Virus record (IMG/VR): IMGVR_UViG_3300041409_000508
Location: 1 to 64,000 of that record
Direction: 5' to 3' (one strand)
Length of the DNA: 64,000 nucleotides
Origin: a virus
Shown here: positions 1-64,000 of the stretch, one piece after another
How positions within the stretch are numbered: the stretch's first letter is position 1
Layout: the number at the start of each line of letters is the position of its first letter
Notes under the pieces: generated by a model
Databases searched by the model: none
Told to the model about the DNA's origin: nothing
Seen by the model: the letters and a program-made list of their open reading frames with translations, nothing else
Program-made: the position numbers and the translations under genes

Positions 1-66
1 CAGGTCCGACGTCTTGTGGAAAATGTGTCCGAATGCTCGCATGCCGCGCGTGTAATACGTACTTGA
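1..66 (+). CDS. Partial small CDS, C-terminal end only
   Basis: The frame is open from the window edge and ends at TGA 64-66. The 21 residues visible show no recognisable motif. The stop overlaps the ATG of the next gene (TGATG), the same arrangement used throughout the plus-strand block to 8002, which is the main reason to believe it is coding. Confidence 0.4.
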   Translation, partial: QVRRLVENVSECSHAARVIRT

Positions 67-155
67 TGGGCCGGTATACCTCAGCTCAGCTTCGTGCAGT
101 AGCTGATGCCATGGACGACCCACCCATGATGAGGATGCGGAGGGAAAGTGGATAA
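66..155 (+). CDS. Very small hypothetical protein (29 aa)
   Basis: ATG at 66 overlaps the upstream stop, and its own TAA (153-155) overlaps the GTG start at 148 of the next gene. The peptide is Met- and Arg-rich at its C-terminus, with no recognised domain. Support comes only from the overlapping arrangement. Confidence 0.4.
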   Translation: MGRYTSAQLRAVADAMDDPPMMRMRRESG

Positions 156-507
156 CTTGCAGGTGTTGTGGACGCTGGTCGATGCCTATCGTCGGTCGGC
201 TGATGATCTGGAGGCTGACGCTCGCCGATTGGGTGGTGACCAGCCAGTACATAGTTGCGATCACGATGCTCAGTGGAATAAGAATAAACTAGGCTTGTGC
301 GGTGCAAAGCATTCTGACAAGATTGACTTGTATCGAGATTTGATCGATGTTTTAGGGGATGCACGAGACGCTTTGTCTGATGTCGCCAAGCAGGAGGGCA
401 AGCCACGGGAACCACGTAAGTTTGCTAGTAAGTGTCATGTCTACAGTCGCCGATGTGATGCGGCGCTGGATGCTCTGTTGAAATTAGGTGAGCTGCAGTC
501 TCGATAA
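148..507 (+). CDS. Hypothetical protein (119 aa)
   Basis: Starts at GTG 148 behind a good ribosome site (GGAGGGA at 139-145). The protein is charged and mostly helical in appearance, with Cys-His and Cys-Cys residues in the middle (HSCDHD, LCGAKH) that could bind a metal. I do not recognise the family. A terminator hairpin follows at 525-559, so it closes this transcription unit. Confidence 0.6.
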   Translation: MDNLQVLWTLVDAYRRSADDLEADARRLGGDQPVHSCDHDAQWNKNKLGLCGAKHSDKIDLYRDLIDVLGDARDALSDVAKQEGKPREPRKFASKCHVYSRRCDAALDALLKLGELQSR

Positions 508-524
508 CAAATAGCCAGCTTAGC

Positions 525-559
525 GACCCTCGATCTAGCTCAACGGTCGGGGGTCGTTT
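525..559 (+). terminator. Rho-independent-like terminator after the 148-507 gene
   Basis: A 9-bp stem (525-533 with 547-555, one G-T pair) is followed by GTTT. It sits 18 nt after the stop of the preceding gene. The rest of the 508-714 gap shows no convincing gene; it holds this hairpin and the promoter of the next gene. Confidence 0.6.
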
Positions 560-701
560 GCTGCTTACAGGGCCGGCCTGCAGAGTTGAAAGTGACCTTG
601 GGTAGGACGTCTGCAGGCGCGGCGACCGTAGGTTAGCACGTCTGATCAAGGTCAACCCCTCAGGATGGCATACCGGGGTAGCGCTGCGCTAGGCGGCCCG
701 C

Positions 702-707
702 TATAGT
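702..707 (+). promoter_or_regulatory. -10 hexamer of a probable leaderless promoter
   Basis: TATAGT lies 7 nt before the ATG at 715, and no Shine-Dalgarno sequence precedes that ATG. This is the spacing expected when transcription starts at or next to the start codon. No clear -35 is visible. Confidence 0.5.
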
Positions 708-714
708 AGTTGCC

Positions 715-1053
715 ATGACGCCGGAACAACATGCACAACTACAGCAGGTACTTGCGGAGCTGGTGCCTGACTGGTCGGGGACGGAAGATCCGACGCCTGA
801 GTTGATGACACACGCGCTCGGCATCATCGCTGAGCGGCATAACAAAGCCCATCGCGCACTGCATGCCGATGTTCAGCGCGGTGGTGTGCTCGTACTGGCC
901 TTACGTGAAGCCGGTATGTCTTGGCGTCAGATCTATAGAACTGGCGTTGTGCAGCGTACGGCTGATCGGTGGCTGAAGCTCTATCTCGAAGAGGGACTTA
1001 CACCACGACCAGATGACGAGTTGGACGCTCGCTGGCAAGGGAGGCAGGAGTGA
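715..1053 (+). CDS. Helix-turn-helix DNA-binding protein (112 aa)
   Basis: The centre of the protein (about residues 60-95) reads as a helix-turn-helix, with the pattern ALREAGMSW...TADRWLKLY. The N-terminal 55 residues are helical and acidic. It is the first gene of the operon running to 8002 and has its own leaderless promoter, so it may regulate this conjugation-like block. Target and family name are not established. Confidence 0.65.
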   Translation: MTPEQHAQLQQVLAELVPDWSGTEDPTPELMTHALGIIAERHNKAHRALHADVQRGGVLVLALREAGMSWRQIYRTGVVQRTADRWLKLYLEEGLTPRPDDELDARWQGRQE

Positions 1054-1181
1054 GAGACAGCCCGGCAACGCGAGAACTGATGAAGAAACTAGCGAAGGCT
1101 CGTGACCTGATGCAGCGAGAGAACCGACCACCTAGTGCACTATTGCCCCCGAGACTGCCAGAGGAAGGAAGACCAACATGA
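1050..1181 (+). CDS. Small basic protein (43 aa)
   Basis: GTG at 1050 overlaps the TGA of the upstream gene, and its TGA (1179-1181) overlaps the next ATG (1178). The N-terminal half is a Lys/Arg-rich helix (ELMKKLAKARDLMQRE) and the C-terminal half is Pro-rich. No family recognised. Confidence 0.5.
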   Translation: MRDSPATRELMKKLAKARDLMQRENRPPSALLPPRLPEEGRPT

Positions 1182-1345
1182 GTATTGCTCACCCATGGTT
1201 TGATCCTAAGTCGGTAGTGGAGAAGTTCCATGCAACTTGGGCGCGTAATCAAGCAAGAGAAGATCCTGATAATGCGAGCATGTGGCACGACCATGCCAGA
1301 TCGGCTGAAAAGAATGCTGCACGTTATTCTCGCTGGGGGCAGTAA
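1178..1345 (+). CDS. Small hypothetical protein (55 aa)
   Basis: Starts in an ATGA overlap with the upstream gene and ends in TAATG with the next one. It is rich in Ala, Arg, Asp, His and Trp, with no membrane segment. Several genes in this block are similar small hydrophilic proteins of unknown role. Confidence 0.5.
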   Translation: MSIAHPWFDPKSVVEKFHATWARNQAREDPDNASMWHDHARSAEKNAARYSRWGQ

Positions 1346-1644
1346 TGAGTATGCGTGCGTGGGCTGCTGGTGTCTTCGCAGTTGGTGCTATTGGCTATGC
1401 GGGAACGCATGGTGATGCTAAAGCAACGCCGACAGATGCGCCTGACACAAGCGCTATTGGAAAGTCGCTAGGAGATATTGCAGAAGGTCACCCACAACAG
1501 ACGCCAGGGATGTCGGATGCTGAGTGGTGCATGAAAGACGCTCGTTACTGGGAACGTGCGGGTGTCGAGGTACCGGATGACAGTGAATGCCAGGGTAAGC
1601 CGATGAGTTTTTGGCGGGGACAACAGAAGAGGTGGCAGTCGTGA
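1345..1644 (+). CDS. Small exported or membrane-anchored protein (99 aa)
   Basis: Residues 1-20 form a hydrophobic N-terminus (MSMRAWAAGVFAVGAIGYAG) typical of a signal peptide or membrane anchor. The rest is hydrophilic with two Cys residues about 20 apart (WCMKD and SECQG) that could form a disulfide outside the cell. Start codon overlaps the upstream stop. Function unknown. Confidence 0.6.
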   Translation: MSMRAWAAGVFAVGAIGYAGTHGDAKATPTDAPDTSAIGKSLGDIAEGHPQQTPGMSDAEWCMKDARYWERAGVEVPDDSECQGKPMSFWRGQQKRWQS

Positions 1645-1793
1645 GGGGCACACGAGATTGGGATAAGCCAAGGGACGAATGTAATGACCGTGCGGTGACT
1701 GAAGGCCCTGTGTCCAAAGATCACTTAGATCGTAATGATACTCAGGTAGACGCAGTGCCGGGTTGTCGGTGGCGGCCAGGAAGTAGGAACTGA
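1641..1793 (+). CDS. Small hydrophilic protein (50 aa)
   Basis: GTG 1641 is chosen because it overlaps the upstream TGA (GTGA), as at most junctions here; a longer in-frame start at 1611 would overlap the upstream gene by 34 nt. Highly charged, two Cys, no recognised domain. Confidence 0.5.
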   Translation: MRGTRDWDKPRDECNDRAVTEGPVSKDHLDRNDTQVDAVPGCRWRPGSRN

Positions 1794-1966
1794 TGGTGTC
1801 GTTAGTCAACGGGCAATGCGCTCATCGATGGGAAGGCATGAGTCGTTGTCTGGAGCTGGCTATCGTTACGCGGCCTATAGAAAGCGGGTCAGTGATTTAT
1901 GACGTTCCGCTGTGTGGAGATCATGCGGAATACTTCGACAAAGATGTGCAGAGGTGTGGGCGATGA
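1793..1966 (+). CDS. Small Cys/His-containing protein (57 aa)
   Basis: Starts at the ATG in TGATG and ends with ATGA into the next gene. It contains CAH, RCLE, LCGDH and RCGR, a layout that suggests metal binding. Such small zinc-binding proteins are common in actinophages and actinomycete plasmids; function not known. Confidence 0.55.
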   Translation: MVSLVNGQCAHRWEGMSRCLELAIVTRPIESGSVIYDVPLCGDHAEYFDKDVQRCGR

Positions 1967-2166
1967 GTAACAGGTACCAGGTGACGATACGAGGGCGTCG
2001 AGGATTAGGCATTTATGAGGAGGCTTCAGGTCCTGATGCAATAGAAGTGACTCAAGCATGCGCAAATAAGCATCGTCGTGTGCACGGGGAAGAGCCTACG
2101 GAGTGGACGTGTACGCGTCTTAACGATGGCGCGGAGGATGGCCGACGTACTTGGAGTGGACGGTGA
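1963..2166 (+). CDS. Small hypothetical protein (67 aa)
   Basis: The ATG at 1963 overlaps the upstream stop and is preferred to the in-frame ATG at 1912. The sequence reads like a small alpha/beta protein (YQVTIRGRRGLGIYEEASGPDAIEVTQACANKH). No family assigned. Confidence 0.55.
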   Translation: MSNRYQVTIRGRRGLGIYEEASGPDAIEVTQACANKHRRVHGEEPTEWTCTRLNDGAEDGRRTWSGR

Positions 2167-2297
2167 GCTACGGAACAGACAGCGTGAGGCGAGTACAGAG
2201 TCAGCAGCGAACGCCGCGGCCGATGCAGTATCCCAGCACAGTGAAATGTGACTGCAGCAAGTGCCAAGCAATTTACGCGAGGAATGCAAGTGAATAA
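2163..2297 (+). CDS. Small protein with CxCxxC motif (44 aa)
   Basis: GTG start overlaps the upstream TGA. The C-terminal half carries CDCSKC, a likely metal site. The stop overlaps the GTG of the following zinc-ribbon gene by 8 nt. Confidence 0.5.
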   Translation: MSYGTDSVRRVQSQQRTPRPMQYPSTVKCDCSKCQAIYARNASE

Positions 2298-2436
2298 CAT
2301 TTGTAAATGCTGTGGAAATTCGTCTTCCACTGTTCGTGGGCTATGCTCTCGTTGCTCTAGTATTAAGCAGCCATTTTCTTGGTATTTCACTTTCGGGGGA
2401 CGATTTGAGTCGAGAGAGCGCCGTATAAGCCAGTGA
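2290..2436 (+). CDS. Small zinc-ribbon protein (48 aa)
   Basis: GTG 2290 gives a protein beginning VNNICKCCGN, with a second pair CSRC about 15 residues later: a four-cysteine knuckle. A longer version would start at 2248. DNA around it is noticeably more AT-rich than the flanks. Confidence 0.55.
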   Translation: MNNICKCCGNSSSTVRGLCSRCSSIKQPFSWYFTFGGRFESRERRISQ

Positions 2437-2478
2437 TGTAGATAACGCTAATTGAGTGATGATCAAGAGGTGGCGAAC

Positions 2479-2568
2479 GTGAAGACAGGTAGTGATCGTT
2501 ACGATTTGTGGGAGCGATGGGCTAAGGATCGCCAGCGGCGAGAAGAGCAGAAGCAAGAGGAGAAGTAG
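2479..2568 (+). CDS. Very small charged protein (29 aa)
   Basis: GTG 2479 to TAG 2566-2568, whose last G starts the next gene's GTG. The peptide is a single charged helix (WERWAKDRQRREEQKQEEK). Supported only by operon packing; the preceding 40 nt hold no gene. Confidence 0.4.
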   Translation: MKTGSDRYDLWERWAKDRQRREEQKQEEK

Positions 2569-2765
2569 TGGGCGTCGGTTGGCAGATGTCCCGAACGATC
2601 GCCAGTGCGCCGTTTCAAGATGACGAGACGATGAGTGCTATCGCGAGAGGAGAGAAAGTAGGGATGTGGACGGGTAAGCCGACTGGTCGGGCTAGTTGGG
2701 GTGCGCGTGCTTTCTGGGGTGGTAATTCGAGAACTAGATGGGAAAATCGAGAGGAGAGCAAGTAA
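2568..2765 (+). CDS. Small hypothetical protein (65 aa)
   Basis: GTG start abuts the upstream stop, and the stop overlaps the next ATG (TAATG at 2763-2767). Rich in Gly, Trp and Arg; no motif recognised. Confidence 0.5.
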   Translation: MGVGWQMSRTIASAPFQDDETMSAIARGEKVGMWTGKPTGRASWGARAFWGGNSRTRWENREESK

Positions 2766-3622
2766 TGAGTACGGCACCGGCGCAGACAACGGCTACGCGA
2801 GTGACGACGGTGATAGCTGTCGTAGTTGTGGCGTTCATTGCCGCGCTGGTGAGCTACTTTCACGTTCAGCAGATAGCGGACCAGTCTGGTGAGGCGTGGC
2901 GTAGCTGGTTGTTCCCGGCGATGTACGACGGTCTCATGGTCGCTGCTTCGATGGTGCTGTTGGAACGTAAACGCGCACAGGAGAACACAAGTTGGCTCGG
3001 GTGGGGTGCTTTGGTATCGGGGGTGTTGCTGTCCTTAGGTGCGAACATCGCTGATGCTGTCAAACACGACAACCCTATCTGGCTGGCCGGTAGTGCGCCT
3101 GTGGTGTTCTTCGTGGCGTTCGAGTTGCTGCTCGATTTTCGGAAGAGGCGTAGTGCTAGAGATAGCGAGCGGTCAGGAACACGAGAAGTGTCCACAGTCC
3201 GAGTCCAGCCAGAAACAGAAGCTGCCAGAACATCTGGAGTCACCGACCGGCAAACGCAGCTAGATACAGCGAGCAGAACACAAGTGCAGCCGACCAGACC
3301 AGGAGTTCCATCGGTGCAGTCTAGCGGGCCAGTATTAGAGCGCCCAGTAACGGTAGAACGGTCAGAAGATATTCCACGGATCAGTGTCCCATCGCAAGCC
3401 AGAGTAGAGACAGCAGTAGTGACGTACCCAAAGCCAGTAGCAGTGGCACCCAGGCAGCGACCAGCAGTGTCAGTAGCAGCGCCAGGAACCAAGGTGACCG
3501 CGGCTGACGTGCGTGCCTGCCGCAGGGTTCACCCGGACTGGACCAACGCACGTGTGGCTAACGAGCTGGGGATCTCTGTGGAGACGCTGTATCGGCGACT
3601 GAAAGAGGTGAAAGCGTCATGA
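2765..3622 (+). CDS. DUF2637/SpdB-like membrane protein with C-terminal HTH (285 aa)
   Basis: The first ~140 residues hold four hydrophobic segments with the layout of DUF2637 proteins, which in actinomycete conjugative plasmids include SpdB-type spread proteins partnering the TraB/TraSA translocase. A Ser/Thr/Arg/Gln-rich linker of about 90 residues follows. The last ~45 residues form a helix-turn-helix (VHPDWTNARVANELGISVETLYRRL). ATG 2765 is preferred over 2738 because it overlaps the upstream stop and follows GAGGAGAG. The gene overlaps the FtsK-like gene by 4 nt. Inference: a membrane partner and regulator of DNA transfer or packaging. Confidence 0.8.
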   Translation: MSTAPAQTTATRVTTVIAVVVVAFIAALVSYFHVQQIADQSGEAWRSWLFPAMYDGLMVAASMVLLERKRAQENTSWLGWGALVSGVLLSLGANIADAVKHDNPIWLAGSAPVVFFVAFELLLDFRKRRSARDSERSGTREVSTVRVQPETEAARTSGVTDRQTQLDTASRTQVQPTRPGVPSVQSSGPVLERPVTVERSEDIPRISVPSQARVETAVVTYPKPVAVAPRQRPAVSVAAPGTKVTAADVRACRRVHPDWTNARVANELGISVETLYRRLKEVKAS

Positions 3623-5091
3623 CAGAGGTAGCGCTAGACGGGTGGTGGCGACTGCTGCATGCCGGCGCGAGACATCCGATGGCGTCTGGACTCGCGGTGC
3701 TCTGGTGCTATCTGACGCTGCCAGGGTGGCTGCTGGGGGCTGGTGGAGCTGCCATAGTGGGCTCTATCGTCGCAAGCGGTGCTCGCCGTAGGCTCGCACC
3801 GACCTTAGCAGATGATGTCAAGTTCGTCTATCGCAAGGCTTACCTGCGTCACAAGTGGCCCAAGCTGTGCCGCTCAGCAGGACTGGAGGAGGCACGCAAG
3901 GGTCCGACTGGCACTGAGGGTGTCGCGCTGCACCGGCCGCGGCTGTGCCACGCGCATGTTTGGCAGTTGCCGCTGACAAGACAGCGTTGGCGTACCAGGA
4001 TCTGTCAGACCCCGACCGGCATGCGGATCACTGTCGACGGCACCACTGTCGGGATGCCTCTGGAGGCGTTCGAGGGCAAGGCCGGCAACAGCATCTGCAG
4101 TACGGTCCATGCCAAGGGCGTCCGTGCTTATGAGCACCCTGACTACAGTCATTTCACCAGCATCGATCTGACTTTCGGTGAACCGTTCAAGCAGACTGTA
4201 AGTCACAAGTCACTTCCGACTTCTAAGATTCCTGGTTTTGTGAACACTGGCAGAGATGCTCAGCACAAGCTAGTGAGAGTGAATCAGCTGGTGCATTGGT
4301 TGCTGATCGGTGCCTCGCGTTCGGGGAAGTCCTCGGAGGTGTGGATGCGCTTGAAAGGTCTGGTGGATCAGAAGATTCCGTTCGTTCTGTGGTGCATCGA
4401 TCCTAAAGGTGGTATGGAGTTCTTCAACCTGGAGGGTCGGGCGTTCGTGTATGAGGACAACATTCTGAACTGCAAGTTGTTCGTGGAGAACGCTCTGAAA
4501 GCTCTTGCTGTTCGACAAGCCGAGATGAAGGCGGCAGGTGAGCGTAAGTGGAGACCTGATCTGAACGTACGTTGGCCGTTGACGTTGATTCTGGTTGACG
4601 AGATCATCACGTTCATGGCGATGCTGAAGAAACAGAAGATCAAGATCAATGGTCAGGATGTGGCTGCGGAGGATGCCCTCCGGTTTCTGCTGACGCAAGG
4701 GTTAGGCGTCGGGTTTGTGTGCGTTGCCTGTAGTCAGCTCAGTCAGAAAGAGGGTGGTCTCGGCGTCTTGCGTGATCTGTTCTCTGATATCACGATGTTC
4801 CGGGTTACTTCTGACGAGCAGGTGACCGCCGCGGGTTTCAAACCGTCTCTGCATCCGGCGCACAAGATCCCGATCGGTGATGAGTTCGCCGGCCAGGCGT
4901 ACATGAAGACCGAAGATGGATCGATCCGGCATTACCGCTCGGGTTGGTGCCCAGATGAGGAGCGAGAGCGTATCACCAAGCTGATACATGAGTGGTCAAA
5001 GAAGTACTGGGCTGCCCCTGTGGTTCTTCCTGAGACGATCGAGTTCGTGTCCAGTGAGCTTGAGTTAGTGACGAACGGAGCAACGAAATGA
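3619..5091 (+). CDS. FtsK/SpoIIIE-type DNA translocase, TraSA/TraB-like (490 aa)
   Basis: Residues 22-52 form membrane segments. The motor carries a Walker A at 231-238 (GASRSGKS) and a Walker B around 321-328 (LTLILVDE). At 490 residues it resembles the short FtsK-like proteins of actinomycete conjugative elements (which move double-stranded DNA between cells) rather than host FtsK, and FtsK-like genes also occur in some actinophages. It is translationally coupled to the DUF2637 gene before it (ATGA). I see no gamma-type recognition domain at the C-terminus. DNA transfer is the family role; what it does in a virion-coding genome is unclear. Confidence 0.85.
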   Translation: MTEVALDGWWRLLHAGARHPMASGLAVLWCYLTLPGWLLGAGGAAIVGSIVASGARRRLAPTLADDVKFVYRKAYLRHKWPKLCRSAGLEEARKGPTGTEGVALHRPRLCHAHVWQLPLTRQRWRTRICQTPTGMRITVDGTTVGMPLEAFEGKAGNSICSTVHAKGVRAYEHPDYSHFTSIDLTFGEPFKQTVSHKSLPTSKIPGFVNTGRDAQHKLVRVNQLVHWLLIGASRSGKSSEVWMRLKGLVDQKIPFVLWCIDPKGGMEFFNLEGRAFVYEDNILNCKLFVENALKALAVRQAEMKAAGERKWRPDLNVRWPLTLILVDEIITFMAMLKKQKIKINGQDVAAEDALRFLLTQGLGVGFVCVACSQLSQKEGGLGVLRDLFSDITMFRVTSDEQVTAAGFKPSLHPAHKIPIGDEFAGQAYMKTEDGSIRHYRSGWCPDEERERITKLIHEWSKKYWAAPVVLPETIEFVSSELELVTNGATK

Positions 5092-5273
5092 GTGAATGGC
5101 GTAGCGTGTTTACTCGGAAACTCGAAGATGGAGGCGTAAGTCAGTCGAGTCGTACGTTCCGAGGGAGTAATGATTCTGAAGTATCTGGTGCTGCTGTTCG
5201 GGATGCTTCTTTTTGGAAGATGCAAAATTACAAAGATTCGCGAGTTACTACACATGTGGAGAAAATCTCATGA
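5088..5273 (+). CDS. Small hypothetical protein after the translocase (61 aa)
   Basis: ATG overlaps the FtsK-like stop (ATGA). Hydrophilic, Ser-rich, no motif. It overlaps the 5170-5289 reading frame by 104 nt, so only one of the two may be real. Confidence 0.4.
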   Translation: MSEWRSVFTRKLEDGGVSQSSRTFRGSNDSEVSGAAVRDASFWKMQNYKDSRVTTHVEKIS

Positions 5274-5289
5274 CACGCAATTCGTTTGA
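5170..5289 (+). CDS. Small membrane peptide (39 aa)
   Basis: ATG 5170 follows GAGGGAG at 5161-5167. The peptide starts with a hydrophobic stretch (MILKYLVLLFGMLLFG) followed by a basic tail, a single-span membrane protein. It competes with 5088-5273 in another frame; the ribosome site favours this one. Confidence 0.45.
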   Translation: MILKYLVLLFGMLLFGRCKITKIRELLHMWRKSHDTQFV

Positions 5290-5392
5290 CAATCACAAGA
5301 ATGCGCAAGCCAAGCGCACAGAGACTCGTCAGTTCGATCGGAACATCCGGTCATGGGAGCGAGCGAAAACACCTAAGGAGAATAAGCGATGA
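5270..5392 (+). CDS. Small basic protein (40 aa)
   Basis: ATG 5270 overlaps the end of the preceding frames and its TGA overlaps the next ATG (5389). Entirely hydrophilic, rich in Arg, Lys, Asn and Gln, likely one helix. No family assigned. Confidence 0.5.
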   Translation: MTRNSFDNHKNAQAKRTETRQFDRNIRSWERAKTPKENKR

Positions 5393-5547
5393 GTAAGCAG
5401 AGGTATTCTGAGTTCTTGGCGATGCGTGCCGAAGAGTATAAAAATCGAGGTGATGAACGAGTTGCTAAAGAGTATCGAGAAAGATCAGAAGAAGTCAGGG
5501 GCTGGGAGAGAATAAGTGACGCAGCGCGTGCTAGGGGCAGGCTGTGA
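5389..5547 (+). CDS. Small helical charged protein (52 aa)
   Basis: Coupled at both ends by 4-nt overlaps. Almost wholly charged and helical (AMRAEEYKNRGDERVAKEYRE). Unknown function. Confidence 0.5.
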   Translation: MSKQRYSEFLAMRAEEYKNRGDERVAKEYRERSEEVRGWERISDAARARGRL

Positions 5548-5720
5548 GGATCGACCGGAAATCCAGCGACTCGCCACTGCCCAGCAAAGATGAGATGGCG
5601 GCTATCACTGAACACTGGATCGAGTACCCCGATTGCAATGGAAGTGAGGTCAATGAGAGGCATTCGATCGTGACCGGTGATTTCTCACTGTCGTGTGGTG
5701 GGTGCGGCAGGTCGATATGA
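5544..5720 (+). CDS. Small protein with C-terminal CxxC (58 aa)
   Basis: GTG in a GTGA overlap, stop in an ATGA overlap with the GIY-YIG gene. The C-terminus holds SCGGCGRS and residue 31 is another Cys, suggesting a metal site. Confidence 0.5.
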   Translation: MRIDRKSSDSPLPSKDEMAAITEHWIEYPDCNGSEVNERHSIVTGDFSLSCGGCGRSI

Positions 5721-6178
5721 GGCAGTGGAATCGGGTGCACGGCACGGTCTACGGTCTGCGTACGAAAGACGTGAAAGGTCGGACTACCTGGCTGTTGCAC
5801 CGTCCGAAGCTTCACATCGGCTATGTCGGTAAGTACGCCGGCCCGTGGGAGGAGAGAGTTCGTCAACATGCTTACGGTGGTGGTCAGTACTCCTGTAAAC
5901 CGCAGCCGTGGGCAGACCTCATTCCTGGTTATGACCGCAATGCCAGAACTTTGAAAGAGCAACGCCAGGCAGTGAAAGACATGATCAATACTGGTGGTGC
6001 AGTTCGGTTGTGGCACGGCGATTGCTTCTACTGGTACTTGAAAGTTAAAGAGTCGATTCTGATCGCCAGGATTCGGCCGGCGTACAACATCTTGGAGAAC
6101 ACCAAGAACCCGAATCATGTACCGAAGTGGGAGGCACAAGCACAACGCCAGCGGCGTAACAAAGGCACGCGCCTATGA
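5717..6178 (+). CDS. GIY-YIG-nuclease-like protein (153 aa)
   Basis: The N-terminal part reads GTVYGLRT...HIGYVGKYAGPWEERVRQHAYGG, matching the GIY-(~15-20)-YIG core in degenerate form (VYG/YVG), with a downstream Arg; KESILIARIRPAYNILEN near residue 120 supplies the conserved Glu and Asn region. Proteins of this size occur beside DUF2637 and FtsK-like genes in actinomycete mobile elements. Start 5717 is chosen for its ATGA overlap. Role could be nicking or end processing; this is inferred from fold only. Confidence 0.7.
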   Translation: MRQWNRVHGTVYGLRTKDVKGRTTWLLHRPKLHIGYVGKYAGPWEERVRQHAYGGGQYSCKPQPWADLIPGYDRNARTLKEQRQAVKDMINTGGAVRLWHGDCFYWYLKVKESILIARIRPAYNILENTKNPNHVPKWEAQAQRQRRNKGTRL

Positions 6179-6244
6179 AGATTCAATGATGTTCGCTCGT
6201 ATTGCTCGTAAGAATTCTGACAGCGCATGGAAAAGGTGGACAGC

Positions 6245-6454
6245 ATGATCGACTGGACTGAGGCGATCGGTGCCGCGTTACTCGGCGCTGTGCTTGGCTA
6301 TTTATTCTGCCATGTGCAACTAGAGCATCGACGTCACATGCACGAGCTACACAAGGCTACGCCGATGCTCCGTAAGACTGCGTACAAGCTCGGTGCTCTG
6401 TTTATGGTTCTCGTGATCGGTGGCTTCACTGTCTGGACTGGAGTATTCGGATGA
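6245..6454 (+). CDS. Small two-span membrane protein (69 aa)
   Basis: ATG 6245 has AGGTGG five nt upstream and is preferred to the ATG at 6227. Two hydrophobic segments (AIGAALLGAVLGYLFCHV and LGALFMVLVIGGFTVWTGVFG) flank a His-rich charged loop. Possibly a further spread or transfer membrane protein. The 66 nt before it hold only a very short reading frame. Confidence 0.6.
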   Translation: MIDWTEAIGAALLGAVLGYLFCHVQLEHRRHMHELHKATPMLRKTAYKLGALFMVLVIGGFTVWTGVFG

Positions 6455-6612
6455 GCTTTCTCGACGCGATATTCGGAAGCTATGCCGGTGAGCGTGACGA
6501 AGATGCTATCGATGTGGGCTTGAGAGTTCAGTATCCGTGGCGCTACACCAACATTTGGACAGGCACTATGCGATCGAACAAACCCACAAGTGATACTAGA
6601 CAGGACAAATAA
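6451..6612 (+). CDS. Small hypothetical protein (53 aa)
   Basis: ATG overlaps the upstream stop and TAATG links it to the next gene. Hydrophilic; no motif recognised. Confidence 0.5.
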   Translation: MSFLDAIFGSYAGERDEDAIDVGLRVQYPWRYTNIWTGTMRSNKPTSDTRQDK

Positions 6613-6821
6613 TGGACGACGATTATATGAGCAGTGAGTGGACCTCGCTGCTTGGCCCCGATGATGACCCGTCGTGGGCTGACTGGCAGAAGATCTGGGA
6701 AGCCGAAGCGGCTAAAGCGTCTAAAGATCGCGACTACCAACGCATGGAGGACTGCCGACGTCGAGCTGAGTTCTGTGCGAAAACATCAAAGAAAGCTGAC
6801 GGGCATGATGAACACGTATAA
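6612..6821 (+). CDS. Small acidic protein (69 aa)
   Basis: Starts with an Asp-rich stretch and several Trp residues, then a charged helix. Coupled to the previous gene by TAATG, and overlaps the next gene's start by 17 nt. Unknown function. Confidence 0.5.
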   Translation: MDDDYMSSEWTSLLGPDDDPSWADWQKIWEAEAAKASKDRDYQRMEDCRRRAEFCAKTSKKADGHDEHV

Positions 6822-7284
6822 CGAGACTGACCTAGAGCTGATACAGCGCTATGGTGCATTGGAAGTCATCAAGCAGTATGGTGAGGATGCAGCTATCCAT
6901 GCCATCGCGCTGGCCTGCTTGCGTGACAGCGGTATGTCGGCTACTGCTGTCTACAACACCAACCGAGTAACACCAGTACCATCACCGGCTCCTGAACCGA
7001 CGTTGCTCTACCCGACTTGGGCAGCTGAAGGACGGCCGGCTTCGTACCGTTCCCGACTGCGATACCTACCGGCTGCGGTGACCATCACGATTGCATGCGC
7101 GCTGGTCGGCATTGTGGTCTGGTTGATCGTCAGTGTGCTGACCGCGGTAGCTACTGCTGTGGTGGCTTACTCCAGCGTGTTGACCGGCGGTGTCGTGTTG
7201 CTTGGTCTGGTATGGGTACTGAGCTTGCTTGGTGGCGGCCGTGGTCGCAGCTTCTCAGGAACGTTCCAAGGCAGGATGCATTGA
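6805..7284 (+). CDS. SpdB-like two-span membrane protein (159 aa)
   Basis: The first 45 residues are a helical cytoplasmic region (LIQRYGALEVIKQYGEDAAIHAIALACL), then a Pro-rich linker, then two or three hydrophobic segments from about residue 90 (VTITIACALVGIVVWLIVSVL, VLTGGVVLLGLVWVL). This layout is seen among spread proteins of Streptomyces plasmids. Two adjacent ATGs (6805, 6808) are possible. Confidence 0.6.
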   Translation: MMNTYNETDLELIQRYGALEVIKQYGEDAAIHAIALACLRDSGMSATAVYNTNRVTPVPSPAPEPTLLYPTWAAEGRPASYRSRLRYLPAAVTITIACALVGIVVWLIVSVLTAVATAVVAYSSVLTGGVVLLGLVWVLSLLGGGRGRSFSGTFQGRMH

Positions 7285-7451
7285 TGACAGTAACTAAAGA
7301 AGTACATATCACGTGTGATGAGATAGGTTGCCTATCTAAGCAGTCTTACTCAAATCAGACTATTTTCAATGCGCGATCTGAGGCTAAGAAGTCAGGTTGG
7401 GCCTTCCAAGGCGGCCGAGATTGGTGTCCAAGTCATGCTAAAAGAAAATGA
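7284..7451 (+). CDS. Small Cys-containing protein (55 aa)
   Basis: ATG overlaps the upstream TGA. Cysteines at CDEIGC and a C-terminal DWCPSH suggest a small zinc-binding fold. AT-richer than its neighbours. Confidence 0.55.
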   Translation: MTVTKEVHITCDEIGCLSKQSYSNQTIFNARSEAKKSGWAFQGGRDWCPSHAKRK

Positions 7452-7524
7452 ATGACCGCTACCAAGCTCGGCTGCTGTGAGCACAGAAACGGATATCAGC
7501 GACATCTAGATCAGGAGGATGATC

Positions 7525-7803
7525 GTGGGATGGGACAGTTGGACGAGAACGGCAACAGAGCAGAAGTATCGAGCCCGAGAGAATGCTCCGAAAGGATCGC
7601 CAAGATCTGCGGTTGAGAAGGCTAAGGATCGACTCGCCGGTCACAAGAGCTGTGCTTGTGGCTGTGGCAAGAAAGGCACCGTATTCCGTAACCGCAAGAT
7701 GTACGACAGCGCGTGTGCCAGAGCTCATGATCGGATGGGTGGTCCGAAGGATCGGACCCCTCCGCTAGCAAGGTCGCAGAAGCATGGCCGCTGGGATCGC
7801 TGA
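7525..7803 (+). CDS. Small zinc-binding protein (92 aa)
   Basis: GTG 7525 is preferred because a perfect AGGAGG (7513-7518) lies 6 nt before it; the ATG at 7519 touches the ribosome site. The middle holds CACGCG and a later Cys in a basic context, a likely zinc knuckle of the kind found in nucleic-acid binding proteins. The 70 nt before it hold only a 10-codon frame. Confidence 0.6.
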   Translation: MGWDSWTRTATEQKYRARENAPKGSPRSAVEKAKDRLAGHKSCACGCGKKGTVFRNRKMYDSACARAHDRMGGPKDRTPPLARSQKHGRWDR

Positions 7804-8002
7804 ACCGGGTGACGTAGTCGATACGCTACTCTCCGCAGCCATGCTAGAACTTCCTGAAGATCCATTGACCGGCAGGCTCCCTGAGTTGCTGTGGGAGACA
7901 CCGATCTATGACGAGACAGTCGTCTGGTGGCTCAAAGAGCACGGCGGCCAGCCTCCCCCGCGGGAGCCGCTGGCGCTGTCCTGGTCGGGTCACCGGTCTT
8001 GA
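7784..8002 (+). CDS. Hypothetical protein, last gene of the plus-strand block (72 aa)
   Basis: ATG 7784 lies inside the end of the previous gene. The protein is acidic with a Trp-rich centre (TVVWWLKEHGG). It ends the block; the next supported genes lie on the other strand. The 8003-8093 gap shows no gene. Confidence 0.5.
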   Translation: MAAGIAEPGDVVDTLLSAAMLELPEDPLTGRLPELLWETPIYDETVVWWLKEHGGQPPPREPLALSWSGHRS

Positions 8003-8093
8003 CACGAAGATGGGCGAAGATTTCCGGTAGCGACCCGGTGGGATGTCGTTTAAGCCTCAGCTCCCAGCAAGGACCCACCTTCGCGAAGACAGT

Positions 8094-8408
8094 CTAGCTT
8101 CGATGTCGACCTGTAGAGACCGATCTCACCCGGCCAGGGCGCAGCACAGACAGCGCCAGCACAGTAGCCAACATCAGCACCCCGAAGCTCCGCAGCACCG
8201 TCGCAGCGGCGAATTGGTGAGCCAGTGACGTCGCGCCGGCTGCAGCGACCAGTACAGTCAATCCGATCTTGGCTCGTACCCATCGGTAGCGCAGTAGCCG
8301 CGGTCCTGACGCCAGTACCGCTCCGCTGGCCATCGTCAGTCCTGCGGTGAACACCAGCACCGCCAGCGCCCGTGGTGGTAGCGCCGTTAACAGTGCGCAG
8401 CTGAGCAT
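8094..8408 (-). CDS. Small membrane protein (104 aa or longer)
   Basis: Three hydrophobic segments are visible (ALLTALPPRALAVLVFTAGLTMASG, WVRAKIGLTVLVAAAGATSLA, ATVLRSFGVLMLATVLALSVL). The frame stays open upstream to about 8474 and also looks membrane-like there (VILVTHLITGSLWFG), but has no standard start, so the true start may be non-canonical or the 5' end may be damaged. Another frame (8050-8418) overlaps but is not protein-like. Confidence 0.5.
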   Translation of the reverse strand: MLSCALLTALPPRALAVLVFTAGLTMASGAVLASGPRLLRYRWVRAKIGLTVLVAAAGATSLAHQFAAATVLRSFGVLMLATVLALSVLRPGRVRSVSTGRHRS

Positions 8409-8487
8409 CCCGAACCACAGACTCCCTGTGATCAGGTGTGTAACGAGGATGACCCGACGTGCGACGATGCGTAGCTAACGACGTGGA

Positions 8488-8700
8488 TCACGATGAGGCT
8501 GCGCCCCACATCCAGGTGGCGTAGTCAGGCGCGATAAGTGGTTGAGGCACCCGTGCTGACCCGCAGCCACACCACACAACGTCGGCTTCAGGAGCGTGCA
8601 CGAGGTAGCGCGGTCGCCGGCAGTAGTAACACTCTCCGTCATCGCAAGGATATGCTCTGTGCGGTTTGTCCGTCTCCCCAGACCCCGGAGGCTCTAGCAT
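8488..8700 (-). CDS. Small zinc-ribbon protein (70 aa)
   Basis: The reading contains CDDGECYYC and later WCGCG, a four- or five-cysteine arrangement typical of small zinc ribbons. Start chosen at 8700 where GGAAGG lies upstream on the minus strand. Its start codon overlaps, on the opposite strand, the ATG of the 8699 gene (CATG). Confidence 0.6.
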   Translation of the reverse strand: MLEPPGSGETDKPHRAYPCDDGECYYCRRPRYLVHAPEADVVWCGCGSARVPQPLIAPDYATWMWGAASS

Positions 8701-9124
8701 GATCGCCCTTCCGCCCAGCTCAGTATTGTTGGATGAGATCACCTCAGCACACTTCAACCACCGCTGGAACGCGTGCGTCGCGCTGATCTCGACAGTGCTG
8801 AGCAAGGGCTACGCAACATGTACTCCTGAAGAGCAGGAGCGCTGGTTAGAGCGGCTGATCGAGTATCTGGAACTATCGCGCAACGCGTGGCGTAGCGCTG
8901 CCCTGGCGAGGCATTTCCCAGCCGTTGGCGATGTCGCGCCGGGGTGCGGCACCGAAGCCCAGCCAGGTCTGCAGGGAGTGCAGCAGAGCTTCGACGTTCT
9001 CACCACACAGACTGGTGGTGCAAGCCCCGACTGCGTGCGGATCGATGATCAAAGTGCTGCCGGTGTAGCGGAAGCCGAGATTGGTGAAACCCGCGATGCC
9101 ATGGAGTTGGCAGGTGGCCGGTAG
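8699..9124 (+). CDS. Hypothetical protein (141 aa; C-terminal half doubtful)
   Basis: ATG 8699 follows CGGAGG with 7-nt spacing, a strong ribosome site. Residues 1-80 are convincingly protein-like and helical (EEQERWLERLIEYLELSRNAW). Beyond about 8940 the opposite strand looks better coding, so the gene may really end earlier and be extended by a frameshift. No family recognised. Confidence 0.5.
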   Translation: MIALPPSSVLLDEITSAHFNHRWNACVALISTVLSKGYATCTPEEQERWLERLIEYLELSRNAWRSAALARHFPAVGDVAPGCGTEAQPGLQGVQQSFDVLTTQTGGASPDCVRIDDQSAAGVAEAEIGETRDAMELAGGR

Positions 9125-9148
9125 GACAAGTCTGTTACGCTCTGCCAC
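8873..9148 (-). CDS. Hypothetical protein (91 aa)
   Basis: GTG start at 9148 sits behind GAGGAG on the minus strand with 7-nt spacing. The first 65 residues look like a compact protein (LHGIAGFTNLGFRY, STLIIDPHAVG, LCGENVEALLHSLQTWLG). It overlaps the convergent 8699 gene by about 250 nt, more than expected for two real genes. Confidence 0.45.
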   Translation of the reverse strand: MAERNRLVLPATCQLHGIAGFTNLGFRYTGSTLIIDPHAVGACTTSLCGENVEALLHSLQTWLGFGAAPRRDIANGWEMPRQGSATPRVAR

Positions 9149-9248
9149 GACATGACTCCTCTGTGAGTTGGTAGTGCAGGTCACAGAGTAGCCATGTCGA
9201 TGTTGTCTGGGCACCTGTTGACCACGATCGGTTGCCCAGACAACGACG

Positions 9249-9284
9249 AACCCCTACCGGCTGAGCTGTCCGGTAGGGGTTTCG
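9249..9284 (+). terminator. Strong terminator hairpin
   Basis: An 11- to 12-bp perfect stem (arms 9249-9260 and 9270-9281) with a 9-nt loop is followed by T-rich sequence. It separates the 8699 region from the PLP-enzyme gene. The rest of 9149-9316 holds no convincing gene; a 38-codon frame from 9194 runs through the hairpin. Confidence 0.75.
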
Positions 9285-9316
9285 TATCCTTTCGTCCTAC
9301 TCGACGTTAGGAACGC

Positions 9317-10654
9317 ATGACGACTCTGCCGCTGGTCGGTGATGATGTTCTCGTGCCGCTGGTGACAGGCGGTATCTGCCGATATCGAAATTTCGACTAT
9401 GCCGCGTCCACACCCTGCCTGCTGTCGGTTCATCAAACTGTTGAGAAGTTGCTGCCCTGGTACAGCTCAGTGCATCGTGGCGCCGGCTGGAAGTCGCAAG
9501 TTACGACAAAGGCATATGAAGATGCAAGAGAAACGGTACGCAGCTTCGTCAATGCTCGTCCGGATGACTGTGTGTTGTTCACCCGCAACACTACTGATTC
9601 GATCAACTTATTGATTTCCATGCTGCCACAGGATGCTGTTGTGGTGACTTGGGCATCGGGACATCATGCCGCACTGCTCCCACCTCGACGTCGTTATGTG
9701 ATCACACTGCCGATCCCCACTAATTCTGATGAAGCTCTTAGTCGATTAGAGATAGCATTCCAAGGCATATATCCTCAAGCTTCTCTAGTGGTGGTCACTG
9801 GTGCTAGTAACGTCACTGGCGAAATCTGGCCCTATCATAAGATCACTGAACTAGCTCACCAGTATGGCGCTCGTGTGTTACTTGACGCCGCACAGCTGGC
9901 ACCACATCAGTTGATCGATCTGACTGCCAGTGATGTGGACTACATTGCGTTCAGCGGCCACAAGCTCTACGCGCCCTACGGTGCCGGCGTGCTGGTTGGA
10001 CGTTGTCACTGGCTGGAGGAGGGAGAGCCGTTCCTAGCCGGTGGCGGTGCGGTGGACTTCGTCCGTGTTGAAGACGTGCTGTGGTCCGAGCTGCCGGATC
10101 GGCAGGAAGCAGGATCACCGAATGTGCTGGGAGCGGTAGCGTTAGCTCAAGCCTGCCGAACATTGATGTCAGTTGACTTACAGAAGATAGCCACGCGAGA
10201 AGCCATGCTGATCGACGTACTGCGCACTGGCCTAGCGGCGATACCCGGCATTAAATTCTATCGAATGTGGCCAACAGATCACCCACAGGTCGGGATACTT
10301 ACGTTTAACCTGTATAACGTGCCTTACGCGAAGTTGGCTGCAATCCTGTCAGCGGAGTACGGCATCGGTGTCCGACATGGCTGTTTCTGTGCGCATCCGC
10401 TGATGATGCATCTTCTCGATATGAGCGACGATGAAGCTCTAGCTATCGCTACTGATCGACGGTTAGGACGAGCTACCCAAGTACCAGGCGCGGTACGAGC
10501 TTCAGTAGGAGTCGGGACGACAGTCGAAGATGTGCTGGCGCTGGTCACAGCAGTAGAAGAGATTGCAGTTGGGTATCGCAGGTGGGATTATCAGAGCACG
10601 CTAGATGGTACCGACTGTGTGCCGGTGCCTGATCCACGTGAGTATCCTGTTTAG
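9317..10654 (+). CDS. Class V aminotransferase / cysteine-desulfurase-like PLP enzyme (445 aa)
   Basis: The fold-type I PLP signatures are in order: ARG-NTTDS at 90-94, D190 and Q193 for the cofactor ring, and the Schiff-base lysine K216 in AFSGHKLYAPYGAG. Near the C-terminus VRHGCFCAHP carries C356 and C358 on the loop where SufS/IscS-type enzymes hold the persulfide cysteine. Cysteine desulfurases take sulfur from cysteine and pass it to Fe-S clusters, tRNA or other thio-cofactors. No dnd, tRNA-thiolation or Fe-S scaffold gene is nearby, so the acceptor is unknown. Ribosome site AGGA, 5 nt before ATG. Desulfurase versus other class V activity cannot be settled by reading alone. Confidence 0.8.
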   Translation: MTTLPLVGDDVLVPLVTGGICRYRNFDYAASTPCLLSVHQTVEKLLPWYSSVHRGAGWKSQVTTKAYEDARETVRSFVNARPDDCVLFTRNTTDSINLLISMLPQDAVVVTWASGHHAALLPPRRRYVITLPIPTNSDEALSRLEIAFQGIYPQASLVVVTGASNVTGEIWPYHKITELAHQYGARVLLDAAQLAPHQLIDLTASDVDYIAFSGHKLYAPYGAGVLVGRCHWLEEGEPFLAGGGAVDFVRVEDVLWSELPDRQEAGSPNVLGAVALAQACRTLMSVDLQKIATREAMLIDVLRTGLAAIPGIKFYRMWPTDHPQVGILTFNLYNVPYAKLAAILSAEYGIGVRHGCFCAHPLMMHLLDMSDDEALAIATDRRLGRATQVPGAVRASVGVGTTVEDVLALVTAVEEIAVGYRRWDYQSTLDGTDCVPVPDPREYPV

Positions 10655-10899
10655 CGCCAGTCGCGGTGGTGCCCGCCGCGGTCGTCACGGTCGCCATCGC
10701 CTTGGTGCCGGCGTGGCTCACACTGGGCATACCAGCGATGCCAACGCCAGTCATACTGCCAGTGGCAGTCATCACGGTCGCTGGTGTACGTGCTGTGTGA
10801 CACTTCGCCAGTCGATGCGGCAGTCGAGGCCAGTGCGGGACTCGCGCCGGCCAGCGCCGCGGCGCCGGTCAGCGCTAGGGCTGTCAAGATTCGCTTCAT
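10651..10899 (-). CDS. Small secreted His/Trp/Arg-rich protein (82 aa)
   Basis: Residues 1-25 are a textbook signal peptide ending in ALAS. The mature part is unusual: one Cys pair (DDCHW and AQCEP), clustered Trp-Arg-His, and a tail rich in Asp, Arg, Gly and His. It is transcribed away from the Pro-rich secreted gene at 10958, from a shared 58-nt intergenic region. Role unknown; may bind metal or cell-surface polymers. Confidence 0.7.
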   Translation of the reverse strand: MKRILTALALTGAAALAGASPALASTAASTGEVSHSTYTSDRDDCHWQYDWRWHRWYAQCEPRRHQGDGDRDDRGGHHRDWR

Positions 10900-10957
10900 G
10901 TCGTGTCAATCGCGCTAGGGTGCACATCCGTTAGCGTCCGACGACGTTAGGTATGGC

Positions 10958-11599
10958 ATGCGCACACCTAGAGGCTTGATAGTGATCATAAGTTCTGCCC
11001 TGCTGGTCGGCTCGGGCATGAGCGTTGCTGTCGCTGCCCCAGGAGACCCCTGCGCGCCTGGCCGCACGCTGGTCGGGCTGTTCTGTCTTCCTGATCCCAA
11101 TGCGGCACCAACGCCTACGCCAGCTCCTGTGTCTCCAGCACCACAGCCAGCGCCGACTAAGCCGACACCACCAGTGCATAGAGCACAGCCAGCACCAGTT
11201 GCTCCTGCTCCCCCACCACCTGCCGCACCAGCGCCTCCGCAGTCAACGACTCCTGAGTGTCCTGTGGGCAGTGTGGCTGTCGGGCTGCTCTGTCACGAAC
11301 CTTCCCCTTCAGGACTACCGACCGCTGATCAGGAGCGGCTTGCTCTGGTGCGGTTGTGCTTACAGATCCGTGCTGGTCAGATCATCGGTGCACAGACTGG
11401 CGGGCCTATCACCACACCAGACAATTCGGCTGTCAAGGCCGAGCTGGTCTGTGACATCACCAAACCATTGCCGCCTATTGTGGCACCACCGCCACCTGCA
11501 GAAACAGTGCCTGCGCCTGCTCCCGCCAGTCCTCCTCAACCCCCGACTGCGGGGCAGAACCTGCAGAACAACCCCCAGCCAGTCGAGGTGACTCACTGA
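10958..11599 (+). CDS. Secreted Pro/Ala-rich protein with two Cys repeats (213 aa)
   Basis: Residues 1-27 form a signal peptide. The mature protein has two copies of a short module (PCAPGRTLVGLFCLP and ECPVGSVAVGLLCHE), separated and followed by long Pro/Ala-rich linkers like those of wall-spanning actinobacterial proteins. Between them lies a helical segment with two Cys. Probably exported to the cell envelope of the host; function unknown. Confidence 0.75.
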   Translation: MRTPRGLIVIISSALLVGSGMSVAVAAPGDPCAPGRTLVGLFCLPDPNAAPTPTPAPVSPAPQPAPTKPTPPVHRAQPAPVAPAPPPPAAPAPPQSTTPECPVGSVAVGLLCHEPSPSGLPTADQERLALVRLCLQIRAGQIIGAQTGGPITTPDNSAVKAELVCDITKPLPPIVAPPPPAETVPAPAPASPPQPPTAGQNLQNNPQPVEVTH

Positions 11600-11644
11600 T
11601 CATGCTATTGTCGGCGCTAATCACTTCGACAAAGGGGAGAACTT

Positions 11645-11977
11645 ATGGCACTCGTACAGACACGGGTAGATGACATCGACGGGACTGAGGCGGCAGGTGA
11701 GTTTACTTTCGCGGTGAACGGCACGAGCTACGCCATCGACCTGTCAGAGGCGAACGTCAAAGAGTTTCACGCGGCTATCGGTGGCTTCATCGAGTCAGCC
11801 CGCAAGGTCGGTAAGGTGGCGTCTGCCAGCGGTAAGAGCCATGTGTCGACCTCGATGCGCCAGAGTCGTGAGCAGACCGCAGCCATCCGGGAGTGGGCTC
11901 GCAAGGCTGGCTACAACGTCAGTGACCGCGGCCGTATCCCCAGCGAGGTACAGAAGGCATTCAATGAGCAGGCTTAG
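11645..11977 (+). CDS. lsr2: Lsr2 nucleoid-associated protein (110 aa)
   Basis: Length and architecture match Lsr2: an N-terminal dimerisation domain (FAVNGTSYAIDLSEANVKEF) and a C-terminal DNA-binding domain with the AT-hook-like RGR at 95-97 (YNVSDRGRIPSEV). Lsr2 bridges and silences AT-rich DNA in actinobacteria, and phages often carry homologues that can affect host or phage silencing. GGGGAG precedes the ATG. Since many plus-strand genes here are AT-rich, they are plausible targets (inference). Confidence 0.9.
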   Translation: MALVQTRVDDIDGTEAAGEFTFAVNGTSYAIDLSEANVKEFHAAIGGFIESARKVGKVASASGKSHVSTSMRQSREQTAAIREWARKAGYNVSDRGRIPSEVQKAFNEQA

Positions 11978-12086
11978 GGGCGTGCTGGCCGCGGTGTTCG
12001 TGGCCGGTGCGCTGGCGATCGGTGCTGCAGCGCTCGTCGCTCCACAGGACCCCTGCACCGAGTTCACCTGTGGCGGGATCGTCTGA
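11964..12086 (+). CDS. Small exported or membrane peptide (40 aa)
   Basis: ATG overlaps the 3' end of lsr2 by 14 nt. A hydrophobic segment (LAAVFVAGALAIGAAALVA) is followed by a short tail with two Cys (DPCTEFTCGG). Similar in style to the minus-strand 12861-13025 peptide. A terminator follows. Confidence 0.6.
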   Translation: MSRLRGVLAAVFVAGALAIGAAALVAPQDPCTEFTCGGIV

Positions 12087-12130
12087 TAGGCTTCGTCACG
12101 CGAAGCTGGAGCTGTTTACAGTTGCTAGAG

Positions 12131-12173
12131 CAAGCCCTGACCGGACCCCAGTAGCCAGTCAGGGCTTGTTTCT
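12131..12173 (+). terminator. Terminator between converging transcription units
   Basis: An 11-bp perfect stem (12131-12141 with 12158-12168) is followed by TTTCT. It ends the lsr2 unit just before the 3' end of the minus-strand late operon, and may work in both directions. Confidence 0.8.
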
Positions 12174-12178
12174 ATTGG

Positions 12179-12334
12179 TCACCAACTCCAGCCGGTCGAC
12201 GCGGGCGGCTGGGGTCCTGGTCCGTTGGGCGTGCCATAGTCAGGCCCTCCGTAATACGGGCCTCCACTAGGTGGCACCGGGTGGCCGTCAGTAGGTAGTG
12301 GCAGTGCTGAGGTGAAGATCTCCGAGATGGTCAC
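12179..12334 (-). CDS. Small Pro/Gly/Tyr-rich protein (51 aa)
   Basis: GTG at 12332-12334 overlaps the TGA of the upstream amidase gene. The second half is Pro/Gly/Tyr-rich (GGPYYGGPDYGTPNGPGPQP), likely disordered. It is the last gene of the late operon. Confidence 0.5.
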   Translation of the reverse strand: MTISEIFTSALPLPTDGHPVPPSGGPYYGGPDYGTPNGPGPQPPASTGWSW

Positions 12335-12864
12335 GACTGGCTCACGATCCTTCGGTAGAGGTCGTCTGGACTGACCAGGTTGGCAGCCTGAGCACCTGTG
12401 TCGATGACGATGCCAGCGTGGCGGTAGCAGTCGGCGACCAACGCTGAGCACACCCGCCAGCTGTCCTGTTGAAACACTCGATCAAGCTGCGCCTCAGTCC
12501 GCAGCTTCAGAAGTTCCAACGCGAAGCCGATATACGAAGCGTAGTCATACGGAGTGCCGACCATTGCTTGAGCTTTGGCAATGATGGCAAGACGCTGGTC
12601 ATCACTGAGTGACTCGTGGATGTTCCACACCGCGTCAGGATGGCTGTCTGCGGAGACCACCCGAGCCACCAGAGTATGGCCTTCGACTATCTGGCCGTTG
12701 CCTAAGTGTAGAAAACAGTGTCCAGCCCAAGAGTCCGTGGCATGGCGCACCAGCTCCCCGACGATACCGACACCATGGCTCACCCCGTAGCAGCCAGGAG
12801 CCACCACAGAGCCGTCACGGGAGATGTAGGGCGCCAGCTCGGACAAGACGACAGGTGCGATCAC
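12331..12864 (-). CDS. Permuted papain-like (NlpC/P60-type, YiiX-like) hydrolase (177 aa)
   Basis: The order His first and Cys later fits circularly permuted papain-like enzymes: H49 in WAGHCFLHLGNG, E61 in QIVEG, and C139 in SWRVCSALVADCYRHAG. The segment VGTPYDYASYIGF is also typical of the family. Members cleave amide bonds in peptidoglycan or lipid substrates. Its place after endolysin and holin suggests a lysis or entry role, but no signal peptide is seen. GTG start overlaps the neighbouring stop. Confidence 0.75.
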   Translation of the reverse strand: MIAPVVLSELAPYISRDGSVVAPGCYGVSHGVGIVGELVRHATDSWAGHCFLHLGNGQIVEGHTLVARVVSADSHPDAVWNIHESLSDDQRLAIIAKAQAMVGTPYDYASYIGFALELLKLRTEAQLDRVFQQDSWRVCSALVADCYRHAGIVIDTGAQAANLVSPDDLYRRIVSQS

Positions 12865-13025
12865 CAGTCACCGCTGACACCCGTCGTGCCGGCGTCGGCA
12901 GGCGCGCTGGTGGTTGGTGGGTTGGGGCAGAAGCCAGGCGTATCACCACACATCGTCATGCTCCCGATCGCCAGCCCACTGGCGATCACAAACGCCAGCG
13001 CCGCCGCTATCACAGTGTGTCTCAT
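12861..13025 (-). CDS. Small exported peptide with Cys pair (54 aa)
   Basis: Hydrophobic N-terminus (TVIAAALAFVIASGLAIGS), then MCGDTPGFCPNPP and a Pro/Ala/Thr-rich tail. Overlaps the amidase start by 4 nt (GTGA). Could be a small envelope peptide or lysis accessory. Confidence 0.55.
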   Translation of the reverse strand: MRHTVIAAALAFVIASGLAIGSMTMCGDTPGFCPNPPTTSAPADAGTTGVSGDW

Positions 13026-13034
13026 GCCATCAGA

Positions 13035-13148
13035 CTACTTCACCAGAAGTTTTGATCGAACAAACTCATAGTCTGGATCAAGGAAGTCAGCGAAGTATCG
13101 AAGCTCATCAGCCAGCATGATCCGAACAAACCTGATGATCCGTCGCAT
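13035..13148 (-). CDS. Very small basic/helical protein (37 aa)
   Basis: Short frame between the holin-like gene and the exported peptide, amphipathic (RRIIRFVRIMLADELRYFADFL). No strong ribosome site; coding status rests on position and composition. Confidence 0.4.
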   Translation of the reverse strand: MRRIIRFVRIMLADELRYFADFLDPDYEFVRSKLLVK

Positions 13149-13157
13149 GGCTTCAGG

Positions 13158-13697
13158 TTACGTTGTTGGCTCGTTAGGTTGGTCCGCGGCCACTGGCGGC
13201 ACCAGCGGTTGGTACTTAGCTGTGTTGGGTTCTGGTGGTGCTGGGATCTGGCCACCTGTAAAGATCTTGTCTGATCGACCGGTGTCGAGTGGCACGCCAG
13301 GCGTGGCTTTCGGCACGACCGGTAATGCTCCGTGCGCGCCAGTGGTCTCAGCCATGCCTGTGATGACATATCCTGATGGTATTTTAGCGACGTTGACAAC
13401 GCCAGTAGTCAGATTTGCATAATCAGTGGTCGGCAGGTTGGTGTAAGTCGCACCGCCGATAGCAACGATATTAGAATACGTATTCGAATTCCATGACGTC
13501 ATCACGCCGGTTTCTTGCGGTGGCTCTGGTGTCGGTTCGGCATTGCTCTTGAAGAACACAGCTACTGGAGTAAGCACTGCGGTAGCGATGATCGCCCATG
13601 GTGGTGGCGCGTGTTGGAACGGGATGGCAGCCAATACGGCTGTAGCACCGGCAAGCACTGTAGCAGCAATTGCCTTATCAAAACTCGTAAAGGCCAT
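13158..13697 (-). CDS. Holin-like protein with long C-terminal tail (179 aa)
   Basis: The start chosen (13697) overlaps the endolysin stop. Residues 5-50 contain two hydrophobic helices with a short turn (AIAATVLAGATAVLAAIPF, WAIIATAVLTPVAVFF), as in actinophage holins, followed by a long Thr/Pro/Gly-rich region. Holins form the pores that let the endolysin reach the wall. The position directly after the endolysin supports the call; the tail is longer than in simple holins. Confidence 0.7.
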   Translation of the reverse strand: MAFTSFDKAIAATVLAGATAVLAAIPFQHAPPPWAIIATAVLTPVAVFFKSNAEPTPEPPQETGVMTSWNSNTYSNIVAIGGATYTNLPTTDYANLTTGVVNVAKIPSGYVITGMAETTGAHGALPVVPKATPGVPLDTGRSDKIFTGGQIPAPPEPNTAKYQPLVPPVAADQPNEPTT

Positions 13698-14650
13698 CAG
13701 ACGGTCGCTCTCGTTTCGAGACACAGCGTGGCGCCCTCTGGGCATGACGTCAGATCCCAAGTAATCACCATATGCGTAGTGCCGTCTTTGACTTCGACCC
13801 ATGCGCGTGACGTGAGGTTGTCTTTATTCGGTGTCAGCACTTTGTCATCCCAGGTCCAGGCGTTAACACCGGCAGCGTCGCTCTGTGCGTAGACATCGAT
13901 CTGACCAGGACCGGTCATCGCTACTGTGGATGCCGACAGCCAAGCGAGTCGCCGGTCGGCTGAGGCTGATCCAGTAGGGCAAATGATGACCTTACGACCT
14001 TTACCACTGATGAAAAAGTTCTGCACGTTGTCATCCTCTTGTCGGGCTACTCGGGTATACGGATGCTGACCGAAGTCAGGGCGCATCATTGCTTCGTTGA
14101 CATCACAAGGAATACCATCGACTACCACAGTCACAATATGCTGGTAGATGTGCGCACGCGGTTCGATCTGCCCACCAGACCAAGCACCGGCTTGCCATGC
14201 CCACGTAGCCGTTCCGTTGTCGAGACAACGTTTGACTACGTAATATCCGCCATAAATGCCGACTCGATCAACACCGATTACGCTCGCAGCACCACGTAGA
14301 TAGCTGTCGATAGCTACTTGATCCGACTCCGTTGCATCCCAATCCGCTGAAAACATAACCGGACGTTCGTCTGCCGGATAGCCGATTCCTTCCAGCGTTG
14401 CTTGAGCTGAAGTAGCATCATCAACACCAGCCGCATAACCTCGCTTCATACGGTCCGCAGTGGTTTCGTAATTGACTACGACAGCTACGTCAGCAGCGAC
14501 CAACGCATCGTATTCGGGTTTCTTCAGTAGCTTACCAGGAAGCCCTGGGCCACCATCAGTCAAATATCTAGCTACAAACCCGTATCCAGCAGCTTTGATC
14601 GCAGCAGCACTCGGTACACCACCGGCATAGTCAAGTCCAAGCAACGGCAT
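13697..14650 (-). CDS. Endolysin with DUF1906 glycoside-hydrolase-like domain (317 aa)
   Basis: The first ~200 residues begin LGLDYAGGVPSAAAIKAAGYGFVARYL and contain VVNYETTADR, FSADWDAT, GIYGGYYVV and AWQAGAW, the pattern of DUF1906 (Rv2525c-like TIM-barrel) lysins with acidic residues on the strands. The last ~100 residues form a separate beta-rich domain, probably wall binding. A strong AGGAGG precedes the ATG and a terminator lies just upstream, so it may be controlled separately from the tail genes. Confidence 0.85.
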   Translation of the reverse strand: MPLLGLDYAGGVPSAAAIKAAGYGFVARYLTDGGPGLPGKLLKKPEYDALVAADVAVVVNYETTADRMKRGYAAGVDDATSAQATLEGIGYPADERPVMFSADWDATESDQVAIDSYLRGAASVIGVDRVGIYGGYYVVKRCLDNGTATWAWQAGAWSGGQIEPRAHIYQHIVTVVVDGIPCDVNEAMMRPDFGQHPYTRVARQEDDNVQNFFISGKGRKVIICPTGSASADRRLAWLSASTVAMTGPGQIDVYAQSDAAGVNAWTWDDKVLTPNKDNLTSRAWVEVKDGTTHMVITWDLTSCPEGATLCLETRATV

Positions 14651-14664
14651 CTAGCCTCCTAACG

Positions 14665-14715
14665 AAAAATAGGCGCGGGGCTGATGCCTCACCAGGAGAG
14701 ACACCAACCCCGCGC
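14665..14715 (-). terminator. Terminator upstream of the endolysin gene
   Basis: On the minus strand an 8-bp GC stem (arms 14708-14715 and 14673-14680) is followed by a run of five T. It stands between the coiled-coil gene and the endolysin, so it probably attenuates late transcription entering the lysis genes. Confidence 0.7.
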
Positions 14716-14730
14716 ACGATACTGGTTTGA

Positions 14731-15123
14731 TCAGGAGGTAGCCGGTGCTCCTGGTGCTTGCGTACCCGTGACATCAGCCTGCGTCGTGCTCGCTGCCTCA
14801 GTGCCCGCAGCAGGAGGCGCTGCGTCCCCACCTGATGCCGCTGGCGGGTTGGCCAGCGTCTGCAGTTGGTCTGCTAGCGGCTTCAGGCGCTGCACTACGC
14901 TGTTCTCTGTATCGGCTTTGGTTGTGAGGTCAGCCTGATGTTCAGCGGTGAGCTTTGTGATGGCGTCTTCTAGTTCGGTCACCAGGTCATCCACAGCGGA
15001 CATTGTCGCCTTCCATGAGACTAGTGCGGCTTGCATTTCGATGAGTAACTCTGTGAGATTTTCGATCTGTGGTGTGATGTCGGGAGTCGGCGTCGCTGGA
15101 GTTGTTTTAGTGAACGGCCACAT
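14731..15123 (-). CDS. Coiled-coil protein (130 aa)
   Basis: Start at 15123 (MWPFTKTTP) is used because it adjoins the upstream stop. Residues ~20-90 form a heptad-rich helix (LTELLIEMQAALVSWKATMSAVDDLVTELEDAITKL), the tail is Ala/Pro/Thr-rich. Belongs to the membrane/coiled-coil cluster between tail fibres and lysis genes; role unknown. Confidence 0.65.
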   Translation of the reverse strand: MWPFTKTTPATPTPDITPQIENLTELLIEMQAALVSWKATMSAVDDLVTELEDAITKLTAEHQADLTTKADTENSVVQRLKPLADQLQTLANPPAASGGDAAPPAAGTEAASTTQADVTGTQAPGAPATS

Positions 15124-15124
15124 G

Positions 15125-15454
15125 TTAGAGGATGTTGCCGATAAGACCCTTAAGCGAGTCGATGGCATTAGCCGGTGTCTTGAGAATCGTCGTAATAGTG
15201 GATACCGGAGTTACCAGCGGAGTGGCCTGCACCGCGACAGTCTTAGCAGCGACGAACACCATCACGCCGGACACGACAGCCGGTAGCAGCTTCAGCAGGC
15301 CGACCAGTGCGCCACCCTTTGGTACGAGTGCCTTAGGGACTAGGCCGCTGCTGAGTGCTGCGGTGAGCACAGTAGTGGCGAGGCCGACGCCGATGCCTAC
15401 TACGTTGGCGATGTCATGGACAGGCTTGGCTGAGGTTAGATCAGGGGTGGTCAT
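15125..15454 (-). CDS. Small membrane protein, possible second holin (109 aa)
   Basis: Hydrophobic segments at about 17-38 and 50-75 (VVGIGVGLATTVLTAALSSGL; LVGLLKLLPAVVSGVMVFVAAKTVAV). Such two-span proteins near endolysins are often holins or antiholins, but sequence alone does not decide. Confidence 0.6.
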   Translation of the reverse strand: MTTPDLTSAKPVHDIANVVGIGVGLATTVLTAALSSGLVPKALVPKGGALVGLLKLLPAVVSGVMVFVAAKTVAVQATPLVTPVSTITTILKTPANAIDSLKGLIGNIL

Positions 15455-16134
15455 GTGGCTCTCCTCTTGGGGTTACCGATCTTGGTGTGCCGCGATAACG
15501 GCAGTCTGTTACGGATCGTGAGATAGTCGACAATGGCGAAAGGTAGTCCGGTCAGTGCGATAAACCAGCCTACTATCAGAGTGATCTCAATAGCCAGCAA
15601 TGAAGTCTCGCTATGTGCTGCGTAAAGCAGCTCTAGTGGAGCTATTACCAGTAGAGTGATCACAAGTGCGTCAAGAATGTGCAGCCACCAGATAAGCTTA
15701 ATGCTGCGTACAGCGAGTTTCGGATCAATTCGGCGTTCGGTGTAATCTTTAGCATCGATCTCAGCTACGAATCCGAGTGTGCACAGTGCCAGCACCTCAT
15801 GCTCGTCTCGGACGACGATGTCCCACTCCCAGTACCGGCCGTGCTGACTGACACACTCCGCAGTCACGGTCACCACAGCACCCCGGACGGCCGGTGCAAG
15901 ATGCTCCATCACCTGCTTCACACCCAGAGACACTCCCGGCATCGCCGACATGACCGCCAGTTCGCACAGCCACAGCAGCCGCGCGGTGGCGATGACGTGC
16001 GGTTTCCACCGCGAGCACCCCAGGCAGCGGTAGATCCTCGATGCGAGGTCCTTGCGCCGGATTCGGTAGCACACCGCACGCTGGATACCGACTGAGCTGC
16101 GCTGCGCTGTCGGCGCTGGGAGGTAGGTGGTCAC
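15451..16134 (-). CDS. Hotdog thioesterase-like domain fused to membrane segments (227 aa)
   Basis: Residues about 48-135 resemble the hotdog fold of FlK-type acyl-CoA thioesterases: a helix with LLWLCELAVMSAMPGVSLGV, then EHLAPAVRGAVVTVTAEC, GRYWEWDIVVRDEHEVLALCTLGFV. The C-terminal ~90 residues hold two or three membrane helices (LHILDALVITLLVIAPLELL, ITLIVGWFIALTGLPFAIV). An N-terminal basic region has CYRIRR and CLGCSRW. Thioesterases hydrolyse acyl-CoA or acyl-ACP, but catalytic residues were not verified. A membrane-tethered hotdog protein in a late phage operon is unusual. Confidence 0.6.
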   Translation of the reverse strand: MTTYLPAPTAQRSSVGIQRAVCYRIRRKDLASRIYRCLGCSRWKPHVIATARLLWLCELAVMSAMPGVSLGVKQVMEHLAPAVRGAVVTVTAECVSQHGRYWEWDIVVRDEHEVLALCTLGFVAEIDAKDYTERRIDPKLAVRSIKLIWWLHILDALVITLLVIAPLELLYAAHSETSLLAIEITLIVGWFIALTGLPFAIVDYLTIRNRLPLSRHTKIGNPKRRAT

Positions 16135-16142
16135 CGGACTAT

Positions 16143-16535
16143 CTAACGACCAACCTCAGGATCAGTCACGTCAGGGTGTGCTATGACTCGCTTGCGCATC
16201 GCCTCGATCTGACCGTTGGCTATGACCAAGTCGGTCTGAAGCTGAGCAACCAACATTGCCAAGCGCGAGGTCTCACTGTTGGATCTGGCCAGCTGGTTGG
16301 CGAAGTCGGTCCGATCAGCGCTACGCCGGGTGTCCAGCTTCTCCAGCGCCTCAGTGAGGATCTGCACCTGCGTCTGCAGCTGAGTGACCAGCGTAGAGGC
16401 TGAGGTGACGATCGCAGCATCTGAAGTGGTATTGAGCTGGCGTAGCTGGCCGCGGCGGCTGAACAGGTAAGTCAACAAAGCTACAGCAGGTGCAGCGAGG
16501 CCAGCGACCACAACAGTCAGAGCATCGAGATTCAC
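16143..16535 (-). CDS. Membrane-anchored coiled-coil protein (130 aa)
   Basis: GTG at 16535 overlaps the upstream TGA. One N-terminal membrane helix (LTVVVAGLAAPAVALLTYLF) followed by a long coiled coil (LVTQLQTQVQILTEALEKLDTRRSADR). Resembles small holin-associated or tail-associated membrane proteins in position. Confidence 0.6.
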   Translation of the reverse strand: MNLDALTVVVAGLAAPAVALLTYLFSRRGQLRQLNTTSDAAIVTSASTLVTQLQTQVQILTEALEKLDTRRSADRTDFANQLARSNSETSRLAMLVAQLQTDLVIANGQIEAMRKRVIAHPDVTDPEVGR

Positions 16536-16936
16536 AGCAGCGAAGTCGGTTGCTTCGGAGCAGCATGTACCAGAAAAAAGACTCTCCCTAGCAAGGTTAT
16601 AGCAATGCCGGTGTATCCGATGCTGGCGATGAGCCCTTGAGTGTGCAAACCCAGCACGACTCCACCACCGAATATCGCACAACCAAGAGCGAGAAGCACC
16701 AACCCGGATACTTCCCATAATGCAGAAGCTTTGATGACACTAGCGATCGTCAGCATAGCTCCGATGACCAACAGAGCACCCATAATGCGGATGACCACAG
16801 CACCGCCAAGATTAGCAAAACTCTTAGACGCGCCATCACCGAGTATCAGTGCAGCAATCCCAACGATTAGGAGAGCAATCGGAAACACTACCGGAGTCTG
16901 TGTTTTCTTCCATGCTAGGTAGAGCTTTCGGAACAC
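16532..16936 (-). CDS. Four-span membrane protein (134 aa)
   Basis: GTG at 16936 is chosen for the AGGAGG lying 6-7 nt upstream on the minus strand. Four hydrophobic stretches separated by short loops; no family recognised. Overlaps the next gene by 4 nt. Confidence 0.65.
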   Translation of the reverse strand: MFRKLYLAWKKTQTPVVFPIALLIVGIAALILGDGASKSFANLGGAVVIRIMGALLVIGAMLTIASVIKASALWEVSGLVLLALGCAIFGGGVVLGLHTQGLIASIGYTGIAITLLGRVFFLVHAAPKQPTSLL

Positions 16937-16946
16937 TATAGCCCTC

Positions 16947-17708
16947 CTATTTATAAGCGATATAGAGTGACACAATAGTGCCGATAGCCGCAACCGCGCC
17001 AAGAATGTATACCCACAGCGCATTGATGCCGGCACCTTTGCCTTCACTTCGTGTGAGTCGATCAGCGATGTCTTGTACTTGAACGGATATGCGGTCATAC
17101 TCAGCCATCACCACGTCACGAGGGACGAACGCCTGTAATCGAGTCGTCATCTCTTGGATACGTTCGGTATTACGGTTAGCTAACGCTTCAGCTTCTTTAC
17201 GTGTGATAAGAGATGCCATCTGCGTAGTCACTGTATTCTGTAGACTGGTGATTCCTACAAAACGCATCTCAGTAGCTACTTCAGCTTTCGCAGTCGCTTG
17301 GTTCGCCGCGATCAATGCCGCATCGATAGCCGTCCGCTGAGCGGTGATAGCAGCTTCGATTGCTTTAGTTTGTGCCTCGAACCGTTGCTGCTGACGTAAC
17401 TCCATATCAGCACTACGAGAGTTGCTTGCATCGATCTGTGCCTCGAACCGTTGTTGGTTGCGTAGCTCCATGTCAGAAATGCGGGCATTGATGTATTCCA
17501 GCAGGGTAGAAACGGTCCATCCGCCACTAACTTCTATTGGAGTTTTACGCATTACCCACGGCATTACAGAATCCTGCCCGTAATGGTTGTAATGCTCAAA
17601 CAGCCGCGACCAGTGATCGCCTGCTTCAGTGGTGTCCTGGTTGATGATATGACGATAGTCGCGGCGAGACAAATAACGAATAGCGCGGCGAGAAGGATGG
17701 TCACTCAT
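16947..17708 (-). CDS. Coiled-coil protein with C-terminal membrane anchor (253 aa)
   Basis: N-terminus is globular; residues ~75-210 are coiled coil, including two near-identical segments (SDMELRNQQRFEAQ and ADMELRQQQRFEAQ) 25 residues apart; the last 22 residues form a membrane anchor. Similar tail-region membrane proteins are common in actinophages but of unknown function. Confidence 0.7.
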   Translation of the reverse strand: MSDHPSRRAIRYLSRRDYRHIINQDTTEAGDHWSRLFEHYNHYGQDSVMPWVMRKTPIEVSGGWTVSTLLEYINARISDMELRNQQRFEAQIDASNSRSADMELRQQQRFEAQTKAIEAAITAQRTAIDAALIAANQATAKAEVATEMRFVGITSLQNTVTTQMASLITRKEAEALANRNTERIQEMTTRLQAFVPRDVVMAEYDRISVQVQDIADRLTRSEGKGAGINALWVYILGAVAAIGTIVSLYIAYK

Positions 17709-17853
17709 TGACCTCCCGACTCATCGGAATAAACAACACACGAGGTACACCGGTCTCTACAAGCGCTCGCAACACCGATAACGCGGCTTCGTTGTAACCG
17801 TGCGATATGTCGTAGATAGCGTCATCCGCCATGTGCTTCTCTTTGGTGTCCAT
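17701..17853 (-). CDS. Small hypothetical protein (50 aa)
   Basis: ATG 17853 overlaps the TAA of the giant fibre gene (TAATG), and its TGA overlaps the next gene's start region by 8 nt. Compact alpha-helical look (AALSVLRALVETGVPRVLF). No family assigned. Confidence 0.55.
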   Translation of the reverse strand: MDTKEKHMADDAIYDISHGYNEAALSVLRALVETGVPRVLFIPMSREVNE

Positions 17854-20800
17854 TAAATGATCTCCGTGTCACCTTGAGTCGTACCTGATATATCGGTGTC
17901 CCCGACTGCAGTGCCACTCAGTGATGTGTCACCTGAAGCTGAGCTACTGACGAGTACCGTGTCCTGGCTGAGCTGTGTCAGAGCTACCGCGCCTACCGCC
18001 ACGGTGTAGGTCAGCGTGACCGAGCCGACTTGTGGTGGCCACGGTGGCGGGGTGTAAACGGTCGCTGCCAGGACAGCGCTGGCCAGCGTGAGGACTGAGA
18101 CGTCAGCGAACTTCAGTTGCCGAGCCGTGAGCAGCGCTGAGCTGGTAGTGGTCGCTGTCAGCGCCGCGGCGTCAGCGCGGCCGGCCAGCGCAAGGACCGA
18201 TGTGCTGGTCGCTGCGCTGACTGATGCACGATCGGTACGCGTCGCTGTAACCAGCGCTGCAGCGGTAGTCGAACTGGCCAGCACTGCAGTGTCGGTGCGA
18301 TGCGCGGCCAGCGTGGCTGAGCTGGTAGTCGTTGCGCTGACAAGACCAACGCCGCCGACCACAGCAGAGACAGAGCTGCTGGCGGTCGTTGTGCTGGCCA
18401 ATGCTGCAACATCGGTCCGTGTCGCTGTCAGGGAAGCTGTGCTAGTCGTAGCCGAGTTAACAGTGCCGGTCTGAGTCCGGGTACTGATGACCGAGCTAGC
18501 CGCGGTTGTCGTGCCGGTCAGCGCAGCGCTGTCAGAGCGAGTAGCGGTGACCAGAGCTGTGCTGGCCGCGCTGCCGGTAGCTGCGCCAGGCCCTACAGCC
18601 AGAGCGGAGACGCTGGCACCAGCTGTAGTAGTGGAGCTGGTTGAGACCGCATAACCAGCGCTGACGGCCGTCGCGCTAGTAGTCGTAGTGCTGACAGCAG
18701 CAGTGTCGGTACGAGTAGCGGTAACCGTGCTGGCTGTAGTAGTCGAACTAGTCAGTGCCGCAGTATCGGTACGGCTTGCTGTGATCGCTGCACTATCAGT
18801 TGTCGCGCTGGCCAGAGCTGCAGTGTCAGTTCGAGTCGCAACAATCGACGCATTGGCTGTTGTCGACGCAACAATGGTAGTCGTAACCGCGAGAACTTCG
18901 ACTGCGACGATCGAATAAGTTTGACTCGGAGTAGTGAGGCCGACTGTCTTAGATCCTGCTGAGCCGGCATCAGCGTGGAACCCACCGTAGACAGTGTATT
19001 TAGTGGAAAGGAAGTTGTAGGTTTCTTCAGTGAAGGCGCCGGCACCGGTACGCCACACCCGAGAAGCACCGTCAGCAGCATTGAAGTCGGCGTTAAAGAT
19101 AACTACAGCAGAATGAGCGGCTGTCGTTGTAATAGCTAGCGTCGGTGCTGCTGAAGCCCCATTGCCTATCGCGCTGTTGCCTATTCCTGTCGATGACGAG
19201 AACCGCTCGACAGTGAAACCCCACTCTTTGGTACCGCCAGCCCGAGCAATAGAGAAGGTAAATGTTTCTGCAGTGGTCGCAGTCGCTGTCCAGGCGTAGA
19301 GCGTGTTGCGACCAGTAACATTGACCATGGACTGTGGCAGAGACCAGATAAGGCTGGTGCCACCGGTCGGCGTTGAGATGGTCTCTGTCGTGAAACAGGT
19401 AGCGCACGCGACCAGCACGTCGCCGACAGCAGTAGTGACAGAGACCGTCTTAGGGCTGGTGGTGGTCGTCCACGAGCCTTCGTACTTGGCGACGAACACC
19501 GGAGCAACAGGAGCCACCGAAAGCCCGGTGACCGTGGTGCTAGCTGTTGTCGCTGAGGTCAGTGCTGCAGTGTCGGTACGAGCTGCAGCGGTTGACACTG
19601 CTGCAGTTGTCGAACTGGTCAGTGTGGCGCTGTCAGCCCGAGTAACGACCACACTGGCAGCCGCAGTGACTGTGCTGGCTAGAGCTGCTGTGTCAGTCCG
19701 GCTAGCCACAACGCTGGCTGCAGTCGTAGTAACCGGGCTAGTGGTTGCCGGCCCTACAGCAGCCGCTGAGATGCTGGCGCTGGCTGTTGTGGTTGTGCTG
19801 ACGGCTACGGCATAGACCGCGGTAACTGCCGCTGCTGACGTTGTAACTGCGCTGACTGCCGCAGTGTCAGTGCGCGCTGCGGTGATCGAAGTAACCGCAG
19901 TGCTGGCGCTCGTCAGACTAGCTGTGTCGGTACGTGATGCCGCGGATGTGAACCCAACAGTAGTAGCGGCAGTGACGACGCCAGGATTGATGGCGCTGGC
20001 AATAATAGATATGCTGGCTGTAGTAACCGAGCTGATTGCCGCTGTGTCGGTACGAGCAGCTGTTAGTGCTGCTGCGCTAGTTGTCGCTGAACTGACGTTA
20101 ACATTACTGACGACAACAGCAGACACTGATGCGCTGGCAGTAGTGGCTGAGCTAAGGCCGGCTACATCAGACCGAGTTGCGATGATGCTGGCGTTAGCAG
20201 TACCGGCAGAGCTGAGAACTGCTGTGTCAGTCCGACTAGCCGCAATACTTGTGCCAGCTGTGGTGACCGCATTGACAACGATCGTCAGCGCGATGATCTC
20301 GACAGCGACAGCCGAGTAAGGGAAACTCGGCGCCGACATTCCCAACGTTTTGGCGCCTGTTGTGCCGACGTTTTTGTAATGTGCGCCGTAAGAAGTGTAG
20401 TGCGTCGCGAAGATGACGAATGTATCCGAGACTACTGCGCCAGACGTGAGATACGTCGCAGCAGTGCTGCCACCGTTGAAGTCGTTAGCACCGAACACGC
20501 ACAAGCTGTTAGGAGCTGTTGTGGTGAGGCTGGCGGTCGGCGCCGCTGAGGATGCGTTACTGGTAGCGGTTGCCACACCAGCGCCGTTGCTGTTGCTGAA
20601 CTGGTAAGCGACAATGCCGCTTGCGCCACCACCGCTGTTTACCGCCGACAGTGTGAAAGTCTGGTTAGTAGCAGACTTATTCGTCGTCCACAGATAAATG
20701 TTGTTGGTACCTGTGACGTTGACTACCGATGCCGCCAGCGTGTATGTGAGACCCGTGCCGCCAGTCGGAGCGCTGAACGTGACCGCAGTGGACTGGCTGT

Positions 20801-21191
20801 AGGCGATGACAGCGAGAACATCACCGGCGTTGACTGTGACTGATATCGTCTTCGGCGACGCTGTCAGCGGAAAATCGGAGTCGGTCTCGTAAGCCGTGAC
20901 GAGTACCGGCGAAACAGGAGGGGTTGAGCTTGCCGAGACGGTGGCACTGGCTGTAGTAGCCGAAGTTACCACACCAGTGATCGTGACGTTAGCGGTGACT
21001 GTCGCTGCCGATGTAATGGTCGTGGCAGTGTCGACATTGTTGGGCGCTAATGCACTGGTGACTGTCGCAGCAGCGGTGGTAACCGCAGCGACATCAGCGA
21101 AGGCATCGAACAGACGCCACGTCGGATACGAATACGGATCATAGATGAACTGCAGACGGCTGGGTTGCCCGCTGGCGCCACCGCGAGCCAT
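17853..21191 (-). CDS. Giant Ser/Thr/Ala repeat protein, fibre or adhesin-like (1112 aa)
   Basis: Most of the protein consists of degenerate repeats about 20 residues long built on ARTDTAALxSxTTAxAxVxA. Two globular insertions (about 95-300 and 575-760) look like related beta-sandwich domains: both contain SPKTxSVT, a VNVTG motif and a YxxYG-H motif. Composition and position among minor tail genes suggest a long exposed fibre that contacts the host or environment. The repeats predict a regular beta-rich rod. Real coding, not low-complexity noise, since the frame stays open for 3.3 kb with neighbours abutting at both ends. Confidence 0.75.
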   Translation of the reverse strand: MARGGASGQPSRLQFIYDPYSYPTWRLFDAFADVAAVTTAAATVTSALAPNNVDTATTITSAATVTANVTITGVVTSATTASATVSASSTPPVSPVLVTAYETDSDFPLTASPKTISVTVNAGDVLAVIAYSQSTAVTFSAPTGGTGLTYTLAASVVNVTGTNNIYLWTTNKSATNQTFTLSAVNSGGGASGIVAYQFSNSNGAGVATATSNASSAAPTASLTTTAPNSLCVFGANDFNGGSTAATYLTSGAVVSDTFVIFATHYTSYGAHYKNVGTTGAKTLGMSAPSFPYSAVAVEIIALTIVVNAVTTAGTSIAASRTDTAVLSSAGTANASIIATRSDVAGLSSATTASASVSAVVVSNVNVSSATTSAAALTAARTDTAAISSVTTASISIIASAINPGVVTAATTVGFTSAASRTDTASLTSASTAVTSITAARTDTAAVSAVTTSAAAVTAVYAVAVSTTTTASASISAAAVGPATTSPVTTTAASVVASRTDTAALASTVTAAASVVVTRADSATLTSSTTAAVSTAAARTDTAALTSATTASTTVTGLSVAPVAPVFVAKYEGSWTTTTSPKTVSVTTAVGDVLVACATCFTTETISTPTGGTSLIWSLPQSMVNVTGRNTLYAWTATATTAETFTFSIARAGGTKEWGFTVERFSSSTGIGNSAIGNGASAAPTLAITTTAAHSAVVIFNADFNAADGASRVWRTGAGAFTEETYNFLSTKYTVYGGFHADAGSAGSKTVGLTTPSQTYSIVAVEVLAVTTTIVASTTANASIVATRTDTAALASATTDSAAITASRTDTAALTSSTTTASTVTATRTDTAAVSTTTTSATAVSAGYAVSTSSTTTAGASVSALAVGPGAATGSAASTALVTATRSDSAALTGTTTAASSVISTRTQTGTVNSATTSTASLTATRTDVAALASTTTASSSVSAVVGGVGLVSATTTSSATLAAHRTDTAVLASSTTAAALVTATRTDRASVSAATSTSVLALAGRADAAALTATTTSSALLTARQLKFADVSVLTLASAVLAATVYTPPPWPPQVGSVTLTYTVAVGAVALTQLSQDTVLVSSSASGDTSLSGTAVGDTDISGTTQGDTEII

Positions 21192-21199
21192 AAGACCGC

Positions 21200-21997
21200 C
21201 TAGCTTATGTCAGAATGAATCGCTACTGGGTTGGTAAGCCCTCCGCTTGGTGAACCGAGACCCGCACGAAACGGTGCCGGGCCTGGGTATCCCGTGGTGT
21301 TCAGCTCCCAGTTCGAGAAATAAGTATTCGGTTGGTTCGTCTGATAGATCACGTCTTCGGCGAGACTGAATATATTCGCTGTCGTGGTACCGAAGTTCTG
21401 GGAGACCACACTTTGCGACACGTTCGGCACGTCACCGTCGACATTGACGCCCATAAATACCTGCAGGTCAGCTATGCCGGCACTAGTGCCTAGGAGGAAG
21501 TGGCATTCTATTCGGTACCACGTATTAGCAGTGGCGACCAATCCGGCCTGAGTGTAGGTTGTGGCCGTGTTATGGTTGTAAAGATAAAATTGACCCTTGT
21601 TAGCTCCCGAAGTGGACAGAGCAACGCTGACACCGTGCGCGGCGTTCGCTACGGTATACGTGGAAAACAACCCGAGGTCATTGTTGGTGTTCGTTGCTGT
21701 CGACGTAAGATACACGTAGAACCGGGTCCATATCTCTGCCTGTGTCCCCATCGATGACGTCCATGCGACCGTGGGAAACGTGGTTGCTGTACCAGCGCCA
21801 CTCGCAGTTTTCAGCACGTATTCTGCTGTGGGCCTGCTCAGCGCGGCCAGGTCACTGCTCGCGTATTGCAGAAGTACGCCTGTCCCACCCACCCGAGCGA
21901 TATCGAAGGGACTTTGTGTTCCGCTCTGGTTCGAGTTGCCGGTTGTGACGGTAGTCCCGTCGGGGCCGCCCTCGAAGTTGTTGAATAACGTAGGCAT
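21200..21997 (-). CDS. Concanavalin/LamG-like minor tail protein (265 aa)
   Basis: The sequence reads as a jelly-roll lectin-like domain: IWTRFYVYL, GQFYLYNHNT, TWYRIECHFLLG, LQVFMGVNVDGD, YFSNWELNTTGYPGPAP. Such domains sit on phage tail tips or fibres and bind carbohydrate. The gene lies directly before the giant repeat protein in transcription order. Confidence 0.65.
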   Translation of the reverse strand: MPTLFNNFEGGPDGTTVTTGNSNQSGTQSPFDIARVGGTGVLLQYASSDLAALSRPTAEYVLKTASGAGTATTFPTVAWTSSMGTQAEIWTRFYVYLTSTATNTNNDLGLFSTYTVANAAHGVSVALSTSGANKGQFYLYNHNTATTYTQAGLVATANTWYRIECHFLLGTSAGIADLQVFMGVNVDGDVPNVSQSVVSQNFGTTTANIFSLAEDVIYQTNQPNTYFSNWELNTTGYPGPAPFRAGLGSPSGGLTNPVAIHSDIS

Positions 21998-22440
21998 TAT
22001 TGCTCGATATACAGGTTAATAGCCACTGGGCTGGCCAGCGTAGAAGTTGCACGAAGACACCGAAGCACGGAGATAGGCTGATAAGTCTCCCGGCCGAACG
22101 GATCAATAATGGAGTACATACCGGGCAATGGGATCAACAGTGTGGTAAGAATGGCCACTGAGGTAGGCTCGACAGTGTCAAGAATCTTCACAGTACCCAG
22201 TACCGCGGCGACACTCTGGTCAACACCCCATTTCAGCGGGGTATATGTAGTGCCAGTGCCGGTCACTGTATAGGTACACCAGCTCAGCGTCAGCGATCCG
22301 GCTGCCGTCGCTCCACTGGTTACCTCCATTTTGTACACCACAAAAGGCATCGTTGACGCGCTGGGGATCTCGATCAGCGTTTTGGCGGTAGCTGCCACCA
22401 TGGTAGCCGCACCAGTGGAGATGCAATACTGAACGGCCAC
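21997..22440 (-). CDS. Minor tail or structural protein (147 aa)
   Basis: GTG at 22440 overlaps the upstream stop. Beta-rich, Thr/Ser-rich, with a jelly-roll-like pattern. No specific family recognised; grouped with tail genes by position. Confidence 0.55.
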   Translation of the reverse strand: MAVQYCISTGAATMVAATAKTLIEIPSASTMPFVVYKMEVTSGATAAGSLTLSWCTYTVTGTGTTYTPLKWGVDQSVAAVLGTVKILDTVEPTSVAILTTLLIPLPGMYSIIDPFGRETYQPISVLRCLRATSTLASPVAINLYIEQ

Positions 22441-22661
22441 TAGCCGACCTCCCCGCACTCATGGATGATCGGTCCATCAGGAGCGGTGCCACTGCGCATA
22501 CGCAGCCCGATCACTTTCCCGTCTTCGACCGTTTCGTAGACAGCCGTACCATCGGGAATATCAGCATCGCACCCAGTACACTTATAGATGAAGCCGTTGT
22601 GCTGTACGAGTGGAACATCAGTTATATGAATCGGCACCGGAAACGACTTGAATTTAGCCAC
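22440..22661 (-). CDS. Small CxxC protein in the tail gene cluster (73 aa)
   Basis: GTG at 22661. Contains YKCTGCDADIPDGTAVYE and a C-terminal HECGE, together a likely zinc-ribbon. Overlaps both neighbours by 1 nt. Confidence 0.6.
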   Translation of the reverse strand: MAKFKSFPVPIHITDVPLVQHNGFIYKCTGCDADIPDGTAVYETVEDGKVIGLRMRSGTAPDGPIIHECGEVG

Positions 22662-23200
22662 TATTCTCCCGTCGCGATGCCGGCCATGGCATTCCATGAA
22701 TTGTTGACTGTGTTGAACAAGTTGGTATCGGTTTCCATTTTCTGCACAGTGCCGGTCGCAGCTCCCACACCGTTGGCAGGCTGCGGAATGGAGAACGTAG
22801 TGGTGCTGAGCACTGTCGCCACCCAGGTACCGTTAGCGCTGGTGTTCACAAGATGATTCAAGATCTCCACTACATCACCTGAGGTAAGGCTGTGCGCGGC
22901 AGCCGTCGTGATCACCGAAGGGTTGGCATTCGTTGATGATGCGATGTTGACCGGATTGAACCAGTTCAGTGACGATGCCGGATCAGATGCGACTAACGCA
23001 ACAAATCTAGGCAGTTGTGAATCGGGACTCATAAGAATCAAATTCGCCTGCCCCCGACGCTTAGCCCACACCGCTGATGTCTGCGCACCCTGAGCTTCAA
23101 GCTCGATCGTCACCGAAACTTTGACTATCACTGCTCGGACACGTGCGTTAAATGACACGTCAGCAACAAGCTGACCACTTTGACCTAATGTCAATGCCAT
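22661..23200 (-). CDS. Tail-associated structural protein (179 aa)
   Basis: Beta-rich protein. The second half contains SLTSGDVVEILNHLVNTSANGTWVATVLSTTTFSI, a pattern seen in phage tail needle or fibre modules where a value is bounded by a small beta-barrel. No firm family. Confidence 0.55.
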   Translation of the reverse strand: MALTLGQSGQLVADVSFNARVRAVIVKVSVTIELEAQGAQTSAVWAKRRGQANLILMSPDSQLPRFVALVASDPASSLNWFNPVNIASSTNANPSVITTAAAHSLTSGDVVEILNHLVNTSANGTWVATVLSTTTFSIPQPANGVGAATGTVQKMETDTNLFNTVNNSWNAMAGIATGE

Positions 23201-23242
23201 TCAGCAACCTTCCTAGAATAGCTGCAAAGCTTGTTGCAAGTA

Positions 23243-23629
23243 TTAGGCAGCAATCGGCGTAAAACTCAGCGTAATTGTGGTAAAATTGAGTGTAGATCCG
23301 TTGATTACCGCCTGACTGGAAGTGAGCGCCGCACTCTGCCAGAAATTGCCTACAGTAGCTGAGTCCCAAAAACTCACATGCGTGATGGTCTCGGTAGCGG
23401 TCATTGAATAGCCAGAGATCGAGGACAGTGCCATGGAGCCACCGGACGGCGCAGCCCAGGTCACCGCGTTACGCGTAGTCACCGCACTGGTCGCGGTCGT
23501 ACCGGCAGCGCCAGGGTCAGCTGTATGCAACTTCATGAACATCCCACTGGCAGGAGCGGTGATATTGGTCGCTCGATACACATTGAGAAACGCATTAGCA
23601 GCGGTAGTAGCCGCTAGCCCTACAGTCAT
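23243..23629 (-). CDS. Phage tail fibre-like protein (128 aa)
   Basis: Reads ANAFLNVYRATNITAPASGMFMKLHTADPGAAGT...TRNAVTWAAPSGGSMALSS, a conserved pattern of small actinophage tail proteins. I recall the family from actinophage genomes but cannot name a function beyond tail structure. Confidence 0.7.
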   Translation of the reverse strand: MTVGLAATTAANAFLNVYRATNITAPASGMFMKLHTADPGAAGTTATSAVTTRNAVTWAAPSGGSMALSSISGYSMTATETITHVSFWDSATVGNFWQSAALTSSQAVINGSTLNFTTITLSFTPIAA

Positions 23630-23754
23630 GACTCATCATCCTTCGGTGGGATCGGTTTACCCTCATCATCAAATGTGGTGCCGAGAGGGTGAGTGACAGT
23701 CGCTCCCACCTCTATCTGTATTCCGGTATTAAACCCATCCGGCTCTTCAGGCAT
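23626..23754 (-). CDS. Small acidic protein (42 aa)
   Basis: ATG at 23754 to TGA overlapping the next start. Acidic, Pro-rich, probably disordered (FDDEGKPIPPKDDES). Coding status rests on tight packing. Confidence 0.5.
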   Translation of the reverse strand: MPEEPDGFNTGIQIEVGATVTHPLGTTFDDEGKPIPPKDDES

Positions 23755-23762
23755 GCCGCTCC

Positions 23763-24182
23763 CTAGTCATTATCAGCATCAAAAGACACCTCGAAGATCT
23801 CATCTATAATTCGAGCAACAAAACCTGTTACCGGGTCGATCAACTCAGCTTGTATAAGCACCAGCGGGCATCGCCAGGTCTCTGTCTGAGTCGGCGTGAT
23901 GTGTAGCTGCACCTGATCGATCGGCTGAGACGTCATGATGGTGTTAGTGCCGGCTGTCGCCACTCCGTCAGTGCCGGTCGGCGTGGTGTTCCACGTAGCG
24001 ACGATAGGATCGAGCATCCGGTAGTGATAGATTCGGCGGCCGAGTACCCGACGCTGATAGCGTGCTCGTGCTACTCCAGTTACCTTGTAACCGGTGACGT
24101 TCATTTGCAGGCCGGTGCGCACGTCGATCAGGTTGTTAGCGGTGATCCAACAGTCGGTACCTTGTCTGATGATGTCACTCAC
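23763..24182 (-). CDS. Tail-region hypothetical protein (139 aa)
   Basis: Compact beta-rich protein with WITANNLIDVRTG and VARARYQRRVLG. The gene lies between the HNH insertion and the tail fibre-like gene. Family not recognised. Confidence 0.6.
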   Translation of the reverse strand: MSDIIRQGTDCWITANNLIDVRTGLQMNVTGYKVTGVARARYQRRVLGRRIYHYRMLDPIVATWNTTPTGTDGVATAGTNTIMTSQPIDQVQLHITPTQTETWRCPLVLIQAELIDPVTGFVARIIDEIFEVSFDADND

Positions 24183-24242
24183 TTAAAAATCACCACCGAT
24201 CTCTCCGCCGTAGAAGATGGTAGGATCGGACAGTAAGAAACC

Positions 24243-24274
24243 CCAGCGACGGCAGCAACCGCCCTGGGGTGTGG
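24243..24274 (+). promoter_or_regulatory. Hairpin in the leader of the HNH gene
   Basis: ACCCCAG and CTGGGGT arms with an inner GGC/GCC pairing lie between the divergent tail gene and the HNH start at 24300. Homing endonuclease genes in phages often carry leader hairpins that limit translation in late transcripts; that role here is a guess. A TAGGAT (24221-24226) upstream could be the -10. Confidence 0.4.
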
Positions 24275-24299
24275 CTCAACCTGAGAGAGCAGGCCGAAC

Positions 24300-25100
24300 G
24301 TGAGCGAGTCTACCTCTGACACCGAACAGTGGCTACCTGTTGTCGGATACGAAGGTTACTACGAAGTATCTGATCATGGCCAGGTCCGAAGTTTAGATCG
24401 TTGGATACTGACGAAAACTGACGTACGCCGATTCTTATCAGGATGCATCTTACGGCCTGCAATCGGATCGCACGGATATTTAGCTGTCATCTTAAATATG
24501 ACTGGTAATCGACAATGTAAATGCGTGCATGACTTAGTATTACGTGCTTTTGTTGGACCGCAACCTGCGCCAAATATGGAATGCTTACATGGGCCTAACG
24601 GTAAACTTGATAATCGTCCTGAGCATTTGTCTTGGGGAACGCGTTCTGATAACATGCTTGATACGAGTATTCATGAGACAAATCATAACCGCAATTTGAC
24701 TCACTGTCTTCGAGGCCATCTCCTCCAAGAACCAAATCTAGTGTCATGCACTAATACAAAAGGGTATCGTAACTGTTTATCGTGTAATCGCGCGATGTCA
24801 ACTGAGCGCTATTACAACACAATAGGTAAGGCTTATGATATTCAGAGCGGATCAGATCAGCATTTCTCAGAAATCATGGCAGGTATTTCTCATAAGAAAG
24901 TGTCACATAAAACACACTGCCCTCGTAAGCACCTACTTCAGGCCCCTAATCTCGTATCACATAAGCTGCCGAATCGCTGTTGCTTGTCTTGTAAACGGGC
25001 ACAGACTGAGCATCATTATTACACTAAAACAGGTAGAGCTTATGATGTCCAAACGCATGCTGACGCATTCTACGCCAAAATTATGAGTAACAACAAGTAG
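24300..25100 (+). CDS. NUMOD4/HNH homing endonuclease (266 aa)
   Basis: Residues 10-34 match the NUMOD4 motif (WLPVVGYEGYYEVSDHGQVRS) and residues ~72-118 the HNH core (VHDLVLRAFVG, ECLHGPNGKLDNRPEHLSWGT). The C-terminal half consists of two related Cys-rich units (RGHLLQEPNLVSC and RKHLLQAPNLVSH, each followed by CLSC-x-RA and YYxxxGxAYD), an internal duplication likely forming DNA-binding zinc modules. On the opposite strand to the tail genes and visibly AT-richer, as expected of a recent homing insertion. GTG start. Confidence 0.85.
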   Translation: MSESTSDTEQWLPVVGYEGYYEVSDHGQVRSLDRWILTKTDVRRFLSGCILRPAIGSHGYLAVILNMTGNRQCKCVHDLVLRAFVGPQPAPNMECLHGPNGKLDNRPEHLSWGTRSDNMLDTSIHETNHNRNLTHCLRGHLLQEPNLVSCTNTKGYRNCLSCNRAMSTERYYNTIGKAYDIQSGSDQHFSEIMAGISHKKVSHKTHCPRKHLLQAPNLVSHKLPNRCCLSCKRAQTEHHYYTKTGRAYDVQTHADAFYAKIMSNNK

Positions 25101-25112
25101 TTGATCATGCTC

Positions 25113-25622
25113 TCAAAAATCACCTATGATCGTACTCGGACCAAGGTTCGTCACTGTGATAGCGGTCGGAACTATGGCGTTAGCATTACCGGTACCAGCG
25201 ATACGCACGATAGATCCCGCGAAATAATCCAACTCCGCGGTTGTCGTCTTATAAAGAAGAGAGACATGCCCATGGTTAGGTTGTGGTGAGACGTAGACAC
25301 CGAAGGCAGCGGCTTCACCGACGATCGTTCCCGATACACTGGTCAGCCTTACTCGCATGGTGACATCAGTCGCGGCTATTGTGACAGTGAAAGCACAGTA
25401 GAAATCAATGAGAAAAACACTGTTAGCCGCGAGTGAAAGAGTCTGTGTGTCACAGACGATCGATTCGATTGTGTTGACAGCCGAGCTGATGCCGGTACGC
25501 CGCTTACCACCAAGGATGCCGAGGTTATCGACTGCTTGTGCTAAGTTCTGTAATGCTAACGGACCGTTCGGAGCGTCTGATAATGCCGGATAGGGCAGCG
25601 CTAATTTAGACGTATTCGGCAT
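25113..25622 (-). CDS. Minor tail protein (169 aa)
   Basis: Begins SKLALPYPALSDAPNGPLALQNLAQAVDNLG, a common opening of actinophage minor tail proteins, followed by a beta-sandwich with TQTLSLAANSVFLIDFYCAF and SIVRIAGTGNANAI. Likely a tail-surface or fibre-tip protein. Confidence 0.65.
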   Translation of the reverse strand: MPNTSKLALPYPALSDAPNGPLALQNLAQAVDNLGILGGKRRTGISSAVNTIESIVCDTQTLSLAANSVFLIDFYCAFTVTIAATDVTMRVRLTSVSGTIVGEAAAFGVYVSPQPNHGHVSLLYKTTTAELDYFAGSIVRIAGTGNANAIVPTAITVTNLGPSTIIGDF

Positions 25623-25656
25623 CTGCCCCTCTTAAGTTAGACAACGTAATGAGTAA

Positions 25657-26904
25657 TTACACAGCGTAAGTGACCTGCAAATAGGGACGGTATGCTGCAC
25701 TGAATCCATAGCCACGAAAGCCGGAAGCCGAGTCGCTGAAGTTGTACGATCCGCCCAGTACCGAGTTGGCATTGCTGTTGATGATGTTCGCCATCTGTGA
25801 GGAGATGTCAAAGCCGTTCCAGCTGTTGGCCTGCCACAGGTTCTTAACGTCAGCTCCACCGAACCCATTATTAGGGAACGTACCGGCGATTGTTGCGGTC
25901 GTGCTCCACTTGTACGTGAGGTCAGCTGGGATGCTGCTACCTGCGAAGCAGTACAGGAACATCTGTGCGCTGAGCACAGTGGCGCCAGCCAAATCAGCTC
26001 GCATGGTGGTTGCGTCGAACGTCCACATATGCGCTTCATTGCCGTTGCTGCGTCCCGACAGCGACCAGGTGTAGAGGTTGTTGTCGCCATCAGGCGTGCT
26101 GATCGGAGAGCCCGAGCCGTTGTAAGATCGGGAACCGGTGGCGGGATAGACCTTGACGAACGTCTGTTCACCCGATGCCGGTCCTAGCTCAGCTATCCGC
26201 ATCCACGAGCCCGCCTGCAACACAGCGGCAGTCGCGTTGCTGGTGTGCTGTCCCATGCGCAACTGCAGTAGCCCACCAGTGTCCGAGGTGGAGAACCAGG
26301 CTTTGGGGTGCGCGATAGCTGAATGCCCCCAACCGAACACCTCTTGCCGGGTGGCATCACCGTAAGCAGTGACAGTGTCGAACAGCAGATGGGTGAAACT
26401 GGTGTCCTGAGTTCCCCAGTTCGACCACTTACACGCCATGTTCGGTGGCCCATTCCACGCGAAATCCATGTGTGGCGGGCCGGCAGAGTTATACGCCAAG
26501 AAACCATCAACAGCGTACTGTGTGTTCTCATCAAGCAAGAAATTCAACGTACCGGCGTCTACCAGTGCCGTACTCGACACCGGTGTGCTGACATCACTAC
26601 GTATCGATCGATACCGAACCGGATCAATGAAGGTGATGTTTCTGGAGTTGCCGATGTTACCCATAATGATGTAGCCACCAGCAGCTTTGAGCAGCAGCAC
26701 CGTTCCCAGCGACAGGCCGTTCGGCGCACACACCGACAGATTCCGGTAGGTGACCGGCCCTACTGTGACCGTGTTGGACAGCGACGTCGCATCCCACTGC
26801 GTCAACAGCCCGCCGGCGACACCCTGCGCCAGCGTCGGATCAGGTGGTACCGAGCTGGGCGTGATGAACAGTCGAGTCAAGCCGAACGCATCGGGGACAG
26901 TCAC
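25657..26904 (-). CDS. Minor tail protein with DNRLRE-like domain (415 aa)
   Basis: The first ~230 residues form a tail-associated beta region; the last ~170 match a carbohydrate-binding DNRLRE/CBM96-like domain (YPATGSRSYNG, AQMFLYCFAGSS, WNGFDISSQMANIINSNAN, RPYLQVTY). Probably a receptor-binding or tail-tip protein. Overlaps the next gene by 4 nt. Confidence 0.7.
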   Translation of the reverse strand: MTVPDAFGLTRLFITPSSVPPDPTLAQGVAGGLLTQWDATSLSNTVTVGPVTYRNLSVCAPNGLSLGTVLLLKAAGGYIIMGNIGNSRNITFIDPVRYRSIRSDVSTPVSSTALVDAGTLNFLLDENTQYAVDGFLAYNSAGPPHMDFAWNGPPNMACKWSNWGTQDTSFTHLLFDTVTAYGDATRQEVFGWGHSAIAHPKAWFSTSDTGGLLQLRMGQHTSNATAAVLQAGSWMRIAELGPASGEQTFVKVYPATGSRSYNGSGSPISTPDGDNNLYTWSLSGRSNGNEAHMWTFDATTMRADLAGATVLSAQMFLYCFAGSSIPADLTYKWSTTATIAGTFPNNGFGGADVKNLWQANSWNGFDISSQMANIINSNANSVLGGSYNFSDSASGFRGYGFSAAYRPYLQVTYAV

Positions 26905-27284
26905 TGGTCGATGACCACCGCGACAGCCAGCACCCGGTAGGTCAGCGAGCCAGTGCCGGTCACTGTCGAGGTCATCCGGGACAACTCTGTAACCGGCAGT
27001 GGAGCGTTAGCCACCGCGCTGCCGACTGCTGACATCGGTGCGATGTGGCTGCCCAGCACCGGAGTCCAAACCGTACCGTCTGGTGAAGTCTCCATCGACA
27101 CGTCCAGCGTGGCGCTACCGGTGACCGCGGTGACGCACACCCACAGTTCGATGTCGGCGATCGGCAGCTCTACGAAGCTGGCCGAGGTGTAGGTGCCGGC
27201 AGACCGGCCAGCCAGTGGCAGCAGCAGCGTGTCGAGCGGGACGTTGATGCCAGGTGGCAGCGGCACGCAAGCTCCCCTCGCCAT
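26901..27284 (-). CDS. Small Ig/jelly-roll-like structural protein (127 aa), paralogue of 37519-37881
   Basis: Carries SATLDVSMETSPDGTVWTPV and a following VTELSRM, closely paralleling TLDVLLQTSPDGSTWTSL in the 37519-37881 protein near the capsid genes. Both likely fold as small beta-sandwiches exposed on the virion. A plus-strand promoter lies just beyond its start. Confidence 0.65.
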   Translation of the reverse strand: MARGACVPLPPGINVPLDTLLLPLAGRSAGTYTSASFVELPIADIELWVCVTAVTGSATLDVSMETSPDGTVWTPVLGSHIAPMSAVGSAVANAPLPVTELSRMTSTVTGTGSLTYRVLAVAVVIDQ

Positions 27285-27286
27285 GG

Positions 27287-27307
27287 CAGTGCAGTTTGTG
27301 GTAGTAT
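27287..27307 (+). promoter_or_regulatory. CAGT-box leaderless promoter for the 27315 gene
   Basis: CAGTGCAGT (27287-27295), 6 bp, then TAGTAT (27302-27307), 7 nt before the ATG. A member of the dispersed promoter family described in the findings. Confidence 0.7.
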
Positions 27308-27314
27308 CTGAGCT

Positions 27315-27458
27315 ATGCGAACACGCTGCCCAAAATGTCAGGTGCTGATGTCACATGGAGCTTCAGCAAATGAGTGCGCCAACTGTGGAACTACCTGGCG
27401 GCATCTAGACCGAAACCAAACTAAAGAATCCCCAACCCCAGAGACAAACCCTCAGTAG
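27315..27458 (+). CDS. Zinc-ribbon micro-protein (47 aa)
   Basis: RCPKCQ and ECANCGTTWRH form a classic CxxC-x12-CxxC zinc ribbon. No ribosome site; translation is probably leaderless from the promoter just upstream. The 3' end overlaps the minus-strand tail gene by 38 nt. Confidence 0.75.
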   Translation: MRTRCPKCQVLMSHGASANECANCGTTWRHLDRNQTKESPTPETNPQ

Positions 27459-28620
27459 CAGTCGGGATGCGCGTCGTAATCGTGCCTAGCTGATTAGCCA
27501 CGAGTGGGATCATGATGGTGTCCAGCATGCAGCGTTGCAGCGGGAAACCAGGGCGCACGCTGACATCGAGTGGATCGTTGCACTCCAGCGCCGGGTTGCA
27601 GATGGTCTGTATCGTGAACGTCTCCGGCAACGCGATGTAGCGCCGTAACAGCACCTCGCCGGCCAACTCGACATCAGCATCTACCTGTAGTAATGGTGAA
27701 CTGTAATAAGTCGGAGACGGACCGAACTGCGGGAATGTCGTTTTGTTCCAAGCCAGTGGCGAGTTTGGATCAGCATTAAATGTGACGATGAAATCTGTGA
27801 TGCTGGACGGGTCCGACCCGTATGCCGTTACTATGTTGTGCACGTCAGTACGCTTGACGACTCGTTTAACAGTGGAGATCGCGCCACCAGCGCCACCCTG
27901 CAAAGTAGCAACAGGATGGCTGAAGTCAAACTTCAGAGAATAGACGATCATCTCACCGGCGTTGTTGAACCGAATACCCGCATAATAGAACTTGATCAAC
28001 TGAGCAAGATACGCGTATGAATCGTCTTCGACTATCTGGTCACCGATGATAGTGATGACATCGGGATCATAACCTTGCCAGTAGATAGGCACCCGAGCAT
28101 TGAGATACATCCCATAGCCATCGGGTGACAAGCCAGGATAAGTGGCTTGCTGAGGTATGGCTATGCCGTTGACAAGTCGTTGAAAGACGTTGCGGTGCGA
28201 GTCTCCGTTATTGAGAGGTAAAGGGAAGACAAGTTTGTTCTGCTGGAGCTGAGCAATACGGTCCAAAGCAGTGATGACGATTGGGCCATAAGGCGCATCG
28301 TCCTGGCTGGCTTGTTCGATCCGATGGTAGCCGAGAGGCACATACTCCCTGTCCCCATTAGCAAACTCGATGCCTCGCTCAATGTAGATCTCCTGTCCGA
28401 ACGGCTGCACCTGATCCCAGTACGCTCCTGGGATCGTGATCGTCAGGGTACTCTTGATGTCGGACAGCGACTGGATCGTCACGTTACCCGAGATCACCGG
28501 CACCTCTGTACCGGTCGGGTTCGTCCCGAACTGAGGTACCGGATTACACAGGACAGCTCTCACAGCGATCTTGTGCGGTCCCTGCAGTGCGCTGAGGAAC
28601 CGAGCTGAAACCGGATGCAC
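27421..28620 (-). CDS. DUF5047-type minor tail protein (399 aa)
   Basis: Starts HPVSARFLSALQGPHKIAVRAV and contains GNVTIQSLSDIKSTLTITIPG, RGIEFANGDREYVPLGYHRI and an Asp/Tyr-rich C-terminal half (NIVTAYGSD), the pattern of actinophage tail proteins annotated DUF5047. They sit between tape measure and fibres at the tail tip. Confidence 0.75.
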   Translation of the reverse strand: MHPVSARFLSALQGPHKIAVRAVLCNPVPQFGTNPTGTEVPVISGNVTIQSLSDIKSTLTITIPGAYWDQVQPFGQEIYIERGIEFANGDREYVPLGYHRIEQASQDDAPYGPIVITALDRIAQLQQNKLVFPLPLNNGDSHRNVFQRLVNGIAIPQQATYPGLSPDGYGMYLNARVPIYWQGYDPDVITIIGDQIVEDDSYAYLAQLIKFYYAGIRFNNAGEMIVYSLKFDFSHPVATLQGGAGGAISTVKRVVKRTDVHNIVTAYGSDPSSITDFIVTFNADPNSPLAWNKTTFPQFGPSPTYYSSPLLQVDADVELAGEVLLRRYIALPETFTIQTICNPALECNDPLDVSVRPGFPLQRCMLDTIMIPLVANQLGTITTRIPTATEGLSLGLGIL

Positions 28621-28638
28621 TCAGCTCCCTCGCTAGAA

Positions 28639-28659
28639 CAGTGCAGTCTGTGGTATGTT
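28639..28659 (+). promoter_or_regulatory. CAGT-box leaderless promoter for the methyltransferase remnant
   Basis: CAGTGCAGT (28639-28647), 6 bp, TATGTT (28654-28659), 6 nt before GTG 28666. Same family and spacing as the other copies. Confidence 0.7.
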
Positions 28660-28665
28660 GTGGTA

Positions 28666-29328
28666 GTGAGAAAACCTCGACTGCTCGATCTGTGTTGCTG
28701 TGCCGGTGGCAGTGCCCGCGGCTATCAACTCGCCGGCTTCCACGTGACCGGTGTCGACATCAAGAACCAGCCACGATACGCCGGCGACGAATTCCATCGA
28801 GACGATGCTATCGAGAGTTTCTGAAAGAACATCATCACGAGTTCGACGCCGTCCACGGGTCACCGCCGTGTCAGCGATTCTCCGATCTGGCCCAAACGTA
28901 ACGGTAACGCATCGGCGTGGCCGGACCTGTTGACTCCGATGCGTGAGGCAATGCGAGCCACCGGACTACCTTATGTGATCGAGAATGTCGAGGGCGCTCC
29001 CCTGATCGATCCGGTATGGTTGTGCGGCACCACATTCCCAGAATTATCGGTGATCAAGCATCTGGGTTTCGAGTCGAACATCGTCATTCCCGAGCGTCCT
29101 TGTGTTCGACCACACCCGTTGGTATTCACGTATGACAAGCGCAAGAATCAATACGGCAAAGTGGATCAGAACACGTCATTCGTGTCGGTCAACGGCGGTG
29201 GTAACTGTACGGTCGCTAATGCGCGCCGTGCGATGGGCATAAACTGGATGACCAAAGACGAACTCAACGAAGCGATCCCACCTGCGTACGCTGAATACAT
29301 CGGCCGATTCCTGATCCAACAGCTCTAG
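28666..29328 (+). pseudogene. C5-cytosine-methyltransferase-like gene with two frame disruptions
   Basis: The first 51 codons read RKPRLLDLCCCAGGSARGYQLAGFHVTGVD, the SAM-binding motif I region. At about 28816-28819 the frame meets TGA after GAGAG; continuing in another frame gives EFLKEHHHEFDAVHGSPPCQRFSDLA with the catalytic PPC motif IV, ending near 28897. The first frame then resumes (NGNASAWPDLLTPMREAM...GLPYVIENVEGAPL...) to TAG 29326-29328. The two shifts cancel (about +2 and +1), so both ends share one frame. Either decay, sequencing error or recoding. The intact parent would methylate DNA cytosine. Confidence 0.75.
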
Positions 29329-29525
29329 AGCCTCAGCCACGACGGGTCAGGGTTGCTGCAAACCGAACCGTCCTTGTGCTGTGGGTGCTGCCACTCGGTG
29401 CACTGCCGACAGCACATAGTGCTCGGAGGCTCACACCGCAGTCCATGCGTTGAGCAACACAGGCCGGCGTAGTTACCCGCTGGTAGCGACTGACGCAGCC
29501 TCTCACGTTGCCAGGAATGCATCAT
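29325..29525 (-). CDS. Small Cys-rich protein (66 aa)
   Basis: Nine cysteines including GLCCS, MCCRQC and SVCSNP; probably binds zinc. Coupled to the upstream membrane-protein gene by a 4-nt overlap (29522-29525). Convergent with the methyltransferase remnant. Confidence 0.6.
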   Translation of the reverse strand: MMHSWQRERLRQSLPAGNYAGLCCSTHGLRCEPPSTMCCRQCTEWQHPQHKDGSVCSNPDPSWLRL

Positions 29526-29866
29526 AAAGATTGCCTCACAATATAATCACGATGTGCACGTTGTGCATTCCTTAGCTCAACATCTGGATGATTTTCGCCA
29601 ACAATAGTGTCTAAAACTGTCACAGCAGCAATAATAATGATAACAGCACCAATACATCCGACTGTGATTGATGCCATAGCCCAACCCGCTGTATCTATGT
29701 GATGCAAAGATCCCTCAAAACCTACGTAAACACCAAAAGCAATTAAAGCCAAGAAAAACAACAGAAACACAGCAAACACACGCACCCAACGCTTATATGA
29801 TTGCAACGACACTCGCGCATCCTCAAGTGCGTCAAGTAAATGCTGCTCTTCCAGTGGGTCATCCAT
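29522..29866 (-). CDS. Two-span membrane protein (114 aa)
   Basis: An N-terminal acidic helix (LEEQHLLDALEDARVSLQSYKRW), then two hydrophobic segments (VFAVFLLFFLALIAFGVYVGF; MASITVGCIGAVIIIIAAVTVL), then a charged tail. AT-rich relative to the flanking tail genes, so perhaps an accessory insertion. Function unknown. Confidence 0.65.
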   Translation of the reverse strand: MDDPLEEQHLLDALEDARVSLQSYKRWVRVFAVFLLFFLALIAFGVYVGFEGSLHHIDTAGWAMASITVGCIGAVIIIIAAVTVLDTIVGENHPDVELRNAQRAHRDYIVRQSL

Positions 29867-29889
29867 AAGAGCAGTCTATCGTACCAACG

Positions 29890-31308
29890 TTATGCCACGC
29901 CTACCAGCGCATCAGCAGGAGTGCCTTGCAATGCAAGCACTGCTGACCATGTTGCATTAGCCACAAGCTCAGTATTCCAATCTGTGTAATTAGTGATCAA
30001 AGTCGCCCAGGTAACCGTAGCCCCTATGATTGCCAGATCAGGCATGCCGACCTCAGTCAATGGCACAGTAAGTGTGTTTCGGTGAGACAAGTGCGCCGGC
30101 TTGACATAGTTGTAGGTCCCGACTCCCGCATACATACTCTTCAGTGCTAGATTCACTGGTGTCTGCAGCAACATAATGATACCTAACGACAACACCAGAT
30201 CCACTGCTGCTACCTCGATATCATCCTGTGTGAACAGCGAAATAGTGACTGTCCGCGGCGAGTGTATGTCGGTCGATGCAATAGCGGTACGCTTGCCGAC
30301 GATCGGGAAGAATCCGAGGCGTGTAGTGCGCTCCGTCTCCTCCCAACCGATCAGCATGACTGAGCGGTTGAGGTACGGCGCACTGGGAAACTTCAGCCAA
30401 ACTGCAGACATCGTCGGAGTGATCTGTGCACTTGTGCGCGTGACGAAGTCAGCGTTGCGTAATGCCACCGCAGCGCCGTAGCTGATGGCTGCAGCACCAC
30501 CTGTCACGACGAACGCCCCTGCAGCTACCGCGGCTGGTGTCGTCAGCAGTTGGTAATCCCACACCAAGCCAGCGTCCAGGCCGGCAGTACTCATTGGCTC
30601 ACCGATCTCCGTAGCGCCCGAAACCGTAGCTACGCCGGTCCAGTCATCAGCCTTCCAGCCGAGGTAAAGCACCGCGGTCCAGTTCGCCTCGACACCGGCC
30701 ATCGGCGGGTAGGTGATGTTCTGAGCGCTGGGGTTGAGTTGATAGGTCGTTGCGGCCGGCGTGCGCTCGCAGTTGCGGAAACACGCCATCTGAGCGATCA
30801 CGTCGCTGCCAGACGCTCCGGTGACACCGCCCGTGACACTGACAGTCGGGGTGGCTTCACTGCTCAGAGCCCGCTTACCGAACAGCCCGATGTTGTCGGT
30901 CTGCATCATGACAGTCCAGCCCGCGGGGCACACCACCGTGCCAGTGCCAGAGTTTCGGATGCTCGCCCAGATCACCAGCAGGTCGCCTTCGGCATAACCC
31001 ACCGGTACGGTCGGGGACACCGCGATACCACTGGCGCTAACCGCTGTACTCGACGCTACGAACGTCGGCAGGCCGGTGTCGACAGCGGACACCCGGTAGT
31101 AGTTGATCACACCAGGAGCGAACTCGTAGTCGATGAGACTGGCCGCGGTGCTGACGATCGGCACCGCGCTGCCACCACGCACCTGCGACCAGTGAATCTG
31201 ATCTGTTGAAACCTCAAACAGTGCTACGTCAGCGGTCGCAGGCAGCGAGGTCGCCGACAGCAGGACTCTCGCTGTGGTGTCGTCGTATGTAAGAGACAGT
31301 GAGGCCAA
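29890..31308 (-). CDS. Large minor tail protein (472 aa)
   Basis: N-terminal fibronectin-like beta domain (VALFEVSTDQIHWSQV; INYYRVSAVD), a central domain with EGDLLVIWASIRNSG and CPAGWTVM, and a C-terminal domain like those after tape measure genes. Located directly after the tape measure region in transcription order, thus probably a distal tail or baseplate-like component. Confidence 0.65.
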   Translation of the reverse strand: MASLSLTYDDTTARVLLSATSLPATADVALFEVSTDQIHWSQVRGGSAVPIVSTAASLIDYEFAPGVINYYRVSAVDTGLPTFVASSTAVSASGIAVSPTVPVGYAEGDLLVIWASIRNSGTGTVVCPAGWTVMMQTDNIGLFGKRALSSEATPTVSVTGGVTGASGSDVIAQMACFRNCERTPAATTYQLNPSAQNITYPPMAGVEANWTAVLYLGWKADDWTGVATVSGATEIGEPMSTAGLDAGLVWDYQLLTTPAAVAAGAFVVTGGAAAISYGAAVALRNADFVTRTSAQITPTMSAVWLKFPSAPYLNRSVMLIGWEETERTTRLGFFPIVGKRTAIASTDIHSPRTVTISLFTQDDIEVAAVDLVLSLGIIMLLQTPVNLALKSMYAGVGTYNYVKPAHLSHRNTLTVPLTEVGMPDLAIIGATVTWATLITNYTDWNTELVANATWSAVLALQGTPADALVGVA

Positions 31309-31361
31309 GGAAAAATACTCCAGTCCTCTAGTTCACCCGTACGGAGCAACAGCTAGCTTCG

Positions 31362-31382
31362 CAGTACAGTCTGTGGTATAGT
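31362..31382 (+). promoter_or_regulatory. CAGT-box leaderless promoter for the 31389 gene
   Basis: CAGTACAGT (31362-31370), 6 bp, TATAGT (31377-31382), 6 nt before ATG. Confidence 0.75.
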
Positions 31383-31388
31383 GTAGTA

Positions 31389-31631
31389 ATGAGAGAAAAC
31401 AACATTGACGAGTTACTCGATATCACTCCGAAACTCAAAGGGCGCTACGATGATGCTCGGTATATCTATGTGATGTCTGCAGCCGGCAACGAAGTATCCA
31501 TCAGAATCGGAAATCAGACGCCAGTCTTTGTTGATGCAGTAGATTTCTTACGACTAGTTTCGCACGTTGTTCTTGATATCGTTTATGGCCCATCGCCTAC
31601 TGATATAGCTAACGAAGCGCGACGCAGCTAG
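31389..31631 (+). CDS. Small accessory protein (80 aa)
   Basis: Leaderless, antisense to the late operon between minor tail and tape measure genes. Alpha/beta composition (YIYVMSAAGNEVSIRIGNQTPVFVDAVDFLRLV); no family known to me. Its 3' end overlaps a possible minus-strand gene. Confidence 0.65.
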   Translation: MRENNIDELLDITPKLKGRYDDARYIYVMSAAGNEVSIRIGNQTPVFVDAVDFLRLVSHVVLDIVYGPSPTDIANEARRS

Positions 31632-31761
31632 CCGGATCATGCTCGCGCTGGTCGACTGGCTGGTGTAGCTCGTGGCACACCGCGCCACAGTCACACGGCG
31701 TCGAACACTGCCGTGTGACCTCCCAGTGCTGGTGCCGTCGAGCGCGGCGATGTTGCGGCAT
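31609..31761 (-). CDS. Possible small Cys/His protein (50 aa)
   Basis: ATG at 31761 to TAG 31609-31611. Contains CSTPCDCGAVCHELH, a plausible zinc-binding cluster. A 10-bp perfect inverted repeat (31690-31699 with 31710-31719) lies within it. Not certain to be translated. Confidence 0.45.
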   Translation of the reverse strand: MPQHRRARRHQHWEVTRQCSTPCDCGAVCHELHQPVDQREHDPASCVALR

Positions 31762-31764
31762 CAG

Positions 31765-31842
31765 CGCATCGACCTCCAACGCTACTTGTGTTGATCAAGC
31801 GCAGTTCCAACGCGAAGCTCAGTTGCGTTGGAGGTCGATGCG
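31765..31842. repeat. Perfect 18-bp inverted repeat after the tape measure gene
   Basis: Arms 31765-31782 and 31825-31842 are exact reverse complements, with a 42-nt loop that can fold further. It begins 5 nt after the tape measure stop in the direction of transcription. No T-run follows, so it is either a processing or stability hairpin, a factor-dependent terminator, or a protein site. Confidence 0.75.
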
Positions 31843-31846
31843 TCTA

Positions 31847-33040
31847 TCAGACGATGGACCCGCGGCCCATGCGTGCGGCTACCGCGACACCTTGAGTCAT
31901 CATGCTGATCTGGTTGGTGACCATGTCTCGCAGCTCCGTCTCCCCGATTTTCACTGTGACCTGATGGAAGTGAGTACCACCCATAGCTGAGTTCGGCGTG
32001 ATGAATCCACTGCCACCCATACGCAGGATCTCGGGACCATGCTCACCCACTAAGTAACTCTTACCACCCATCACCGAACCGCCCATAGCCTTGCCACCAC
32101 CGAAAATCGATGAGAAGAACGATCCGATGCCATGGAGAATGCCACTGAAGAATCCACCGATGCCGCCACCACTGCTGGTGCTGGTCGTGCCTCCACCAGT
32201 AGCACCGGCAACACCACCGATCGCTCCTGCACTGCTGGTGATGCCACCCAGACCGGCGAGGATCGGAGCTATGAAGTTCATGATGCCGGCTAGCCAACCC
32301 ATCAACACCTGCAACAACGGCAGCAGGCCGATCAGAATGTTGGCAAAACTGGTGAACAATGAGATCATCGTCGGTAGCATGGATTCGATGATCGGCAGGA
32401 TCTTCGCGCCCATGCCAGAGAACGCAGTCATCCAGTTCTGTATCGCCGCCACCACCTGAGGCTGCAGCAGGAACTGCACCAGCTTCTCGCGTAGACTACC
32501 CAGTGAAGTAGCGATACCGCCCAAGCCGGCACCAAGAACGGGGAAATACACGCGCGCTAGTTGATTGACATCACCGGCGAAACCAGCCCAGAATCCTTGC
32601 TGGATGATGCCGTACAAATTCTTTAACTGTGGCTCAAGTAACCGAACAGCCATGACAGCGTCTTTCATGGCTGGCGCCATGTTCCGTGTTGCCGCTACAA
32701 ACTGTGCCGGTGATGCCGCACTGATGGCCGTCGAGAAGTTGGCCATCGCCATCTGTGCGATGTTGATCGGATTTACCAACGCAATCAAAAAACCAGGGAT
32801 GATAAGAAATATCTTGGCTATCTTGCCCAACGCATTGAACACGCCGTTGACCAGTGGTTTGATATTACCGGTCAGCGCAGCCCCGAACATCTTGCCGACG
32901 TTGACGACGGCGTCGCCCATCTTACCGAGGACAGCAGTCGCCTGTTTGGTGGACGCAATAAGGTTGCTGACAGATCCCTTGAAGTTGATGAAGACAGTTC
33001 GTTGAGTGGCCATCGCACCACTGGCAGAGGCGGCAGTCAC
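31847..33040 (-). CDS. Tape measure protein (397 aa)
   Basis: Long hydrophobic helical middle with Gly-rich stretches and the typical C-terminal signature MGGKSYLVGEHGPEILRMGGSGFITPNSAMGG. Tape measure proteins set tail length and leave through the tube at infection. At 397 residues it is short for the family, so either the tail is short or the upstream gene provides more length. Confidence 0.8.
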   Translation of the reverse strand: MTAASASGAMATQRTVFINFKGSVSNLIASTKQATAVLGKMGDAVVNVGKMFGAALTGNIKPLVNGVFNALGKIAKIFLIIPGFLIALVNPINIAQMAMANFSTAISAASPAQFVAATRNMAPAMKDAVMAVRLLEPQLKNLYGIIQQGFWAGFAGDVNQLARVYFPVLGAGLGGIATSLGSLREKLVQFLLQPQVVAAIQNWMTAFSGMGAKILPIIESMLPTMISLFTSFANILIGLLPLLQVLMGWLAGIMNFIAPILAGLGGITSSAGAIGGVAGATGGGTTSTSSGGGIGGFFSGILHGIGSFFSSIFGGGKAMGGSVMGGKSYLVGEHGPEILRMGGSGFITPNSAMGGTHFHQVTVKIGETELRDMVTNQISMMTQGVAVAARMGRGSIV

Positions 33041-33055
33041 TTACTGCGCCTCCTT

Positions 33056-33985
33056 TTAGCCTGAGTAAACTTTAGCCATCCATGACGGATTCGAGCTGTA
33101 TAAGTCGCCAGGTTTGATCAAGTTTGATCCTGCCAGTTCGTCATAGCCACGGGACTCAGGCCCTGACGTCGGCATATAAGCGGTGTTTCCTTCCCAACTG
33201 CCGCCCTCAGACCCACCTAACGAGTTGAAACCAGGACCAGGCGTATTGATGCCGCTAGCGTCGTCTTGCGCAACCGTTGTCCAGCCGCCTAAGTTACTCC
33301 AGTTTCCCTCAGTGTCGCCCGCAGCTTCGTCCTGGCCTACCGTACTGATTCCTGGCCCCAGGTCTGACCACACCGAATCATTGAACCCAGAGCCGTAGTC
33401 AACCTCTTGCTGAGTTGGAAAATCGGACGGCTTGGTCAGCGCGTCGCCAGTGTCTCCGCTGTTATCTCTACTGCCCCAACCGGACAGCGACTTGTCCATC
33501 GCCTGTTGAGTGGCCACCTGTGCGGGGTCGTCAGAGGGCGGTGAGCCGCTCATAGCCATCGACGTGCTCTGAGTCCATGGAGTGAAAGAAGACGGAAAAC
33601 CACTGGACGATGACGAACTGGCACCGAAAGGCCCATCAGAGTCCGACGGAGGTATCGGTGGCACAGTCGATCCTACGTCGCTACCGGGTGGGGCGTTATC
33701 GGATATCGCTGACTTCATGTTGTTGAGCATGTCTCCAGGCAGCGAGTTATTGGCTCCGAACATGCCCGACAAGCTATTAGGATCGAAGTTAGTGCTGTAC
33801 GCATCAGAGTAGGTGTTAGCGCCTTCGATCGGCTGCTCCGGCCCCACCGTGGCGCCGGCAACACCTGTGTTCAGTCCCGCGTCACCAGGGTCAGGTGAGT
33901 CGAACTGATATGCCTGACTGTCTGACGCGGCTTGTGATCCCCCGAAAGCATCACCACCATCCGCATCACCGATCGGATCACTCAT
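33056..33985 (-). CDS. Acidic Ser/Gly/Pro-rich protein beside the tape measure (309 aa)
   Basis: Strongly acidic and low-complexity (SDPIGDADGGDAFGGSQ; PPIPPSDSDGPFG), probably disordered. Lies between the tail chaperones and the tape measure and overlaps the chaperone frame. Could be a tail-assembly partner; family not recognised. Confidence 0.65.
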   Translation of the reverse strand: MSDPIGDADGGDAFGGSQAASDSQAYQFDSPDPGDAGLNTGVAGATVGPEQPIEGANTYSDAYSTNFDPNSLSGMFGANNSLPGDMLNNMKSAISDNAPPGSDVGSTVPPIPPSDSDGPFGASSSSSSGFPSSFTPWTQSTSMAMSGSPPSDDPAQVATQQAMDKSLSGWGSRDNSGDTGDALTKPSDFPTQQEVDYGSGFNDSVWSDLGPGISTVGQDEAAGDTEGNWSNLGGWTTVAQDDASGINTPGPGFNSLGGSEGGSWEGNTAYMPTSGPESRGYDELAGSNLIKPGDLYSSNPSWMAKVYSG

Positions 33986-34134
33986 CCTGACATCTGCCGT
34001 CCTTCTGGATCTTCTTTTTCGTTCTGTTTGTTCAATACCTCAATAGCAGTCTTAATGCCTCGCCATCCTTGATCCGCCCAAATATCAGGTGAAATTCCGG
34101 TAGCAACCGCAAGCTCTATGGTAAGCCGAGTCAC
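33985..34134 (-). CDS. Second tail assembly chaperone segment (49 aa, or frameshift extension)
   Basis: Frame reads VTRLTIELAVATGISPDIWADQGWRGIKTAIEVLNKQNEKEDPEG, similar to the C-terminal part of gpG-T type chaperones. It lies in the -1 frame relative to the preceding chaperone and its GTG overlaps that gene's TGA (GTGA at 34131-34134). It may be made by re-initiation or as a -1 frameshift fusion; no clear slippery heptamer was seen. Confidence 0.6.
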
Positions 34135-34526
34135 CGACCCGGCTTCGTAGGATCCATAGATTTACTGTGTATGTCTTCTAGCATGGACATCACAGCGTCC
34201 GCAATATCTGTCGAGCTACCTTCAGCTTCTGTCACTCTCTCGATAACCACCAGCAGTTCGTCATAATTCAGTGGACCGGATACCGCGTCAGGTTGAGGTA
34301 GAACATCATAGTTGTCTACAAACTCGTCAAACGAAGGAACTTCGTGCTCGCCCTGTTCTTTGAGCGCAAGATAAGCCAATGAATAGCAGAAATCCATCGA
34401 CGGATTCTCTGCCATGTTTCGCAATGTATTGCGTGAACTACGTTTCTCCCATTTCTTGACATCACGCGCGCGTGCTGTCAGCATGAACGGCTTACCACCA
34501 TCAGGAGTAATCAAGAATGACTGCAT
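34131..34526 (-). CDS. Tail assembly chaperone (131 aa)
   Basis: Helical acidic protein with KPFMLTARARDVKKWEKRSSRNT and an acidic C-terminus, located just before the tape measure, as usual for gpG-like chaperones that coat the tape measure during tail assembly. Start overlaps the upstream stop by one base. Confidence 0.75.
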   Translation of the reverse strand: MQSFLITPDGGKPFMLTARARDVKKWEKRSSRNTLRNMAENPSMDFCYSLAYLALKEQGEHEVPSFDEFVDNYDVLPQPDAVSGPLNYDELLVVIERVTEAEGSSTDIADAVMSMLEDIHSKSMDPTKPGR

Positions 34527-35044
34527 TACACTGATGTTCCTATCACTGTGATTTCATAAGATACAGATGTGCCTGCAGCCGAATTAGCAATCTGCAGGAG
34601 GTCAGTCGAGCTGGCGGTCACCGGATACGCCGTAGCATCAGCGGGACCGGCTACCCACATCGCGGTAGCGCCTGGTCGCAGGATCGTGGTGTGCGTCGTC
34701 GCACCGAACAGGCCGGTGAACGTGGTAGTGCCACCGCCTATCACTACGTTGTTGGTGTTAGCTGCCAACGCTGAAATGATCAGAGCCTTGATCCTGGCGA
34801 ACGTCAGCGTCGCTCCCGAGCTGGGGTCTGCCAGCGCACCGGCGAAGTCGATGTTCTCCGTGGCACTGGCTGTCAGTGTCCGAGACGACCACCACGCGGT
34901 GTCGGCCGCACCAGCGACCGTGCCGCTGATCAGCGACGCACCGTAGGACCGCTGTAAGTTAGCACTGGACGTCCCTAGCGCCGGAGTGTTAGCGATCGTT
35001 GCCGCTACCGACAGGCTGATCACTGTGGAGAGTGCCACAGACAC
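34526..35044 (-). CDS. Structural protein, tail-tube or cement-like (172 aa)
   Basis: Beta-rich Ala/Thr/Ser-rich protein (TLTASATENIDFAGALAD, ARIKALIISALAANTNNVVIGGG). Lies between the probable tail tube and the chaperones. Major tail or decoration protein cannot be distinguished by reading. Confidence 0.55.
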   Translation of the reverse strand: MSVALSTVISLSVAATIANTPALGTSSANLQRSYGASLISGTVAGAADTAWWSSRTLTASATENIDFAGALADPSSGATLTFARIKALIISALAANTNNVVIGGGTTTFTGLFGATTHTTILRPGATAMWVAGPADATAYPVTASSTDLLQIANSAAGTSVSYEITVIGTSV

Positions 35045-35056
35045 CTCCTAGCGTGA

Positions 35057-35077
35057 CAGGTCAGTATGTAGTAATAT
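35057..35077 (+). promoter_or_regulatory. CAGT-box leaderless promoter for the 35084 gene
   Basis: Degenerate first half (CAGGT), then CAGT (35062-35065), 6 bp, TAATAT (35072-35077), 6 nt before ATG. Confidence 0.65.
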
Positions 35078-35083
35078 CTAGCT

Positions 35084-35236
35084 ATGACTGAAACAAAGAT
35101 TATCAAAGAATTAAAATTGCTATCTGTTCAGCTAGTCGATGATTACGTAATCACCACGATTCGTGGACGAACTGACGAAGATGGCTGGAGAATTTACGGA
35201 TTATCAAACGAACATATGACTAACCAACCCGAGTGA
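35084..35236 (+). CDS. Small accessory protein (50 aa)
   Basis: Leaderless ATG 35084. Reads as a small beta-strand-rich protein (KLLSVQLVDDYVITTIRGRTDEDGWRIYGL). Overlaps the 3' end of the tail tube gene by 17 nt on the other strand; clearly AT-richer than the tail genes. Confidence 0.65.
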   Translation: MTETKIIKELKLLSVQLVDDYVITTIRGRTDEDGWRIYGLSNEHMTNQPE

Positions 35237-35684
35237 ACGTCGGTACACCAAGAATGAGCATCGTGATTGACGTCTCTTCGATCGTTCGCAGGTCGCCACC
35301 TACAGTCGGTGCCTTGATGACACAAGTTCCCGACCATCGCACGTGCTCACCGACGACATCAGGCATGTGGTCGAGGATGAAGCCGGCATAAGCACGACTG
35401 TTGTTCCACAGGTAGTCAGAGATTCCACCGGCCCGCCAGTCAGCAAAAAATTTCACTTGCAAAGCGTAATCGTTGTCAGTTTCCGTGCGAAACTCACTAA
35501 GATTCCCTCCGTAGCTCCAGGTCTTAGTCCCGTCTACTGTGTTATTGAGAATGCTCCAGTTATTGAGCTGCATCGACTGATCTACGCCATTTAAAGTAAA
35601 CACAACGATCTTGAGCCTGCGCGTGTGAACTAGCTGGCCACTGGGAGCAGTCAGAGGACCGCCATAATAGATAGGTGCAGTCAT
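35220..35684 (-). CDS. Major tail (tube) protein (154 aa)
   Basis: Contains LNGVDQSMQLNNWSILNNT, FFADWRAGGISDYLW and SGTCVIKAPTVGGDLRTIEETSITMLILG, the profile of small siphovirus tail tube proteins. Position between the tail terminator-like gene and chaperones fits. Tail tube subunits stack into the DNA channel. Confidence 0.7.
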   Translation of the reverse strand: MTAPIYYGGPLTAPSGQLVHTRRLKIVVFTLNGVDQSMQLNNWSILNNTVDGTKTWSYGGNLSEFRTETDNDYALQVKFFADWRAGGISDYLWNNSRAYAGFILDHMPDVVGEHVRWSGTCVIKAPTVGGDLRTIEETSITMLILGVPTFTRVG

Positions 35685-36067
35685 CGGGCGGCAACCTCCA
35701 TCTGAACCACGGTGATATAACAGGGCAGCGCGCCACTAGGGCTCGGATACGTTCCTGGCGCTGACGACAGCACTACCCCCGGTGTGTAGCGCTCCACAGA
35801 CTCAGCTATCGCCCCTACCAGTGTCAGCAGCTGATCGAGTGCGTACTGCGACACACCAGTCACCAGATACAGGCTCCACTGCACCGTGAGCGGCTGACCA
35901 CCCACGCTGGCCTCACCGACGTAGCCCAACCGCGGCGGCCCGATCACCACTGCCGGTGGGCTGATCGGAGTAGCGATGTTGGTACTGATCCTGATGCCAG
36001 GGATGATGATCAACGCAGCGGCGAGCCGCTGGGTAGCGTCAGCGATCGGTGTCAGCGCAGCAGCCAC
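35681..36067 (-). CDS. Tail terminator / head-tail joining protein (128 aa)
   Basis: Length and pattern (AAALTPIADATQRLAAALIIIPGIRI ... LTLVGAIAESVERY) fit small tail-completion proteins. Sits just upstream of the tail tube gene and overlaps it by 4 nt. Confidence 0.6.
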   Translation of the reverse strand: MAAALTPIADATQRLAAALIIIPGIRISTNIATPISPPAVVIGPPRLGYVGEASVGGQPLTVQWSLYLVTGVSQYALDQLLTLVGAIAESVERYTPGVVLSSAPGTYPSPSGALPCYITVVQMEVAAR

Positions 36068-36089
36068 CTAATACCTCCTGCTGGACTGA

Positions 36090-36110
36090 CAGTACAGTCT
36101 GTGATAGGGT
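36090..36110 (+). promoter_or_regulatory. CAGT-box leaderless promoter for the 36118 gene
   Basis: CAGTACAGT (36090-36098), 6 bp, TAGGGT (36105-36110), 7 nt before ATG. Confidence 0.75.
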
Positions 36111-36117
36111 CTAATCC

Positions 36118-36288
36118 ATGACTAATGTATGGGCTCCTTGGAATCGTGGCCCTAGAGTTCATCGTGCACATGACCAGCAGCAAACACCCGCATGTCGTTC
36201 TCTCATGTCTGTTGATGTAAACAAATATGAGACCACTGACCAACCCATCACATGCAAACGATGCAGCCATACTGAAAGAGTAAAATAA
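36118..36288 (+). CDS. Small Cys-containing accessory protein (56 aa)
   Basis: Leaderless. C-terminal TCKRCSHTER with an upstream Cys and His residues suggests a zinc site. First of a two-gene plus-strand insert between the tail terminator and connector genes. Confidence 0.65.
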   Translation: MTNVWAPWNRGPRVHRAHDQQQTPACRSLMSVDVNKYETTDQPITCKRCSHTERVK

Positions 36289-36290
36289 TC

Positions 36291-36458
36291 ATGTCTAATA
36301 ACAGCCATCAGTGCCCATGCCATCTGCATACAAATGGACGACTCGATCTAAAATTAGCTGCATGGATTGAGCAAGATGAAATACGCCAAATACATCCAGA
36401 CTATGACGCATGGCTGTACAATCATGGGTTAAATCAAACTAAGCAAGCCCACCCATGA
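36291..36458 (+). CDS. Small His/Cys accessory protein (55 aa)
   Basis: Begins SNNSHQCPCHLHTNGR and continues as a helix (LKLAAWIEQDEIRQIHPDYDAWLYNHGL). Starts 2 nt after the previous stop, so the pair is co-translated. CxC plus His suggests metal binding. Confidence 0.6.
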   Translation: MSNNSHQCPCHLHTNGRLDLKLAAWIEQDEIRQIHPDYDAWLYNHGLNQTKQAHP

Positions 36459-36771
36459 TTCCGAGCTGCATGTAGATGTCGGGATCGACACGCATTACCA
36501 TGCCACTGCCGACGTCTCCTAACCCCACCAGACCATCCGGTGAGATCCGGCGTACGAACCATCGGGCAGCGAGCCGGATAGTGCCGAGCTGCACATCGAG
36601 CGGCACCGTCCAAGGTCCGTTGTAGCTCAGATCTGGCCGGTGTGCCTGGACCCAGACCATCGCTGAGTCCAGTGTCCGTTGCAGTGCTTCGTCATCATGC
36701 GGGGTCAGCGCATTGTCCAGCGTCTGATCATTCTTCAGTGCTTCCAGCGTCACCCACTGAACTTGAGCCAC
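36439..36771 (-). CDS. Head-tail connector (gp6-like) protein (110 aa)
   Basis: GTG at 36771 is chosen because GGAGGT lies 4 nt upstream. Helical N-terminus (VTLEALKNDQTLDNALTPHDDEALQRTLDSAMVWVQAHR) and IRLAARWFVRRISPDGLVG match adaptor proteins that bind beneath the portal. Confidence 0.65.
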   Translation of the reverse strand: MAQVQWVTLEALKNDQTLDNALTPHDDEALQRTLDSAMVWVQAHRPDLSYNGPWTVPLDVQLGTIRLAARWFVRRISPDGLVGLGDVGSGMVMRVDPDIYMQLGIMGGLA

Positions 36772-37012
36772 TCTCACCTCCGAATATCGAATACCAGAGA
36801 GCAACTATTCGACGAGCGTCTAATAATCGATCTATGTCGGGATGATCGATTCGTTGGTGAGACAGATCTTCAAGATTAGCGTCAATCACTGCAATAGTGC
36901 CTGCATTATACCAAACGTCACAATAACCAACTAGAATAAACGCAGATTCTGCAGGACTGCCTTTGACCCCTGGACGAAGATAGTCAGCTCTCATATCTCT
37001 GTCTGACGTCAT
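36728..37012 (-). CDS. Hypothetical protein (94 aa), paralogue of 45082-45279
   Basis: Shares YNAGTIAVIDANLEDL ... DHPDIDRLLDARRI with YNAGTVDVIDANLSYL ... GHPDIDPLLEARQI of the 45082 protein next to the terminase. Overlaps the connector start by 44 nt. Not a standard structural gene; AT-rich like other accessory genes. Function unknown. Confidence 0.65.
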   Translation of the reverse strand: MTSDRDMRADYLRPGVKGSPAESAFILVGYCDVWYNAGTIAVIDANLEDLSHQRIDHPDIDRLLDARRIVALWYSIFGGESGSSSVGDAGSTEE

Positions 37013-37031
37013 ACCTCAGCAACTGTCCGGG

Positions 37032-37526
37032 CTAGCGCTTAGATGCGTCCGGCTTCGATGACGCTGTGGGTGTCGACGTCGAGTACCGAGTAACGCTAGG
37101 CCCAGCGTCTTTCGCTGCCAGCGCATCAGTTTTGACTGCCTTGCTCTCCCGAGTCTGCCGGCCGCGGGGTGTCTTGCCGTCGTCTTCGGTGGTCTCGTCG
37201 TCCACCTCAGGATCACCCTCGAAACCGAGTGCGGCAAGATTCTTCTTAGCAGCCTTCACCCGCTCATCGTTACCGTGGCGCGTGGCGTTGCGGTGCTCCT
37301 GCATGGCTTGGCGGATCTGACCGGCACGCTGGTAATTCACGCCCATCTCCTGTGCCTTGACGATGCCAGGGTCAGGGTTTCCCTGCTGGTCCAAGGTGTT
37401 TTCCTTCGCTGCTTCTAGATCAACATTCTCCAGATCAGGGATGTCAGTGACCGGAGCCGAGCCCGCGGTCTCTGGATCTGGCAAGACGTACTTCTCCGGC
37501 CCTGTGTCAGTGTCGTCGTCAGCCAC
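37032..37526 (-). CDS. Acidic/charged head-region protein (164 aa)
   Basis: GTG at 37526 overlaps the end of the previous gene. Highly charged with DDDTDTG, a helical middle (IVKAQEMGVNYQRAGQIRQAMQEHRNA) and a basic Ser/Thr-rich tail. May be a head completion or internal protein; family not recognised. Confidence 0.6.
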   Translation of the reverse strand: MADDDTDTGPEKYVLPDPETAGSAPVTDIPDLENVDLEAAKENTLDQQGNPDPGIVKAQEMGVNYQRAGQIRQAMQEHRNATRHGNDERVKAAKKNLAALGFEGDPEVDDETTEDDGKTPRGRQTRESKAVKTDALAAKDAGPSVTRYSTSTPTASSKPDASKR

Positions 37527-37881
37527 CAGGCACCACCAATACTTCGACACGGAAGGTCACCGTTGGCGACCCTGTCCCACCCACGGTAGCCAACACCTGA
37601 ATGTACTCAGCCGGTACATAAGCATTACTCTGCGCACTGCCTATCGCGGTCATCTGCGTGATGGCCGAGCTGGTCAGCGACGTCCAGGTAGAGCCGTCCG
37701 GGCTGGTCTGCAGCAGGACGTCCAGTGTCTGTGTGGTGCCGCCCACCGCGGAAGCGAACACCCACAGCCCGACGTTGCTGGTTGCACCGGGATTGGCGAT
37801 CGGTCCCGATGAGTACGTGCCGGCAGCTCGTAAGGTGGCTACCGGTATCGCGGTATCCACCAGCATTGGTCTTAGTGCCAT
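37519..37881 (-). CDS. Ig/jelly-roll-like head-region protein (120 aa), paralogue of 26901-27284
   Basis: Has TLDVLLQTSPDGSTWTSL and a following Tyr/Val-rich strand pattern matching the tail-region protein at 26901-27284. Position near the capsid gene fits a decoration protein on the capsid surface (inference). Confidence 0.65.
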   Translation of the reverse strand: MALRPMLVDTAIPVATLRAAGTYSSGPIANPGATSNVGLWVFASAVGGTTQTLDVLLQTSPDGSTWTSLTSSAITQMTAIGSAQSNAYVPAEYIQVLATVGGTGSPTVTFRVEVLVVPGG

Positions 37882-37890
37882 ACCGCTCCC

Positions 37891-38097
37891 TTAAACGAGT
37901 GTTGCAGTAAAGTCGATTGGATTACTGGCTAACAATGTATTCAACGCGGTCACCGCAGCGGCCGCGTTAGCGCCCAAGTGAGCGACAAAATGATCGCGGC
38001 CGCTGTAGTACACCCAGACATCGCCGTTGGACTGAATCTCAAAATTAGTTATCTGTGCGTCATGCCAATACGAGTTACCCGCGCGTACGTACGCCAT
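37891..38097 (-). CDS. Small structural or head protein (68 aa)
   Basis: Reads WHDAQITNFEIQSNGDVWVYYSGRDHFVAHLG, a small beta-sheet, then a helix. Found just after the capsid gene in transcription order. Function unknown. Confidence 0.55.
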   Translation of the reverse strand: MAYVRAGNSYWHDAQITNFEIQSNGDVWVYYSGRDHFVAHLGANAAAAVTALNTLLASNPIDFTATLV

Positions 38098-38137
38098 ACT
38101 TCATCCTCTCAGTCAGTAGTCAATTGACTACTCTCCG

Positions 38138-39559
38138 TTAGAATGATGGCGTGACCAAGCCGGTCCCACTGATCTTTGACATAGCGTTGGCATATCTGCG
38201 CATAGAATATGCGAAGTAACCGTACAGGACCAATAAGATCCCAAGGTTAGCGGCTGCCGGCTGTTCGCATCTTAAAAAGACCGGAGCTGCGGGGTCCTCC
38301 CATAAGTGGCACTCGTCAGTAGCGATTACATACGCTTCATCCTGGTTAGTACCTGCACCCGTGTTCGTGGCGATGTTGTTGTCCACTACAGCAACCATGC
38401 CATTCGGCAGGATGCCTCTCGCGCCCCGGCCGTAGGAGGTGGCGTAGTTCTCGCCGCCGCGGTTGTCAGCGATGTTCGGCTGGCCGAAGAGTGGCCACTG
38501 GGAGCTGAGTTGGCTCTGCAGCCAGTACCAGCGCCTACTGTGCATCAAGACCACGTCAGGCTGTGCGAAGCCCAGCAATGCAGCCTCAGTAGCAGCAGCG
38601 CCGGCCAGGAACTTCGGCCAGATCTCCACACCGGACGGGTTGGCATCGGTGTAGGTGATCGCTGCAGCCACTGCGGACAGCCCCGTCGTCGCCTGGTTGA
38701 TCAGTGTCGAGTCCAGGTTGGTGGCGTAACGACGGAAGAGGTCATCCATGACGATCTCTTCGATGCCGGTGCCACGTTCCGCAGCCTGCCGAGAGATGGT
38801 CTGCTGACCGGCTGCTGTCTGGATGTTCTCCGTCAACAGCGTGTCATCCATGTTGGTTTCGGAAACTGACACGTTTTCTGTTGCTTGTGCGGCTACTGAG
38901 CTTGGCGTCGTGATCTGTGAGATGTTGACTGTCATACCACTAGCCGGCAGGTCGTGATGATTGCAGACATCAGCGAACGGACGCAACGCCGCCACTGCAG
39001 GCGCATACATATCGGTGAGGTATTGAGGCACCGTGAGGCCGGTGAAGGCGCCCGTGCCTACTGCACGCTCTAGATACTGGCCACGCTCGATCTGCTCTTC
39101 ATGCATGTGCTTGGCAAGTCGCGTGCTGGCACCCACATCACCGAAGAGATGCTGACGGATCACATCCTGGCAAAAAGCTGCACCCTTGCGGTCGTTACCT
39201 TTATGATAGGTACGCTCTTCACGCCCTACTCGCGTCACCTCATCATAAGCAGGTTTACGCGTGCCGGTCGGCGTGATCTCACGCGCTGTCTTCTGGTCGC
39301 TCATCTCTTCGGACTTCAGCCGAAGAATCTTCGCTAGCTTGTTATTGATACCCTCAATGTCATGCTGTACCTGTGTACCCGCGACCTCTAGTTCGGCGAC
39401 GCGGTTGTCCTCTTCAGGAGTGAGGTTAGACCGTCCCTCCTGACGTGCTTGGTTGATAATTGCTAGAATCTCCATGCGCATTTTAGTGCGACGCTTCTCA
39501 GCGGCTTCCTTCTCGAACTCGGTACCTGCTTCCAGATCCCCGATGGTAGTACTCGGCAT
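38138..39559 (-). CDS. HK97-fold major capsid protein with N-terminal delta domain (473 aa)
   Basis: Start at 39559 (MPSTTIGDLEAG); an ATG at 39577 is possible. Residues ~10-105 are a charged coiled coil, the scaffolding-like delta domain removed by the protease. The rest has HK97 features: GAFTGLTVPQYLTDMYAPAVAALRPFAD, MDDLFRRYATNLDSTLINQATTG, RGGENYATSYGRGARGILPNGM and CEQPAAANLGILLVLYGYFAYSM. Forms the capsid shell. Confidence 0.9.
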   Translation of the reverse strand: MPSTTIGDLEAGTEFEKEAAEKRRTKMRMEILAIINQARQEGRSNLTPEEDNRVAELEVAGTQVQHDIEGINNKLAKILRLKSEEMSDQKTAREITPTGTRKPAYDEVTRVGREERTYHKGNDRKGAAFCQDVIRQHLFGDVGASTRLAKHMHEEQIERGQYLERAVGTGAFTGLTVPQYLTDMYAPAVAALRPFADVCNHHDLPASGMTVNISQITTPSSVAAQATENVSVSETNMDDTLLTENIQTAAGQQTISRQAAERGTGIEEIVMDDLFRRYATNLDSTLINQATTGLSAVAAAITYTDANPSGVEIWPKFLAGAAATEAALLGFAQPDVVLMHSRRWYWLQSQLSSQWPLFGQPNIADNRGGENYATSYGRGARGILPNGMVAVVDNNIATNTGAGTNQDEAYVIATDECHLWEDPAAPVFLRCEQPAAANLGILLVLYGYFAYSMRRYANAMSKISGTGLVTPSF

Positions 39560-39580
39560 AGCGGTCCATCCTTCCACTCA

Positions 39581-39608
39581 TTGACCGCCAGAGGCGGGGG
39601 TCTATAAT
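39581..39608 (+). promoter_or_regulatory. Leaderless promoter with consensus -35 and -10
   Basis: TTGACC (39581-39586), 16 bp, TATAAT (39603-39608), 6 nt before ATG 39615. It lacks the CAGT box but shares the leaderless layout of the other accessory promoters. Confidence 0.75.
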
Positions 39609-39614
39609 CACTAC

Positions 39615-39776
39615 ATGACTGAAGATCGATTAACGCATATCAAGCAATCTCTTGATGATATGAAAACAGCAGAGACTGTCTACATTGAAGGATTTATAAG
39701 TTATCAAGACGTACTATGGCTGGTTGATGAATTAACTAGCCTTCGTCAGCGAGTAATGCGCTCCGAATCAGACTGA
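39615..39776 (+). CDS. Small accessory protein (53 aa)
   Basis: Helical, charged (LTHIKQSLDDMKTAETVYIEGFISYQDVLWLVDELTSLRQRV). Sits antisense between capsid and protease genes and overlaps the protease 3' end by 41 nt. No known family; AT-rich. Confidence 0.65.
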   Translation: MTEDRLTHIKQSLDDMKTAETVYIEGFISYQDVLWLVDELTSLRQRVMRSESD

Positions 39777-40719
39777 TCGACCGACCGTTAGCTCGCTTCT
39801 CTTCAGGCTTGTCAAATCTCGCCTGTAGCTGAGTTAATGCTGCTCTCGCAGCACCGGAGGGGAGCCGGTCGACTTCGTTAAGCAAGCGATGTGCTCTTGC
39901 TGAAATGCTAGTGTGCGGGTTAGCTCCGTAATTAACCGCTGATACGTCTCCGCAGTGCAAGTCGAGCTCCAGCATGGTGAAGGTCGTGTACTCATCATCC
40001 CACTCACCTTCCTGCAGCATAGCGGCGAAACTCATCTGGTCGACACAGCCGTCTTTGATCGCCACCATGAGATCCGAGACGTCTGTGCGCAGCGGATTAA
40101 GCCATGCTTCAGTGGCCAGTCCGTCCTCACTGGAACTGAGCTTCAGTGTGGCGTTGGTGGTTCTAGCCATGGTCAGACCCTTGTGATTGACCAGGAACGC
40201 CACATCAGGTTGTCGAGACAGTGACGCATCGAATGCTCGCCCACTGACCTTCTCGGTATAAGGGCCGAACATATCCCACATCTCATACGGCGTCTCCACC
40301 ACAGAAGCCACCCCGGACAGCCGATGCCAGAGACTGTCGCCGTCGTCCTGTGGTGCTCTGGCACACTCACACGTGGTGTCAGAGCAGCCGCGGCGGTGCA
40401 GACCGGCTGTCAGTTGTGCGGGAAACGCCAGCGTGCGGGAGGTGCCGACGTCGAGTGGCTGTGCTGAGCGTGCCAGCTTCAGCCCTGGCACGTCGGTGTT
40501 CTCGATCGCTTCCCGGCGCATACGCGCAGCACCGGCCCGCGTCACCTCTAGATCGACCACGCGGTCTCCCTTACTCTCATTAGCATAGAGCGCCGATAGC
40601 TGCGCGTTCGCTTGATCTTTGGTTTCGTGACAGCCCATTGTCGAACCATCGGCGTCTTTCAGCACTGCCCACTGCGAAGCACTGCATGTGCCACCGCTAT
40701 GCTCAACGTGATAAGGCAT
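39736..40719 (-). CDS. Prohead protease (327 aa)
   Basis: Matches HK97-type (U35) prohead proteases in the region YTEKVSGRAFDASLSRQPDVAFLVNHKGLTMART (conserved His) and CVDQMSFAAMLQEGEW (catalytic Ser). It matures the capsid by removing the delta domain. The N-terminal ~140 residues carry an extra domain with CSDTTCEC and are longer than the minimal protease. Confidence 0.85.
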   Translation of the reverse strand: MPYHVEHSGGTCSASQWAVLKDADGSTMGCHETKDQANAQLSALYANESKGDRVVDLEVTRAGAARMRREAIENTDVPGLKLARSAQPLDVGTSRTLAFPAQLTAGLHRRGCSDTTCECARAPQDDGDSLWHRLSGVASVVETPYEMWDMFGPYTEKVSGRAFDASLSRQPDVAFLVNHKGLTMARTTNATLKLSSSEDGLATEAWLNPLRTDVSDLMVAIKDGCVDQMSFAAMLQEGEWDDEYTTFTMLELDLHCGDVSAVNYGANPHTSISARAHRLLNEVDRLPSGAARAALTQLQARFDKPEEKRANGRSISLIRSALLADEG

Positions 40720-41186
40720 TAAGCGTTGCTTGGGTTTTTCACACCACTAGGGGTACTCGGCACTCCAGTGTCATTAGGTGCCGGTGTCGTCGAATTAGCG
40801 TTCGAGTCATCGTCATCAATCGTCAGATCACCATGCAGCGGCGCGAAATCGTCGGCATCACCAGCTGATTTCTGAATACCCACCGCTTCGTCAGCGTCTT
40901 TCTTGTCCTTGTCCTTCTCATCCTCGGTAGCGGCGTCCTTCTTCACCGAAATCTTATTGTCGTCCTTGTCGAACAGTGATTCTTTGTCATCTTTCTTATC
41001 GGACTCCTTCGGCTTGCCGGTGTTACTCTTGGTGTCAGCTCGATCCAAGGTCGCAGCCCGCGTCAACTCACCCACGCGGAAGCTGCTGGCCTGGCGCTGG
41101 CTGATCGGCGTCACGTTCTGCCGGGTAGTCGGCGGCGTCGCAGCACCCGGACGGAACGTGCCGGTACGTGCGCGATTGACAGTCAC
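40719..41186 (-). CDS. Charged disordered head-region protein (155 aa)
   Basis: GTG at 41186 with GGGAG upstream. Highly charged Lys/Asp stretch (SDKKDDKESLFDKDDNK, DEKDKDKKDADEA) and an N-terminal Arg/Thr/Gln-rich part. Gene order portal, this gene, protease, capsid could make it a scaffold or internal protein; unproven. Confidence 0.55.
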   Translation of the reverse strand: MTVNRARTGTFRPGAATPPTTRQNVTPISQRQASSFRVGELTRAATLDRADTKSNTGKPKESDKKDDKESLFDKDDNKISVKKDAATEDEKDKDKKDADEAVGIQKSAGDADDFAPLHGDLTIDDDDSNANSTTPAPNDTGVPSTPSGVKNPSNA

Positions 41187-41207
41187 GAGAGATCTCCCTT
41201 GTGTTGA

Positions 41208-41228
41208 CAGTACAGTCTGTGGTAGGAT
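41208..41228 (+). promoter_or_regulatory. CAGT-box leaderless promoter for the 41236 gene
   Basis: CAGTACAGT (41208-41216), 6 bp, TAGGAT (41223-41228), 7 nt before ATG. TTGTGT 18 bp upstream of the -10 may serve as -35. Confidence 0.75.
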
Positions 41229-41235
41229 GTAGCTC

Positions 41236-41490
41236 ATGAACATTGACGAACTTAAATCTCAATGGTGCGGATCAAAAGTTCGCACCGAACGACCACTCAC
41301 CGCAGAAGAGTTTCCTGAGTGGCTCCCTATGGGGGTTCTCAGTGAAGACTGGTTTCCGGGTTTCAAGTTCGGTGGTGAAGGTGTTGTTATTAACTTCACC
41401 GAACGATCAGGAAAGATTTGGATGCAGACTGACTGGGGCATGGAATGGGTTATTGATGATCAAACAGAAATCATGCTTGTCACTTGGTAA
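41236..41490 (+). CDS. Accessory protein between portal and protease genes (84 aa)
   Basis: Leaderless. Reads as a compact alpha/beta protein with several Trp (SQWCGSK, FPEWLPMG, IWMQTDWGMEWVIDD). Fills the gap between two structural genes exactly (stop at 41490, portal stop at 41492). No known family. Confidence 0.65.
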   Translation: MNIDELKSQWCGSKVRTERPLTAEEFPEWLPMGVLSEDWFPGFKFGGEGVVINFTERSGKIWMQTDWGMEWVIDDQTEIMLVTW

Positions 41491-41491
41491 T

Positions 41492-42754
41492 CTAAGCATC
41501 GGATTCCGCAGGTACTGGAGCAGTAGGCGACGGTGTTGGTGGTCCAGGCTGTGGGCGTGGCGGCCATAACTGGTCGAACTCAGCTCTGTCCGCAGCAGTC
41601 AGCGGCGGTAGATCGTCAAGCAAACGTGCTTCAGACGGTGTCAGTACACGACCAGCTACTTTCATGTTTATGATCTGTGCTTGCGTAAGTGGATCCATGC
41701 GTAACAGTGCGTTGGTATTCAACTTACAAAACTGACGATTAGGAAGCAGCTTATTAAGACTATTCTCACGTCGAATAACTGTCGGACCTAAGCTCATCGT
41801 CAAGAACTGCAGGTTTCGCTGTGTCACATTTGCATAAGTCACCGATGACCCAGAGATGGCGGAGTCTATAAGGTCGCTAGGACAGTCGAAGAATCGTGCT
41901 ATCTCAGTCGGTCCAAGCTTGCGAGCTTCGATCCACTCCATTCCTGTCTGCTCAGCCTGGACCATGTTGTATTCCCAGTCCTTGCCAGTGACCAATACGT
42001 CACCAGACGCTACTGATTCTTTGACCAGTGCTTTGACGTCTCGCATCTGGTCACGAGTCGGTGTCGGGAGCATGGTGTTCTGTAGATGTCCACGCGGAAT
42101 ACCGCCGTTAGTGAACCACGAGATAGCGAAGTCCTGAATACTCAGATGCTCCCCGATACTCCATGCTGCATACATAATCGGAGAAAGACCAAGATGAAAG
42201 CCTGCGACAGTGTACTGTTTCTCGTGCCAAATCTGCCGCGGTGGGTAGGGATGGCCACGGATGAAATACTCCACCAAGACATTGTCTACGATATTCACTG
42301 ACACCCAGGCGAGTGGCACCAGTTGGATAACGGCCGGCAAGCCGAAACCGTTTCGTTCAGTGATCAACCCAATGCTGTTGCCCGCTCTGTCTAAGTCAAA
42401 TTGGGTGCTATACATCCACTCCATATAGTCGACGCACTCACCACCAGGGTTGATCAGGATCGGTGGCCTGCTCACCTCAACGTCAGCAATGCCGTACTGG
42501 CCCTTGCGGTAGCAGTCGATCGGGAACGTCGAGATCAGGTTGGCTCGCAACCGTAGGCATGCCCAGACAGCTGAGTGTCGCAGTGCTGAGTCATTGTTGA
42601 TCATATGGCCAGGAGCGAGCTGCATACTCATGCGATGCGGGATCACATCAGACGCCATCGCACCGGGGTACTCCCCGAAGTACGGGCCTTCGATATTAGC
42701 AGTCCTGAAGAGCAAGCTCACTGAGTGCTTGCCCCCTGCAGATGCTCTGGCCAC
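41492..42754 (-). CDS. HK97-type portal protein (420 aa)
   Basis: Contains ALRHSAVWACLRLRANLISTFPIDCYRK, GLSPIMYAAWSIGEHLSIQDFAISWFTNGG, and WIEARKLGPTEIARFFDCPSDLIDSAISGSSVTYANVTQRNLQFLT, all classic portal motifs. Forms the dodecameric ring through which DNA enters. The C-terminus is Pro-rich. Confidence 0.9.
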   Translation of the reverse strand: MARASAGGKHSVSLLFRTANIEGPYFGEYPGAMASDVIPHRMSMQLAPGHMINNDSALRHSAVWACLRLRANLISTFPIDCYRKGQYGIADVEVSRPPILINPGGECVDYMEWMYSTQFDLDRAGNSIGLITERNGFGLPAVIQLVPLAWVSVNIVDNVLVEYFIRGHPYPPRQIWHEKQYTVAGFHLGLSPIMYAAWSIGEHLSIQDFAISWFTNGGIPRGHLQNTMLPTPTRDQMRDVKALVKESVASGDVLVTGKDWEYNMVQAEQTGMEWIEARKLGPTEIARFFDCPSDLIDSAISGSSVTYANVTQRNLQFLTMSLGPTVIRRENSLNKLLPNRQFCKLNTNALLRMDPLTQAQIINMKVAGRVLTPSEARLLDDLPPLTAADRAEFDQLWPPRPQPGPPTPSPTAPVPAESDA

Positions 42755-42864
42755 GGCCAGGACAGCGCTACCGACAACATCCGCAGCCGGTCCAGCTCCA
42801 TCTCCAGCCGCTCTACGTCTGTGCAGCTAGAGCATAGTGTGGTCTGGTCTTCGGAGCACAACAT
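42718..42864 (-). CDS. Small coiled-coil protein upstream of portal (48 aa)
   Basis: ATG at 42864 to TGA 42718. Begins MLCSEDQTTLCSSCTDVERLEMELDRLRML: a Cys cluster then a helix. Its 3' end overlaps the portal start by 37 nt. Translation-coupled leader or small zinc protein. Confidence 0.55.
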   Translation of the reverse strand: MLCSEDQTTLCSSCTDVERLEMELDRLRMLSVALSWPWPEHLQGASTQ

Positions 42865-42883
42865 GCAGGCTCCCTTGCTCTGG

Positions 42884-42904
42884 CAGTACAGTCTGTGGTA
42901 GTAT
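42884..42904 (+). promoter_or_regulatory. CAGT-box leaderless promoter for the 42911 gene
   Basis: CAGTACAGT (42884-42892), 6 bp, TAGTAT (42899-42904), 6 nt before ATG. TTGCTC lies 18 bp upstream of the -10. Confidence 0.8.
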
Positions 42905-42910
42905 CTAGTT

Positions 42911-43081
42911 ATGCAAAATATCGCCTATAGCGACAAACACATTGTTCATCGTAATGGAGATCCTGAATATCTATGGCCACTCTGTCGTATCTCACAAGAG
43001 CATCGTCCTAAAAAGTTTATTCTCACCGATCGTCTTGTTGACTGCCCACACTGTCAAGAACTACTTAACAGAAGGAGGTGA
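42911..43081 (+). CDS. Small CxxC accessory protein (56 aa)
   Basis: Leaderless. C-terminal LVDCPHCQELL plus an upstream LCR and several His, a possible zinc knuckle. Antisense to the late operon between terminase and portal. Confidence 0.65.
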   Translation: MQNIAYSDKHIVHRNGDPEYLWPLCRISQEHRPKKFILTDRLVDCPHCQELLNRRR

Positions 43082-43255
43082 CATCTCGCGCTGGCGTCGG
43101 GCGACGAGCGCAGCAGCACCCAGCAGCACGATGCCGGTCACCGCCAACCCAACCCAACCGATCCAGACAGCCGCCAAGAAGCCCAACCCAGCCGCCACCA
43201 GCAAGATGCCCAGCACCTCTAGCGCCAGGATCACGATCTCATTGACTAATCTCAC
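43061..43255 (-). CDS. Small two-span membrane protein (64 aa)
   Basis: Two hydrophobic helices (IVILALEVLGILLVAAGLGFLA; WVGLAVTGIVLLGAAALVA) with a basic C-terminal part. Lies in the late operon between terminase and portal. Overlaps the plus-strand gene end by 21 nt. Function unknown. Confidence 0.6.
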   Translation of the reverse strand: MRLVNEIVILALEVLGILLVAAGLGFLAAVWIGWVGLAVTGIVLLGAAALVARRQREMSPPSVK

Positions 43256-43270
43256 ATCAGGAGACTAACC

Positions 43271-43441
43271 ATGCTCGCATCAACACTACTTATCGGGGCA
43301 CTCATCATGCTTACGCTCACTGCTTGTTCGTGTGTACTGATTCAATATCACACAAGACGAATCATGGAGTATCAAGAAACTCTTGTTCGTCGTCAGGACA
43401 CTGCGGTGTCGTCCGACTCATCAGTTCATAGGTCAGCGTAG
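43271..43441 (+). CDS. Small membrane accessory protein (56 aa)
   Basis: AGGAG 7 nt before ATG. One hydrophobic helix (STLLIGALIMLTLTACSCVLI) with two Cys, then a charged tail. Could be lipoprotein-like (TACS). Part of the plus-strand insert at 42911-43674. Confidence 0.55.
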   Translation: MLASTLLIGALIMLTLTACSCVLIQYHTRRIMEYQETLVRRQDTAVSSDSSVHRSA

Positions 43442-43493
43442 CCAAACCCCACCAAGCCAGTCCCGATACACCCACGATCAGGAGTTTTCTCAT
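43362..43493 (-). CDS. Possible small single-span membrane protein (43 aa)
   Basis: Reads MRKLLIVGVSGLAWWGLATLTYELM followed by an acidic tail with a Cys. It looks protein-like but has no ribosome site, overlaps the plus-strand 43271 gene by 80 nt, and its ATG overlaps the plus-strand ATG 43492 (CATG). Confidence 0.35.
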   Translation of the reverse strand: MRKLLIVGVSGLAWWGLATLTYELMSRTTPQCPDDEQEFLDTP

Positions 43494-43674
43494 GAAATGG
43501 CAAGATCGAGTAGCACTTATCGCTATCGCGGAAGTATTAGCTGAGCATCTTGAGAGTTGTGAAGACATGAAAGATAACGCGCTACTTCCTAGTGACCGAG
43601 TTCGAGGTGCGATAAAGAGTCTTACGGACAGCTATGCTGACGACTATCAGCACATCGATTCCAACACATCGTAA
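43492..43674 (+). CDS. Small accessory protein (60 aa)
   Basis: AGGAG lies 7 nt before the ATG. Helical and acidic (RVALIAIAEVLAEHLESCEDMKD). Convergent with the terminase gene, overlapping its 3' end by 28 nt. Confidence 0.6.
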   Translation: MKWQDRVALIAIAEVLAEHLESCEDMKDNALLPSDRVRGAIKSLTDSYADDYQHIDSNTS

Positions 43675-45110
43675 GCCCGAGCTCCGTACACCGCTAACCC
43701 ATGCAGTGCCAGTGCAATGGCGAGTACCGGCGAGACGCTGTCCTCACTGCGTCGGCGGCTGAAGCTCCACAGGCCGTCACCAATATCACGCTTCTGCGCT
43801 ATCCGAATGGCCTCACTGATGCAGGGCTGGTTGAGGTGACGCAGCTCGTCTATCGCGGTCGTCGCCTTGTGTAGCGCGCCACACGCCTGTCCTAGCTCAC
43901 GCACCCCGACCAGCTCAGGCTCTATCCCCGCGGCGCGTAAATCCTCCAGCAACGCTCCTGCCGGTCCCGCTGGATCGAGCACCCAGGCTGCCGGCGACCA
44001 CTGCTCCTGTAGCTCTACAGCGCGTTCCACCAGCCAGGTCACTCCCTGGCGGTGATCCAGTACGTCATCCCGACTGGTGACCTCGACATGCGGGATACCG
44101 TCGATTCGATAGCCGGACACCGCGATACAACCGTACGACAGGTCTTCGTCTACCTCGATAGAGAAGACCATCGGGCTGGCTATTACCGACAGTGGGTCGG
44201 CCAGTAATGCCCACAGATTGAGATCGATGATCGGAGCACCCAGCGGGTCATCCCAGACACCAAGTACCTCACGAGCGAACTGATCTTCTGGCATGGACCG
44301 CTGCGCGATCTGCAGCGTCTTCACTTTGATTCGTATCCCGAGAGCAGGATTAGCCATCGCCCAAGCAGCAGGCATATTGGCTACGTACTCAGGAGCTGCC
44401 TGATAAACCTCGCTAGGAATCGACCACTCGTAGTAAGCCAACCCTGGGTCTTTCGATATCCCACGATCACGAATCCTGCGCAACGCATCAGAATCCTTCT
44501 GGCCAGCACTGGAAATATACCAAATCTGCCAATTCTGCCGAGCGAAGAGAATCGGCATCAACGCGCCCATCTGAGTAGCCGCCAATGCGAACGCCTCATC
44601 CATGAGGATCACATCGTATCCCGACCAGCCACGGGCACTGGTTGCGGTTCGAGCGACGAAGTCTATTCTCGCTCCTGACCGCAGAGTTATCGAGTAGTCG
44701 TTGGTACTGGCTTTGACCTTCTTCACCTCACGATCGAGATCAGGCGCGTTCTCGATCATGCGTATTGTTTCTTCATGAATCTTCTGTGTCGTCGTCATGA
44801 TGTGGCTGGTATAGATCACTCGTGACCTCATCAGAAACACCGCGTGCAGTGCGGCTACTTGCATGGTCACTGTCTTGAGGTTCTGCCTCGGCACGACCAA
44901 ACCGACCTCAGGAGCTGACCACTCGCCGTCCTCTGTGTGCCCCAGCGCTCCCCACAAGATCCTCTTCTGTGCCGGGTCCATCGGCATGCCGGTCAGCGCG
45001 GCCAACTCGATCGCATCAGCACCAGAGCTGGTCACCCACGGCGGCACCGACTCGATCCGCGGTACCTGGCTGCCGATCAGTTTAGGGACAGCTATCATTA
45101 GCCTTTTCAC
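43647..45110 (-). CDS. terL: Terminase large subunit (487 aa)
   Basis: Walker A-like motif at 74-80 (PRQNLKT) after EVGLVV, Walker B at 166-173 (DVILMDEA), coupling motif near ISSAGQKDS, and a C-terminal nuclease half with FSIEVDEDLSYGCIAVSG carrying the conserved acidic residues. TerL cuts and pumps DNA into the head. The start may be 45110 or the in-frame ATG at 45098. Overlaps the upstream small gene by 29 nt. Confidence 0.9.
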   Translation of the reverse strand: MKRLMIAVPKLIGSQVPRIESVPPWVTSSGADAIELAALTGMPMDPAQKRILWGALGHTEDGEWSAPEVGLVVPRQNLKTVTMQVAALHAVFLMRSRVIYTSHIMTTTQKIHEETIRMIENAPDLDREVKKVKASTNDYSITLRSGARIDFVARTATSARGWSGYDVILMDEAFALAATQMGALMPILFARQNWQIWYISSAGQKDSDALRRIRDRGISKDPGLAYYEWSIPSEVYQAAPEYVANMPAAWAMANPALGIRIKVKTLQIAQRSMPEDQFAREVLGVWDDPLGAPIIDLNLWALLADPLSVIASPMVFSIEVDEDLSYGCIAVSGYRIDGIPHVEVTSRDDVLDHRQGVTWLVERAVELQEQWSPAAWVLDPAGPAGALLEDLRAAGIEPELVGVRELGQACGALHKATTAIDELRHLNQPCISEAIRIAQKRDIGDGLWSFSRRRSEDSVSPVLAIALALHGLAVYGARAYDVLESMC

Positions 45111-45279
45111 ATGCTAAAGCAATCTGCCGAGCTTCCAACAGAGGATCAATATCAGGATGACCAGGCGACCATCTAGCAAGATAAGAAAGATTCGCGTCAA
45201 TCACGTCAACAGTTCCCGCATTATAGCAACTTCCATAATGACCTTTTACCGTATACGTCGATTCTGGTGTATTCATCAT
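45082..45279 (-). CDS. Hypothetical protein between TerS and TerL (65 aa), paralogue of 36728-37012
   Basis: Shares about half its residues with the 36728 protein over YNAGT-VIDANL ... HPDID-LL-AR. Lies in frame packing between the TerS-like gene (4-nt overlap) and terL. AT-rich for this region. Function unknown. Confidence 0.6.
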   Translation of the reverse strand: MMNTPESTYTVKGHYGSCYNAGTVDVIDANLSYLARWSPGHPDIDPLLEARQIALACEKANDSCP

Positions 45280-45560
45280 GCACCACCACTGCTCAGCCGC
45301 TTCTCACGCTTAGCCCTGATCCGGTCCAGATCGTTGCTCTTCGGCCGTCCCAGAGCGACTCGTTCTTTCTCCTGCGCTAGCTTGCGCAGCTCCGCCAGTA
45401 CCCGCTGCAGTGCGCAGCCACTCGGCTGGTGGCCCTGGTCGAACGCCAGGGCGTGCTGGCGGCCGATCTGAATCAGGCCACACTCCCGTTCCACCAACTC
45501 AGCAGGCAGCAGGCGCACCTGAGCGAGGTAAGAGCCCAGCGCGGTCGGTCCCGTTGCCAT
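45276..45560 (-). CDS. Probable small terminase subunit (94 aa)
   Basis: First gene of the minus-strand late operon, directly before terL with one short gene between. Helical, charged C-terminal half (LQRVLAELRKLAQEKERVALGRPKSNDLDRIRAKREKRL). TerS proteins recognise the packaging site. Assigned by position and size; no HTH is obvious, so moderate confidence. Confidence 0.5.
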   Translation of the reverse strand: MATGPTALGSYLAQVRLLPAELVERECGLIQIGRQHALAFDQGHQPSGCALQRVLAELRKLAQEKERVALGRPKSNDLDRIRAKREKRLSSGGA

Positions 45561-45586
45561 CCCAACCTCCGATACTGTCTGCTGTC

Positions 45587-47407
45587 ATGACAAGGCCAGT
45601 CTCTACCAGAGCCGCTGACACTGCCGCGGTGCGCGCCATCGCCCAGGCGTGTGTCAACGTCGAGCTGTTCACCATCCCGCTGTACCTCGCCGCCGCTACC
45701 TCGATCGCCGGCATGCACCAGATCACGGGGAAGAACAGCGACTTCTACACCGGACGCTGGTGGCCGGGTGCGGCGACCACAGCCAACCCGCAGACCACTA
45801 ACGAAACCGCTTACAACATCATGTTTTCAGTGCACGTCGAGGAGATGCTGCATCTCCAGCTCGCCGCTAATCTCGCCAGTGCAGTAGGAGTGACGCCGCT
45901 GTTCACGTCTCCAATACTGCAGGATGAGCAGTACGGCTGGACCTGCTACGACAGCTCTGTCATACCCCACGTCGTAGACTTAAAAGACACTGTCCACAGT
46001 GATGCCATAGTGAAGATAGATGGCCTCACTCGTGAGCAACTAGAGCTATTCTTGATTATCGAAGAGTCCGAAGTGACATCACGAAGTCATATCACCGCAC
46101 CAGAGAAATACTTTCCTACTGTCCCGTTCAATAACTGGACAGAAGAGATGACCGAAGTCGATCTGCCGATGTTCGGCACTATCGGCCATATGTATTCGTG
46201 CTATTACGAATATCTGAGCTCAGTGTACGAAGACGGCTTGACGTTATGGGATCACGTCTTCGTTCCCGACTCCCAGCAGAACGACCTGTTCAATGTCGAG
46301 AACACCGGTCATCCGAAGAAAGAATACACAGGATTTCGTACACTCATCACCACGTCAAACCCATCTAAAGCATACTCACAGGCTCTAGCGATGATGAACG
46401 CCATCACCGATCAAGGCGAAGGTTCTGTGCTCGACCAGCGTTCTGATAACCCATCAGAGGTGGCGACTCAGTACGAAGCAGCTCAAGACGCCATGGAAGT
46501 CGACTATCCCTCTTACAGCGACACCGGAGAGCTAGCTCCTTCAGCTGACACGATGGCTCGTTATACTTACGGAGACTGGGATCACTACGACCGATTCAGT
46601 CAGCTACTGGAGATGGTCGATCAAGTGACTCTCTGGCCAGCTTGGCATAAGCAACACGGACCATGGACAGCTGACGATTTGCAGAGTATGCAAACTGAAC
46701 CCAGCTTCTACGACATCCCGAGTGCTGCTGACGTTGCTGATGCGATGAACCGCATAGCCGCAAGCCCTGATCTCATGCGACCACTGTTCAACCAGGCTGC
46801 TGTTGGTTCTCTGGCCGGCATCACAACCGTGCTCAACCAGTACTGGGCTAAACCTGACGTGATCTTCCCCTACCCGGCGATGGTGGGGTCAGGTGACCGC
46901 ATGACGATGAGCTGGGCACTGTTCAGACTGCCACCAGACCTGTCAGTTGGTGCTGACACTAGCTCTGTCAGCGGGTCTGCGCACGCCTGCCAGAGCCTGA
47001 ACCTGACAGAACCAGGCAACGACTGCGCTGCAATCGGGGTCTACCATTCCTGCCGCGGAGCCAACAACTGCGCCGGTCAAGGTGGCTGTGGCTTCGTGCA
47101 GAAGATCAGCGCCGCGCAGCCCAGCCAGCACGGCTTCGCCTTAGTGAAGGCCAAAGCTGCTACCAGCGGCCTGTTCAGCGCTCCCAGTGCGAACGCCTGC
47201 GCCGGCCAGGGTGGCTGTGCGGTCCCGATCTCAGCATCTCAGTTGCTCGTGCAGAGCGGGACGATGCAACTCTACGACGATGACCAGCCATTTGATGAGC
47301 TTGCATTCAGTAAGGGCGAGCCAGTGCACGAAGTAGCGATGCGCGCTGCTGGTCTAGACGAAGTACCACCCAATGATGTCCGGCTCGTGCTGCCGCCGGC
47401 AACCTGA
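45587..47407 (+). CDS. Ferritin-like (VioB/IPD-synthase-type) protein with Cys-rich C-terminal tail (606 aa)
   Basis: Start at ATG 45587, preceded by TACTGT (45573-45578), a possible near-leaderless -10. Residues ~15-100 carry the ferritin-like diiron pattern: VNVELFTIPLYLAA and VHVEEMLHLQLAANL (ExxH). This family includes the VioB iminophenyl-pyruvate dimer synthase domain. From residue ~460 the protein changes to a Cys-rich tail: C468, C480 (GNDCAAIG), C489, C495 and C501 (HSCRGANNCAGQGGCG), C538 and C544 (NACAGQGGCA). Motifs of this CxGxNxCxGxGGC type resemble substrates of MNIO enzymes. Together with the MNIO gene downstream this suggests a protein that is both enzyme-like and modified on its tail (inference). 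Confidence 0.75.
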   Translation: MTRPVSTRAADTAAVRAIAQACVNVELFTIPLYLAAATSIAGMHQITGKNSDFYTGRWWPGAATTANPQTTNETAYNIMFSVHVEEMLHLQLAANLASAVGVTPLFTSPILQDEQYGWTCYDSSVIPHVVDLKDTVHSDAIVKIDGLTREQLELFLIIEESEVTSRSHITAPEKYFPTVPFNNWTEEMTEVDLPMFGTIGHMYSCYYEYLSSVYEDGLTLWDHVFVPDSQQNDLFNVENTGHPKKEYTGFRTLITTSNPSKAYSQALAMMNAITDQGEGSVLDQRSDNPSEVATQYEAAQDAMEVDYPSYSDTGELAPSADTMARYTYGDWDHYDRFSQLLEMVDQVTLWPAWHKQHGPWTADDLQSMQTEPSFYDIPSAADVADAMNRIAASPDLMRPLFNQAAVGSLAGITTVLNQYWAKPDVIFPYPAMVGSGDRMTMSWALFRLPPDLSVGADTSSVSGSAHACQSLNLTEPGNDCAAIGVYHSCRGANNCAGQGGCGFVQKISAAQPSQHGFALVKAKAATSGLFSAPSANACAGQGGCAVPISASQLLVQSGTMQLYDDDQPFDELAFSKGEPVHEVAMRAAGLDEVPPNDVRLVLPPAT

Positions 47408-47417
47408 GCTTGCATGA

Positions 47418-47438
47418 CAGTACAGCATGTGGTAGTGT
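47418..47438 (+). promoter_or_regulatory. CAGT-box leaderless promoter of the MNIO operon
   Basis: CAGTACAGC (47418-47426), 6 bp, TAGTGT (47433-47438), 7 nt before ATG 47446. TTGCAT lies 17 bp upstream of the -10. Confidence 0.75.
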
Positions 47439-47445
47439 CTGAGCT

Positions 47446-47607
47446 ATGAACGAACGATGCACTTGTGAATACCCAGTCACTCCATTACGAACGAATCTTG
47501 GAGGACATTACAAATCATGCCCATTGTCTAGAGAACCTAACCGTGGATACAATTACTTTGTTCAAGCACAGTCACCACGAGAAGCAAAGCCAAAGAAAGA
47601 TGAGTGA
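47446..47607 (+). CDS. Small Cys-containing peptide upstream of MNIO (53 aa)
   Basis: Leaderless ATG 47446; the TGA (47605-47607) overlaps the MNIO start region (ATG 47600), so MNIO is probably translated by coupling. Contains CTCEYP near the start and KSCPLS, then a Lys/Pro/Glu-rich tail. It could be an accessory peptide, a candidate modification substrate, or simply one of the small zinc proteins that this promoter family drives. Confidence 0.65.
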   Translation: MNERCTCEYPVTPLRTNLGGHYKSCPLSREPNRGYNYFVQAQSPREAKPKKDE

Positions 47608-48403
47608 CTTCGGGGTCGGGTTGCGCTGGCCGCACCATCACTACCTGATGACCACACCCCCAGAGCAGTGGGATGTCGACTGGTTCGAGATCATCTCAGA
47701 GGACTTCTTCGAGGGCCTCGGCTCCCGAGTGCTGGCCAGAATCGGCACCCATAAACCGATCGCACTGCACGGTGTCTCACTGAACATCGGTGGTACCGAC
47801 CCGCTGGACTTCGACTACCTCCACAATCTTAAGATCCTCGCTGCGCAGACCGACCCGCGGTGGATCTCCGATCACTTGTGCTGGACCGGCGTTGCCGGCG
47901 TCGACACCCATGACCTGCTGCCGCTGCCACTCACCGAAGAAACGTTGGTTCATGTCGCCGGTCGGGTGCACTGCGTGCAGGAGTACCTGGACCGGCCACT
48001 CGTACTGGAGAACCCGAGTAGCTACATCCAGTGGTCGGCATCGCAGATGACCGAGACAGAGTTTATGAAATGCCTGATCGGCCGTACCGGCTGTGGCCTG
48101 CTGCTCGACGTCAACAACGCCTACGTCACCGCGCACAACCAGGGCCGCAGCCCGATCGAGTACATCCAGAACTTCCCGATGAGTGCCGTCGCTTATCTGC
48201 ACATCGCCGGCCACACCGACGACTTCAGCGGAATCCTGATCGACACCCACGATCGACCGGTGATCTCCGAAGTGTGGTCGCTGTACCGGCTTGCTCAGAA
48301 CTACGCTGGCGGGCTGCCGACTTTGCTGGAGTGGGACTCGAACATCCCTGGCTTTCCTGAGCTTGTGACCGAACTGAACAAGGCTCGGGCCATCTGTGGC
48401 TGA
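47600..48403 (+). CDS. DUF692 multinuclear non-heme iron oxygenase (MNIO) (267 aa)
   Basis: All metal-ligand positions of the DUF692 TIM barrel appear present: H57 (ALHGVSLNIGG), H92 (ISDHLCW), E137 (LENPSSY), D170 and N172/N173 (LLLDVNN), H201 (YLHIAGH), D215 and H217 (IDTHD), E244 (LLEWDSNIPG). Length fits MbnB/TglH/BufB relatives, which oxidise Cys or other residues of a peptide to thiooxazole, oxazolone-thioamide or related groups. ATG 47600 is chosen because conserved sequence begins there (FGVGLRWP). Overlaps the next gene by 8 nt. Confidence 0.9.
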   Translation: MSDFGVGLRWPHHHYLMTTPPEQWDVDWFEIISEDFFEGLGSRVLARIGTHKPIALHGVSLNIGGTDPLDFDYLHNLKILAAQTDPRWISDHLCWTGVAGVDTHDLLPLPLTEETLVHVAGRVHCVQEYLDRPLVLENPSSYIQWSASQMTETEFMKCLIGRTGCGLLLDVNNAYVTAHNQGRSPIEYIQNFPMSAVAYLHIAGHTDDFSGILIDTHDRPVISEVWSLYRLAQNYAGGLPTLLEWDSNIPGFPELVTELNKARAICG

Positions 48404-48557
48404 CTTACGAGCACTACAGCAGCATCTGCTAACGGCTATCATTACAGGCGATTCTACTGAGCACGTCACGGGTAGGCTCGATGTTTACGCGCGCAGTTAC
48501 AAGATCCGCACACTTCGCCGCGCTCTCGCCACCCTACAGCAATCCAAGATCATTTAA
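48396..48557 (+). CDS. Truncated HvfC/BufC-like (DUF2063 N-terminal) partner (53 aa)
   Basis: GTG 48396 overlaps the MNIO stop by 8 nt. Reads ADLRALQQHLLTAIITGDS followed by VTGRLDVYARSYKIRTLRRALATL, matching the start of DUF2063 proteins (LxxLQxxFxxAL..., RLxVYxxxVxxxLxxALxxT), the usual MNIO partner that binds the precursor. It is only 53 residues, far shorter than full partners, and ends before the second half of the domain. Either minimal or decayed. Confidence 0.7.
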   Translation: MADLRALQQHLLTAIITGDSTEHVTGRLDVYARSYKIRTLRRALATLQQSKII

Positions 48558-48684
48558 CTCTCGCTTGTTTCTCGTAAATATGTCAAAACTCGCTTCATTA
48601 TATTATTATGACCATCCTTAAAAATCAATCATCTTTTTGAATGAATATTATCTCATGAAATTTATTTTATTCATTTGAGATTGG
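48558..48684. other. AT-rich intergenic island after the MNIO operon
   Basis: This stretch is strongly AT-rich compared with its surroundings, with inverted matches AATGAATA and TATTCATT and TCTCA and TGAGA. It could be a terminator region, an Lsr2-binding patch or an origin-like element. No gene seen. Confidence 0.45.
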
Positions 48685-48715
48685 TAGTGCAGTATGAGAT
48701 AGGATGTGATAGACT
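48685..48715 (+). promoter_or_regulatory. CAGT-box promoter, double-hexamer type
   Basis: TAGTGCAGT (48685-48693), 6 bp, TAGGAT (48700-48705), 4 bp, TAGACT (48710-48715). The gene has a short leader with GAGGAG before ATG 48737. Confidence 0.75.
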
Positions 48716-48736
48716 TGAGTTAACAACGAGGAGCTG

Positions 48737-48871
48737 ATGAAGATGACAACCAATCACCATTACACACGACGAGTTGACCTTGTTGATCTCATTCGTAGTC
48801 GTGCGTACTACTTCATGGCTGGTGCTGTTGTCTCACCAATCCTTGACATCATCTACCACATCTACTACTAG
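48737..48871 (+). CDS. Small membrane-associated protein (44 aa)
   Basis: GAGGAG lies 4 nt before the ATG. Basic N-terminus (HHYTRRVDLVDLIRSRAYY) then a hydrophobic stretch (FMAGAVVSPILDIIYHIYY). Unknown function. Confidence 0.55.
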   Translation: MKMTTNHHYTRRVDLVDLIRSRAYYFMAGAVVSPILDIIYHIYY

Positions 48872-48877
48872 CGTGGG

Positions 48878-48897
48878 AGTGCAGTATGTGGTACACT
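48878..48897 (+). promoter_or_regulatory. CAGT-box leaderless promoter for the 48904 gene
   Basis: AGTGCAGT (48878-48885), 6 bp, TACACT (48892-48897), 6 nt before ATG. Confidence 0.75.
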
Positions 48898-48903
48898 AGT
48901 AAT

Positions 48904-49107
48904 ATGAGCGAGACAGAAACCACTAGCCAGCTACCCACTACCATGCGTCTGCGGTGCAACCAAGATTACATCAATGGGTGTGGTCAACTAGCTACTGTCC
49001 CTGTCACCTACACACCAATCGGCATCAACACAATATGGAAAGCCGCAGATGGTACGTGTGAGTGTGGACTACGCCTCACTCGTGTGATCACAGTTCGCAC
49101 CAGCTAA
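48904..49107 (+). CDS. Small Cys-containing accessory protein (67 aa)
   Basis: Leaderless; ATG 48904 preferred over 48886, which lies inside the promoter. Cysteines at LRCNQDYINGCG and GTCECGLR resemble a zinc-ribbon. Convergent with the HNH gene (adjacent stops). Confidence 0.65.
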   Translation: MSETETTSQLPTTMRLRCNQDYINGCGQLATVPVTYTPIGINTIWKAADGTCECGLRLTRVITVRTS

Positions 49108-49449
49108 CTACCATCTACGGCTGCCAGTCGCTAGCTGTGCTAGCGACTTGCGGCGTGCGCTGGCCAGCCCGCGCAGCAGGTTGGAATGCCGCGTGTTGCA
49201 CCCGCGGTGCGCCACTGTCAGGTTCGCCGGATCCTCCGGCGCACCACCCTGCTCTAGACCTACGATGTGGTGCACCGTGGCCGCACGGCCATGGTTAGGT
49301 GCTACCTGAGTAAGCGCGTAGTCGATCGGTCGCCGGCACAGGTAGCACGGCCTACGGTGCATCGCAGACCAGGCCAGCGTCTCCGCCTTTAGCCGCTGCC
49401 ACGTACCCGTAGTGCGACCAGGCCCAGTCTTGACCACCCGATGCTCCAT
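49108..49449 (-). CDS. HNH endonuclease (113 aa)
   Basis: Core reads RRPCYLCRRPIDYAL ... ATVHHIVGLEQGGAPEDPANLTVAHRGCNTRH: CxxC zinc site and the HNH catalytic block. Small HNH proteins encoded near terminase genes assist DNA cleavage at packaging in many phages; here it lies about 4 kb from terL, separated by the MNIO cassette, so the cassette may be an insertion. Confidence 0.8.
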   Translation of the reverse strand: MEHRVVKTGPGRTTGTWQRLKAETLAWSAMHRRPCYLCRRPIDYALTQVAPNHGRAATVHHIVGLEQGGAPEDPANLTVAHRGCNTRHSNLLRGLASARRKSLAQLATGSRRW

Positions 49450-49469
49450 TCGAGTGAACTGCTAGTTAG

Positions 49470-49500
49470 CAGTGCAGTATGAGGTAAAGTGTGCTATACT
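49470..49500 (+). promoter_or_regulatory. CAGT-box leaderless promoter, double-hexamer type, for the 49507 gene
   Basis: CAGTGCAGT (49470-49478), 6 bp, TAAAGT (49485-49490), 4 bp, TATACT (49495-49500), 6 nt before ATG. Confidence 0.8.
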
Positions 49501-49506
49501 AAGACT

Positions 49507-49749
49507 ATGAGAAAAACAATCGGACGCAACGCCACCCGCAAGATCGCTGAAGTAAGAGCCAAGAATCTTCAGTGTAATGCATATAATCTAGGCAACAGCT
49601 TCATCGCTACTGAATGCGATCCTGAGTTTGCATGGAAGCGATTTGAGACGCGTGACTACTCCCGACTCAGTGTTGATGAAAATGGTAAATATACGATAAG
49701 GGTTCACGACAATTGCTGGTATGAGCTCACTGAGAACGATGAAAATTAA
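49507..49749 (+). CDS. Small accessory protein (80 aa)
   Basis: Leaderless ATG 49507. Basic N-terminus (RKTIGRNATRKIAEVRAKN) then an aromatic, acidic second half (WKRFETRDYSRLSVDENGKYTIRV). Family unknown. Overlaps the minus-strand gene end by 4 nt. Confidence 0.65.
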   Translation: MRKTIGRNATRKIAEVRAKNLQCNAYNLGNSFIATECDPEFAWKRFETRDYSRLSVDENGKYTIRVHDNCWYELTENDEN

Positions 49750-50084
49750 ATCACTGAAGCATAGATGAAGCAGTAAGCTTTCGCCAGCTTCGACCAGCCC
49801 GTGGACGACAGTGACGGCACTGTCCGATCATCGACGTACTCAGACAGCTTAGCCTCACCGACGCCAAGCTCAGCAGCGAACGTACGGCGCACGTAGCTAG
49901 CCAGACCTGCTGAACCACCTATCGAGCGCATGCGAACTGCCAGCACGTCACGGATGAGATCGCCAGTCTCTCCTAGCAGTGACAAACCAGCGATCTCACC
50001 TGGCGGCACACGACCGTACGAGCCTCGCAGCACCAGCCACGTACCAGCTGTGTCGCCGTAGAGCACTTGCCACTGATCAGACAA
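49746..50084 (-). CDS. Hypothetical protein (112 aa), TTG start
   Basis: TTG at 50084 follows GGAG on the minus strand; no ATG or GTG is in frame nearby. Reads as a helical protein with LGETGDLIRDVLAVRMRSIGG and RRTFAAELGVGEAKLSEYVDDRTVPS, the latter resembling a helix-turn-helix. Its 5' end DNA is repeated at about 50527-50555 (see duplication finding). Confidence 0.6.
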   Translation of the reverse strand: MSDQWQVLYGDTAGTWLVLRGSYGRVPPGEIAGLSLLGETGDLIRDVLAVRMRSIGGSAGLASYVRRTFAAELGVGEAKLSEYVDDRTVPSLSSTGWSKLAKAYCFIYASVI

Positions 50085-50116
50085 CAGTACTCCATTCAGG
50101 TGACATCGGAAGTTGA

Positions 50117-50147
50117 CAGTGTAGTATGAGGTAGAGTGTGATAGACT
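50117..50147 (+). promoter_or_regulatory. CAGT-box promoter, double-hexamer type
   Basis: CAGTGTAGT (50117-50125), 6 bp, TAGAGT (50132-50137), 4 bp, TAGACT (50142-50147); the gene has a leader with AAGGAG before ATG 50178. Confidence 0.75.
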
Positions 50148-50177
50148 AGTGTTAACACCGAAGCCAAGGAGATCAAA

Positions 50178-50384
50178 ATGAGCGAGAACTTCACCACCGG
50201 AAGCGTCGAAGACTTCGACTTCGGTTACTCAGCAGAAGAGTACGACACCAAAGACTCCCGATACACTGTCACCGCTCTCGAACTCATCAATCCGCAACTT
50301 CGTTACGAATGCCCAGAAGTCAACTGCACCCGACGTTTCGCCGCTGGCTACTCCATCGACTGTCACATCAGAGACGACCACTAA
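50178..50384 (+). CDS. Accessory protein with shared N-terminal tag and C2H2-like end (68 aa)
   Basis: Starts MSEN, then GSVEDFDFGYSAEEYD, nearly identical to the 50596 protein. The C-terminal half reads YECPEVNCTRRFAAGYSIDCHIRDDH, a C2H2 zinc-finger-like pattern. A terminator follows. Confidence 0.7.
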   Translation: MSENFTTGSVEDFDFGYSAEEYDTKDSRYTVTALELINPQLRYECPEVNCTRRFAAGYSIDCHIRDDH

Positions 50385-50396
50385 TTTTTACTACAG

Positions 50397-50430
50397 CCCC
50401 CTGACCTGATCCTAGGTTGGGGGTTGTTTG
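50397..50430 (+). terminator. Terminator after the 50178 gene
   Basis: CCCCC (50397-50401) pairs with GGGGG (50419-50423), with ACCT/AGGT inside, followed by TTGTTTG. Similar core to the hairpin near 51124-51153. Confidence 0.6.
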
Positions 50431-50445
50431 CGTGATCACGAGATA

Positions 50446-50518
50446 GCATAAAGATCTTACGCCATACAGCTGTGGTTGAACGTTCACCCACATAGCATAA
50501 AGATCTACAGGCCGCCAG
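50446..50518 (+). repeat. Two copies of GCATAAAGATCT motif
   Basis: GCATAAAGATCT at 50446-50457 and 50495-50506; the second continues ACAGGCCGCCAG. A third copy lies at 51175-51198. Each is found a short way downstream of a G-rich terminator. The surrounding 50431-50558 stretch holds no gene. Confidence 0.6.
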
Positions 50519-50558
50519 CTGCCATTGATCAGACAACAGTACTCCATTCGAGTGGTGA

Positions 50559-50589
50559 TAGTGCAGTATGAGGTAAAGTGTGCTACACT
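50559..50589 (+). promoter_or_regulatory. CAGT-box leaderless promoter, double-hexamer type, for the 50596 gene
   Basis: TAGTGCAGT (50559-50567), 6 bp, TAAAGT (50574-50579), 4 bp, TACACT (50584-50589), 6 nt before ATG. Confidence 0.8.
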
Positions 50590-50595
50590 AAGACT

Positions 50596-50961
50596 ATGAG
50601 CGAAAACGCAAACATCGGAAGCGTCGAAGACTTCGACTTCGGTTACTCAGCAGAAGAGTATGACAAAGGCGAAATCCGCACTGCAGATGTCATCACCGAA
50701 GCAAAACGCAACGTTGCTCGCAGGATCGAAACTCTTGAAAACGACTTCGATGTCCCGATGTGCGCCAATGACATGATCATCGCACTTCGCACGATCAGTT
50801 TCTGGGCCAAAGATGAAACCACCGTCATCGCATCAATCACCGATGCTCGGTTTTCTTACCTAGCCAGTGCTGCACTAGATGGCCTAGACAGTACTGCAGA
50901 TGTCTTCGACATTGCAGAGATCAAAGATCTGTCAGCTACCACAGTCTCGCTGAGCTGGTGA
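50596..50961 (+). CDS. Accessory protein with shared N-terminal tag (121 aa)
   Basis: The start carries GSVEDFDFGYSAEEYD as in 50178-50384. After that the protein differs and is helical (EAKRNVARRIETLENDF, MIIALRTISFWAKDE, ARFSYLASAALDGL). ATG 50596 is the leaderless start. Function unknown; the common tag may be a targeting or binding module. Confidence 0.7.
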   Translation: MSENANIGSVEDFDFGYSAEEYDKGEIRTADVITEAKRNVARRIETLENDFDVPMCANDMIIALRTISFWAKDETTVIASITDARFSYLASAALDGLDSTADVFDIAEIKDLSATTVSLSW

Positions 50962-51134
50962 GTGAAGTAGTAGATCCCCCGGTGAAACCGGGGGATCGGG
51001 TGTGCGCCTACGGGCGCACTGGCCGCATTATCAAACTCAAAACAAAGTGGAAGCAAGCCGGCGCAGATGTGATCTTCGACGGCAAACAATTCACCGAATG
51101 GTACCCACTCGATGCCTTAGAGTCCCTGGCCTGA
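50958..51134 (+). CDS. Small basic beta-strand protein (58 aa)
   Basis: GTG overlaps the preceding TGA. Reads PVKPGDRVCAYGRTGRIIKLKTKWKQAGADVIFDGKQFTEWYPLDAL, a small SH3/KOW-like beta-barrel pattern seen in phage proteins that bind nucleic acid. Co-translated with the 50596 gene. Confidence 0.65.
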   Translation: MSEVVDPPVKPGDRVCAYGRTGRIIKLKTKWKQAGADVIFDGKQFTEWYPLDALESLA

Positions 51135-51153
51135 ACCTAGGTTGGGGGTTGTC
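51124..51153 (+). terminator. Possible terminator after the 50958 gene
   Basis: CCC...AACCTAGGTT...GGGGGTTGT. The palindromic AACCTAGGTT and G-rich arm echo the 50397-50430 hairpin, but the stem is weaker. Confidence 0.4.
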
Positions 51154-51174
51154 TGCGTAAGCTTTCACGCGATT

Positions 51175-51198
51175 GCATAAAGATCTACAAGCCGCCAG
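51175..51198 (+). repeat. Third copy of GCATAAAGATCT motif
   Basis: GCATAAAGATCT followed by ACAAGCCGCCAG, matching the 50495 copy over 24 nt with one change. It lies between the weak terminator and the helicase promoter. Confidence 0.6.
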
Positions 51199-51239
51199 GA
51201 TCTAAGATCAACTTAAGATTTTACTAAGGACATAATTGG

Positions 51240-51270
51240 TAGTGCAGTATCGAGTAGTATGTAGTAGACT
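51240..51270 (+). promoter_or_regulatory. CAGT-box leaderless promoter, double-hexamer type, for the helicase gene
   Basis: TAGTGCAGT (51240-51248), 6 bp, TAGTAT (51255-51260), 4 bp, TAGACT (51265-51270), 6 nt before ATG 51277. Confidence 0.8.
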
Positions 51271-51276
51271 TCAGAT

Positions 51277-52485
51277 ATGCGCCAGCTGCGAGACTACCAA
51301 GAATCAGCAGTAAACAAGATCCGTACCGAGTGGTCACGCGGGATTGTCCGCACCGTCATCGTTCATGCAACTGGACTTGGCAAGACTTCGATCATCGCGA
51401 AGCTGGCCACAGACGAAGCCACCGCTGGTGGGCGAGTGTTACTCCTGGCCCACCGCAGTGAACCACTGGATCAGATGACCGACTGCTGCCAAGAGACTGA
51501 CCCGACTATCTCAGTCGGTCGTGTCCAGGCAGAACGTAACGAGGTCGATCACCGGATCATCGTCGCCTCAGTGCAGACCTTGTGCCACGACAATCGGATG
51601 GCTCAGCTACACAAGCCAACGATGGTGATCATCGACGAAGCACACCACGGCATGGCAGCGAGCTATATCAAGATCTTAGGTTGGGCCGGCAGCTTCGAGA
51701 CCACCCGCACACTTGGTGTGACCGCGACGCTGGTTCGTGGTGACGGCCGTGGCTTCGGTGAGCTGTTCCAATCCGTAGCCGACTCCAAGGGTATCGACTG
51801 GGCGGTGCGTCACCGCTGGCTGGTACCGCCCCGTGGCAAGGCAGTCCTGCTACGCAACCTCGATCTCGCTGAGATGACCGTGCGCCACGGTGACTACGCA
51901 GACTCGGAACTCGGACCGGTCATCGACGCTGGCAGCGAGGCCATCGTCAAAGCCTGGCAGAACAACGCAGGCGACCGGATCACCGTCGCCTTTACCCCTA
52001 CCATCGCCAGCGCTTGCGCCCTGCGCAATGGCTTCCTGGCTCAGGGAGTGCCTGCTGAGGTTGTTATCGGATCGACGCCACGTGATGACCGCAAAGCCGT
52101 CTACGCTCGCCTAGCAGCCGGTCATACCCGCGTGCTGGTATCCGTGATGGTCACGACCGAAGCATGGGATTGCCCGCCCGTGTCCTGTGTGCTGATGGCT
52201 CGACCCACCGCTCTGCCTGGCTTGTATCAGCAAATGATGGGACGTGGCCTGAGGCTGGCTGACGGTAAGACCGACTGCCTGGTGCTCGACGTGGTCGGAG
52301 TAAACGAGCGGCTGGGTCTAGCCGCGAAGTCATCGCGAGGACAGAAGCTCGTCACACTGGTCAACATGGTTCCCAGCGCACTCTACGACGACTCCGAGAT
52401 CAGGCCACGCAGACGTCGTACTACCGCAGTACGACCACGCATCGTGCAGCGCGTACGCGACTGGCTGTTCAGTCGAGGATATTGA
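51277..52485 (+). CDS. Superfamily 2 DEAD/DEAH-box helicase (402 aa)
   Basis: Q-like opening (QLRDYQESAVNKI), Walker A at 31-38 (ATGLGKTS), DEAH at 120-123, motif III TAT (GVTATLVRGDGRG), and motif VI QMMGRGLR in the second RecA domain. SSL2/RadD-like helicases of this size unwind DNA in repair, recombination or replication start. It stands alone among small accessory genes on the plus strand, away from the replication genes. Confidence 0.85.
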   Translation: MRQLRDYQESAVNKIRTEWSRGIVRTVIVHATGLGKTSIIAKLATDEATAGGRVLLLAHRSEPLDQMTDCCQETDPTISVGRVQAERNEVDHRIIVASVQTLCHDNRMAQLHKPTMVIIDEAHHGMAASYIKILGWAGSFETTRTLGVTATLVRGDGRGFGELFQSVADSKGIDWAVRHRWLVPPRGKAVLLRNLDLAEMTVRHGDYADSELGPVIDAGSEAIVKAWQNNAGDRITVAFTPTIASACALRNGFLAQGVPAEVVIGSTPRDDRKAVYARLAAGHTRVLVSVMVTTEAWDCPPVSCVLMARPTALPGLYQQMMGRGLRLADGKTDCLVLDVVGVNERLGLAAKSSRGQKLVTLVNMVPSALYDDSEIRPRRRRTTAVRPRIVQRVRDWLFSRGY

Positions 52486-52516
52486 CAGTGCAGTGTGGTG
52501 GAGAGTGTAGTAGACT
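52486..52516 (+). promoter_or_regulatory. CAGT-box leaderless promoter, double-hexamer type, for the 52523 gene
   Basis: CAGTGCAGT (52486-52494), 6 bp, GAGAGT (degenerate first hexamer), 4 bp, TAGACT (52511-52516), 6 nt before ATG. The box overlaps the helicase stop. Confidence 0.8.
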
Positions 52517-52522
52517 TCAGGA

Positions 52523-52741
52523 ATGCAAGACTTCATGGATCACTGGTTAATCACAGTCTGGCATGCGTTCTCACTGTGGATGGATCGACCTTCGTCATGG
52601 GTGATATTATTCGGCTCCTTGATAGCGTTATGCCTACTCATGTGGTTCATCACCACACGCAAACTCTGGCACAACAAATTTCACCAATACCGCACAGTCG
52701 CAGACTGCTCAGTATGCTGGCGCTTGAAGTATCCTCGTTGA
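52523..52741 (+). CDS. Small single-span membrane protein (72 aa)
   Basis: Leaderless. Aromatic N-terminus, a hydrophobic helix (SSWVILFGSLIALCLLMWFI), and a basic tail with CSVCW. Probably membrane-anchored with a CxxC site on one side. Confidence 0.6.
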   Translation: MQDFMDHWLITVWHAFSLWMDRPSSWVILFGSLIALCLLMWFITTRKLWHNKFHQYRTVADCSVCWRLKYPR

Positions 52742-52752
52742 TAGAAAGGATC

Positions 52753-52923
52753 ATGAACGTGCACAACAACTCAGAAGTAATTCACGAGCTACTCATCGAA
52801 CATATCGGTGATAAATACTACGTCTCCTGCTCATGTCCAGCAGGACGTAAACCAGTAAAATTCTATCAATGGAAAAATGCTCAGAACTTCGGTGACGCAC
52901 ACATGGCGTGGCACAATAAGTAA
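52753..52923 (+). CDS. Small Cys-containing accessory protein (56 aa)
   Basis: AAGGA precedes ATG 52753. Reads YYVSCSCPAGRKPVKFYQWKNAQNFGDAHMAWH with CxC and two His at the end, a probable metal site. Second gene of the 52523 unit. Confidence 0.6.
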   Translation: MNVHNNSEVIHELLIEHIGDKYYVSCSCPAGRKPVKFYQWKNAQNFGDAHMAWHNK

Positions 52924-52931
52924 CTGAAAGT

Positions 52932-53354
52932 CTAGTTGTGGTACCAGTTCTGGAAGTTACCACCATTGCAAGGAAGAGTATAGACGCTGTTAGCCGTGTT
53001 CGAGTCAAGACAACGACCAGTAGCCACATCCACTACACGATGTGCAGAACGCTCTACTCGCCACTTCTGAAAGTTGCCGCCATTACAGGGCAGTGTGTAG
53101 ACGTTGCCATTGGTGTTCGAGTCGAGGCAGAACAGTGTGGAGACATCCCGCACTGTAGTGGTCGTACCAGAGCTAATCCAGTTCTGGAAATTGCCGCCGT
53201 TGCAGCCGATCGCGTACACATTGCCTGACGTGTTCGAGTCCAGGCAGTGCAGGGTCGCTACATCACGAAACGTCGACGTAGCCGCCGAAGCGCTAGGCGC
53301 AAATAGCAGTAGCGAGACAATGCTGAACAAAGCAATCAGAACATTACGAAACAC
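52932..53354 (-). CDS. Secreted beta-trefoil (ricin-B-like) lectin (140 aa)
   Basis: Residues 1-24 form a clear signal peptide ending SASA. The mature part consists of three near-identical repeats with CLDSNTxGNVYxLPCNGGNFQxW, the QxW signature of ricin-B/CBM13 trefoil domains, each with a Cys pair. One complete trefoil with no attached enzyme. Such lectins bind sugars outside the cell. Transcribed against its neighbours. Confidence 0.85.
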   Translation of the reverse strand: MFRNVLIALFSIVSLLLFAPSASAATSTFRDVATLHCLDSNTSGNVYAIGCNGGNFQNWISSGTTTTVRDVSTLFCLDSNTNGNVYTLPCNGGNFQKWRVERSAHRVVDVATGRCLDSNTANSVYTLPCNGGNFQNWYHN

Positions 53355-53392
53355 AGAGATCTCCCCAGATCAGTAGCCCATTAGAGTGATGA

Positions 53393-53423
53393 CAGTGCAG
53401 TATCAAGTAGAGTGTGGTAAGCT
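53393..53423 (+). promoter_or_regulatory. CAGT-box promoter, double-hexamer type
   Basis: CAGTGCAGT (53393-53401), 6 bp, TAGAGT (53408-53413), 4 bp, TAAGCT (53418-53423); leader with GAGGAG before ATG 53461. Confidence 0.75.
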
Positions 53424-53460
53424 TCAGATAACAAAGAAAACAAACCGAGGAGTCAGCACC

Positions 53461-53856
53461 ATGGGTGATCGTGCCAACATCTACCTTCAGACGCCAAGCA
53501 ACGATGAGAAGCCAGCAGGCATCTATCTCTACACTCACTGGTCTGGCTATCGCTGGCCTGAAGCACTACGCGAAGCTCTTGTCTTTGGAAAATCACATTG
53601 GAACGACCCTGAATACCTTGGACGCATCATTGCATCTCAAGTATTCTCTGACATTCACAACGAGACCACAGGTGGCGGTTTATCACTCCGCATCGGAGAC
53701 AATAGCTATCCGATCATTGTCTGTGACATTGAAGCCCAAGAAGTGTCATTCGCAGAAGCCGGATCAGAAGCTGACGACAGTCTACGAAAGCATCACATAT
53801 CATTTACCGAATACGTCGATCAGGAAAGAGCAGACTATCCGTCTGACATGAAATAA
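53461..53856 (+). CDS. Phage accessory protein of a known small family (131 aa)
   Basis: Starts MGDRANIYLQ and has GIYLYTHWSGYRWPEALREAL, a pattern recurring in actinobacterial and other phage genomes (function unknown). GAGGAG leader supports the start, in preference to the upstream in-frame ATG at 53386. The C-terminal half is acidic with a DIEAQEVSFAE segment. Confidence 0.75.
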   Translation: MGDRANIYLQTPSNDEKPAGIYLYTHWSGYRWPEALREALVFGKSHWNDPEYLGRIIASQVFSDIHNETTGGGLSLRIGDNSYPIIVCDIEAQEVSFAEAGSEADDSLRKHHISFTEYVDQERADYPSDMK

Positions 53857-53864
53857 ACCACAGC

Positions 53865-53899
53865 AACCCTCGATTTGATTCTAGATCGAGGGTTGTTTC
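53865..53899 (+). terminator. Terminator after the 53461 gene
   Basis: Ten-bp perfect stem (AACCCTCGAT at 53865-53874 with ATCGAGGGTT at 53885-53894) followed by GTTTC. Confidence 0.8.
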
Positions 53900-53963
53900 A
53901 CGTCCTGAGTGCGGAGACACGGGTAGTGCGAACCCGTACCGTAACGGATCGCTAACAACTTTG

Positions 53964-54593
53964 TCACTGTGGACCTTCAAGTTTGGCCGATGATCCTTCG
54001 AGGATCTTGCACAGCAGCGGCCACAGACTCGCGCCCCACGCGGCGGGGCAGCGCCTGCAGTAGACCGTCATCTGGGATTTGTCCAGGTAGAGGGCACTAC
54101 GCTGGACCCGCTCGCCCATCGTCGGATCCCAGACCATCGCGGTTCGCTGTGAGCAACTCGGGCACGGCTGAGCACGTGTCTCGACGGTCTGCGGGTCTGG
54201 CGTGAGGATGCCGTCCGCACGCTGGACCCACTTCCTAGCATCCTCGATCGCTGCTTCGAGGTAGTACGGCGCTCCCACCGACCAACGCGGCCCGTAGGCC
54301 GTCCAGGCCCTGATCCGCCAGCTACGCGTCTGATCCAGCCGGCCGCGGTAGCCGGACTGCCGTAGCGCTGCCGAGGTCACCAGATCGATCTCAGCCAGCA
54401 GTGCCATCACGTCGAGGTGTGCCGGTGCCCGATAGACGCTGCCGGTGCCGGTGACCCCGCTGGACGGCTCGATGGCCTGCTCCAGCTGGTCAAGCCGGGA
54501 CGGGACTGTCGTTGAGAGTTGATCATTAACTTTGACCAGGCGCGGGTTCAGCAGCGCGTCGACCGCGGCGTACAGATCATCTACTGCGGCCAT
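53964..54593 (-). CDS. Phage zinc-ribbon protein (209 aa)
   Basis: Helical N-terminal 130 residues (ending in YLEAAIEDARKWVQRADGIL) and a C-terminal zinc-ribbon with PCPSCSQRTAMVW ... YCRRCPAAW. This arrangement is common in actinophages in the DNA-metabolism half of the genome; possible DNA-binding role. Confidence 0.7.
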   Translation of the reverse strand: MAAVDDLYAAVDALLNPRLVKVNDQLSTTVPSRLDQLEQAIEPSSGVTGTGSVYRAPAHLDVMALLAEIDLVTSAALRQSGYRGRLDQTRSWRIRAWTAYGPRWSVGAPYYLEAAIEDARKWVQRADGILTPDPQTVETRAQPCPSCSQRTAMVWDPTMGERVQRSALYLDKSQMTVYCRRCPAAWGASLWPLLCKILEGSSAKLEGPQ

Positions 54594-54627
54594 CGATGAC
54601 TAGACGCACCAGTATGGTCACAGGTTG

Positions 54628-54882
54628 CTACCCGTACAGCCTAACTTTTTCTTCGTCAGTAAGAACTGGGCCGCGCCACATTCCATCTCGGAAGTATGCC
54701 GCCCGTTGGCCTTGATACATCATCTCCGCTGGATCAAGACAGGCGCCGTGCTCACCGAATGCGTATCGATGTTTGTCGAACAGACCTACTCCACTGAATG
54801 TGCGGTGACACGCACTACAGTGAGCCGCACCTAGAGCGGTCCATTGCCGGCCACACTCACTGTGGACGATCATCTCGGCCAA
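54628..54882 (-). CDS. FDXHR-type zinc-binding protein (84 aa)
   Basis: Contains HCSACHRTFSGVGLFDKHR...GACLDP, the signature of the FDXHR family found in actinophages, with C2H2-like ligands. Short spacing to the membrane-protein gene upstream (13-nt overlap). Likely binds nucleic acid or protein; role unknown. Confidence 0.75.
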   Translation of the reverse strand: MAEMIVHSECGRQWTALGAAHCSACHRTFSGVGLFDKHRYAFGEHGACLDPAEMMYQGQRAAYFRDGMWRGPVLTDEEKVRLYG

Positions 54883-55103
54883 CTCCTATACATCAGTGCG
54901 GCCACTCCCATCAGAATCACTAGATTAATTCCATCTAACACTAATGAAGCCATCGACCATGGAATGAACACAGTCGCCAGGTAAATGATCGTCGCCAACG
55001 ACAGCAGAACGATGATCGGTATCTGCCGACGATTATCCAGTCGCCTGGCGACCTGTGCTCTCACCAACGCATCATAAAGCTCTCGGTCAGCTTTCACGAT
55101 CAC
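54870..55103 (-). CDS. Two-span membrane protein (77 aa)
   Basis: GTG at 55103 is preferred because AGAGGT lies 4 nt upstream on the minus strand. N-terminal cytoplasmic helix (DRELYDALVRAQVARRLDNRRQ), then two hydrophobic segments (IPIIVLLSLATIIYLATVFI; LVILMGVAALMY). Confidence 0.6.
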   Translation of the reverse strand: MIVKADRELYDALVRAQVARRLDNRRQIPIIVLLSLATIIYLATVFIPWSMASLVLDGINLVILMGVAALMYRSWPR

Positions 55104-55281
55104 TACACCTCTTACAGCGAGGTTGATACACCGCAGCAGCGATCCCGTCAGCACCTAATGGCCGTCCACATGCTGTTTTCATATATTGTTTACCTCGAAC
55201 AGTAAACTCGGTCTTATCAATTATTCGATGCGCAAGAGTATGATTAGTTCTACTAAGCCACCATTTATCGTCAGCTTTCAT
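55087..55281 (-). CDS. Small Cys-containing protein (64 aa)
   Basis: Begins KADDKWWLSRTNHTLAHRI and has ACGRPL and RCKRCS, suggesting a zinc site. Start 55281 is used because it follows the preceding stop directly; a longer start at 55320 is possible. Confidence 0.55.
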   Translation of the reverse strand: MKADDKWWLSRTNHTLAHRIIDKTEFTVRGKQYMKTACGRPLGADGIAAAVYQPRCKRCSDRES

Positions 55282-55283
55282 GA

Positions 55284-55631
55284 CTAACCAGCGTAACCAT
55301 AACTGCCGCCAGTCTGCCAAGGACGCTTATCTCTGTCGTAAGACTCTGTCATTTCTTTGAACGCCAGCACAGCTTTCAAATCGATACGAGTTCTGCCGAC
55401 CACATTATAAGAACCGGGAAGACCATATCCAGGAGGAGGGTTCTTCTTGTTCTTCTTACGGTAATTCTCGTACTTTTTACGCTGGTAGCTGATGCCCGAC
55501 ACCGACATATCCAATATCTCAGCGGCCTGTTCACGCGTCAGTTTCTGCGGATAACGTTTCCGTCCCACCACGGTGTATTCGGACAACTGGACAGGATCTA
55601 CGGGTTTGGTCTCTACAGGTTCGTTCGTCAT
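55284..55631 (-). CDS. Helix-turn-helix protein, excisionase/MerR-like (115 aa)
   Basis: The HTH reads LTREQAAEILDMSVSGISYQRKKYENYRKK, followed by a Gly/Pro linker, then VVGRTRIDLKAVLAFKEM, like wing and recognition strand of an excisionase-type winged helix. ATG at 55631 (MTNEPVETKP) is preferred; the frame is open to 55673. Probable regulator or DNA-architecture protein. Confidence 0.65.
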   Translation of the reverse strand: MTNEPVETKPVDPVQLSEYTVVGRKRYPQKLTREQAAEILDMSVSGISYQRKKYENYRKKNKKNPPPGYGLPGSYNVVGRTRIDLKAVLAFKEMTESYDRDKRPWQTGGSYGYAG

Positions 55632-55697
55632 GAGCAGCATCCTATCACAGGCTGCACTACCAAAGCTACCCATGAGTAAGCGAGCGAAGCCCAGGAG

Positions 55698-55740
55698 CCG
55701 GGAGCGCTCAGCCTAAGCCGTGGGAACCGAGCGCTCCCGG
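55698..55740. repeat. Perfect 12-bp inverted repeat in GC-rich gap
   Basis: Arms 55698-55709 and 55729-55740 are exact reverse complements with a 19-nt loop. The surrounding 55632-55903 gap is GC-rich with a further possible pairing (CTCGA with TCGAG) and shows no convincing gene. Could be a terminator without T-run, a protein site or an RNA. Confidence 0.6.
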
Positions 55741-55903
55741 ACTGTGCTCGATGCCGGAGGTTGCGTCGAGCGAGGGGCGATCAGCAGTCCGCTGGGGCAA
55801 CCAAGCGGCTGCGAGGCTCAGGCTAACCGAGTGACGGGGTCTCGTCGCGAGGGCTGGACGGGTGAGACGGGGTTTGCTCGCCCTCCAGCGGCGCTGAGAG
55901 CCT

Positions 55904-56173
55904 TCAGACCACCAGAGGGTCACTCGGGTATGGCTGAAGGGGTTCTAGGCGCTCCACGGCGCCAGGACACGGCTGCGCGGCCCGCTCCAGCGCCGCGGAC
56001 AAGTCCAGTCCGAGCCGTGCACAGCAGTCCCCGATCTCATCGACCGCTATGCCCGCGCGCTTGGCGTAGCGCAGCACGGTCCGCACCGCGGCGTCGTTGA
56101 GATTCGCATCGAGCTGCTCATCGACCCGACTGAGGTTCAGCGGCCAGGTCTCGCCGGCTTGTGCTCTGCCCAT
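55904..56173 (-). CDS. Helical hypothetical protein (89 aa)
   Basis: Reads LNLSRVDEQLDANLNDAAVRTVLRYAKRAGIAVDEIGDCCARLGLDLSAALERAAQPC, all helical, with three Cys. Might be a small DNA-binding or adaptor protein; no family assigned. Confidence 0.6.
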   Translation of the reverse strand: MGRAQAGETWPLNLSRVDEQLDANLNDAAVRTVLRYAKRAGIAVDEIGDCCARLGLDLSAALERAAQPCPGAVERLEPLQPYPSDPLVV

Positions 56174-56184
56174 GAGTGCTCACG

Positions 56185-56412
56185 TTAGTAGTCCTGTGGT
56201 CGGCTGGGCATGTAGACGTAACCGACCTTGACAGCTCCCGACGTGATGGCCATCCAACAATCCCAGTTGTCCGAACCATCCGTGTGCACCTGACGATCAA
56301 GAGAACGTACGTACACTGCCTCAGTGCCGCAAACCGAGCACGGGAACATCGTCTTGTCAGTGATGGTCCCCGATCTCATGACTCGATCAAGAACGTGAGT
56401 TTTGAGTTTCAT
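56185..56412 (-). CDS. Small zinc-knuckle protein (75 aa)
   Basis: Contains FPCSVCGTEAVYVRSLDRQVHTDGSDNWDCW. First gene downstream (in the minus direction) of the iteron region, so that region may include its promoter. Confidence 0.65.
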   Translation of the reverse strand: MKLKTHVLDRVMRSGTITDKTMFPCSVCGTEAVYVRSLDRQVHTDGSDNWDCWMAITSGAVKVGYVYMPSRPQDY

Positions 56413-56610
56413 GATCGTTTATTCTCCTAGTAGTTGATCTTGTCAAAGAGTCGATCAACTGGTCCGATGATCTTGAAACGATAGATCGACATAATTGCTG
56501 ATTTTGCTTATCTGCCCAGGTCGGGCTGGGGGTAGGCTCGGGATGATCATCCGCCGGTAGGCCTCTGGACTGATCATACCTCCCCTGTCAACCCCAAGCC
56601 CTAGACCCAA

Positions 56611-56803
56611 GGTGGTCCGGACCGTCCGGACCACCCCGGACCACCTAATTTCCTAATGGAGTAACTTAAATTTATTTCCGCAGGTCAGGCAGTATTTTCA
56701 TAAATTTTCAACTGGTCCGCGACTGTCCATGATCATCGGACCACCTCGGACCACTACTCCATTCAGGGAGTGGTCCGGAGCGCGCGGACCACCCCGGACC
56801 ACC
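56611..56803. repeat. Iteron array of CGGACCACC motifs, candidate origin or operator
   Basis: Nine copies of CGGACCAC(C/T) or its complement. Three clusters, each an inverted copy then two direct copies exactly 10 bp apart: 56611(-)/56627(+)/56637(+); 56713(-, partial)/56737(+)/56747(+); 56769(-)/56785(+)/56795(+). An AT-rich stretch lies between clusters one and two (56646-56712). The whole 56413-56829 gap lies beside the primase-helicase gene and has no gene; 56413-56610 shows nothing further that I can name. Confidence 0.8.
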
Positions 56804-56829
56804 ACTAGTCCACTCGAATGAACTAGCGA

Positions 56830-58752
56830 TCATGAAAACGGGTCTCCACCAATTTCTTCAGCAATGGACGGCCAGAAACCTGACTGCCCCTGATCGGCTA
56901 GTTCCTGCGTTGCTTCATCGATCTTGGCGACAGCTCCGTGGTACTCCTCGAAGATCGTTACTTTGTCCGAGTTGCCGGCCCGGTGCCCCGCGTCGCGCAC
57001 GGCTTTGAGCAACTGGTTGGCAGAACCGAACCGAAGACCGGCTTTGATCTGGTCGGCGATCCACTGTGACCGTGCCGATCGAGGCCGTGGTCCGGCCAAC
57101 GCTTCAACGACCAGCGACTCCACACATCTGGTCATGGAGATGGCCAGCGCATGGCCTGACTCTGCGATCTTCTGCCGGTCACAGACCAGTGACGCGGTTC
57201 GCTCGCCGGTCTTGGTCAGCATCATCTCGGTGTCCACGCTGGCCCGCCAGGCGCTGGCCCCACGGCCACGCTCGCCGGCGTCACCGTTCTCGTGGCCGGT
57301 GTGATGCACCAGCATCAGCGTGCCGCCACAGGACTGGCGCAGTGCATCGAGGTAGGTGAAGATCTTCGCTTGGTCGGTGTTGCTGTTCTCGTCATAGCCG
57401 GCGGTGGCTTTGGCTTGGGTGTCGATGACGACGAACCCGGATTTGGCATCGGCGACCCAACTAGCCAGCCCAGCCCAGTCGGTACTGCCGATCTGCACTG
57501 TGCCGCGGGTCAGCATCAGCTTGCCTCGTAGCTCTTCCTGGTTGACGTTGTTGGCAGCACACCACGCCTTGACACGTCGTTTGTAGTCGGCGAGCCCTTC
57601 ACCGACCACATAGAGCACGACAGTCTGTGTGGTCTGCCAGCCGTGCCATTCACGCCCCAGTGCCACACAGCAGGCCATGTCCAGCGCGACGAAGCTCTTA
57701 TAGCTGCCTGGCTGGCCGACCAGACGCGCAGTGGTGTCTTGATAGAGCCAGTGTTCGATCAACGGTGCTGGATCCGGCATCTCGTCCAGATCAGCGGCGT
57801 CGATGAGCATGGACGTGAAGTCGTCAGTACTCATCTCACTGCGGACGTGTGGATCTTTTGGGAGGTCATCGATCGGTGCCGGATCTTTGGTGGCCACCCA
57901 TACCGGATCCTGCGCGCCGACCTCCAACCCGGATTCGATGATCTCTACGTCATCGTCGTCCGGCTCGTGGCCGGTCGTTCTGATCGCATCAACCAGCTGG
58001 TTGTAGGCATCGGACTCGTCTAAGTAGCCGGTGCCGACGAACCCACCGAAGAATCGTGTCTTGCGCAGTAGCAGTTTGCGAAATCCTGAGTCGTTCCAGC
58101 CTCTGGTCTTGATGTGGTCGGTGATCTCAGCGAGCGAGTCGGTGAGAACCCGTTGCGCTTCACTAGGAGACCAGTCGCAGAAGATGTCTCTTGGTCGCCA
58201 GCCTGGTTCGTAGGTCAGTGGCTTGCGTTCTCGCTTGGCTGCCAACTCCAGTCCAACCCCGGACCAATCAGTCAGCGGTAGCCAGCTCTCGACGCTGTAG
58301 GCGCCGTCCAGCGACCCAGGGCCGAACACCCCACCACCGATGCCTTTGATGTCCACACCGGCCAGTCCGGAGCCGGGACAGCCCACGCCTGTGTCGTTGC
58401 GGTAGTAGTGGTGTCGGCCACCGGAGACCGTCTTGACCACCACACCGCCCGCGGGACGTCCTTCCCAGGAGGCGATGCCGTCCACGCCGTTCTTCACATC
58501 GAGGTCGGCTACGACGATCCCGGAGGGTCCACAGGCGATGAGATAGGCATTGGCCCCGGAGTTGGCGAACGCCCGCAGCACCTGGTCTCGGGTGGCTCCG
58601 TGAGACTGCCAGTCTTCTACCAGGTTGCTCAGGATCTTCCTACCGTCTGACTGCCTGATCTCGACATGGCAGGGCTGCACCGCGACACCGTGCTCCAGCA
58701 TGCGCAGCGCGCCGGCTAGCGCAGGCGTCACAGGCACGGGAGCGGCACTCAC
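56830..58752 (-). CDS. Prim-pol / RepA-type helicase fusion (primase-helicase) (640 aa)
   Basis: N-terminal primase-polymerase domain: VADLDV at 81-86 (catalytic DxD), SGGRHHYY at 110-117, GVDIKG at 132-137. Centre holds a linker; from 346 a RecA/RepA-like ATPase starts with GQPGSYKS (Walker A), FVVIDTQAKA (Walker B) and LMLVHHTG. Such fusions start and unwind ph age DNA in replication. The gene ends next to the iteron array and overlaps the MazG-like gene by 4 nt. Confidence 0.9.
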   Translation of the reverse strand: MSAAPVPVTPALAGALRMLEHGVAVQPCHVEIRQSDGRKILSNLVEDWQSHGATRDQVLRAFANSGANAYLIACGPSGIVVADLDVKNGVDGIASWEGRPAGGVVVKTVSGGRHHYYRNDTGVGCPGSGLAGVDIKGIGGGVFGPGSLDGAYSVESWLPLTDWSGVGLELAAKRERKPLTYEPGWRPRDIFCDWSPSEAQRVLTDSLAEITDHIKTRGWNDSGFRKLLLRKTRFFGGFVGTGYLDESDAYNQLVDAIRTTGHEPDDDDVEIIESGLEVGAQDPVWVATKDPAPIDDLPKDPHVRSEMSTDDFTSMLIDAADLDEMPDPAPLIEHWLYQDTTARLVGQPGSYKSFVALDMACCVALGREWHGWQTTQTVVLYVVGEGLADYKRRVKAWCAANNVNQEELRGKLMLTRGTVQIGSTDWAGLASWVADAKSGFVVIDTQAKATAGYDENSNTDQAKIFTYLDALRQSCGGTLMLVHHTGHENGDAGERGRGASAWRASVDTEMMLTKTGERTASLVCDRQKIAESGHALAISMTRCVESLVVEALAGPRPRSARSQWIADQIKAGLRFGSANQLLKAVRDAGHRAGNSDKVTIFEEYHGAVAKIDEATQELADQGQSGFWPSIAEEIGGDPFS

Positions 58753-59300
58753 GTCGCACCGTCTAAGACAGCGCTGCTGCAGTCGGGCTTGCGGTAGTTA
58801 CGGCTCTTCAGCACCTTGCCGTCGCTGCGGTAGATGGGATGGCCGTCGTCATCAAGCTTCGAGAGGTTGGCACGGTGGACTTCAGCAACTGCAGTATCCA
58901 AGTTGATGTTTTGCGAAGCAGCCATGCCGTAGAGCCGTCGGATCACTCCAGATAGTCTTGCGGCAACGACCGCTGTATCACCGAACAGGAGTGGTCCTAC
59001 TAGTCCGACACAAGCGTTGTACAAGTCGCTGAAACCGGTGTAGTACTCCGCTGGCTTGCCAGGGTCAGTACCCAAGGCGACAGCCGTGCCAAGAACAACG
59101 TAGGTAAGGTCTGCTAACTCATGAGCGATATTCGTAGTCTCGCCGGTTAGAAGAGCTTCGCGAAGTTCTTGGCACTCTTCAGCTATCAAGACGGCACGGA
59201 GGGCGCCGAGCTTGATAGACCATGGCTGGTTGATGGGGTGGCCGAAGACACGATGGAACTCGGCTACTTTGGCGTGGGTGCTATGCTGATCACAGCTCAT
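58749..59300 (-). CDS. MazG-like nucleotide pyrophosphohydrolase (183 aa)
   Basis: Alpha-helical all with the EExxE...ExxD signature (AEECQELREAL, HELADLTYVVLG) and a Lys-Arg-Asn-Tyr end (VLKSRNYRKPD). MazG-type enzymes hydrolyse NTPs, dNTPs or (p)ppGpp-related substrates. Overlaps the primase-helicase gene, so co-expressed with replication. Confidence 0.8.
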   Translation of the reverse strand: MSCDQHSTHAKVAEFHRVFGHPINQPWSIKLGALRAVLIAEECQELREALLTGETTNIAHELADLTYVVLGTAVALGTDPGKPAEYYTGFSDLYNACVGLVGPLLFGDTAVVAARLSGVIRRLYGMAASQNINLDTAVAEVHRANLSKLDDDGHPIYRSDGKVLKSRNYRKPDCSSAVLDGAT

Positions 59301-59406
59301 CGATTGGTTTCTTTCCGTGTGGCAGCGGATAGCCTCGACGCTGGTTCCAGCGGCGGGGCCGGGTTGGGTGGCAGGCCCTCAGGATTCGGCTCCCTGGGGG
59401 CTTGTC

Positions 59407-59604
59407 TTATGTCTTGAGTGGCTTCCAGGGCTGTGCGGTATCGATGCCGGCCAGCGGGTCGCGTCCCTCCTGCCACAGGATGTGGTGATCGTTGCCCAGC
59501 TCAGCCAGGCACATCGGGCAGTTAGACCAACGTTCGCAGCGTTCGAGGTCACGTCCGACGACCCACGCATGCTGCCTGCCGGTCAGCTCGTAGGGCGTGC
59601 TCAT
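59407..59604 (-). CDS. Small Cys-containing protein (65 aa)
   Basis: Reads GRQHAWVVGRDLERCERWSNCPMCLAELGNDHHIL, a Cys/His arrangement of likely zinc-binding type. The 59301-59406 stretch after it contains no gene I can support beyond a ribosome site for the MazG-like gene. Confidence 0.55.
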   Translation of the reverse strand: MSTPYELTGRQHAWVVGRDLERCERWSNCPMCLAELGNDHHILWQEGRDPLAGIDTAQPWKPLKT

Positions 59605-59629
59605 GTCGAGTCCTGCGCGTGGTAACTAG

Positions 59630-59764
59630 TCATGACCAGTCACTCTCACGTCTCATTAGATCGTCGCAGTAGTCGCATAAGCTCCACTCATCACACCTGC
59701 ACTCCCAACGGACGTTGGGCTTGAGCGTGTCAAGCCACCATCGCAACCACTCAGGGAGTCTCAC
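59630..59764 (-). CDS. Small Trp/Cys protein (44 aa)
   Basis: GTG at 59764 overlaps the TGA of the upstream RHH-like gene. Contains ECRCDEWSLCDYCDDL, a four-cysteine zinc-ribbon pattern. Trp-rich N-terminus. Confidence 0.6.
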   Translation of the reverse strand: MRLPEWLRWWLDTLKPNVRWECRCDEWSLCDYCDDLMRRESDWS

Positions 59765-59955
59765 GTCGAGTCCTGCGACCGCGGCACTGGCACACAAGCT
59801 TCGTCAGCAAGTAGACGCTGGCGACTTAGGAAGTCATCAACCATCGCGCTGACAGCGTCGTTGAGCGACAGTCCAGTGCTGAGGGCATACTGCGCTACTT
59901 GATCATATCGCCACGCTGGCGTACGCCAGGTGACGGTGTGCCGAGGTTCTGTCAT
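59761..59955 (-). CDS. Ribbon-helix-helix-like DNA-binding protein (64 aa)
   Basis: Pattern of beta strand (RHTVTWRTPAWRY), helix (DQVAQYALSTGLSLNDAVSAMVDDFLSRQ) fits small RHH repressors. TAGGCT lies 6 nt upstream of the ATG on the minus strand, so it is probably leaderless, and a perfect 16-bp palindrome lies 18 nt upstream. Likely autoregulatory (inference). Confidence 0.6.
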   Translation of the reverse strand: MTEPRHTVTWRTPAWRYDQVAQYALSTGLSLNDAVSAMVDDFLSRQRLLADEACVPVPRSQDST

Positions 59956-59972
59956 CAGGCGAGCCTAGCACG

Positions 59973-59988
59973 CTTGCTTGCAAGCAAG
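59973..59988. promoter_or_regulatory. Perfect 16-bp palindrome, operator candidate
   Basis: CTTGCTTGCAAGCAAG reads identically on both strands. It overlaps the -35 (TTGCAA) of the rightward RNA promoter and lies just upstream of the leftward RHH-like gene, the placement expected for a shared operator. Confidence 0.8.
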
Positions 59989-60006
59989 TTCAGTCTGCGC
60001 TAACCT
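59978..60006 (+). promoter_or_regulatory. Promoter of the structured RNA
   Basis: TTGCAA (59978-59983), 17 bp, TAACCT (60001-60006). The spacer carries CAGT followed by 6 bp before the -10, matching the CAGT-box family. Start expected near 60013. Confidence 0.65.
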
Positions 60007-60012
60007 TGGCTG

Positions 60013-60284
60013 CGTGCCGGTCAGATGCCGGGACCTCGTGAGCATTGGTTTGACAGCTAGGTAAGAGCCCGAGATAGTGCATCGGCTGGTTGGATGCGGA
60101 TAGAGATGAGTGTCTTAGGTTGCTGATGCTCACGAGTGGTTGTCGCTTCAACTATCGAACGCATTTCGGTAGGGCCTGACAGCATGGCGACAGCAAGGTC
60201 ATCGGCTGGTTTTAGCCGATGGGCGGAAGTGCCTGGTATGTGAGCTTACTTGATGCCAGCTCAACTCCAGGCACTTCCGTTTTT
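60013..60284 (+). ncRNA. Candidate structured non-coding RNA or leader (~270 nt)
   Basis: No reading frame of note, but several perfect helices: an 11-bp long-range helix (60035-60045 with 60126-60136), hairpin CTATCGA/TCGGTAG (60152-60172), an 8-bp hairpin (60200-60207 with 60214-60221), and a 13-bp terminator stem at the 3' end. Starts at a promoter and ends in a T-run. It either acts in trans as an RNA or is the leader of the 60299 gene with an attenuator. No known RNA family could be named. Confidence 0.7.
60224..60284 (+). terminator. Strong terminator at the end of the structured RNA
   Basis: Stem 60224-60236 with 60267-60279 (13 bp), an inner helix TGAGC/GCTCA (60241-60245 with 60259-60263), and a five-T run (60280-60284). 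Located 15 nt before the next ATG, with its ribosome site right after, so read-through would express the 60299 gene. Confidence 0.85.
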
Positions 60285-60298
60285 CTAGAGGAGTTAAC

Positions 60299-60502
60299 AT
60301 GAAAGGTCGCTGGTATCAACGTAAATGGTGGGTGAGCGATCATTTTATGCTAACTGATTCTCAGTCAACGTGGTTTGGTGAAATTAGATGTCAGTCTGCT
60401 TGTGGTGTTACAATGTCTCTTAATCAAGATTGGAAACCAGAACAAGATATCAGCACAGGTAAGAGATGTTCACGTTGTGAGCAAAAATTAAGTTTGAGCT
60501 AA
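60299..60502 (+). CDS. Small Cys-containing protein downstream of the RNA (67 aa)
   Basis: GAGGAG 5 nt before the ATG. Basic and aromatic start (GRWYQRKWWVSDHF), cysteines at RCQSACG and RCSRCEQ form a zinc ribbon. AT-rich. Overlaps the 3' end of the MetE-like gene by 15 nt. Expression probably depends on the attenuator-like terminator before it. Confidence 0.7.
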   Translation: MKGRWYQRKWWVSDHFMLTDSQSTWFGEIRCQSACGVTMSLNQDWKPEQDISTGKRCSRCEQKLSLS

Positions 60503-61495
60503 TACAGCTAGTTTTTCTAAGATTGGTACTACTGCGTTAGGTCTACGACCTAATCCGCATGGTGTTGACACTCCCCAGCGCGGCCCCAGGATCTTCAGTA
60601 TCCGGGCGCTGTCTTCTACGCTGCCGTGTTCGGTGACGATGCCGGCTATCGGTGTCACGGTCTCGGGTAGCCACATGTGTTTCAGCAGCCAGTAGTAGTC
60701 AGCGTCATTCGGTGCCGCATGTGTGCCGCTGGCGAACGGAAAGTGAACGGCGTCCAGCTCATGGTTACGCGGCCAGTGCGCTACCAGTGCGCTGGTCAGC
60801 TCGATCAGTGGATTAACAGACTTAGGTGTGATCAATGGCTGGCCGTGCGGGTCGCCGTAGCACCAGTGGACGACCCACAAGCTACCTATTGGACATGCCA
60901 GAATGAAGTCACGGATAGCGCGTGCGATCCGACCTGCTATTCTGTGCTGTAAGCGTCGGGGAGTACACGCTGTTAAGTAGGTCTCCAGCGGTACTTCCAG
61001 CTGGAACGTGATACGGTTACCCGCTAGTTCGCACAGCTTCTCGATCTCGACTATCGCCGCGGCACATTCCGTCTTGTAGTGCTGGCCGGCGAACGGTCCG
61101 AAGGTGAACGCAGCAAGGTCGAACGGTCCTGGGATGCCGACCTGCAGGCGCTGACCTGCTGTGGCCAGCTCATCGAATATCGGCAGTGCGTCGAGAGCTT
61201 TGATCGCATAGTCGAGTTTCAGTGTTTCTGTGGTGATCTCATGACCAGGACGAGTTATGGTGATGGCAGCGTGGTAAGGCTTCATCGGCACGGTGGTGTA
61301 GTTCATCGGCTTGAGTACCAACAGCTCAGGCTTCGATGCTCGCCGCGGTACGATGTCACCGGCCCACTCCAGGTCGCCTACCTCACCGGTCGGCAGGGTC
61401 TTCAACCAAGGACCGAGGGTGGCATGCATCAGTGTCATAGCCGAGCGAGTGTCCGGTGCCGGACAGCTGCCGACAAGGTGCGCTCGTCTGGTCAT
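60488..61495 (-). CDS. MetE/UROD-like (cobalamin-independent methionine synthase C-terminal domain) protein (335 aa)
   Basis: The start (AHLVGSCPAPD), TLPTGEVGDLEWA, QVGIPGPFDLA, ITFQLEVPLETY and IVTEHGSVED follow the TIM-barrel of the MetE/UROD superfamily. The zinc ligands of MetE-type methyltransferases appear as H210-x-C212 (VVHWCYGDPHG) and C313 (TPCGLGRRP). Family members transfer methyl groups to thiols such as homocysteine. Only a C-terminal-type domain is present. Substrate in phage unknown; unusual gene for a phage. Confidence 0.7.
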   Translation of the reverse strand: MTRRAHLVGSCPAPDTRSAMTLMHATLGPWLKTLPTGEVGDLEWAGDIVPRRASKPELLVLKPMNYTTVPMKPYHAAITITRPGHEITTETLKLDYAIKALDALPIFDELATAGQRLQVGIPGPFDLAAFTFGPFAGQHYKTECAAAIVEIEKLCELAGNRITFQLEVPLETYLTACTPRRLQHRIAGRIARAIRDFILACPIGSLWVVHWCYGDPHGQPLITPKSVNPLIELTSALVAHWPRNHELDAVHFPFASGTHAAPNDADYYWLLKHMWLPETVTPIAGIVTEHGSVEDSARILKILGPRWGVSTPCGLGRRPNAVVPILEKLAVLAQT

Positions 61496-61504
61496 CGCGG
61501 TATC

Positions 61505-62095
61505 CTAGCGGGTCAGCCCGAGCTTGCTCTCTGCGGTGGTCCAGTTCGTTGCTATCGCGTTCTGCGCGTCTGCGATGGCGATATGGTGAGCGCAGACAGC
61601 TGAACGCAGATCATTCTCTACTTGGTCTTTCGAGTTATGGAAACCCTGGCCTGGCTCGTCACTGATCTCTGGCCACAAATTTTCTACTGAGTTAGCTCCA
61701 CCAAGCTCAAGTGGGATGAGATGGTCGAGTTCGACAGTAGGTCTAAAACTAGTCGGCTCGCCATAAGCTTTCATCGCTGCTGTCTTGGTACGGTCGGTTT
61801 CACTGGTTGGCGGTCGTACGGTAGCCGTCCAGCCAGGATGGCAGACTGTGGCCGCCAGTGTCGCATTGGTGGGGTTGAGCATGTCTCCACGGATCGCACC
61901 AGGAGTGCAGGAGGCCACTGGCAAGCGCACGTCATCGCCGGCTGACCGGCGACAGACAGCCCGGTAAGTGCCGGTCACATGGCTACTGGGTGCGACGATC
62001 TGAATACCGGTGAGATGCGGTTGCGTGATCGACAGTGAGACAGGAGCGCCACACGAACTGGCAATTAACAATGCTGCTAAAGTAAATTTGATCAT
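61505..62095 (-). CDS. Secreted HNH-type nuclease-like protein (196 aa)
   Basis: Hydrophobic N-terminus ending LIASSCG looks like a signal peptide, possibly a lipobox (the pattern ASSC is imperfect). The C-terminal part reads PTVELDHLIPLELGGANSVENLWPEISDEPGQGFHNSKDQVENDLRSAVC, the catalytic layout of an HNH nuclease. Exported nucleases can clear extracellular DNA or attack competitors. Overlaps the next gene by 4 nt. Confidence 0.7.
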   Translation of the reverse strand: MIKFTLAALLIASSCGAPVSLSITQPHLTGIQIVAPSSHVTGTYRAVCRRSAGDDVRLPVASCTPGAIRGDMLNPTNATLAATVCHPGWTATVRPPTSETDRTKTAAMKAYGEPTSFRPTVELDHLIPLELGGANSVENLWPEISDEPGQGFHNSKDQVENDLRSAVCAHHIAIADAQNAIATNWTTAESKLGLTR

Positions 62096-62271
62096 GCTAT
62101 TGCTTCAATGAAAGTTACGTATACTTTGCTCGCAGGAACATCGTGCGTGCTTGCGTGATGTTCTCTGGCTTTGATTTTAGCTAAATTCTGCGGTCCTTTG
62201 ATGTGTTGAAACATAACAGCTCTTGTATGCCAATCAAATGTCTCGAATACGTAAACAGTGTCAGTCGACAT
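62092..62271 (-). CDS. Small hypothetical protein (59 aa)
   Basis: Two adjacent ATGs; 62271 chosen. Reads TDTVYVFETFDWHTRAVMFQHIKGPQNLAKIKAREHHASTHDVPASKVYV, an alpha/beta pattern. Its 5' end overlaps the 3' end of the polymerase gene. Confidence 0.6.
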   Translation of the reverse strand: MSTDTVYVFETFDWHTRAVMFQHIKGPQNLAKIKAREHHASTHDVPASKVYVTFIEAIA

Positions 62272-64000
62272 CAACTAGCTCCTCGATCTCAGCAAAGTCG
62301 AATCCAGTGTTTTCTTGAGGCATCCATGTTCTGCCTTCGATAGTGGCTTCACACTCGAATGGCATGTCGCGGTAGACAGTGGTCATTGCTTTCTCGAACA
62401 CTTCTTTCAGCTCGTCGGCACGGTCTATCGGTGCACAGCCTACTAGTTCATCGTGTACGAGCATCCGCAATGCCCAGGAATATCCCCAGTCGATGACCTG
62501 CTCGACAGCATTGTTCACCATGTCAGCGAGTGAGCCTTGAGTGTCATAGTTCAACGCGTTGCGGCTCGGCTTGTCGTGCTTGAGCAGGACTTGTCCGTCT
62601 TCTGTGACAAAATAACGATCCCACAGTGGGCAGATGCGTCCCGAGTCGAGGACGACATGCGGTTGCCAGTTGAGCTTACGTTCATATTCAGCGAGGACAT
62701 GATACTCGGCATCCCAGCGAGCACGGGTTTCTTTGGCGAATTTCATGTCGCCGCCCAGCTTGGCGGCTAGTTTCTCATTGCCACCACCGTAACAACGAAG
62801 CAGGAAACCCATCTTGGAACCATCGCGCATCATGAAGCTGTCGGTTCCCGCTGTCTTGCCTTCTTTCACTCCCTTGTAAGCATCGCCGTAGGCAAGCACA
62901 GCGAGTGCACTGTAGAAATCACCGGCAAGCAGGTCGTGACGTAACTTGCGGTCTCCTGAGCGAGCGGCCATCATTCGTGGCTCACCTTGGGCGACGTCGC
63001 AGGTGATGTAAACCTCACCGTCAGCAGCGCGGAATGCTGGCCGTATCCGCTTGTCACTGCGCTTCGGGAGCTGCTGCAGCGCGGGACGTTGTGCACTCTG
63101 GCGTCCGGTGATGGTGCCGATAGCGCGCATTCCGCAGTGTACCTTGCCGTCACGCGCCAGTCCGTCGAGCATGGGTTTGACGTAGGCGGCGCGGAACTTG
63201 GTGGCGCCACGGACGGCTTTGATCGTCTGGGCTAGCTCGACCGCGGCAGGAGGTGTTGCCGGATCTTTGACCAGTCCCGCTAAGACATCCTTGTCCCAGC
63301 ACTCTTTGTCGCCGCTCTTGGTCTGCTTCGGGCTGTGCACACCTAGTGCGGTGAAAGTCTTGCCGATCGAGGCACCACTGGCGGTACGGTTGATACCCCG
63401 GCGTTCCAGCTCGTCGGCGTGGGTAGAGATCACTTCTGCGTAGAGGTCGTCCAGCCAGCGCGCGTACGGACCGTCCACCAGCTTGCCGCGTAGGGTCATC
63501 AGGTCGATATGCCACTGCAGCTTCAGAGCTTGTCGCACTGCTGGCCACTGTCCACGAGCTTTGATCTCTTTGACCATGAGGTGCCACAGCCGCACCGTCA
63601 TCAGCGGGTCCAGGCCTGCGTAACGCAGGTAGGTCTCGTCATCGTCGGGGATGTTGGCCCAGCCCCAGCCTTCCTTGTCCGGCCGTTGCTTGACAGCTCG
63701 TAGGGCGAGCAGCGCGTCGACTACTTCTGCTGATTCGCCGGTCAGACCAGGTCGCACCTCTTCCAGAGCAGCAGTCGTCCAGCTGTCATTGCCTTTCGGT
63801 GTCTTGCGAGGACTGACGATGCCGAGATGTGCTAGCGCACGCTTCGCGCTGGTAGGCGTGTGGGAAAGACCGAAGTATCCGATGACCGGTGTGTAGTGTT
63901 CGACTCTGGCGACCGCAGCAGGGTCTGGTGGTGCGTCTTTCAGCAGCTCAGCCATGCGAGCGTGCATCGCGGTCTCAGCTTCGATGAGGATCTTGCCCTC
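62261..64000 (-). CDS. Family A DNA polymerase, 5' end beyond the window
   Basis: The frame is open to the right edge. Motif A (DVAQGEPRMMA; DYSQIELR counterpart), motif B (KMGFLLRCYGGGNEKLA) and motif C (MLVHDELV) are all visible, with FTALGVHSPKQTK in the thumb and TITGRQSAQRPALQQLPKR before motif A. Upstream, YLRYAGLDPLMTVRLW is the third 3'-5' exonuclease motif, so the proofreading domain may be present beyond the edge. Replicates the phage genome together with the primase-helicase. Confidence 0.9.
   Translation of the reverse strand, partial: EGKILIEAETAMHARMAELLKDAPPDPAAVARVEHYTPVIGYFGLSHTPTSAKRALAHLGIVSPRKTPKGNDSWTTAALEEVRPGLTGESAEVVDALLALRAVKQRPDKEGWGWANIPDDDETYLRYAGLDPLMTVRLWHLMVKEIKARGQWPAVRQALKLQWHIDLMTLRGKLVDGPYARWLDDLYAEVISTHADELERRGINRTASGASIGKTFTALGVHSPKQTKSGDKECWDKDVLAGLVKDPATPPAAVELAQTIKAVRGATKFRAAYVKPMLDGLARDGKVHCGMRAIGTITGRQSAQRPALQQLPKRSDKRIRPAFRAADGEVYITCDVAQGEPRMMAARSGDRKLRHDLLAGDFYSALAVLAYGDAYKGVKEGKTAGTDSFMMRDGSKMGFLLRCYGGGNEKLAAKLGGDMKFAKETRARWDAEYHVLAEYERKLNWQPHVVLDSGRICPLWDRYFVTEDGQVLLKHDKPSRNALNYDTQGSLADMVNNAVEQVIDWGYSWALRMLVHDELVGCAPIDRADELKEVFEKAMTTVYRDMPFECEATIEGRTWMPQENTGFDFAEIEELVDVD

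Follow-up and report, generated by a model that had tools for sequence, protein, structure and literature searches.

The window, meaning the whole stretch of DNA analysed here, comprises positions 1 to 64,000 (64,000 nucleotides) of the IMG/VR virus record IMGVR_UViG_3300041409_000508. It carries a cassette encoding a ferritin-like protein with a Cys-rich tail, an MNIO and a short DUF2063-like partner (Table 1). A first-pass annotation made from the sequence alone had placed this cassette between the terminase genes and an HNH gene. It had also described a 606-residue ferritin-like protein upstream on the same strand, with HSCRGANNCAGQGGC and NACAGQGGC in its last 140 residues, a DUF692 enzyme with all expected ligand positions, and an 8-nt overlap into a 53-residue DUF2063-like protein. 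Each of these claims held, on the evidence of the flanking coordinates, the ORF and its PF12902 match, the translated tail (141 residues, from H466), and the PF05114 match with the ligand alignment; the DUF2063 identity comes from profile comparison and not from Pfam.

Table 1. Features of the cassette and its flanks, in window coordinates.
Feature	Coordinates	Strand	Basis or remark
Ferritin-like (PF12902) protein, 606 aa, Cys-rich C-terminal tail	45587..47407	+	ATG 45587, stop 47407; proposed MNIO substrate
Ferritin-like core, residues 1-455	45587..46951	+	Invariant columns in 30-sequence alignment; pLDDT mostly >90
Cys tail, residues 466-551, seven conserved Cys	46982..47239	+	Alignment, pLDDT, Buf2 similarity; proposed modified region
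Motif 1, HSCRGANNCAGQGGC, residues 487-501	47045..47089	+	Translation; conserved in most relatives
Motif 2, NACAGQGGC, residues 536-544, then AVPISASQ	47192..47218	+	Translation; conserved in most cellular relatives
Small C-terminal module, residues 552-606, ends LPPAT	47240..47404	+	pLDDT ~70-87; alignment
One copy of an intergenic (promoter-like) element repeated in the phage, repeat family D4	47404..47442	+	Upstream of small ORF and MNIO
53-aa ORF with CTC...C	47446..47607	+	Overlaps MNIO start; no family match; not conserved in second phage
MNIO (DUF692/PF05114), BufB-type, 267 aa	47600..48403	+	ATG 47600 is the most likely start; PF05114, NF050167
53-aa partner, truncated DUF2063 (HvfC/BufC) N-terminus	48396..48557	+	GTG start; 8-nt overlap with MNIO gene
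Terminase large subunit	43647-45110	-	One flank of cassette
HNH gene	49108-49449	-	Opposite flank of cassette

The ferritin-like protein matches PF12902 at 1.4e-21 over residues 20-292 (77.9 bits against a gathering cut-off of 22.3; Pfam search). Its AF2 model (pLDDT 82.4, pTM 0.86) has 3hl1 as its best PDB match (E 2.6e-10, TMt 0.73), and the protein has the core fold and the helix-borne E, ExxH, E pattern in common with VioB/PF12902 proteins (PDB 3hl1, CC_0557). The columns of E26, E86, H89, E159 and E278 are invariant in a 30-sequence alignment; from this invariance and the ferritin pattern, these residues are inferred to be candidate dimetal ligands. Judged by eye, the start of the protein, MTRPVSTRAADTAAVRAIAQ, contains no typical N-terminal Sec signal segment.

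Beside this confidently folded core, the Cys tail is predicted by the model to be largely disordered, with pLDDT below 50 at residues 459-472, 479-499, 509-526 and 539-543. All seven tail Cys are invariant in an alignment of fused tails with the stand-alone tails of the split operons described below. In most relatives motif 1 follows the pattern H-[ST]-C-[RK]-G-S-N-x-C-x-x-[QE]-G-G-C, and in most cellular relatives motif 2 reads DNxCxxxGGCAVPIS. The C-terminal module is partly common to the stand-alone tail proteins (V580, A584). Profile comparison of the tail with Buf2 gave a score of 47.3, the maximum in 100 column shuffles being 18.6. In the NCBIfam search, the BufA2 profile NF050166 (cut-off 60 bits) did not match the phage ferritin-like protein; for the stand-alone tails BufA2 was the best match, at a sub-threshold 18.6-22.1 bits. 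A reading of the tail Cys as chance motifs is ruled out by their cross-phylum conservation and by the shuffles.

The identity of the MNIO is supported by a PF05114 match at 8.3e-95 (positions 2-261 of 263) and by a marginal pass on the NCBIfam equivalog MNIO_BufB (NF050167; 316.3 bits, cut-off 310). Its AF2 model (pLDDT 89.2) meets the criterion of a TIM-barrel fold, with PDB matches to 3bww (E 1.5e-19), TglH (4e-17) and MbnB (1.7e-16). Candidate ligand residues are kept in 59-62 of 62 aligned sequences, the phage among them, and H57, H92, E137, D170, N172, N173, H201, D215, H217 and E244 are invariant in all 62, phage included. The equivalents of N175, D242 and H244, which are essential for HvfB (PMC13419390), are also conserved. 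It had been set beforehand that an MNIO without iron ligands when aligned would refute the reading; this was not the case, and the ligands are present. In trees, ferritin-linked MNIOs form one clade (100/99), beside the Buf2 MNIOs and separate from both Buf2 and Buf1 MNIOs. The branch of the phage MNIO is long, and where it attaches within the clade is unresolved.

No Pfam or NCBIfam match was found for the 53-aa partner alone. However, comparison with cellular DUF2063 partners by hhalign gave a probability of 94% and a score of 42.8, whereas 40 shuffles reached at most 16.7, showing that the protein is a genuine remnant of the DUF2063 (HvfC/BufC) N-terminus; its role is inferred. Only about 39 N-terminal positions align. 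While the cellular partners are full length (~280-290 aa) and meet the PF09836 criterion, the phage partner fails the DUF2063/PME-type 1 criterion (PF09836 plus an RRE-type domain, ~250 aa), and the RRE part is missing.

The same four components, ferritin, Cys tail, MNIO and partner, occur in cellular genomes. All 48 full-length bacterial ferritin relatives, drawn from four phyla and retrieved solely by ferritin N-terminal patterns, have both tail motifs and an MNIO with a DUF2063 partner directly downstream. By contrast, neither an MNIO nor a tail lies near any of 27 tail-less PF12902 controls (Fisher p ~1e-20). In six further genomes the operon is split, and the Cys tail is a separate protein of ~200 aa adjoining the MNIO, the partner and a tail-less ferritin. 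Here the stand-alone tail takes the precursor position next to the MNIO, and in the fused cellular operons the tail gene lies directly before the MNIO. The co-occurrence check, which asked for the ferritin-Cys-tail architecture with an MNIO elsewhere, was thus passed (48/48 fused and 6/6 split versus 0/27 controls). The linkage of tail and MNIO is shown; the split operons (6/6) are strong evidence for the tail as MNIO substrate. We consider this assignment likely on genomic grounds, with the modification itself inferred. The alternative that the tail motif is unrelated to the MNIO is ruled out by the split operons.

In a second phage contig (L002) the trio recurs at the syntenic position with ~84% nucleotide identity, and the flanking terminase, portal and helicase genes of that contig align with the window. 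Its partner (51 aa) is of the same length class with the same MNIO overlap, and the end region of the partner is conserved between the two phages. Comparison of the two phages shows that all three cassette genes are under purifying selection, with dN/dS of 0.12 for the ferritin, 0.08 for the MNIO and 0.27 for the partner (Fisher p 0.001 for the partner), which rules out MNIO-only decay. Another contig (L004) agrees with the window at 99.4% along 8.6 kb that span the junction, and a further one (L003) likewise has the ferritin gene at that site; an assembly chimera is ruled out by three independent contigs. With SH-aLRT 98, the phage ferritin clusters with Actinomycetota; the carrier is an actinobacterial virus and the origin of the cassette is cellular.

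Searches of 50,697 phage records with the MNIO and the ferritin found no match, nor did megablast of the 15-kb region or a search of a viral structure library, and an Rfam search returned nothing. Scans of IMG/VR viral contigs with MNIO, tail and mixed-MNIO profiles recovered only the known lineage. Among IMG/VR and the 50,697 records, then, a bufferin-type MNIO in viruses was found only in the present lineage, with the limit that a single-sequence scan missed the MNIO-bearing L002 and such scans are not exhaustive.

The first-pass annotation had proposed that the phage's ferritin-like protein is modified on its Cys tail by the phage itself, giving a metal-binding or redox product. The former part is well supported genomically, with the modification itself still inferred, and the latter remains an inference. 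Our data add two refinements: rather than arising in phages, the cassette derives in reduced form from a cellular operon, and its nearest kin are the Buf2 (Cys-Lys type) bufferins. The phage likely carries a minimised version of a bacterial MNIO operon, one that has a protein and not a small peptide as its substrate, although there are no mass or activity data. In this view, a ferritin-like protein with a predicted helical metal-binding core and long disordered Cys tail would present the tail to the MNIO and its shortened partner, and tail Cys would be bound at the iron cluster and oxidised with O2. The most likely products would be 5-thiooxazoles (-4 Da each), as with other DUF2063-partnered MNIOs; those studied so far make copper-binding 5-thiooxazoles (PMC13097082). 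The resemblance of the tail to Buf2 bufferins likewise suggests 5-thiooxazole copper ligands as the likeliest product, this chemistry being inferred. However, the motif Cys is followed by Ala in the phage and by Lys in Buf2 and many relatives, and the MNIO specificity position is Ser247 in the phage, mostly Ala in cellular kin, Asp in Buf2 and Phe in the Lys-Cys type, so a product other than 5-thiooxazole is possible. What results would be a ferritin-like protein of the cytosol to which soft-metal ligands are tethered. It may act in copper/iron buffering or as a metal-dependent redox enzyme during infection, which is the least certain step; any benefit to the phage is inferred. A bolder and less likely possibility is that the ferritin-like protein is a catalytic oxidase that receives a peptide-derived metal site from the MNIO, in which case its post-translationally made, thiooxazole-type ligands would define a new enzyme class. 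The phage would then show the minimal machinery, its 53-residue partner activating the MNIO without an RRE since the substrate's own folded domain delivers it.

We considered whether the cassette is active only where the host supplies a full-length DUF2063 partner (BufC/HvfC) for substrate recognition, the phage bringing substrate and MNIO and the 53-aa fragment being vestigial or merely MNIO-stabilising. In both phages only about 53/51 aa of the partner remain. HvfB activity depends on HvfC (PMC13419390), so a phage pair that lacks the RRE part may be inactive alone. Nevertheless, the retained overlap, the conserved end and purifying selection suggest that the fragment does something, and an RRE may be unnecessary for a substrate that is large and fused. 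We regard this alternative as unlikely.

Two other readings have still less support. The MNIO might target another phage peptide, such as the CTC-containing 53-aa ORF, leaving the tail as an unmodified zinc or disulphide Cys cluster. That ORF does lie immediately before and overlapping the MNIO, the usual precursor position (PMC12452194). However, it lacks conservation (an unrelated 143-aa ORF takes its place in L002), unlike the Cys tail, and the tail is MNIO-adjacent in both cellular arrangements, making this explanation very improbable. Equally hard to sustain is a recently captured, passive host fragment (a moron or assembly chimera) without function in the phage. The clear cellular origin, including the Actinomycetota grouping, favours it, but the syntenic trio, the contigs spanning or sharing the site and selection on all three genes argue against it.

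Compared with known systems, the operon has in common with Buf2 (BufA2/B2/C2) a BufB-type MNIO, a DUF2063 partner, the precursor-MNIO-partner order and Cys-x-Gly-x-Asn...Cys-Lys-Gly-x-Gly type motifs, with significant profile similarity to the tail. In contrast to short, Sec-exported, periplasmic BufA2, the putative substrate here is a signal-less ferritin-like protein of ~600 aa or a signal-less ~200-aa protein beside a ferritin, and the MNIOs form their own clade. The captophorins/oxazolin/fontiphorin systems (HvfABC, FonABC) also pair an MNIO with a PME1 (DUF2063) partner, which together install 5-thiooxazoles on Cys (PMC13097082, PMC13419390), but they differ in their EGKCG repeats and Phe250-type pocket. 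Antoine et al. 2025 described the MNIO-associated precursor families adjamnio, TIGR04222 and Buf fusions; their examples include large proteins as substrates and fusions of the bufferin domain (cytochrome c, MerC, FGE-sulfatase). This is a precedent for large substrates, yet ferritin/VioB is nowhere named in the text (PMC12452194; supplementary alignments were outside the search). The rule given there, that signal-less precursors accompany PME-type 2 partners, is broken here by signal-less substrates with PF09836 partners. Other sampled PF12902 proteins differ in having neither Cys tail nor MNIO neighbour. In the literature searched, no paper links PF12902 ferritins to MNIOs, and the MNIO surveys searched do not name this operon type. 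If our reading is true, MNIO chemistry is not confined to small secreted peptides but also reaches a full-size ferritin-like protein of the cytosol, and the operon type concerned occurs in at least four phyla. With natural split and fused pairs at hand, the substrate assignment can be tested directly, and the 53-aa partner of the phage sharpens the question of whether partners serve iron-cluster activation or substrate recognition.

Apart from the parts already named, neighbour clustering in cells revealed no fourth gene that is conserved throughout. Among these cellular neighbours no conserved DoxX or sigma-factor gene was seen either, a further difference from Buf2. Phosphatidylserine-decarboxylase-like genes occur near cellular operons in four lineages; some Bacteroidota split operons have genes for flavin amine oxidase and TPP enzymes nearby.

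Gene linkage makes it very likely that the Cys-rich C-terminal tail of the ferritin-like protein is the substrate of the neighboring MNIO; the modification itself is inferred. Fused loci, in which the tail is carried on the ferritin-like protein, were collected by scanning 84,980 genomes for two ferritin N-terminal patterns, AQA[CA][VI]NVE and Y[TP]GR[WY]WPG, that are blind to both the tail and the MNIO. The scan returned 50 loci, two of which (L055 and L056) contain only N-terminal ferritin pieces and were left out of the count. All 48 remaining loci, including one with a broken ferritin frame and unchanged layout (L050), have both tail motifs, followed immediately by genes for an MNIO and a DUF2063-type partner. 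These loci come from Actinomycetota, Alpha-, Beta- and Gammaproteobacteria, Acidobacteriota and Bacteroidota; the operon layout is identical on a Pseudoalteromonas megaplasmid, and a divergent fused form was also found (L109).

As controls, 27 tail-less PF12902 loci were taken from searches of ~550 genomes, and neither an MNIO nor a tail was found within ~1.5 kb on either side of any of them (0/27). The one tail-less PF12902 match accompanied by an MNIO came from Saccharothrix (L069, extended as L108); there, a separate 238-aa Cys tail protein is followed by the MNIO, the DUF2063 partner and the tail-less PF12902 protein. Tail-profile searches of ~940 genomes yielded five further split operons, one from the actinobacterial sample (L119) and the others from the Bacteroidota sample (L127-L130), the latter with the ferritin upstream of the tail gene. 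Because the same parts occur fused or separate and the tail gene adjoins the MNIO in both forms, this pattern offers, in our view, the strongest support for the tail as the substrate. The first-pass annotation had proposed that the phage MNIO modifies the tail of the phage's own ferritin-like protein, and the genomic linkage held (48/48 fused, six split, 0/27 controls). Some Bacteroidota split operons have flavin oxidase-like and TPP-enzyme genes upstream, a tentative hint of a metabolic role, and four lineages encode phosphatidylserine-decarboxylase-type proteins beside the fused operon.

In the alignment of fused and split tails, seven positions are always Cys. The tail profile matched Buf2 (bufferin system) precursors with a probability of 95% and a score of 47.3; the highest score among 100 composition-keeping column shuffles was 18.6. 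BufA2 was the sole NCBIfam match of the stand-alone tails, at 18.6-22.1 bits, below the 60-bit cut-off. Since the profile similarity is clear yet the BufA2 score is sub-threshold, the tail is Buf2-like but not a BufA2 member. AlphaFold2 predicted a confident ferritin-like core, whose only structural match was the ferritin-like protein 3hl1, low confidence over the Cys region and a small ordered C-terminal module. Invariant core residues E26, E86, H89, E159 and E278 fit a ferritin-type dimetal site, by inference.

The first-pass claims that the MNIO has all expected ligand positions and that its DUF2063-like partner is truncated both held. Candidate ligands H57, H92, E137, D170, N172, N173, H201, D215, H217 and E244 are invariant in 62/62 aligned MNIOs, and the DVNN and DTH motifs contain the equivalents of N175, D242 and H244, each essential in HvfB (PMC13419390). 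The phage MNIO model resembles 3bww, TglH and MbnB. At the known substrate-specificity position, Phe250 in FonB and Asp251 in BufB2 (PMC13097082), ferritin-linked MNIOs show a third state, the phages having Ser and 46/49 cellular relatives Ala. By profile comparison, the phage partner is a genuine N-terminal fragment of a DUF2063 protein, without the remainder of that domain or the RRE part.

Phylogenetically, the phage ferritin falls with those of Saccharothrix and Actinophytocola, at an SH-aLRT of 98. The MNIOs linked to ferritins make up a single clade (100/99) adjoining the Buf2 MNIOs, with the phage MNIO inside it on a long branch; this clade is provisional because no more than eleven plasmid MNIOs served as outgroup.

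Coordinates of features in the window or, where an L-number is given, in that locus
Feature	Position	Strand	Basis or remark
SufS-like cysteine desulfurase	9317-10654	+	PF00266 3.4e-79; SufS family 2.3e-77, under that model's cut-off
ORF, 1112 aa	17853-21191	minus	phage tail region; no PHROG or Pfam match
Terminase large subunit	43647-45110	minus	one flank of cassette
Ferritin-like protein, 606 aa	45587-47407	+	PF12902 1.4e-21
Tail motifs	47060-47090, 47189-47219		common 31-nt repeat, 84% identity
MNIO	most likely start 47600	+	PF05114 8.3e-95; NCBIfam BufB equivalog 316.3 bits (cut-off 310)
Partner, 53 aa	48396-48557	+	8-nt overlap with MNIO gene
HNH gene	49108-49449	minus	other flank of cassette
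TTGACAGTGCAGTATGAGGTAGAGTGTGATAGACT-type repeat copies	41194, 42870, 47404, 48680, 49465, 50112, 50554, 51235, 52481, 53388		
Paired ORF starts	50178-50247, 50596-50665		70 nt, 90% identical
Ricin-B-type beta-trefoil lectin, 140 aa	52932-53354	minus	three 117-nt repeats
DNA-methylase-like ORF	L002 6910-8004	+	VTDPP motif
Flavoprotein, 474 aa	L002 11309-12730	+	Pyr_redox_3 / FMO-like
Phosphatidylserine-decarboxylase-type	L009 9591-10916; L030 3664-5115; L031 916-2232		Pfam
Phosphatidylserine-decarboxylase-type	L033 448-1842		clustering only
Flavin oxidase-like and TPP-enzyme genes	L128 791-2818; L129 2-3091		

The 71,198-base IMG/VR record that contains the window is a true tailed phage, since it encodes terminase, portal, protease, major head protein, tape measure, tail protein, primase-helicase and DNA polymerase. 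Its closest terminases are from Rhodococcus, Mycobacterium and other actinobacteriophages (~33-36% identity), so an actinobacterial host is probable, by inference from this kinship. The phage lineage maintains the cassette. A 35-kb contig from a different metagenome (L002) carries the same trio (ferritin at 88% identity, MNIO, 51-aa partner), and the alignment with the window extends to the flanking portal, terminase, HNH and helicase regions; another related contig (L004) is 99.4% identical over 8.6 kb spanning the terminase-ferritin junction, and the ferritin is present at the same place in L003. The comparison of the window with L002 gave dN/dS values of 0.12 (ferritin), 0.08 (MNIO) and 0.27 (partner; purifying selection, p 0.001); the ferritin tail is less constrained (0.22), with seven of seven cysteines retained.

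L002 also has a fourth cassette gene, for a flavoprotein, that overlaps the partner gene at the latter's end, and a DNA-methylase-like ORF directly upstream of the ferritin gene and overlapping its start; neither has a counterpart in the window. The SufS-like desulfurase of the window, which is absent from the L002 record (perhaps a fragment), might provide a sulfur or iron-sulfur link to the cassette.

The literature searched yielded no paper that connects MNIOs in this way with PF12902 or ferritin-like proteins. The main text of the MNIO landscape paper (PMC12452194) names neither ferritins nor phages; its supplementary tables may include some such proteins. That paper pairs signal-less precursors with PME-type 2 partners, a rule the ferritin-tail operons contradict. 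A search of 50,697 phage records returned no MNIO of this kind, and in IMG/VR it occurred only in this phage lineage, with the caveat that pattern scans may miss distant cases. We regard the cassette as a variant of known MNIO systems that is new in the literature and virus collections searched.

In the mechanism we propose, the MNIO and partner would be made together, as their genes share an 8-nt overlap in each phage (the overlap is shown, the coupling inferred). From family and linkage, tail cysteines are predicted to be bound at the MNIO iron cluster and then oxidized with O2, most likely to 5-thiooxazoles because the DUF2063-dependent MNIOs characterized to date make these (PMC13097082). 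The putative product is a ferritin-like protein bearing soft-metal ligands on its tail; speculatively, the phage might use this protein during infection to control copper or iron or to carry out a redox reaction.

Many small genes are preceded by a ~40-46 nt intergenic repeat of the TTGACAGTGCAGTATGAGGTAGAGTGTGATAGACT type, which is apparently the phage's own promoter or a start-associated repeat. A copy lies upstream of the MNIO part of the cassette, from which we infer that this part is under the phage's own expression. In the phages the second tail motif is CAGQGGC like the first, and it differs in cellular relatives; with the repeat common to both motifs, this suggests conversion within the tail. 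Two adjoining ORFs with near-identical starts (MSEN...GSVEDFDFGYSAEEYD) point to recent duplication, and the window also encodes a lectin uncommon among phage genes.

Follow-up and report, generated by a model that had tools for sequence, protein, structure and literature searches.

Intergenic non-coding RNA is already documented in actinophages: in the Rhodococcus phage WC1, intergenic non-coding regions are highly transcribed (PMC10986025). The locus described here resembles WC1 nc_1 to nc_3 (PMC10986025) in offering an intergenic non-coding transcript in a probable actinobacteriophage. However, the WC1 RNAs were shown by RNA-seq, whereas the present RNA is predicted from sequence alone, with a defined fold and a terminator, and the relation between the WC1 regions and this RNA in sequence was covered only by our blastn search of all phage records. 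The RNA may be an unclassified phage intergenic non-coding RNA of a kind already measured in WC1. Lambda OOP, P22 sar and VP882 VpdS (reviewed in PMC12197685) are likewise short phage RNAs with a proposed regulatory role. These are mostly antisense or Hfq-dependent, whereas the present RNA has no established opposite gene and no target was found for it within the sequence analysed. Two further comparisons concern the order of elements. As in the rimP leader (PMC2965389), a structured RNA is followed by an intrinsic terminator and, directly after that, by a ribosome site, but, unlike attenuators and leaders of that type, our locus has no competing antiterminator, family match or shown conservation. 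As in ToxIN, CptIN and TenpIN (PMC5086642), promoter, RNA, Rho-independent terminator and protein gene succeed one another, here as elements that would be co-transcribed, but the locus lacks both a tandem repeat array and an endoribonuclease homologue.

The sequence we analysed (the window) covers positions 1-64000 of a virus record that is 71,198 bases long. Its DNA polymerase is 27-32% identical to the best named phages among the matches listed, which come mostly from phages of Arthrobacter, Curtobacterium, Microbacterium and Mycobacterium, and its terminase is about 33-36% identical to proteins of Rhodococcus and Mycobacterium phages and of one unclassified record. Because both proteins match phages of actinobacterial hosts only distantly, we infer that the record probably belongs to an actinobacteriophage of which the collections contain no close relative. 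Near the locus almost all genes have minus-strand orientation. Both the candidate RNA and the small gene that follows it, which encodes a protein with four cysteines (Cys4), lie on the plus strand, divergent from a gene for a ribbon-helix-helix (RHH)-like protein and convergent with a gene of 335 aa, whose 3' end the plus-strand pair overlaps at 60488-60502. Elsewhere in the window, positions 45410-48403 (plus strand) encode a ferritin-like protein (PF12902, 1.8e-21) with CAGQGGC-type cysteine motifs at its C-terminus and, directly behind it, a RiPP-modifying enzyme of the MbnB/TglH/ChrH family (PF05114, 8.3e-95); the two are possibly a phage-borne peptide-modification pair. The elements of the locus are as follows.

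59761-59955, minus strand: RHH-like protein of 64 aa, a candidate autorepressor (open reading frame, AlphaFold, Foldseek).
59973-59988, no strand: perfect 16-bp palindrome CTTGCTTGCAAGCAAG, a candidate operator, exact in the sequence and overlapping both divergent promoters.
59978-60006, plus strand: candidate promoter TTGCAA-17-TAACCT with a TANNNT-type -10 element and a predicted start at about 60013.
60013-60284, plus strand: candidate structured non-coding RNA of about 270 nt (fold energy, helix probabilities, ensemble diversity).
60035-60045 with 60126-60136, plus strand: P1, a long-range helix of 11 perfect bp (15 bp with wobble) between CTCGTGAGCAT and ATGCTCACGAG, pair probability 0.98.
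60050-60078, plus strand: internal promoter-like site TTGACA-17-GATAGT, with an alternative start at about 60085.
60080-60091 and 60200-60211, plus strand: 12-nt direct repeat CATCGGCTGGTT, seen in the sequence.
60139-60194, plus strand: P2, a 9-bp helix with an apical hairpin at 60152-60172, probability 0.96-0.97 for an RNA that begins at 60013.
60200-60221, plus strand: P3, a hairpin that holds the second repeat copy, probability 0.92-0.98 for all 5' ends tested.
60222-60284, plus strand: intrinsic terminator with a perfect 13-bp stem (15 bp with wobble), an inner hairpin and T5, z -6.6.
60299-60502, plus strand: Cys4 zinc-ribbon-like protein of 67 aa, with C31-x3-C35 and C57-x2-C60 (open reading frame).

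We recovered every element proposed in the initial annotation at the positions given there, among them the palindrome, the 11-bp long-range helix, the 13-bp terminator stem with its T-run, the small zinc-ribbon gene behind it and the divergent RHH-like gene, whose product is plausibly of that fold. The gap between T-run and ribosome site, given there as 4 nt, comes to 2-5 nt according to which base is counted as the first of the site, in agreement with that value.

Since 1.13 palindromes of at least 16 bp are expected per 64 kb under a Markov null, the length of the candidate operator is ordinary; what is notable is its location, with start sites diverging on either side. It spans the -35 element and part of the spacer of the plus-strand promoter, and it also lies upstream of the TAGGCT (59967-59962) that precedes the RHH-like ATG by 6 nt. 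Leaderless messages with a TANNNT -10 element are common in mycobacteria, and the RHH-like message is probably leaderless as well, with TAGGCT fitting that pattern. A scan of the window that tolerated as many as 3 mismatches found no further copy of the operator. A second palindrome, the 14-bp CTGGCGTACGCCAG at 59916-59929, lies within the RHH-like gene; several of this kind are expected per window.

The single-sequence AlphaFold model of the RHH-like protein (pLDDT 81) places helices at residues 17-27 and 31-53, in the order expected of an RHH protein. Its Foldseek matches are weak, all with E > 0.5, and include AmrZ (rank 1), MatP, Arc, NikA and CopG. Pfam, PHROG and NCBIfam returned no RHH match, and neither peptide patterns of the protein nor tblastn against phages led to a homologue of the RNA. 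From the model and these weak matches, RHH identity of the product is plausible. Beyond this gene on the minus strand are two small cysteine-containing open reading frames (59407-59604 and 59630-59797) to which profile searches assigned no family.

With regard to where the transcript begins, the promoter at the operator is weak, matching the consensus at 7/12 positions, a level that hundreds of sites across the window attain. A stronger match, overlooked in the initial annotation, lies inside the RNA: the sigma-70-type site at 60050-60078 scores 10/12 and is one of 8 sites with at least 10 on both strands of the 64 kb. This internal promoter could yield a shorter RNA from about 60085. As the main start it is disfavoured, the shorter RNA having an ordinary ensemble (95/150 shuffles were as low in diversity). 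When the 5' end was scanned, ensemble diversity was lowest at 60013, with 60034 a close second. P2 was stable with 5' ends at 60010-60016 and 60025-60038 but not with ends at 59960-60007 or 60020, and an RNA beginning at 60044 lost both P1 and P2. Because diversity is lowest from 60013 and ordinary from the internal start, the predicted fold argues for a long RNA beginning near 60013, an argument that is thermodynamic and not a proof of the start.

The fold of this long RNA was compared with that of shuffled sequences. The whole RNA (60013-60284) has a fold energy z of -4.9 to -5.4, and most of this signal comes from the terminator. Without the terminator, the body (60013-60220) retains a z of -2.7, with 3/300 shuffles as stable, and its ensemble diversity is 0.097/nt against 0.243 (sd 0.085) in shuffles, 2/150 being as low; none of 150 shuffles matched the body on both diversity and energy. 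Pair probabilities of the main helices are 0.86-0.98. The P1 region (60034-60137) has a z of -3.4, and an inverted repeat as long as 11 bp occurred in 3/1000 shuffles of the 208-nt body; since repeats of this length are also present in 20/614 overlapping tiles of the real window, the P1 helix is unusual only moderately in length. A direct repeat of 12 nt was found in 1/1000 shuffles of the body, and the two copies in the real RNA sit in different helices, 120 nt apart; antisense matches to CATCGGCTGGTT in the window did not exceed chance. Coding scores across the RNA region were weak for both strands, although the minus-strand open reading frame 60057-60185 equals the score of the RHH gene, which keeps this result from being decisive. 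On both strands, the strongest signal in fold energy across the window is at 9151-9300, a stretch lying shortly upstream of a class-V aminotransferase gene (PF00266); it contains one hairpin with arms around GTTGTCTGGGC and GCCCAGACAAC and a second formed by CCCCTACCGG and CCGGTAGGGG.

These same values bear on whether the region is an ordinary spacer, in which the terminator alone is functional and stops residual or weak plus-strand transcripts, which may arise at the internal promoter, the remaining fold being due to chance. Such a reading gains from 11-bp inverted repeats being not rare in the window tiles, from a body z of just -2.7, from the ordinary ensemble of an RNA started at 60085 and from the fact that conservation could not be shown. 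It does not readily accommodate the absence, among 150 shuffles, of any combining such low diversity with such low energy, nor the coincidence of the best-defined 5' end with the predicted start, and about 280 nt of non-coding sequence is much for a compact phage region. We consider an ordinary spacer unlikely; the predicted RNA is probably a genuine regulatory unit, its structure and function being predictions.

The terminator that ends the RNA pairs 60224-60236 with 60267-60279 and is followed by TTTTT at 60280-60284 and then CT. From the T-run to the start codon of the Cys4 gene there are 14 nt, within which lies the ribosome site AGAGGAG (60287-60293) that precedes the ATG at 60299. Because 14 nt leave too little space for another promoter, the Cys4 gene probably has none of its own and relies on read-through of the terminator. 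This arrangement raises the question of whether the RNA serves the Cys4 gene mainly as a cis-acting 5' leader, with the terminator as a regulated attenuator that is released by a ligand, by a protein (the Cys4 product being one candidate) or by a ribosome on a leader peptide. Part of what is expected of an attenuator was found, in that a terminator separates the structured RNA from the start of the gene, directly before its ribosome site. The mutually exclusive terminator and antiterminator of a classical attenuator were not: 25 kcal/mol is lost when the 3' arm of the terminator is barred from pairing, and the best pairing that upstream sequence can form with the 5' arm does not surpass that in shuffles (219/300 as good). 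Given this 25 kcal/mol loss and the lack of a competing fold, a riboswitch-like element or classical attenuator is not supported.

Attenuators without visible antiterminators have been described, for example rimP, and attributed to proteins (PMC2965389). With read-through as the probable source of Cys4 expression, the attenuator idea could persist in a weaker form, as a trans-acting factor that modulates it. A leader peptide has a candidate in a GTG frame of 16 codons that begins at 60014, at the predicted start site, but this frame carries no coding signal, and a chance start codon there is estimated in several percent of cases; nor did Rfam return a riboswitch or leader match. Taken together, we regard a cis-acting leader as rather doubtful. 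The initial annotation had left a choice between a new phage regulatory RNA and a riboswitch-like leader. The first half of that proposal fits the energy, ensemble-diversity and 5'-end results and the lack of an Rfam match; the second is unsupported, because no competing antiterminator was found.

The gene behind the terminator stands apart from its surroundings in composition, with 39% GC and 29% GC3 against about 58% and 65% in most neighbours, and because of this deviation it was probably acquired. It is one of three low-GC islands that depart from the genome's GC content of roughly 56%, the others being 24300-25100 (44%), which corresponds to a NUMOD4/HNH homing-endonuclease-like gene, and 62092-62274 (41%). 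The model of the Cys4 protein has three strands and modest confidence (pLDDT 70). Searches of Pfam, PHROG, NCBIfam and PDB sequences gave no family match, and peptide patterns as well as tblastn against phages and plasmids led to no homologue of the RNA.

A small, apparently acquired gene behind a repeat-bearing RNA and a terminator also invites comparison with type III toxin-antitoxin systems, in which case the RNA with its repeated CATCGGCTGGTT would bind and neutralise the Cys4 protein while the terminator keeps that protein scarce. The order of promoter, RNA, Rho-independent terminator and protein gene is that of the known systems (PMC5086642), and a 12-nt element is present in two copies. 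These copies do not, however, form a tandem array, being far apart and in different structural contexts, and no endoribonuclease of the ToxN, CptN or TenpN type was detected with Pfam, NCBIfam, PADLOC or PDB sequences, nor did the Cys4 protein match any family of toxins or defence proteins; the Cys4 model is too weak for its likeness to an endoribonuclease to be judged. We consider a type III-like system very unlikely.

In order to find homologues of the RNA, we searched at the level of both nucleic acid and protein. Rfam 15, a check proposed in the initial annotation, gave no match over the window at the gathering threshold, and relaxing E up to 10 gave chance matches alone, a result that fits a new RNA. 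No homologue turned up when the region and the RNA were each compared by blastn with 50,697 phage records, in pattern scans of 2.9 million viral contigs, which reach close relatives only, or in one pattern scan of genomes; the matches returned by pattern scans were chance. Peptide patterns of the RHH, Cys4, 335-aa and polymerase proteins offered no route to an RNA homologue. An alignment of the polymerase supplied 80 viral loci and 50 whole polymerase-related records, on none of which the RNA was found by blastn or a single-sequence covariance model; in the closest record, that behind L017, the polymerase is 43% identical and the region itself has no match. Because pattern scans detect only close relatives and the collections may lack records near this genome, the absence of homologues is evidence for rarity and not for uniqueness.

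Weighing these results, we put about even confidence in the locus encoding a phage non-coding RNA under operator control, with a terminator that meters how much transcription reads through into a small acquired gene. Sequence or computation gives us the palindrome, the terminator and the predicted fold, and shows that the Cys4 gene lacks room for a promoter and is foreign in composition; promoter activity, RHH binding, a role in trans and read-through are what we infer from them. In this compact divergent unit, the RHH-like protein would bind the palindrome and repress two promoters, its own and the opposing one. The opposing promoter would give rise to a stably folded RNA of roughly 270 nt, from about 60013 to about 60284, ended by the intrinsic terminator. 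This RNA would be the chief product of the locus and would probably act in trans, and the Cys4 gene, without a promoter of its own, would be expressed at a low level solely through read-through of the terminator.

An operator-controlled RNA is supported by the z and low diversity of the body, by the fold being best from 60013, by the strength of the terminator, by the lack of both an antiterminator and promoter space, and by an RHH model compatible with a repressor beside the palindrome. It is weakened by the absence of a homologue and hence of covariation, by an operator promoter of 7/12 with a stronger promoter inside the RNA, by an energy signal that comes mostly from the terminator, by a palindrome length expected by chance, and by an RHH assignment made from a single-sequence model and weak fold matches. 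That the RNA is a new phage RNA is plausible. That it founds a new RNA class, in which an RHH-controlled RNA of ~270 nt and the Cys4 protein act as a pair on the host or on competing phages, strikes us as quite improbable.

As an orphan without evidence of conservation, the locus now carries limited weight. If the RNA is real, it would be a well-folded and so far unclassified addition to the few known from actinophages. Its repressor and operator would make its timing testable, and the order of terminator before gene would offer a simple test of read-through.
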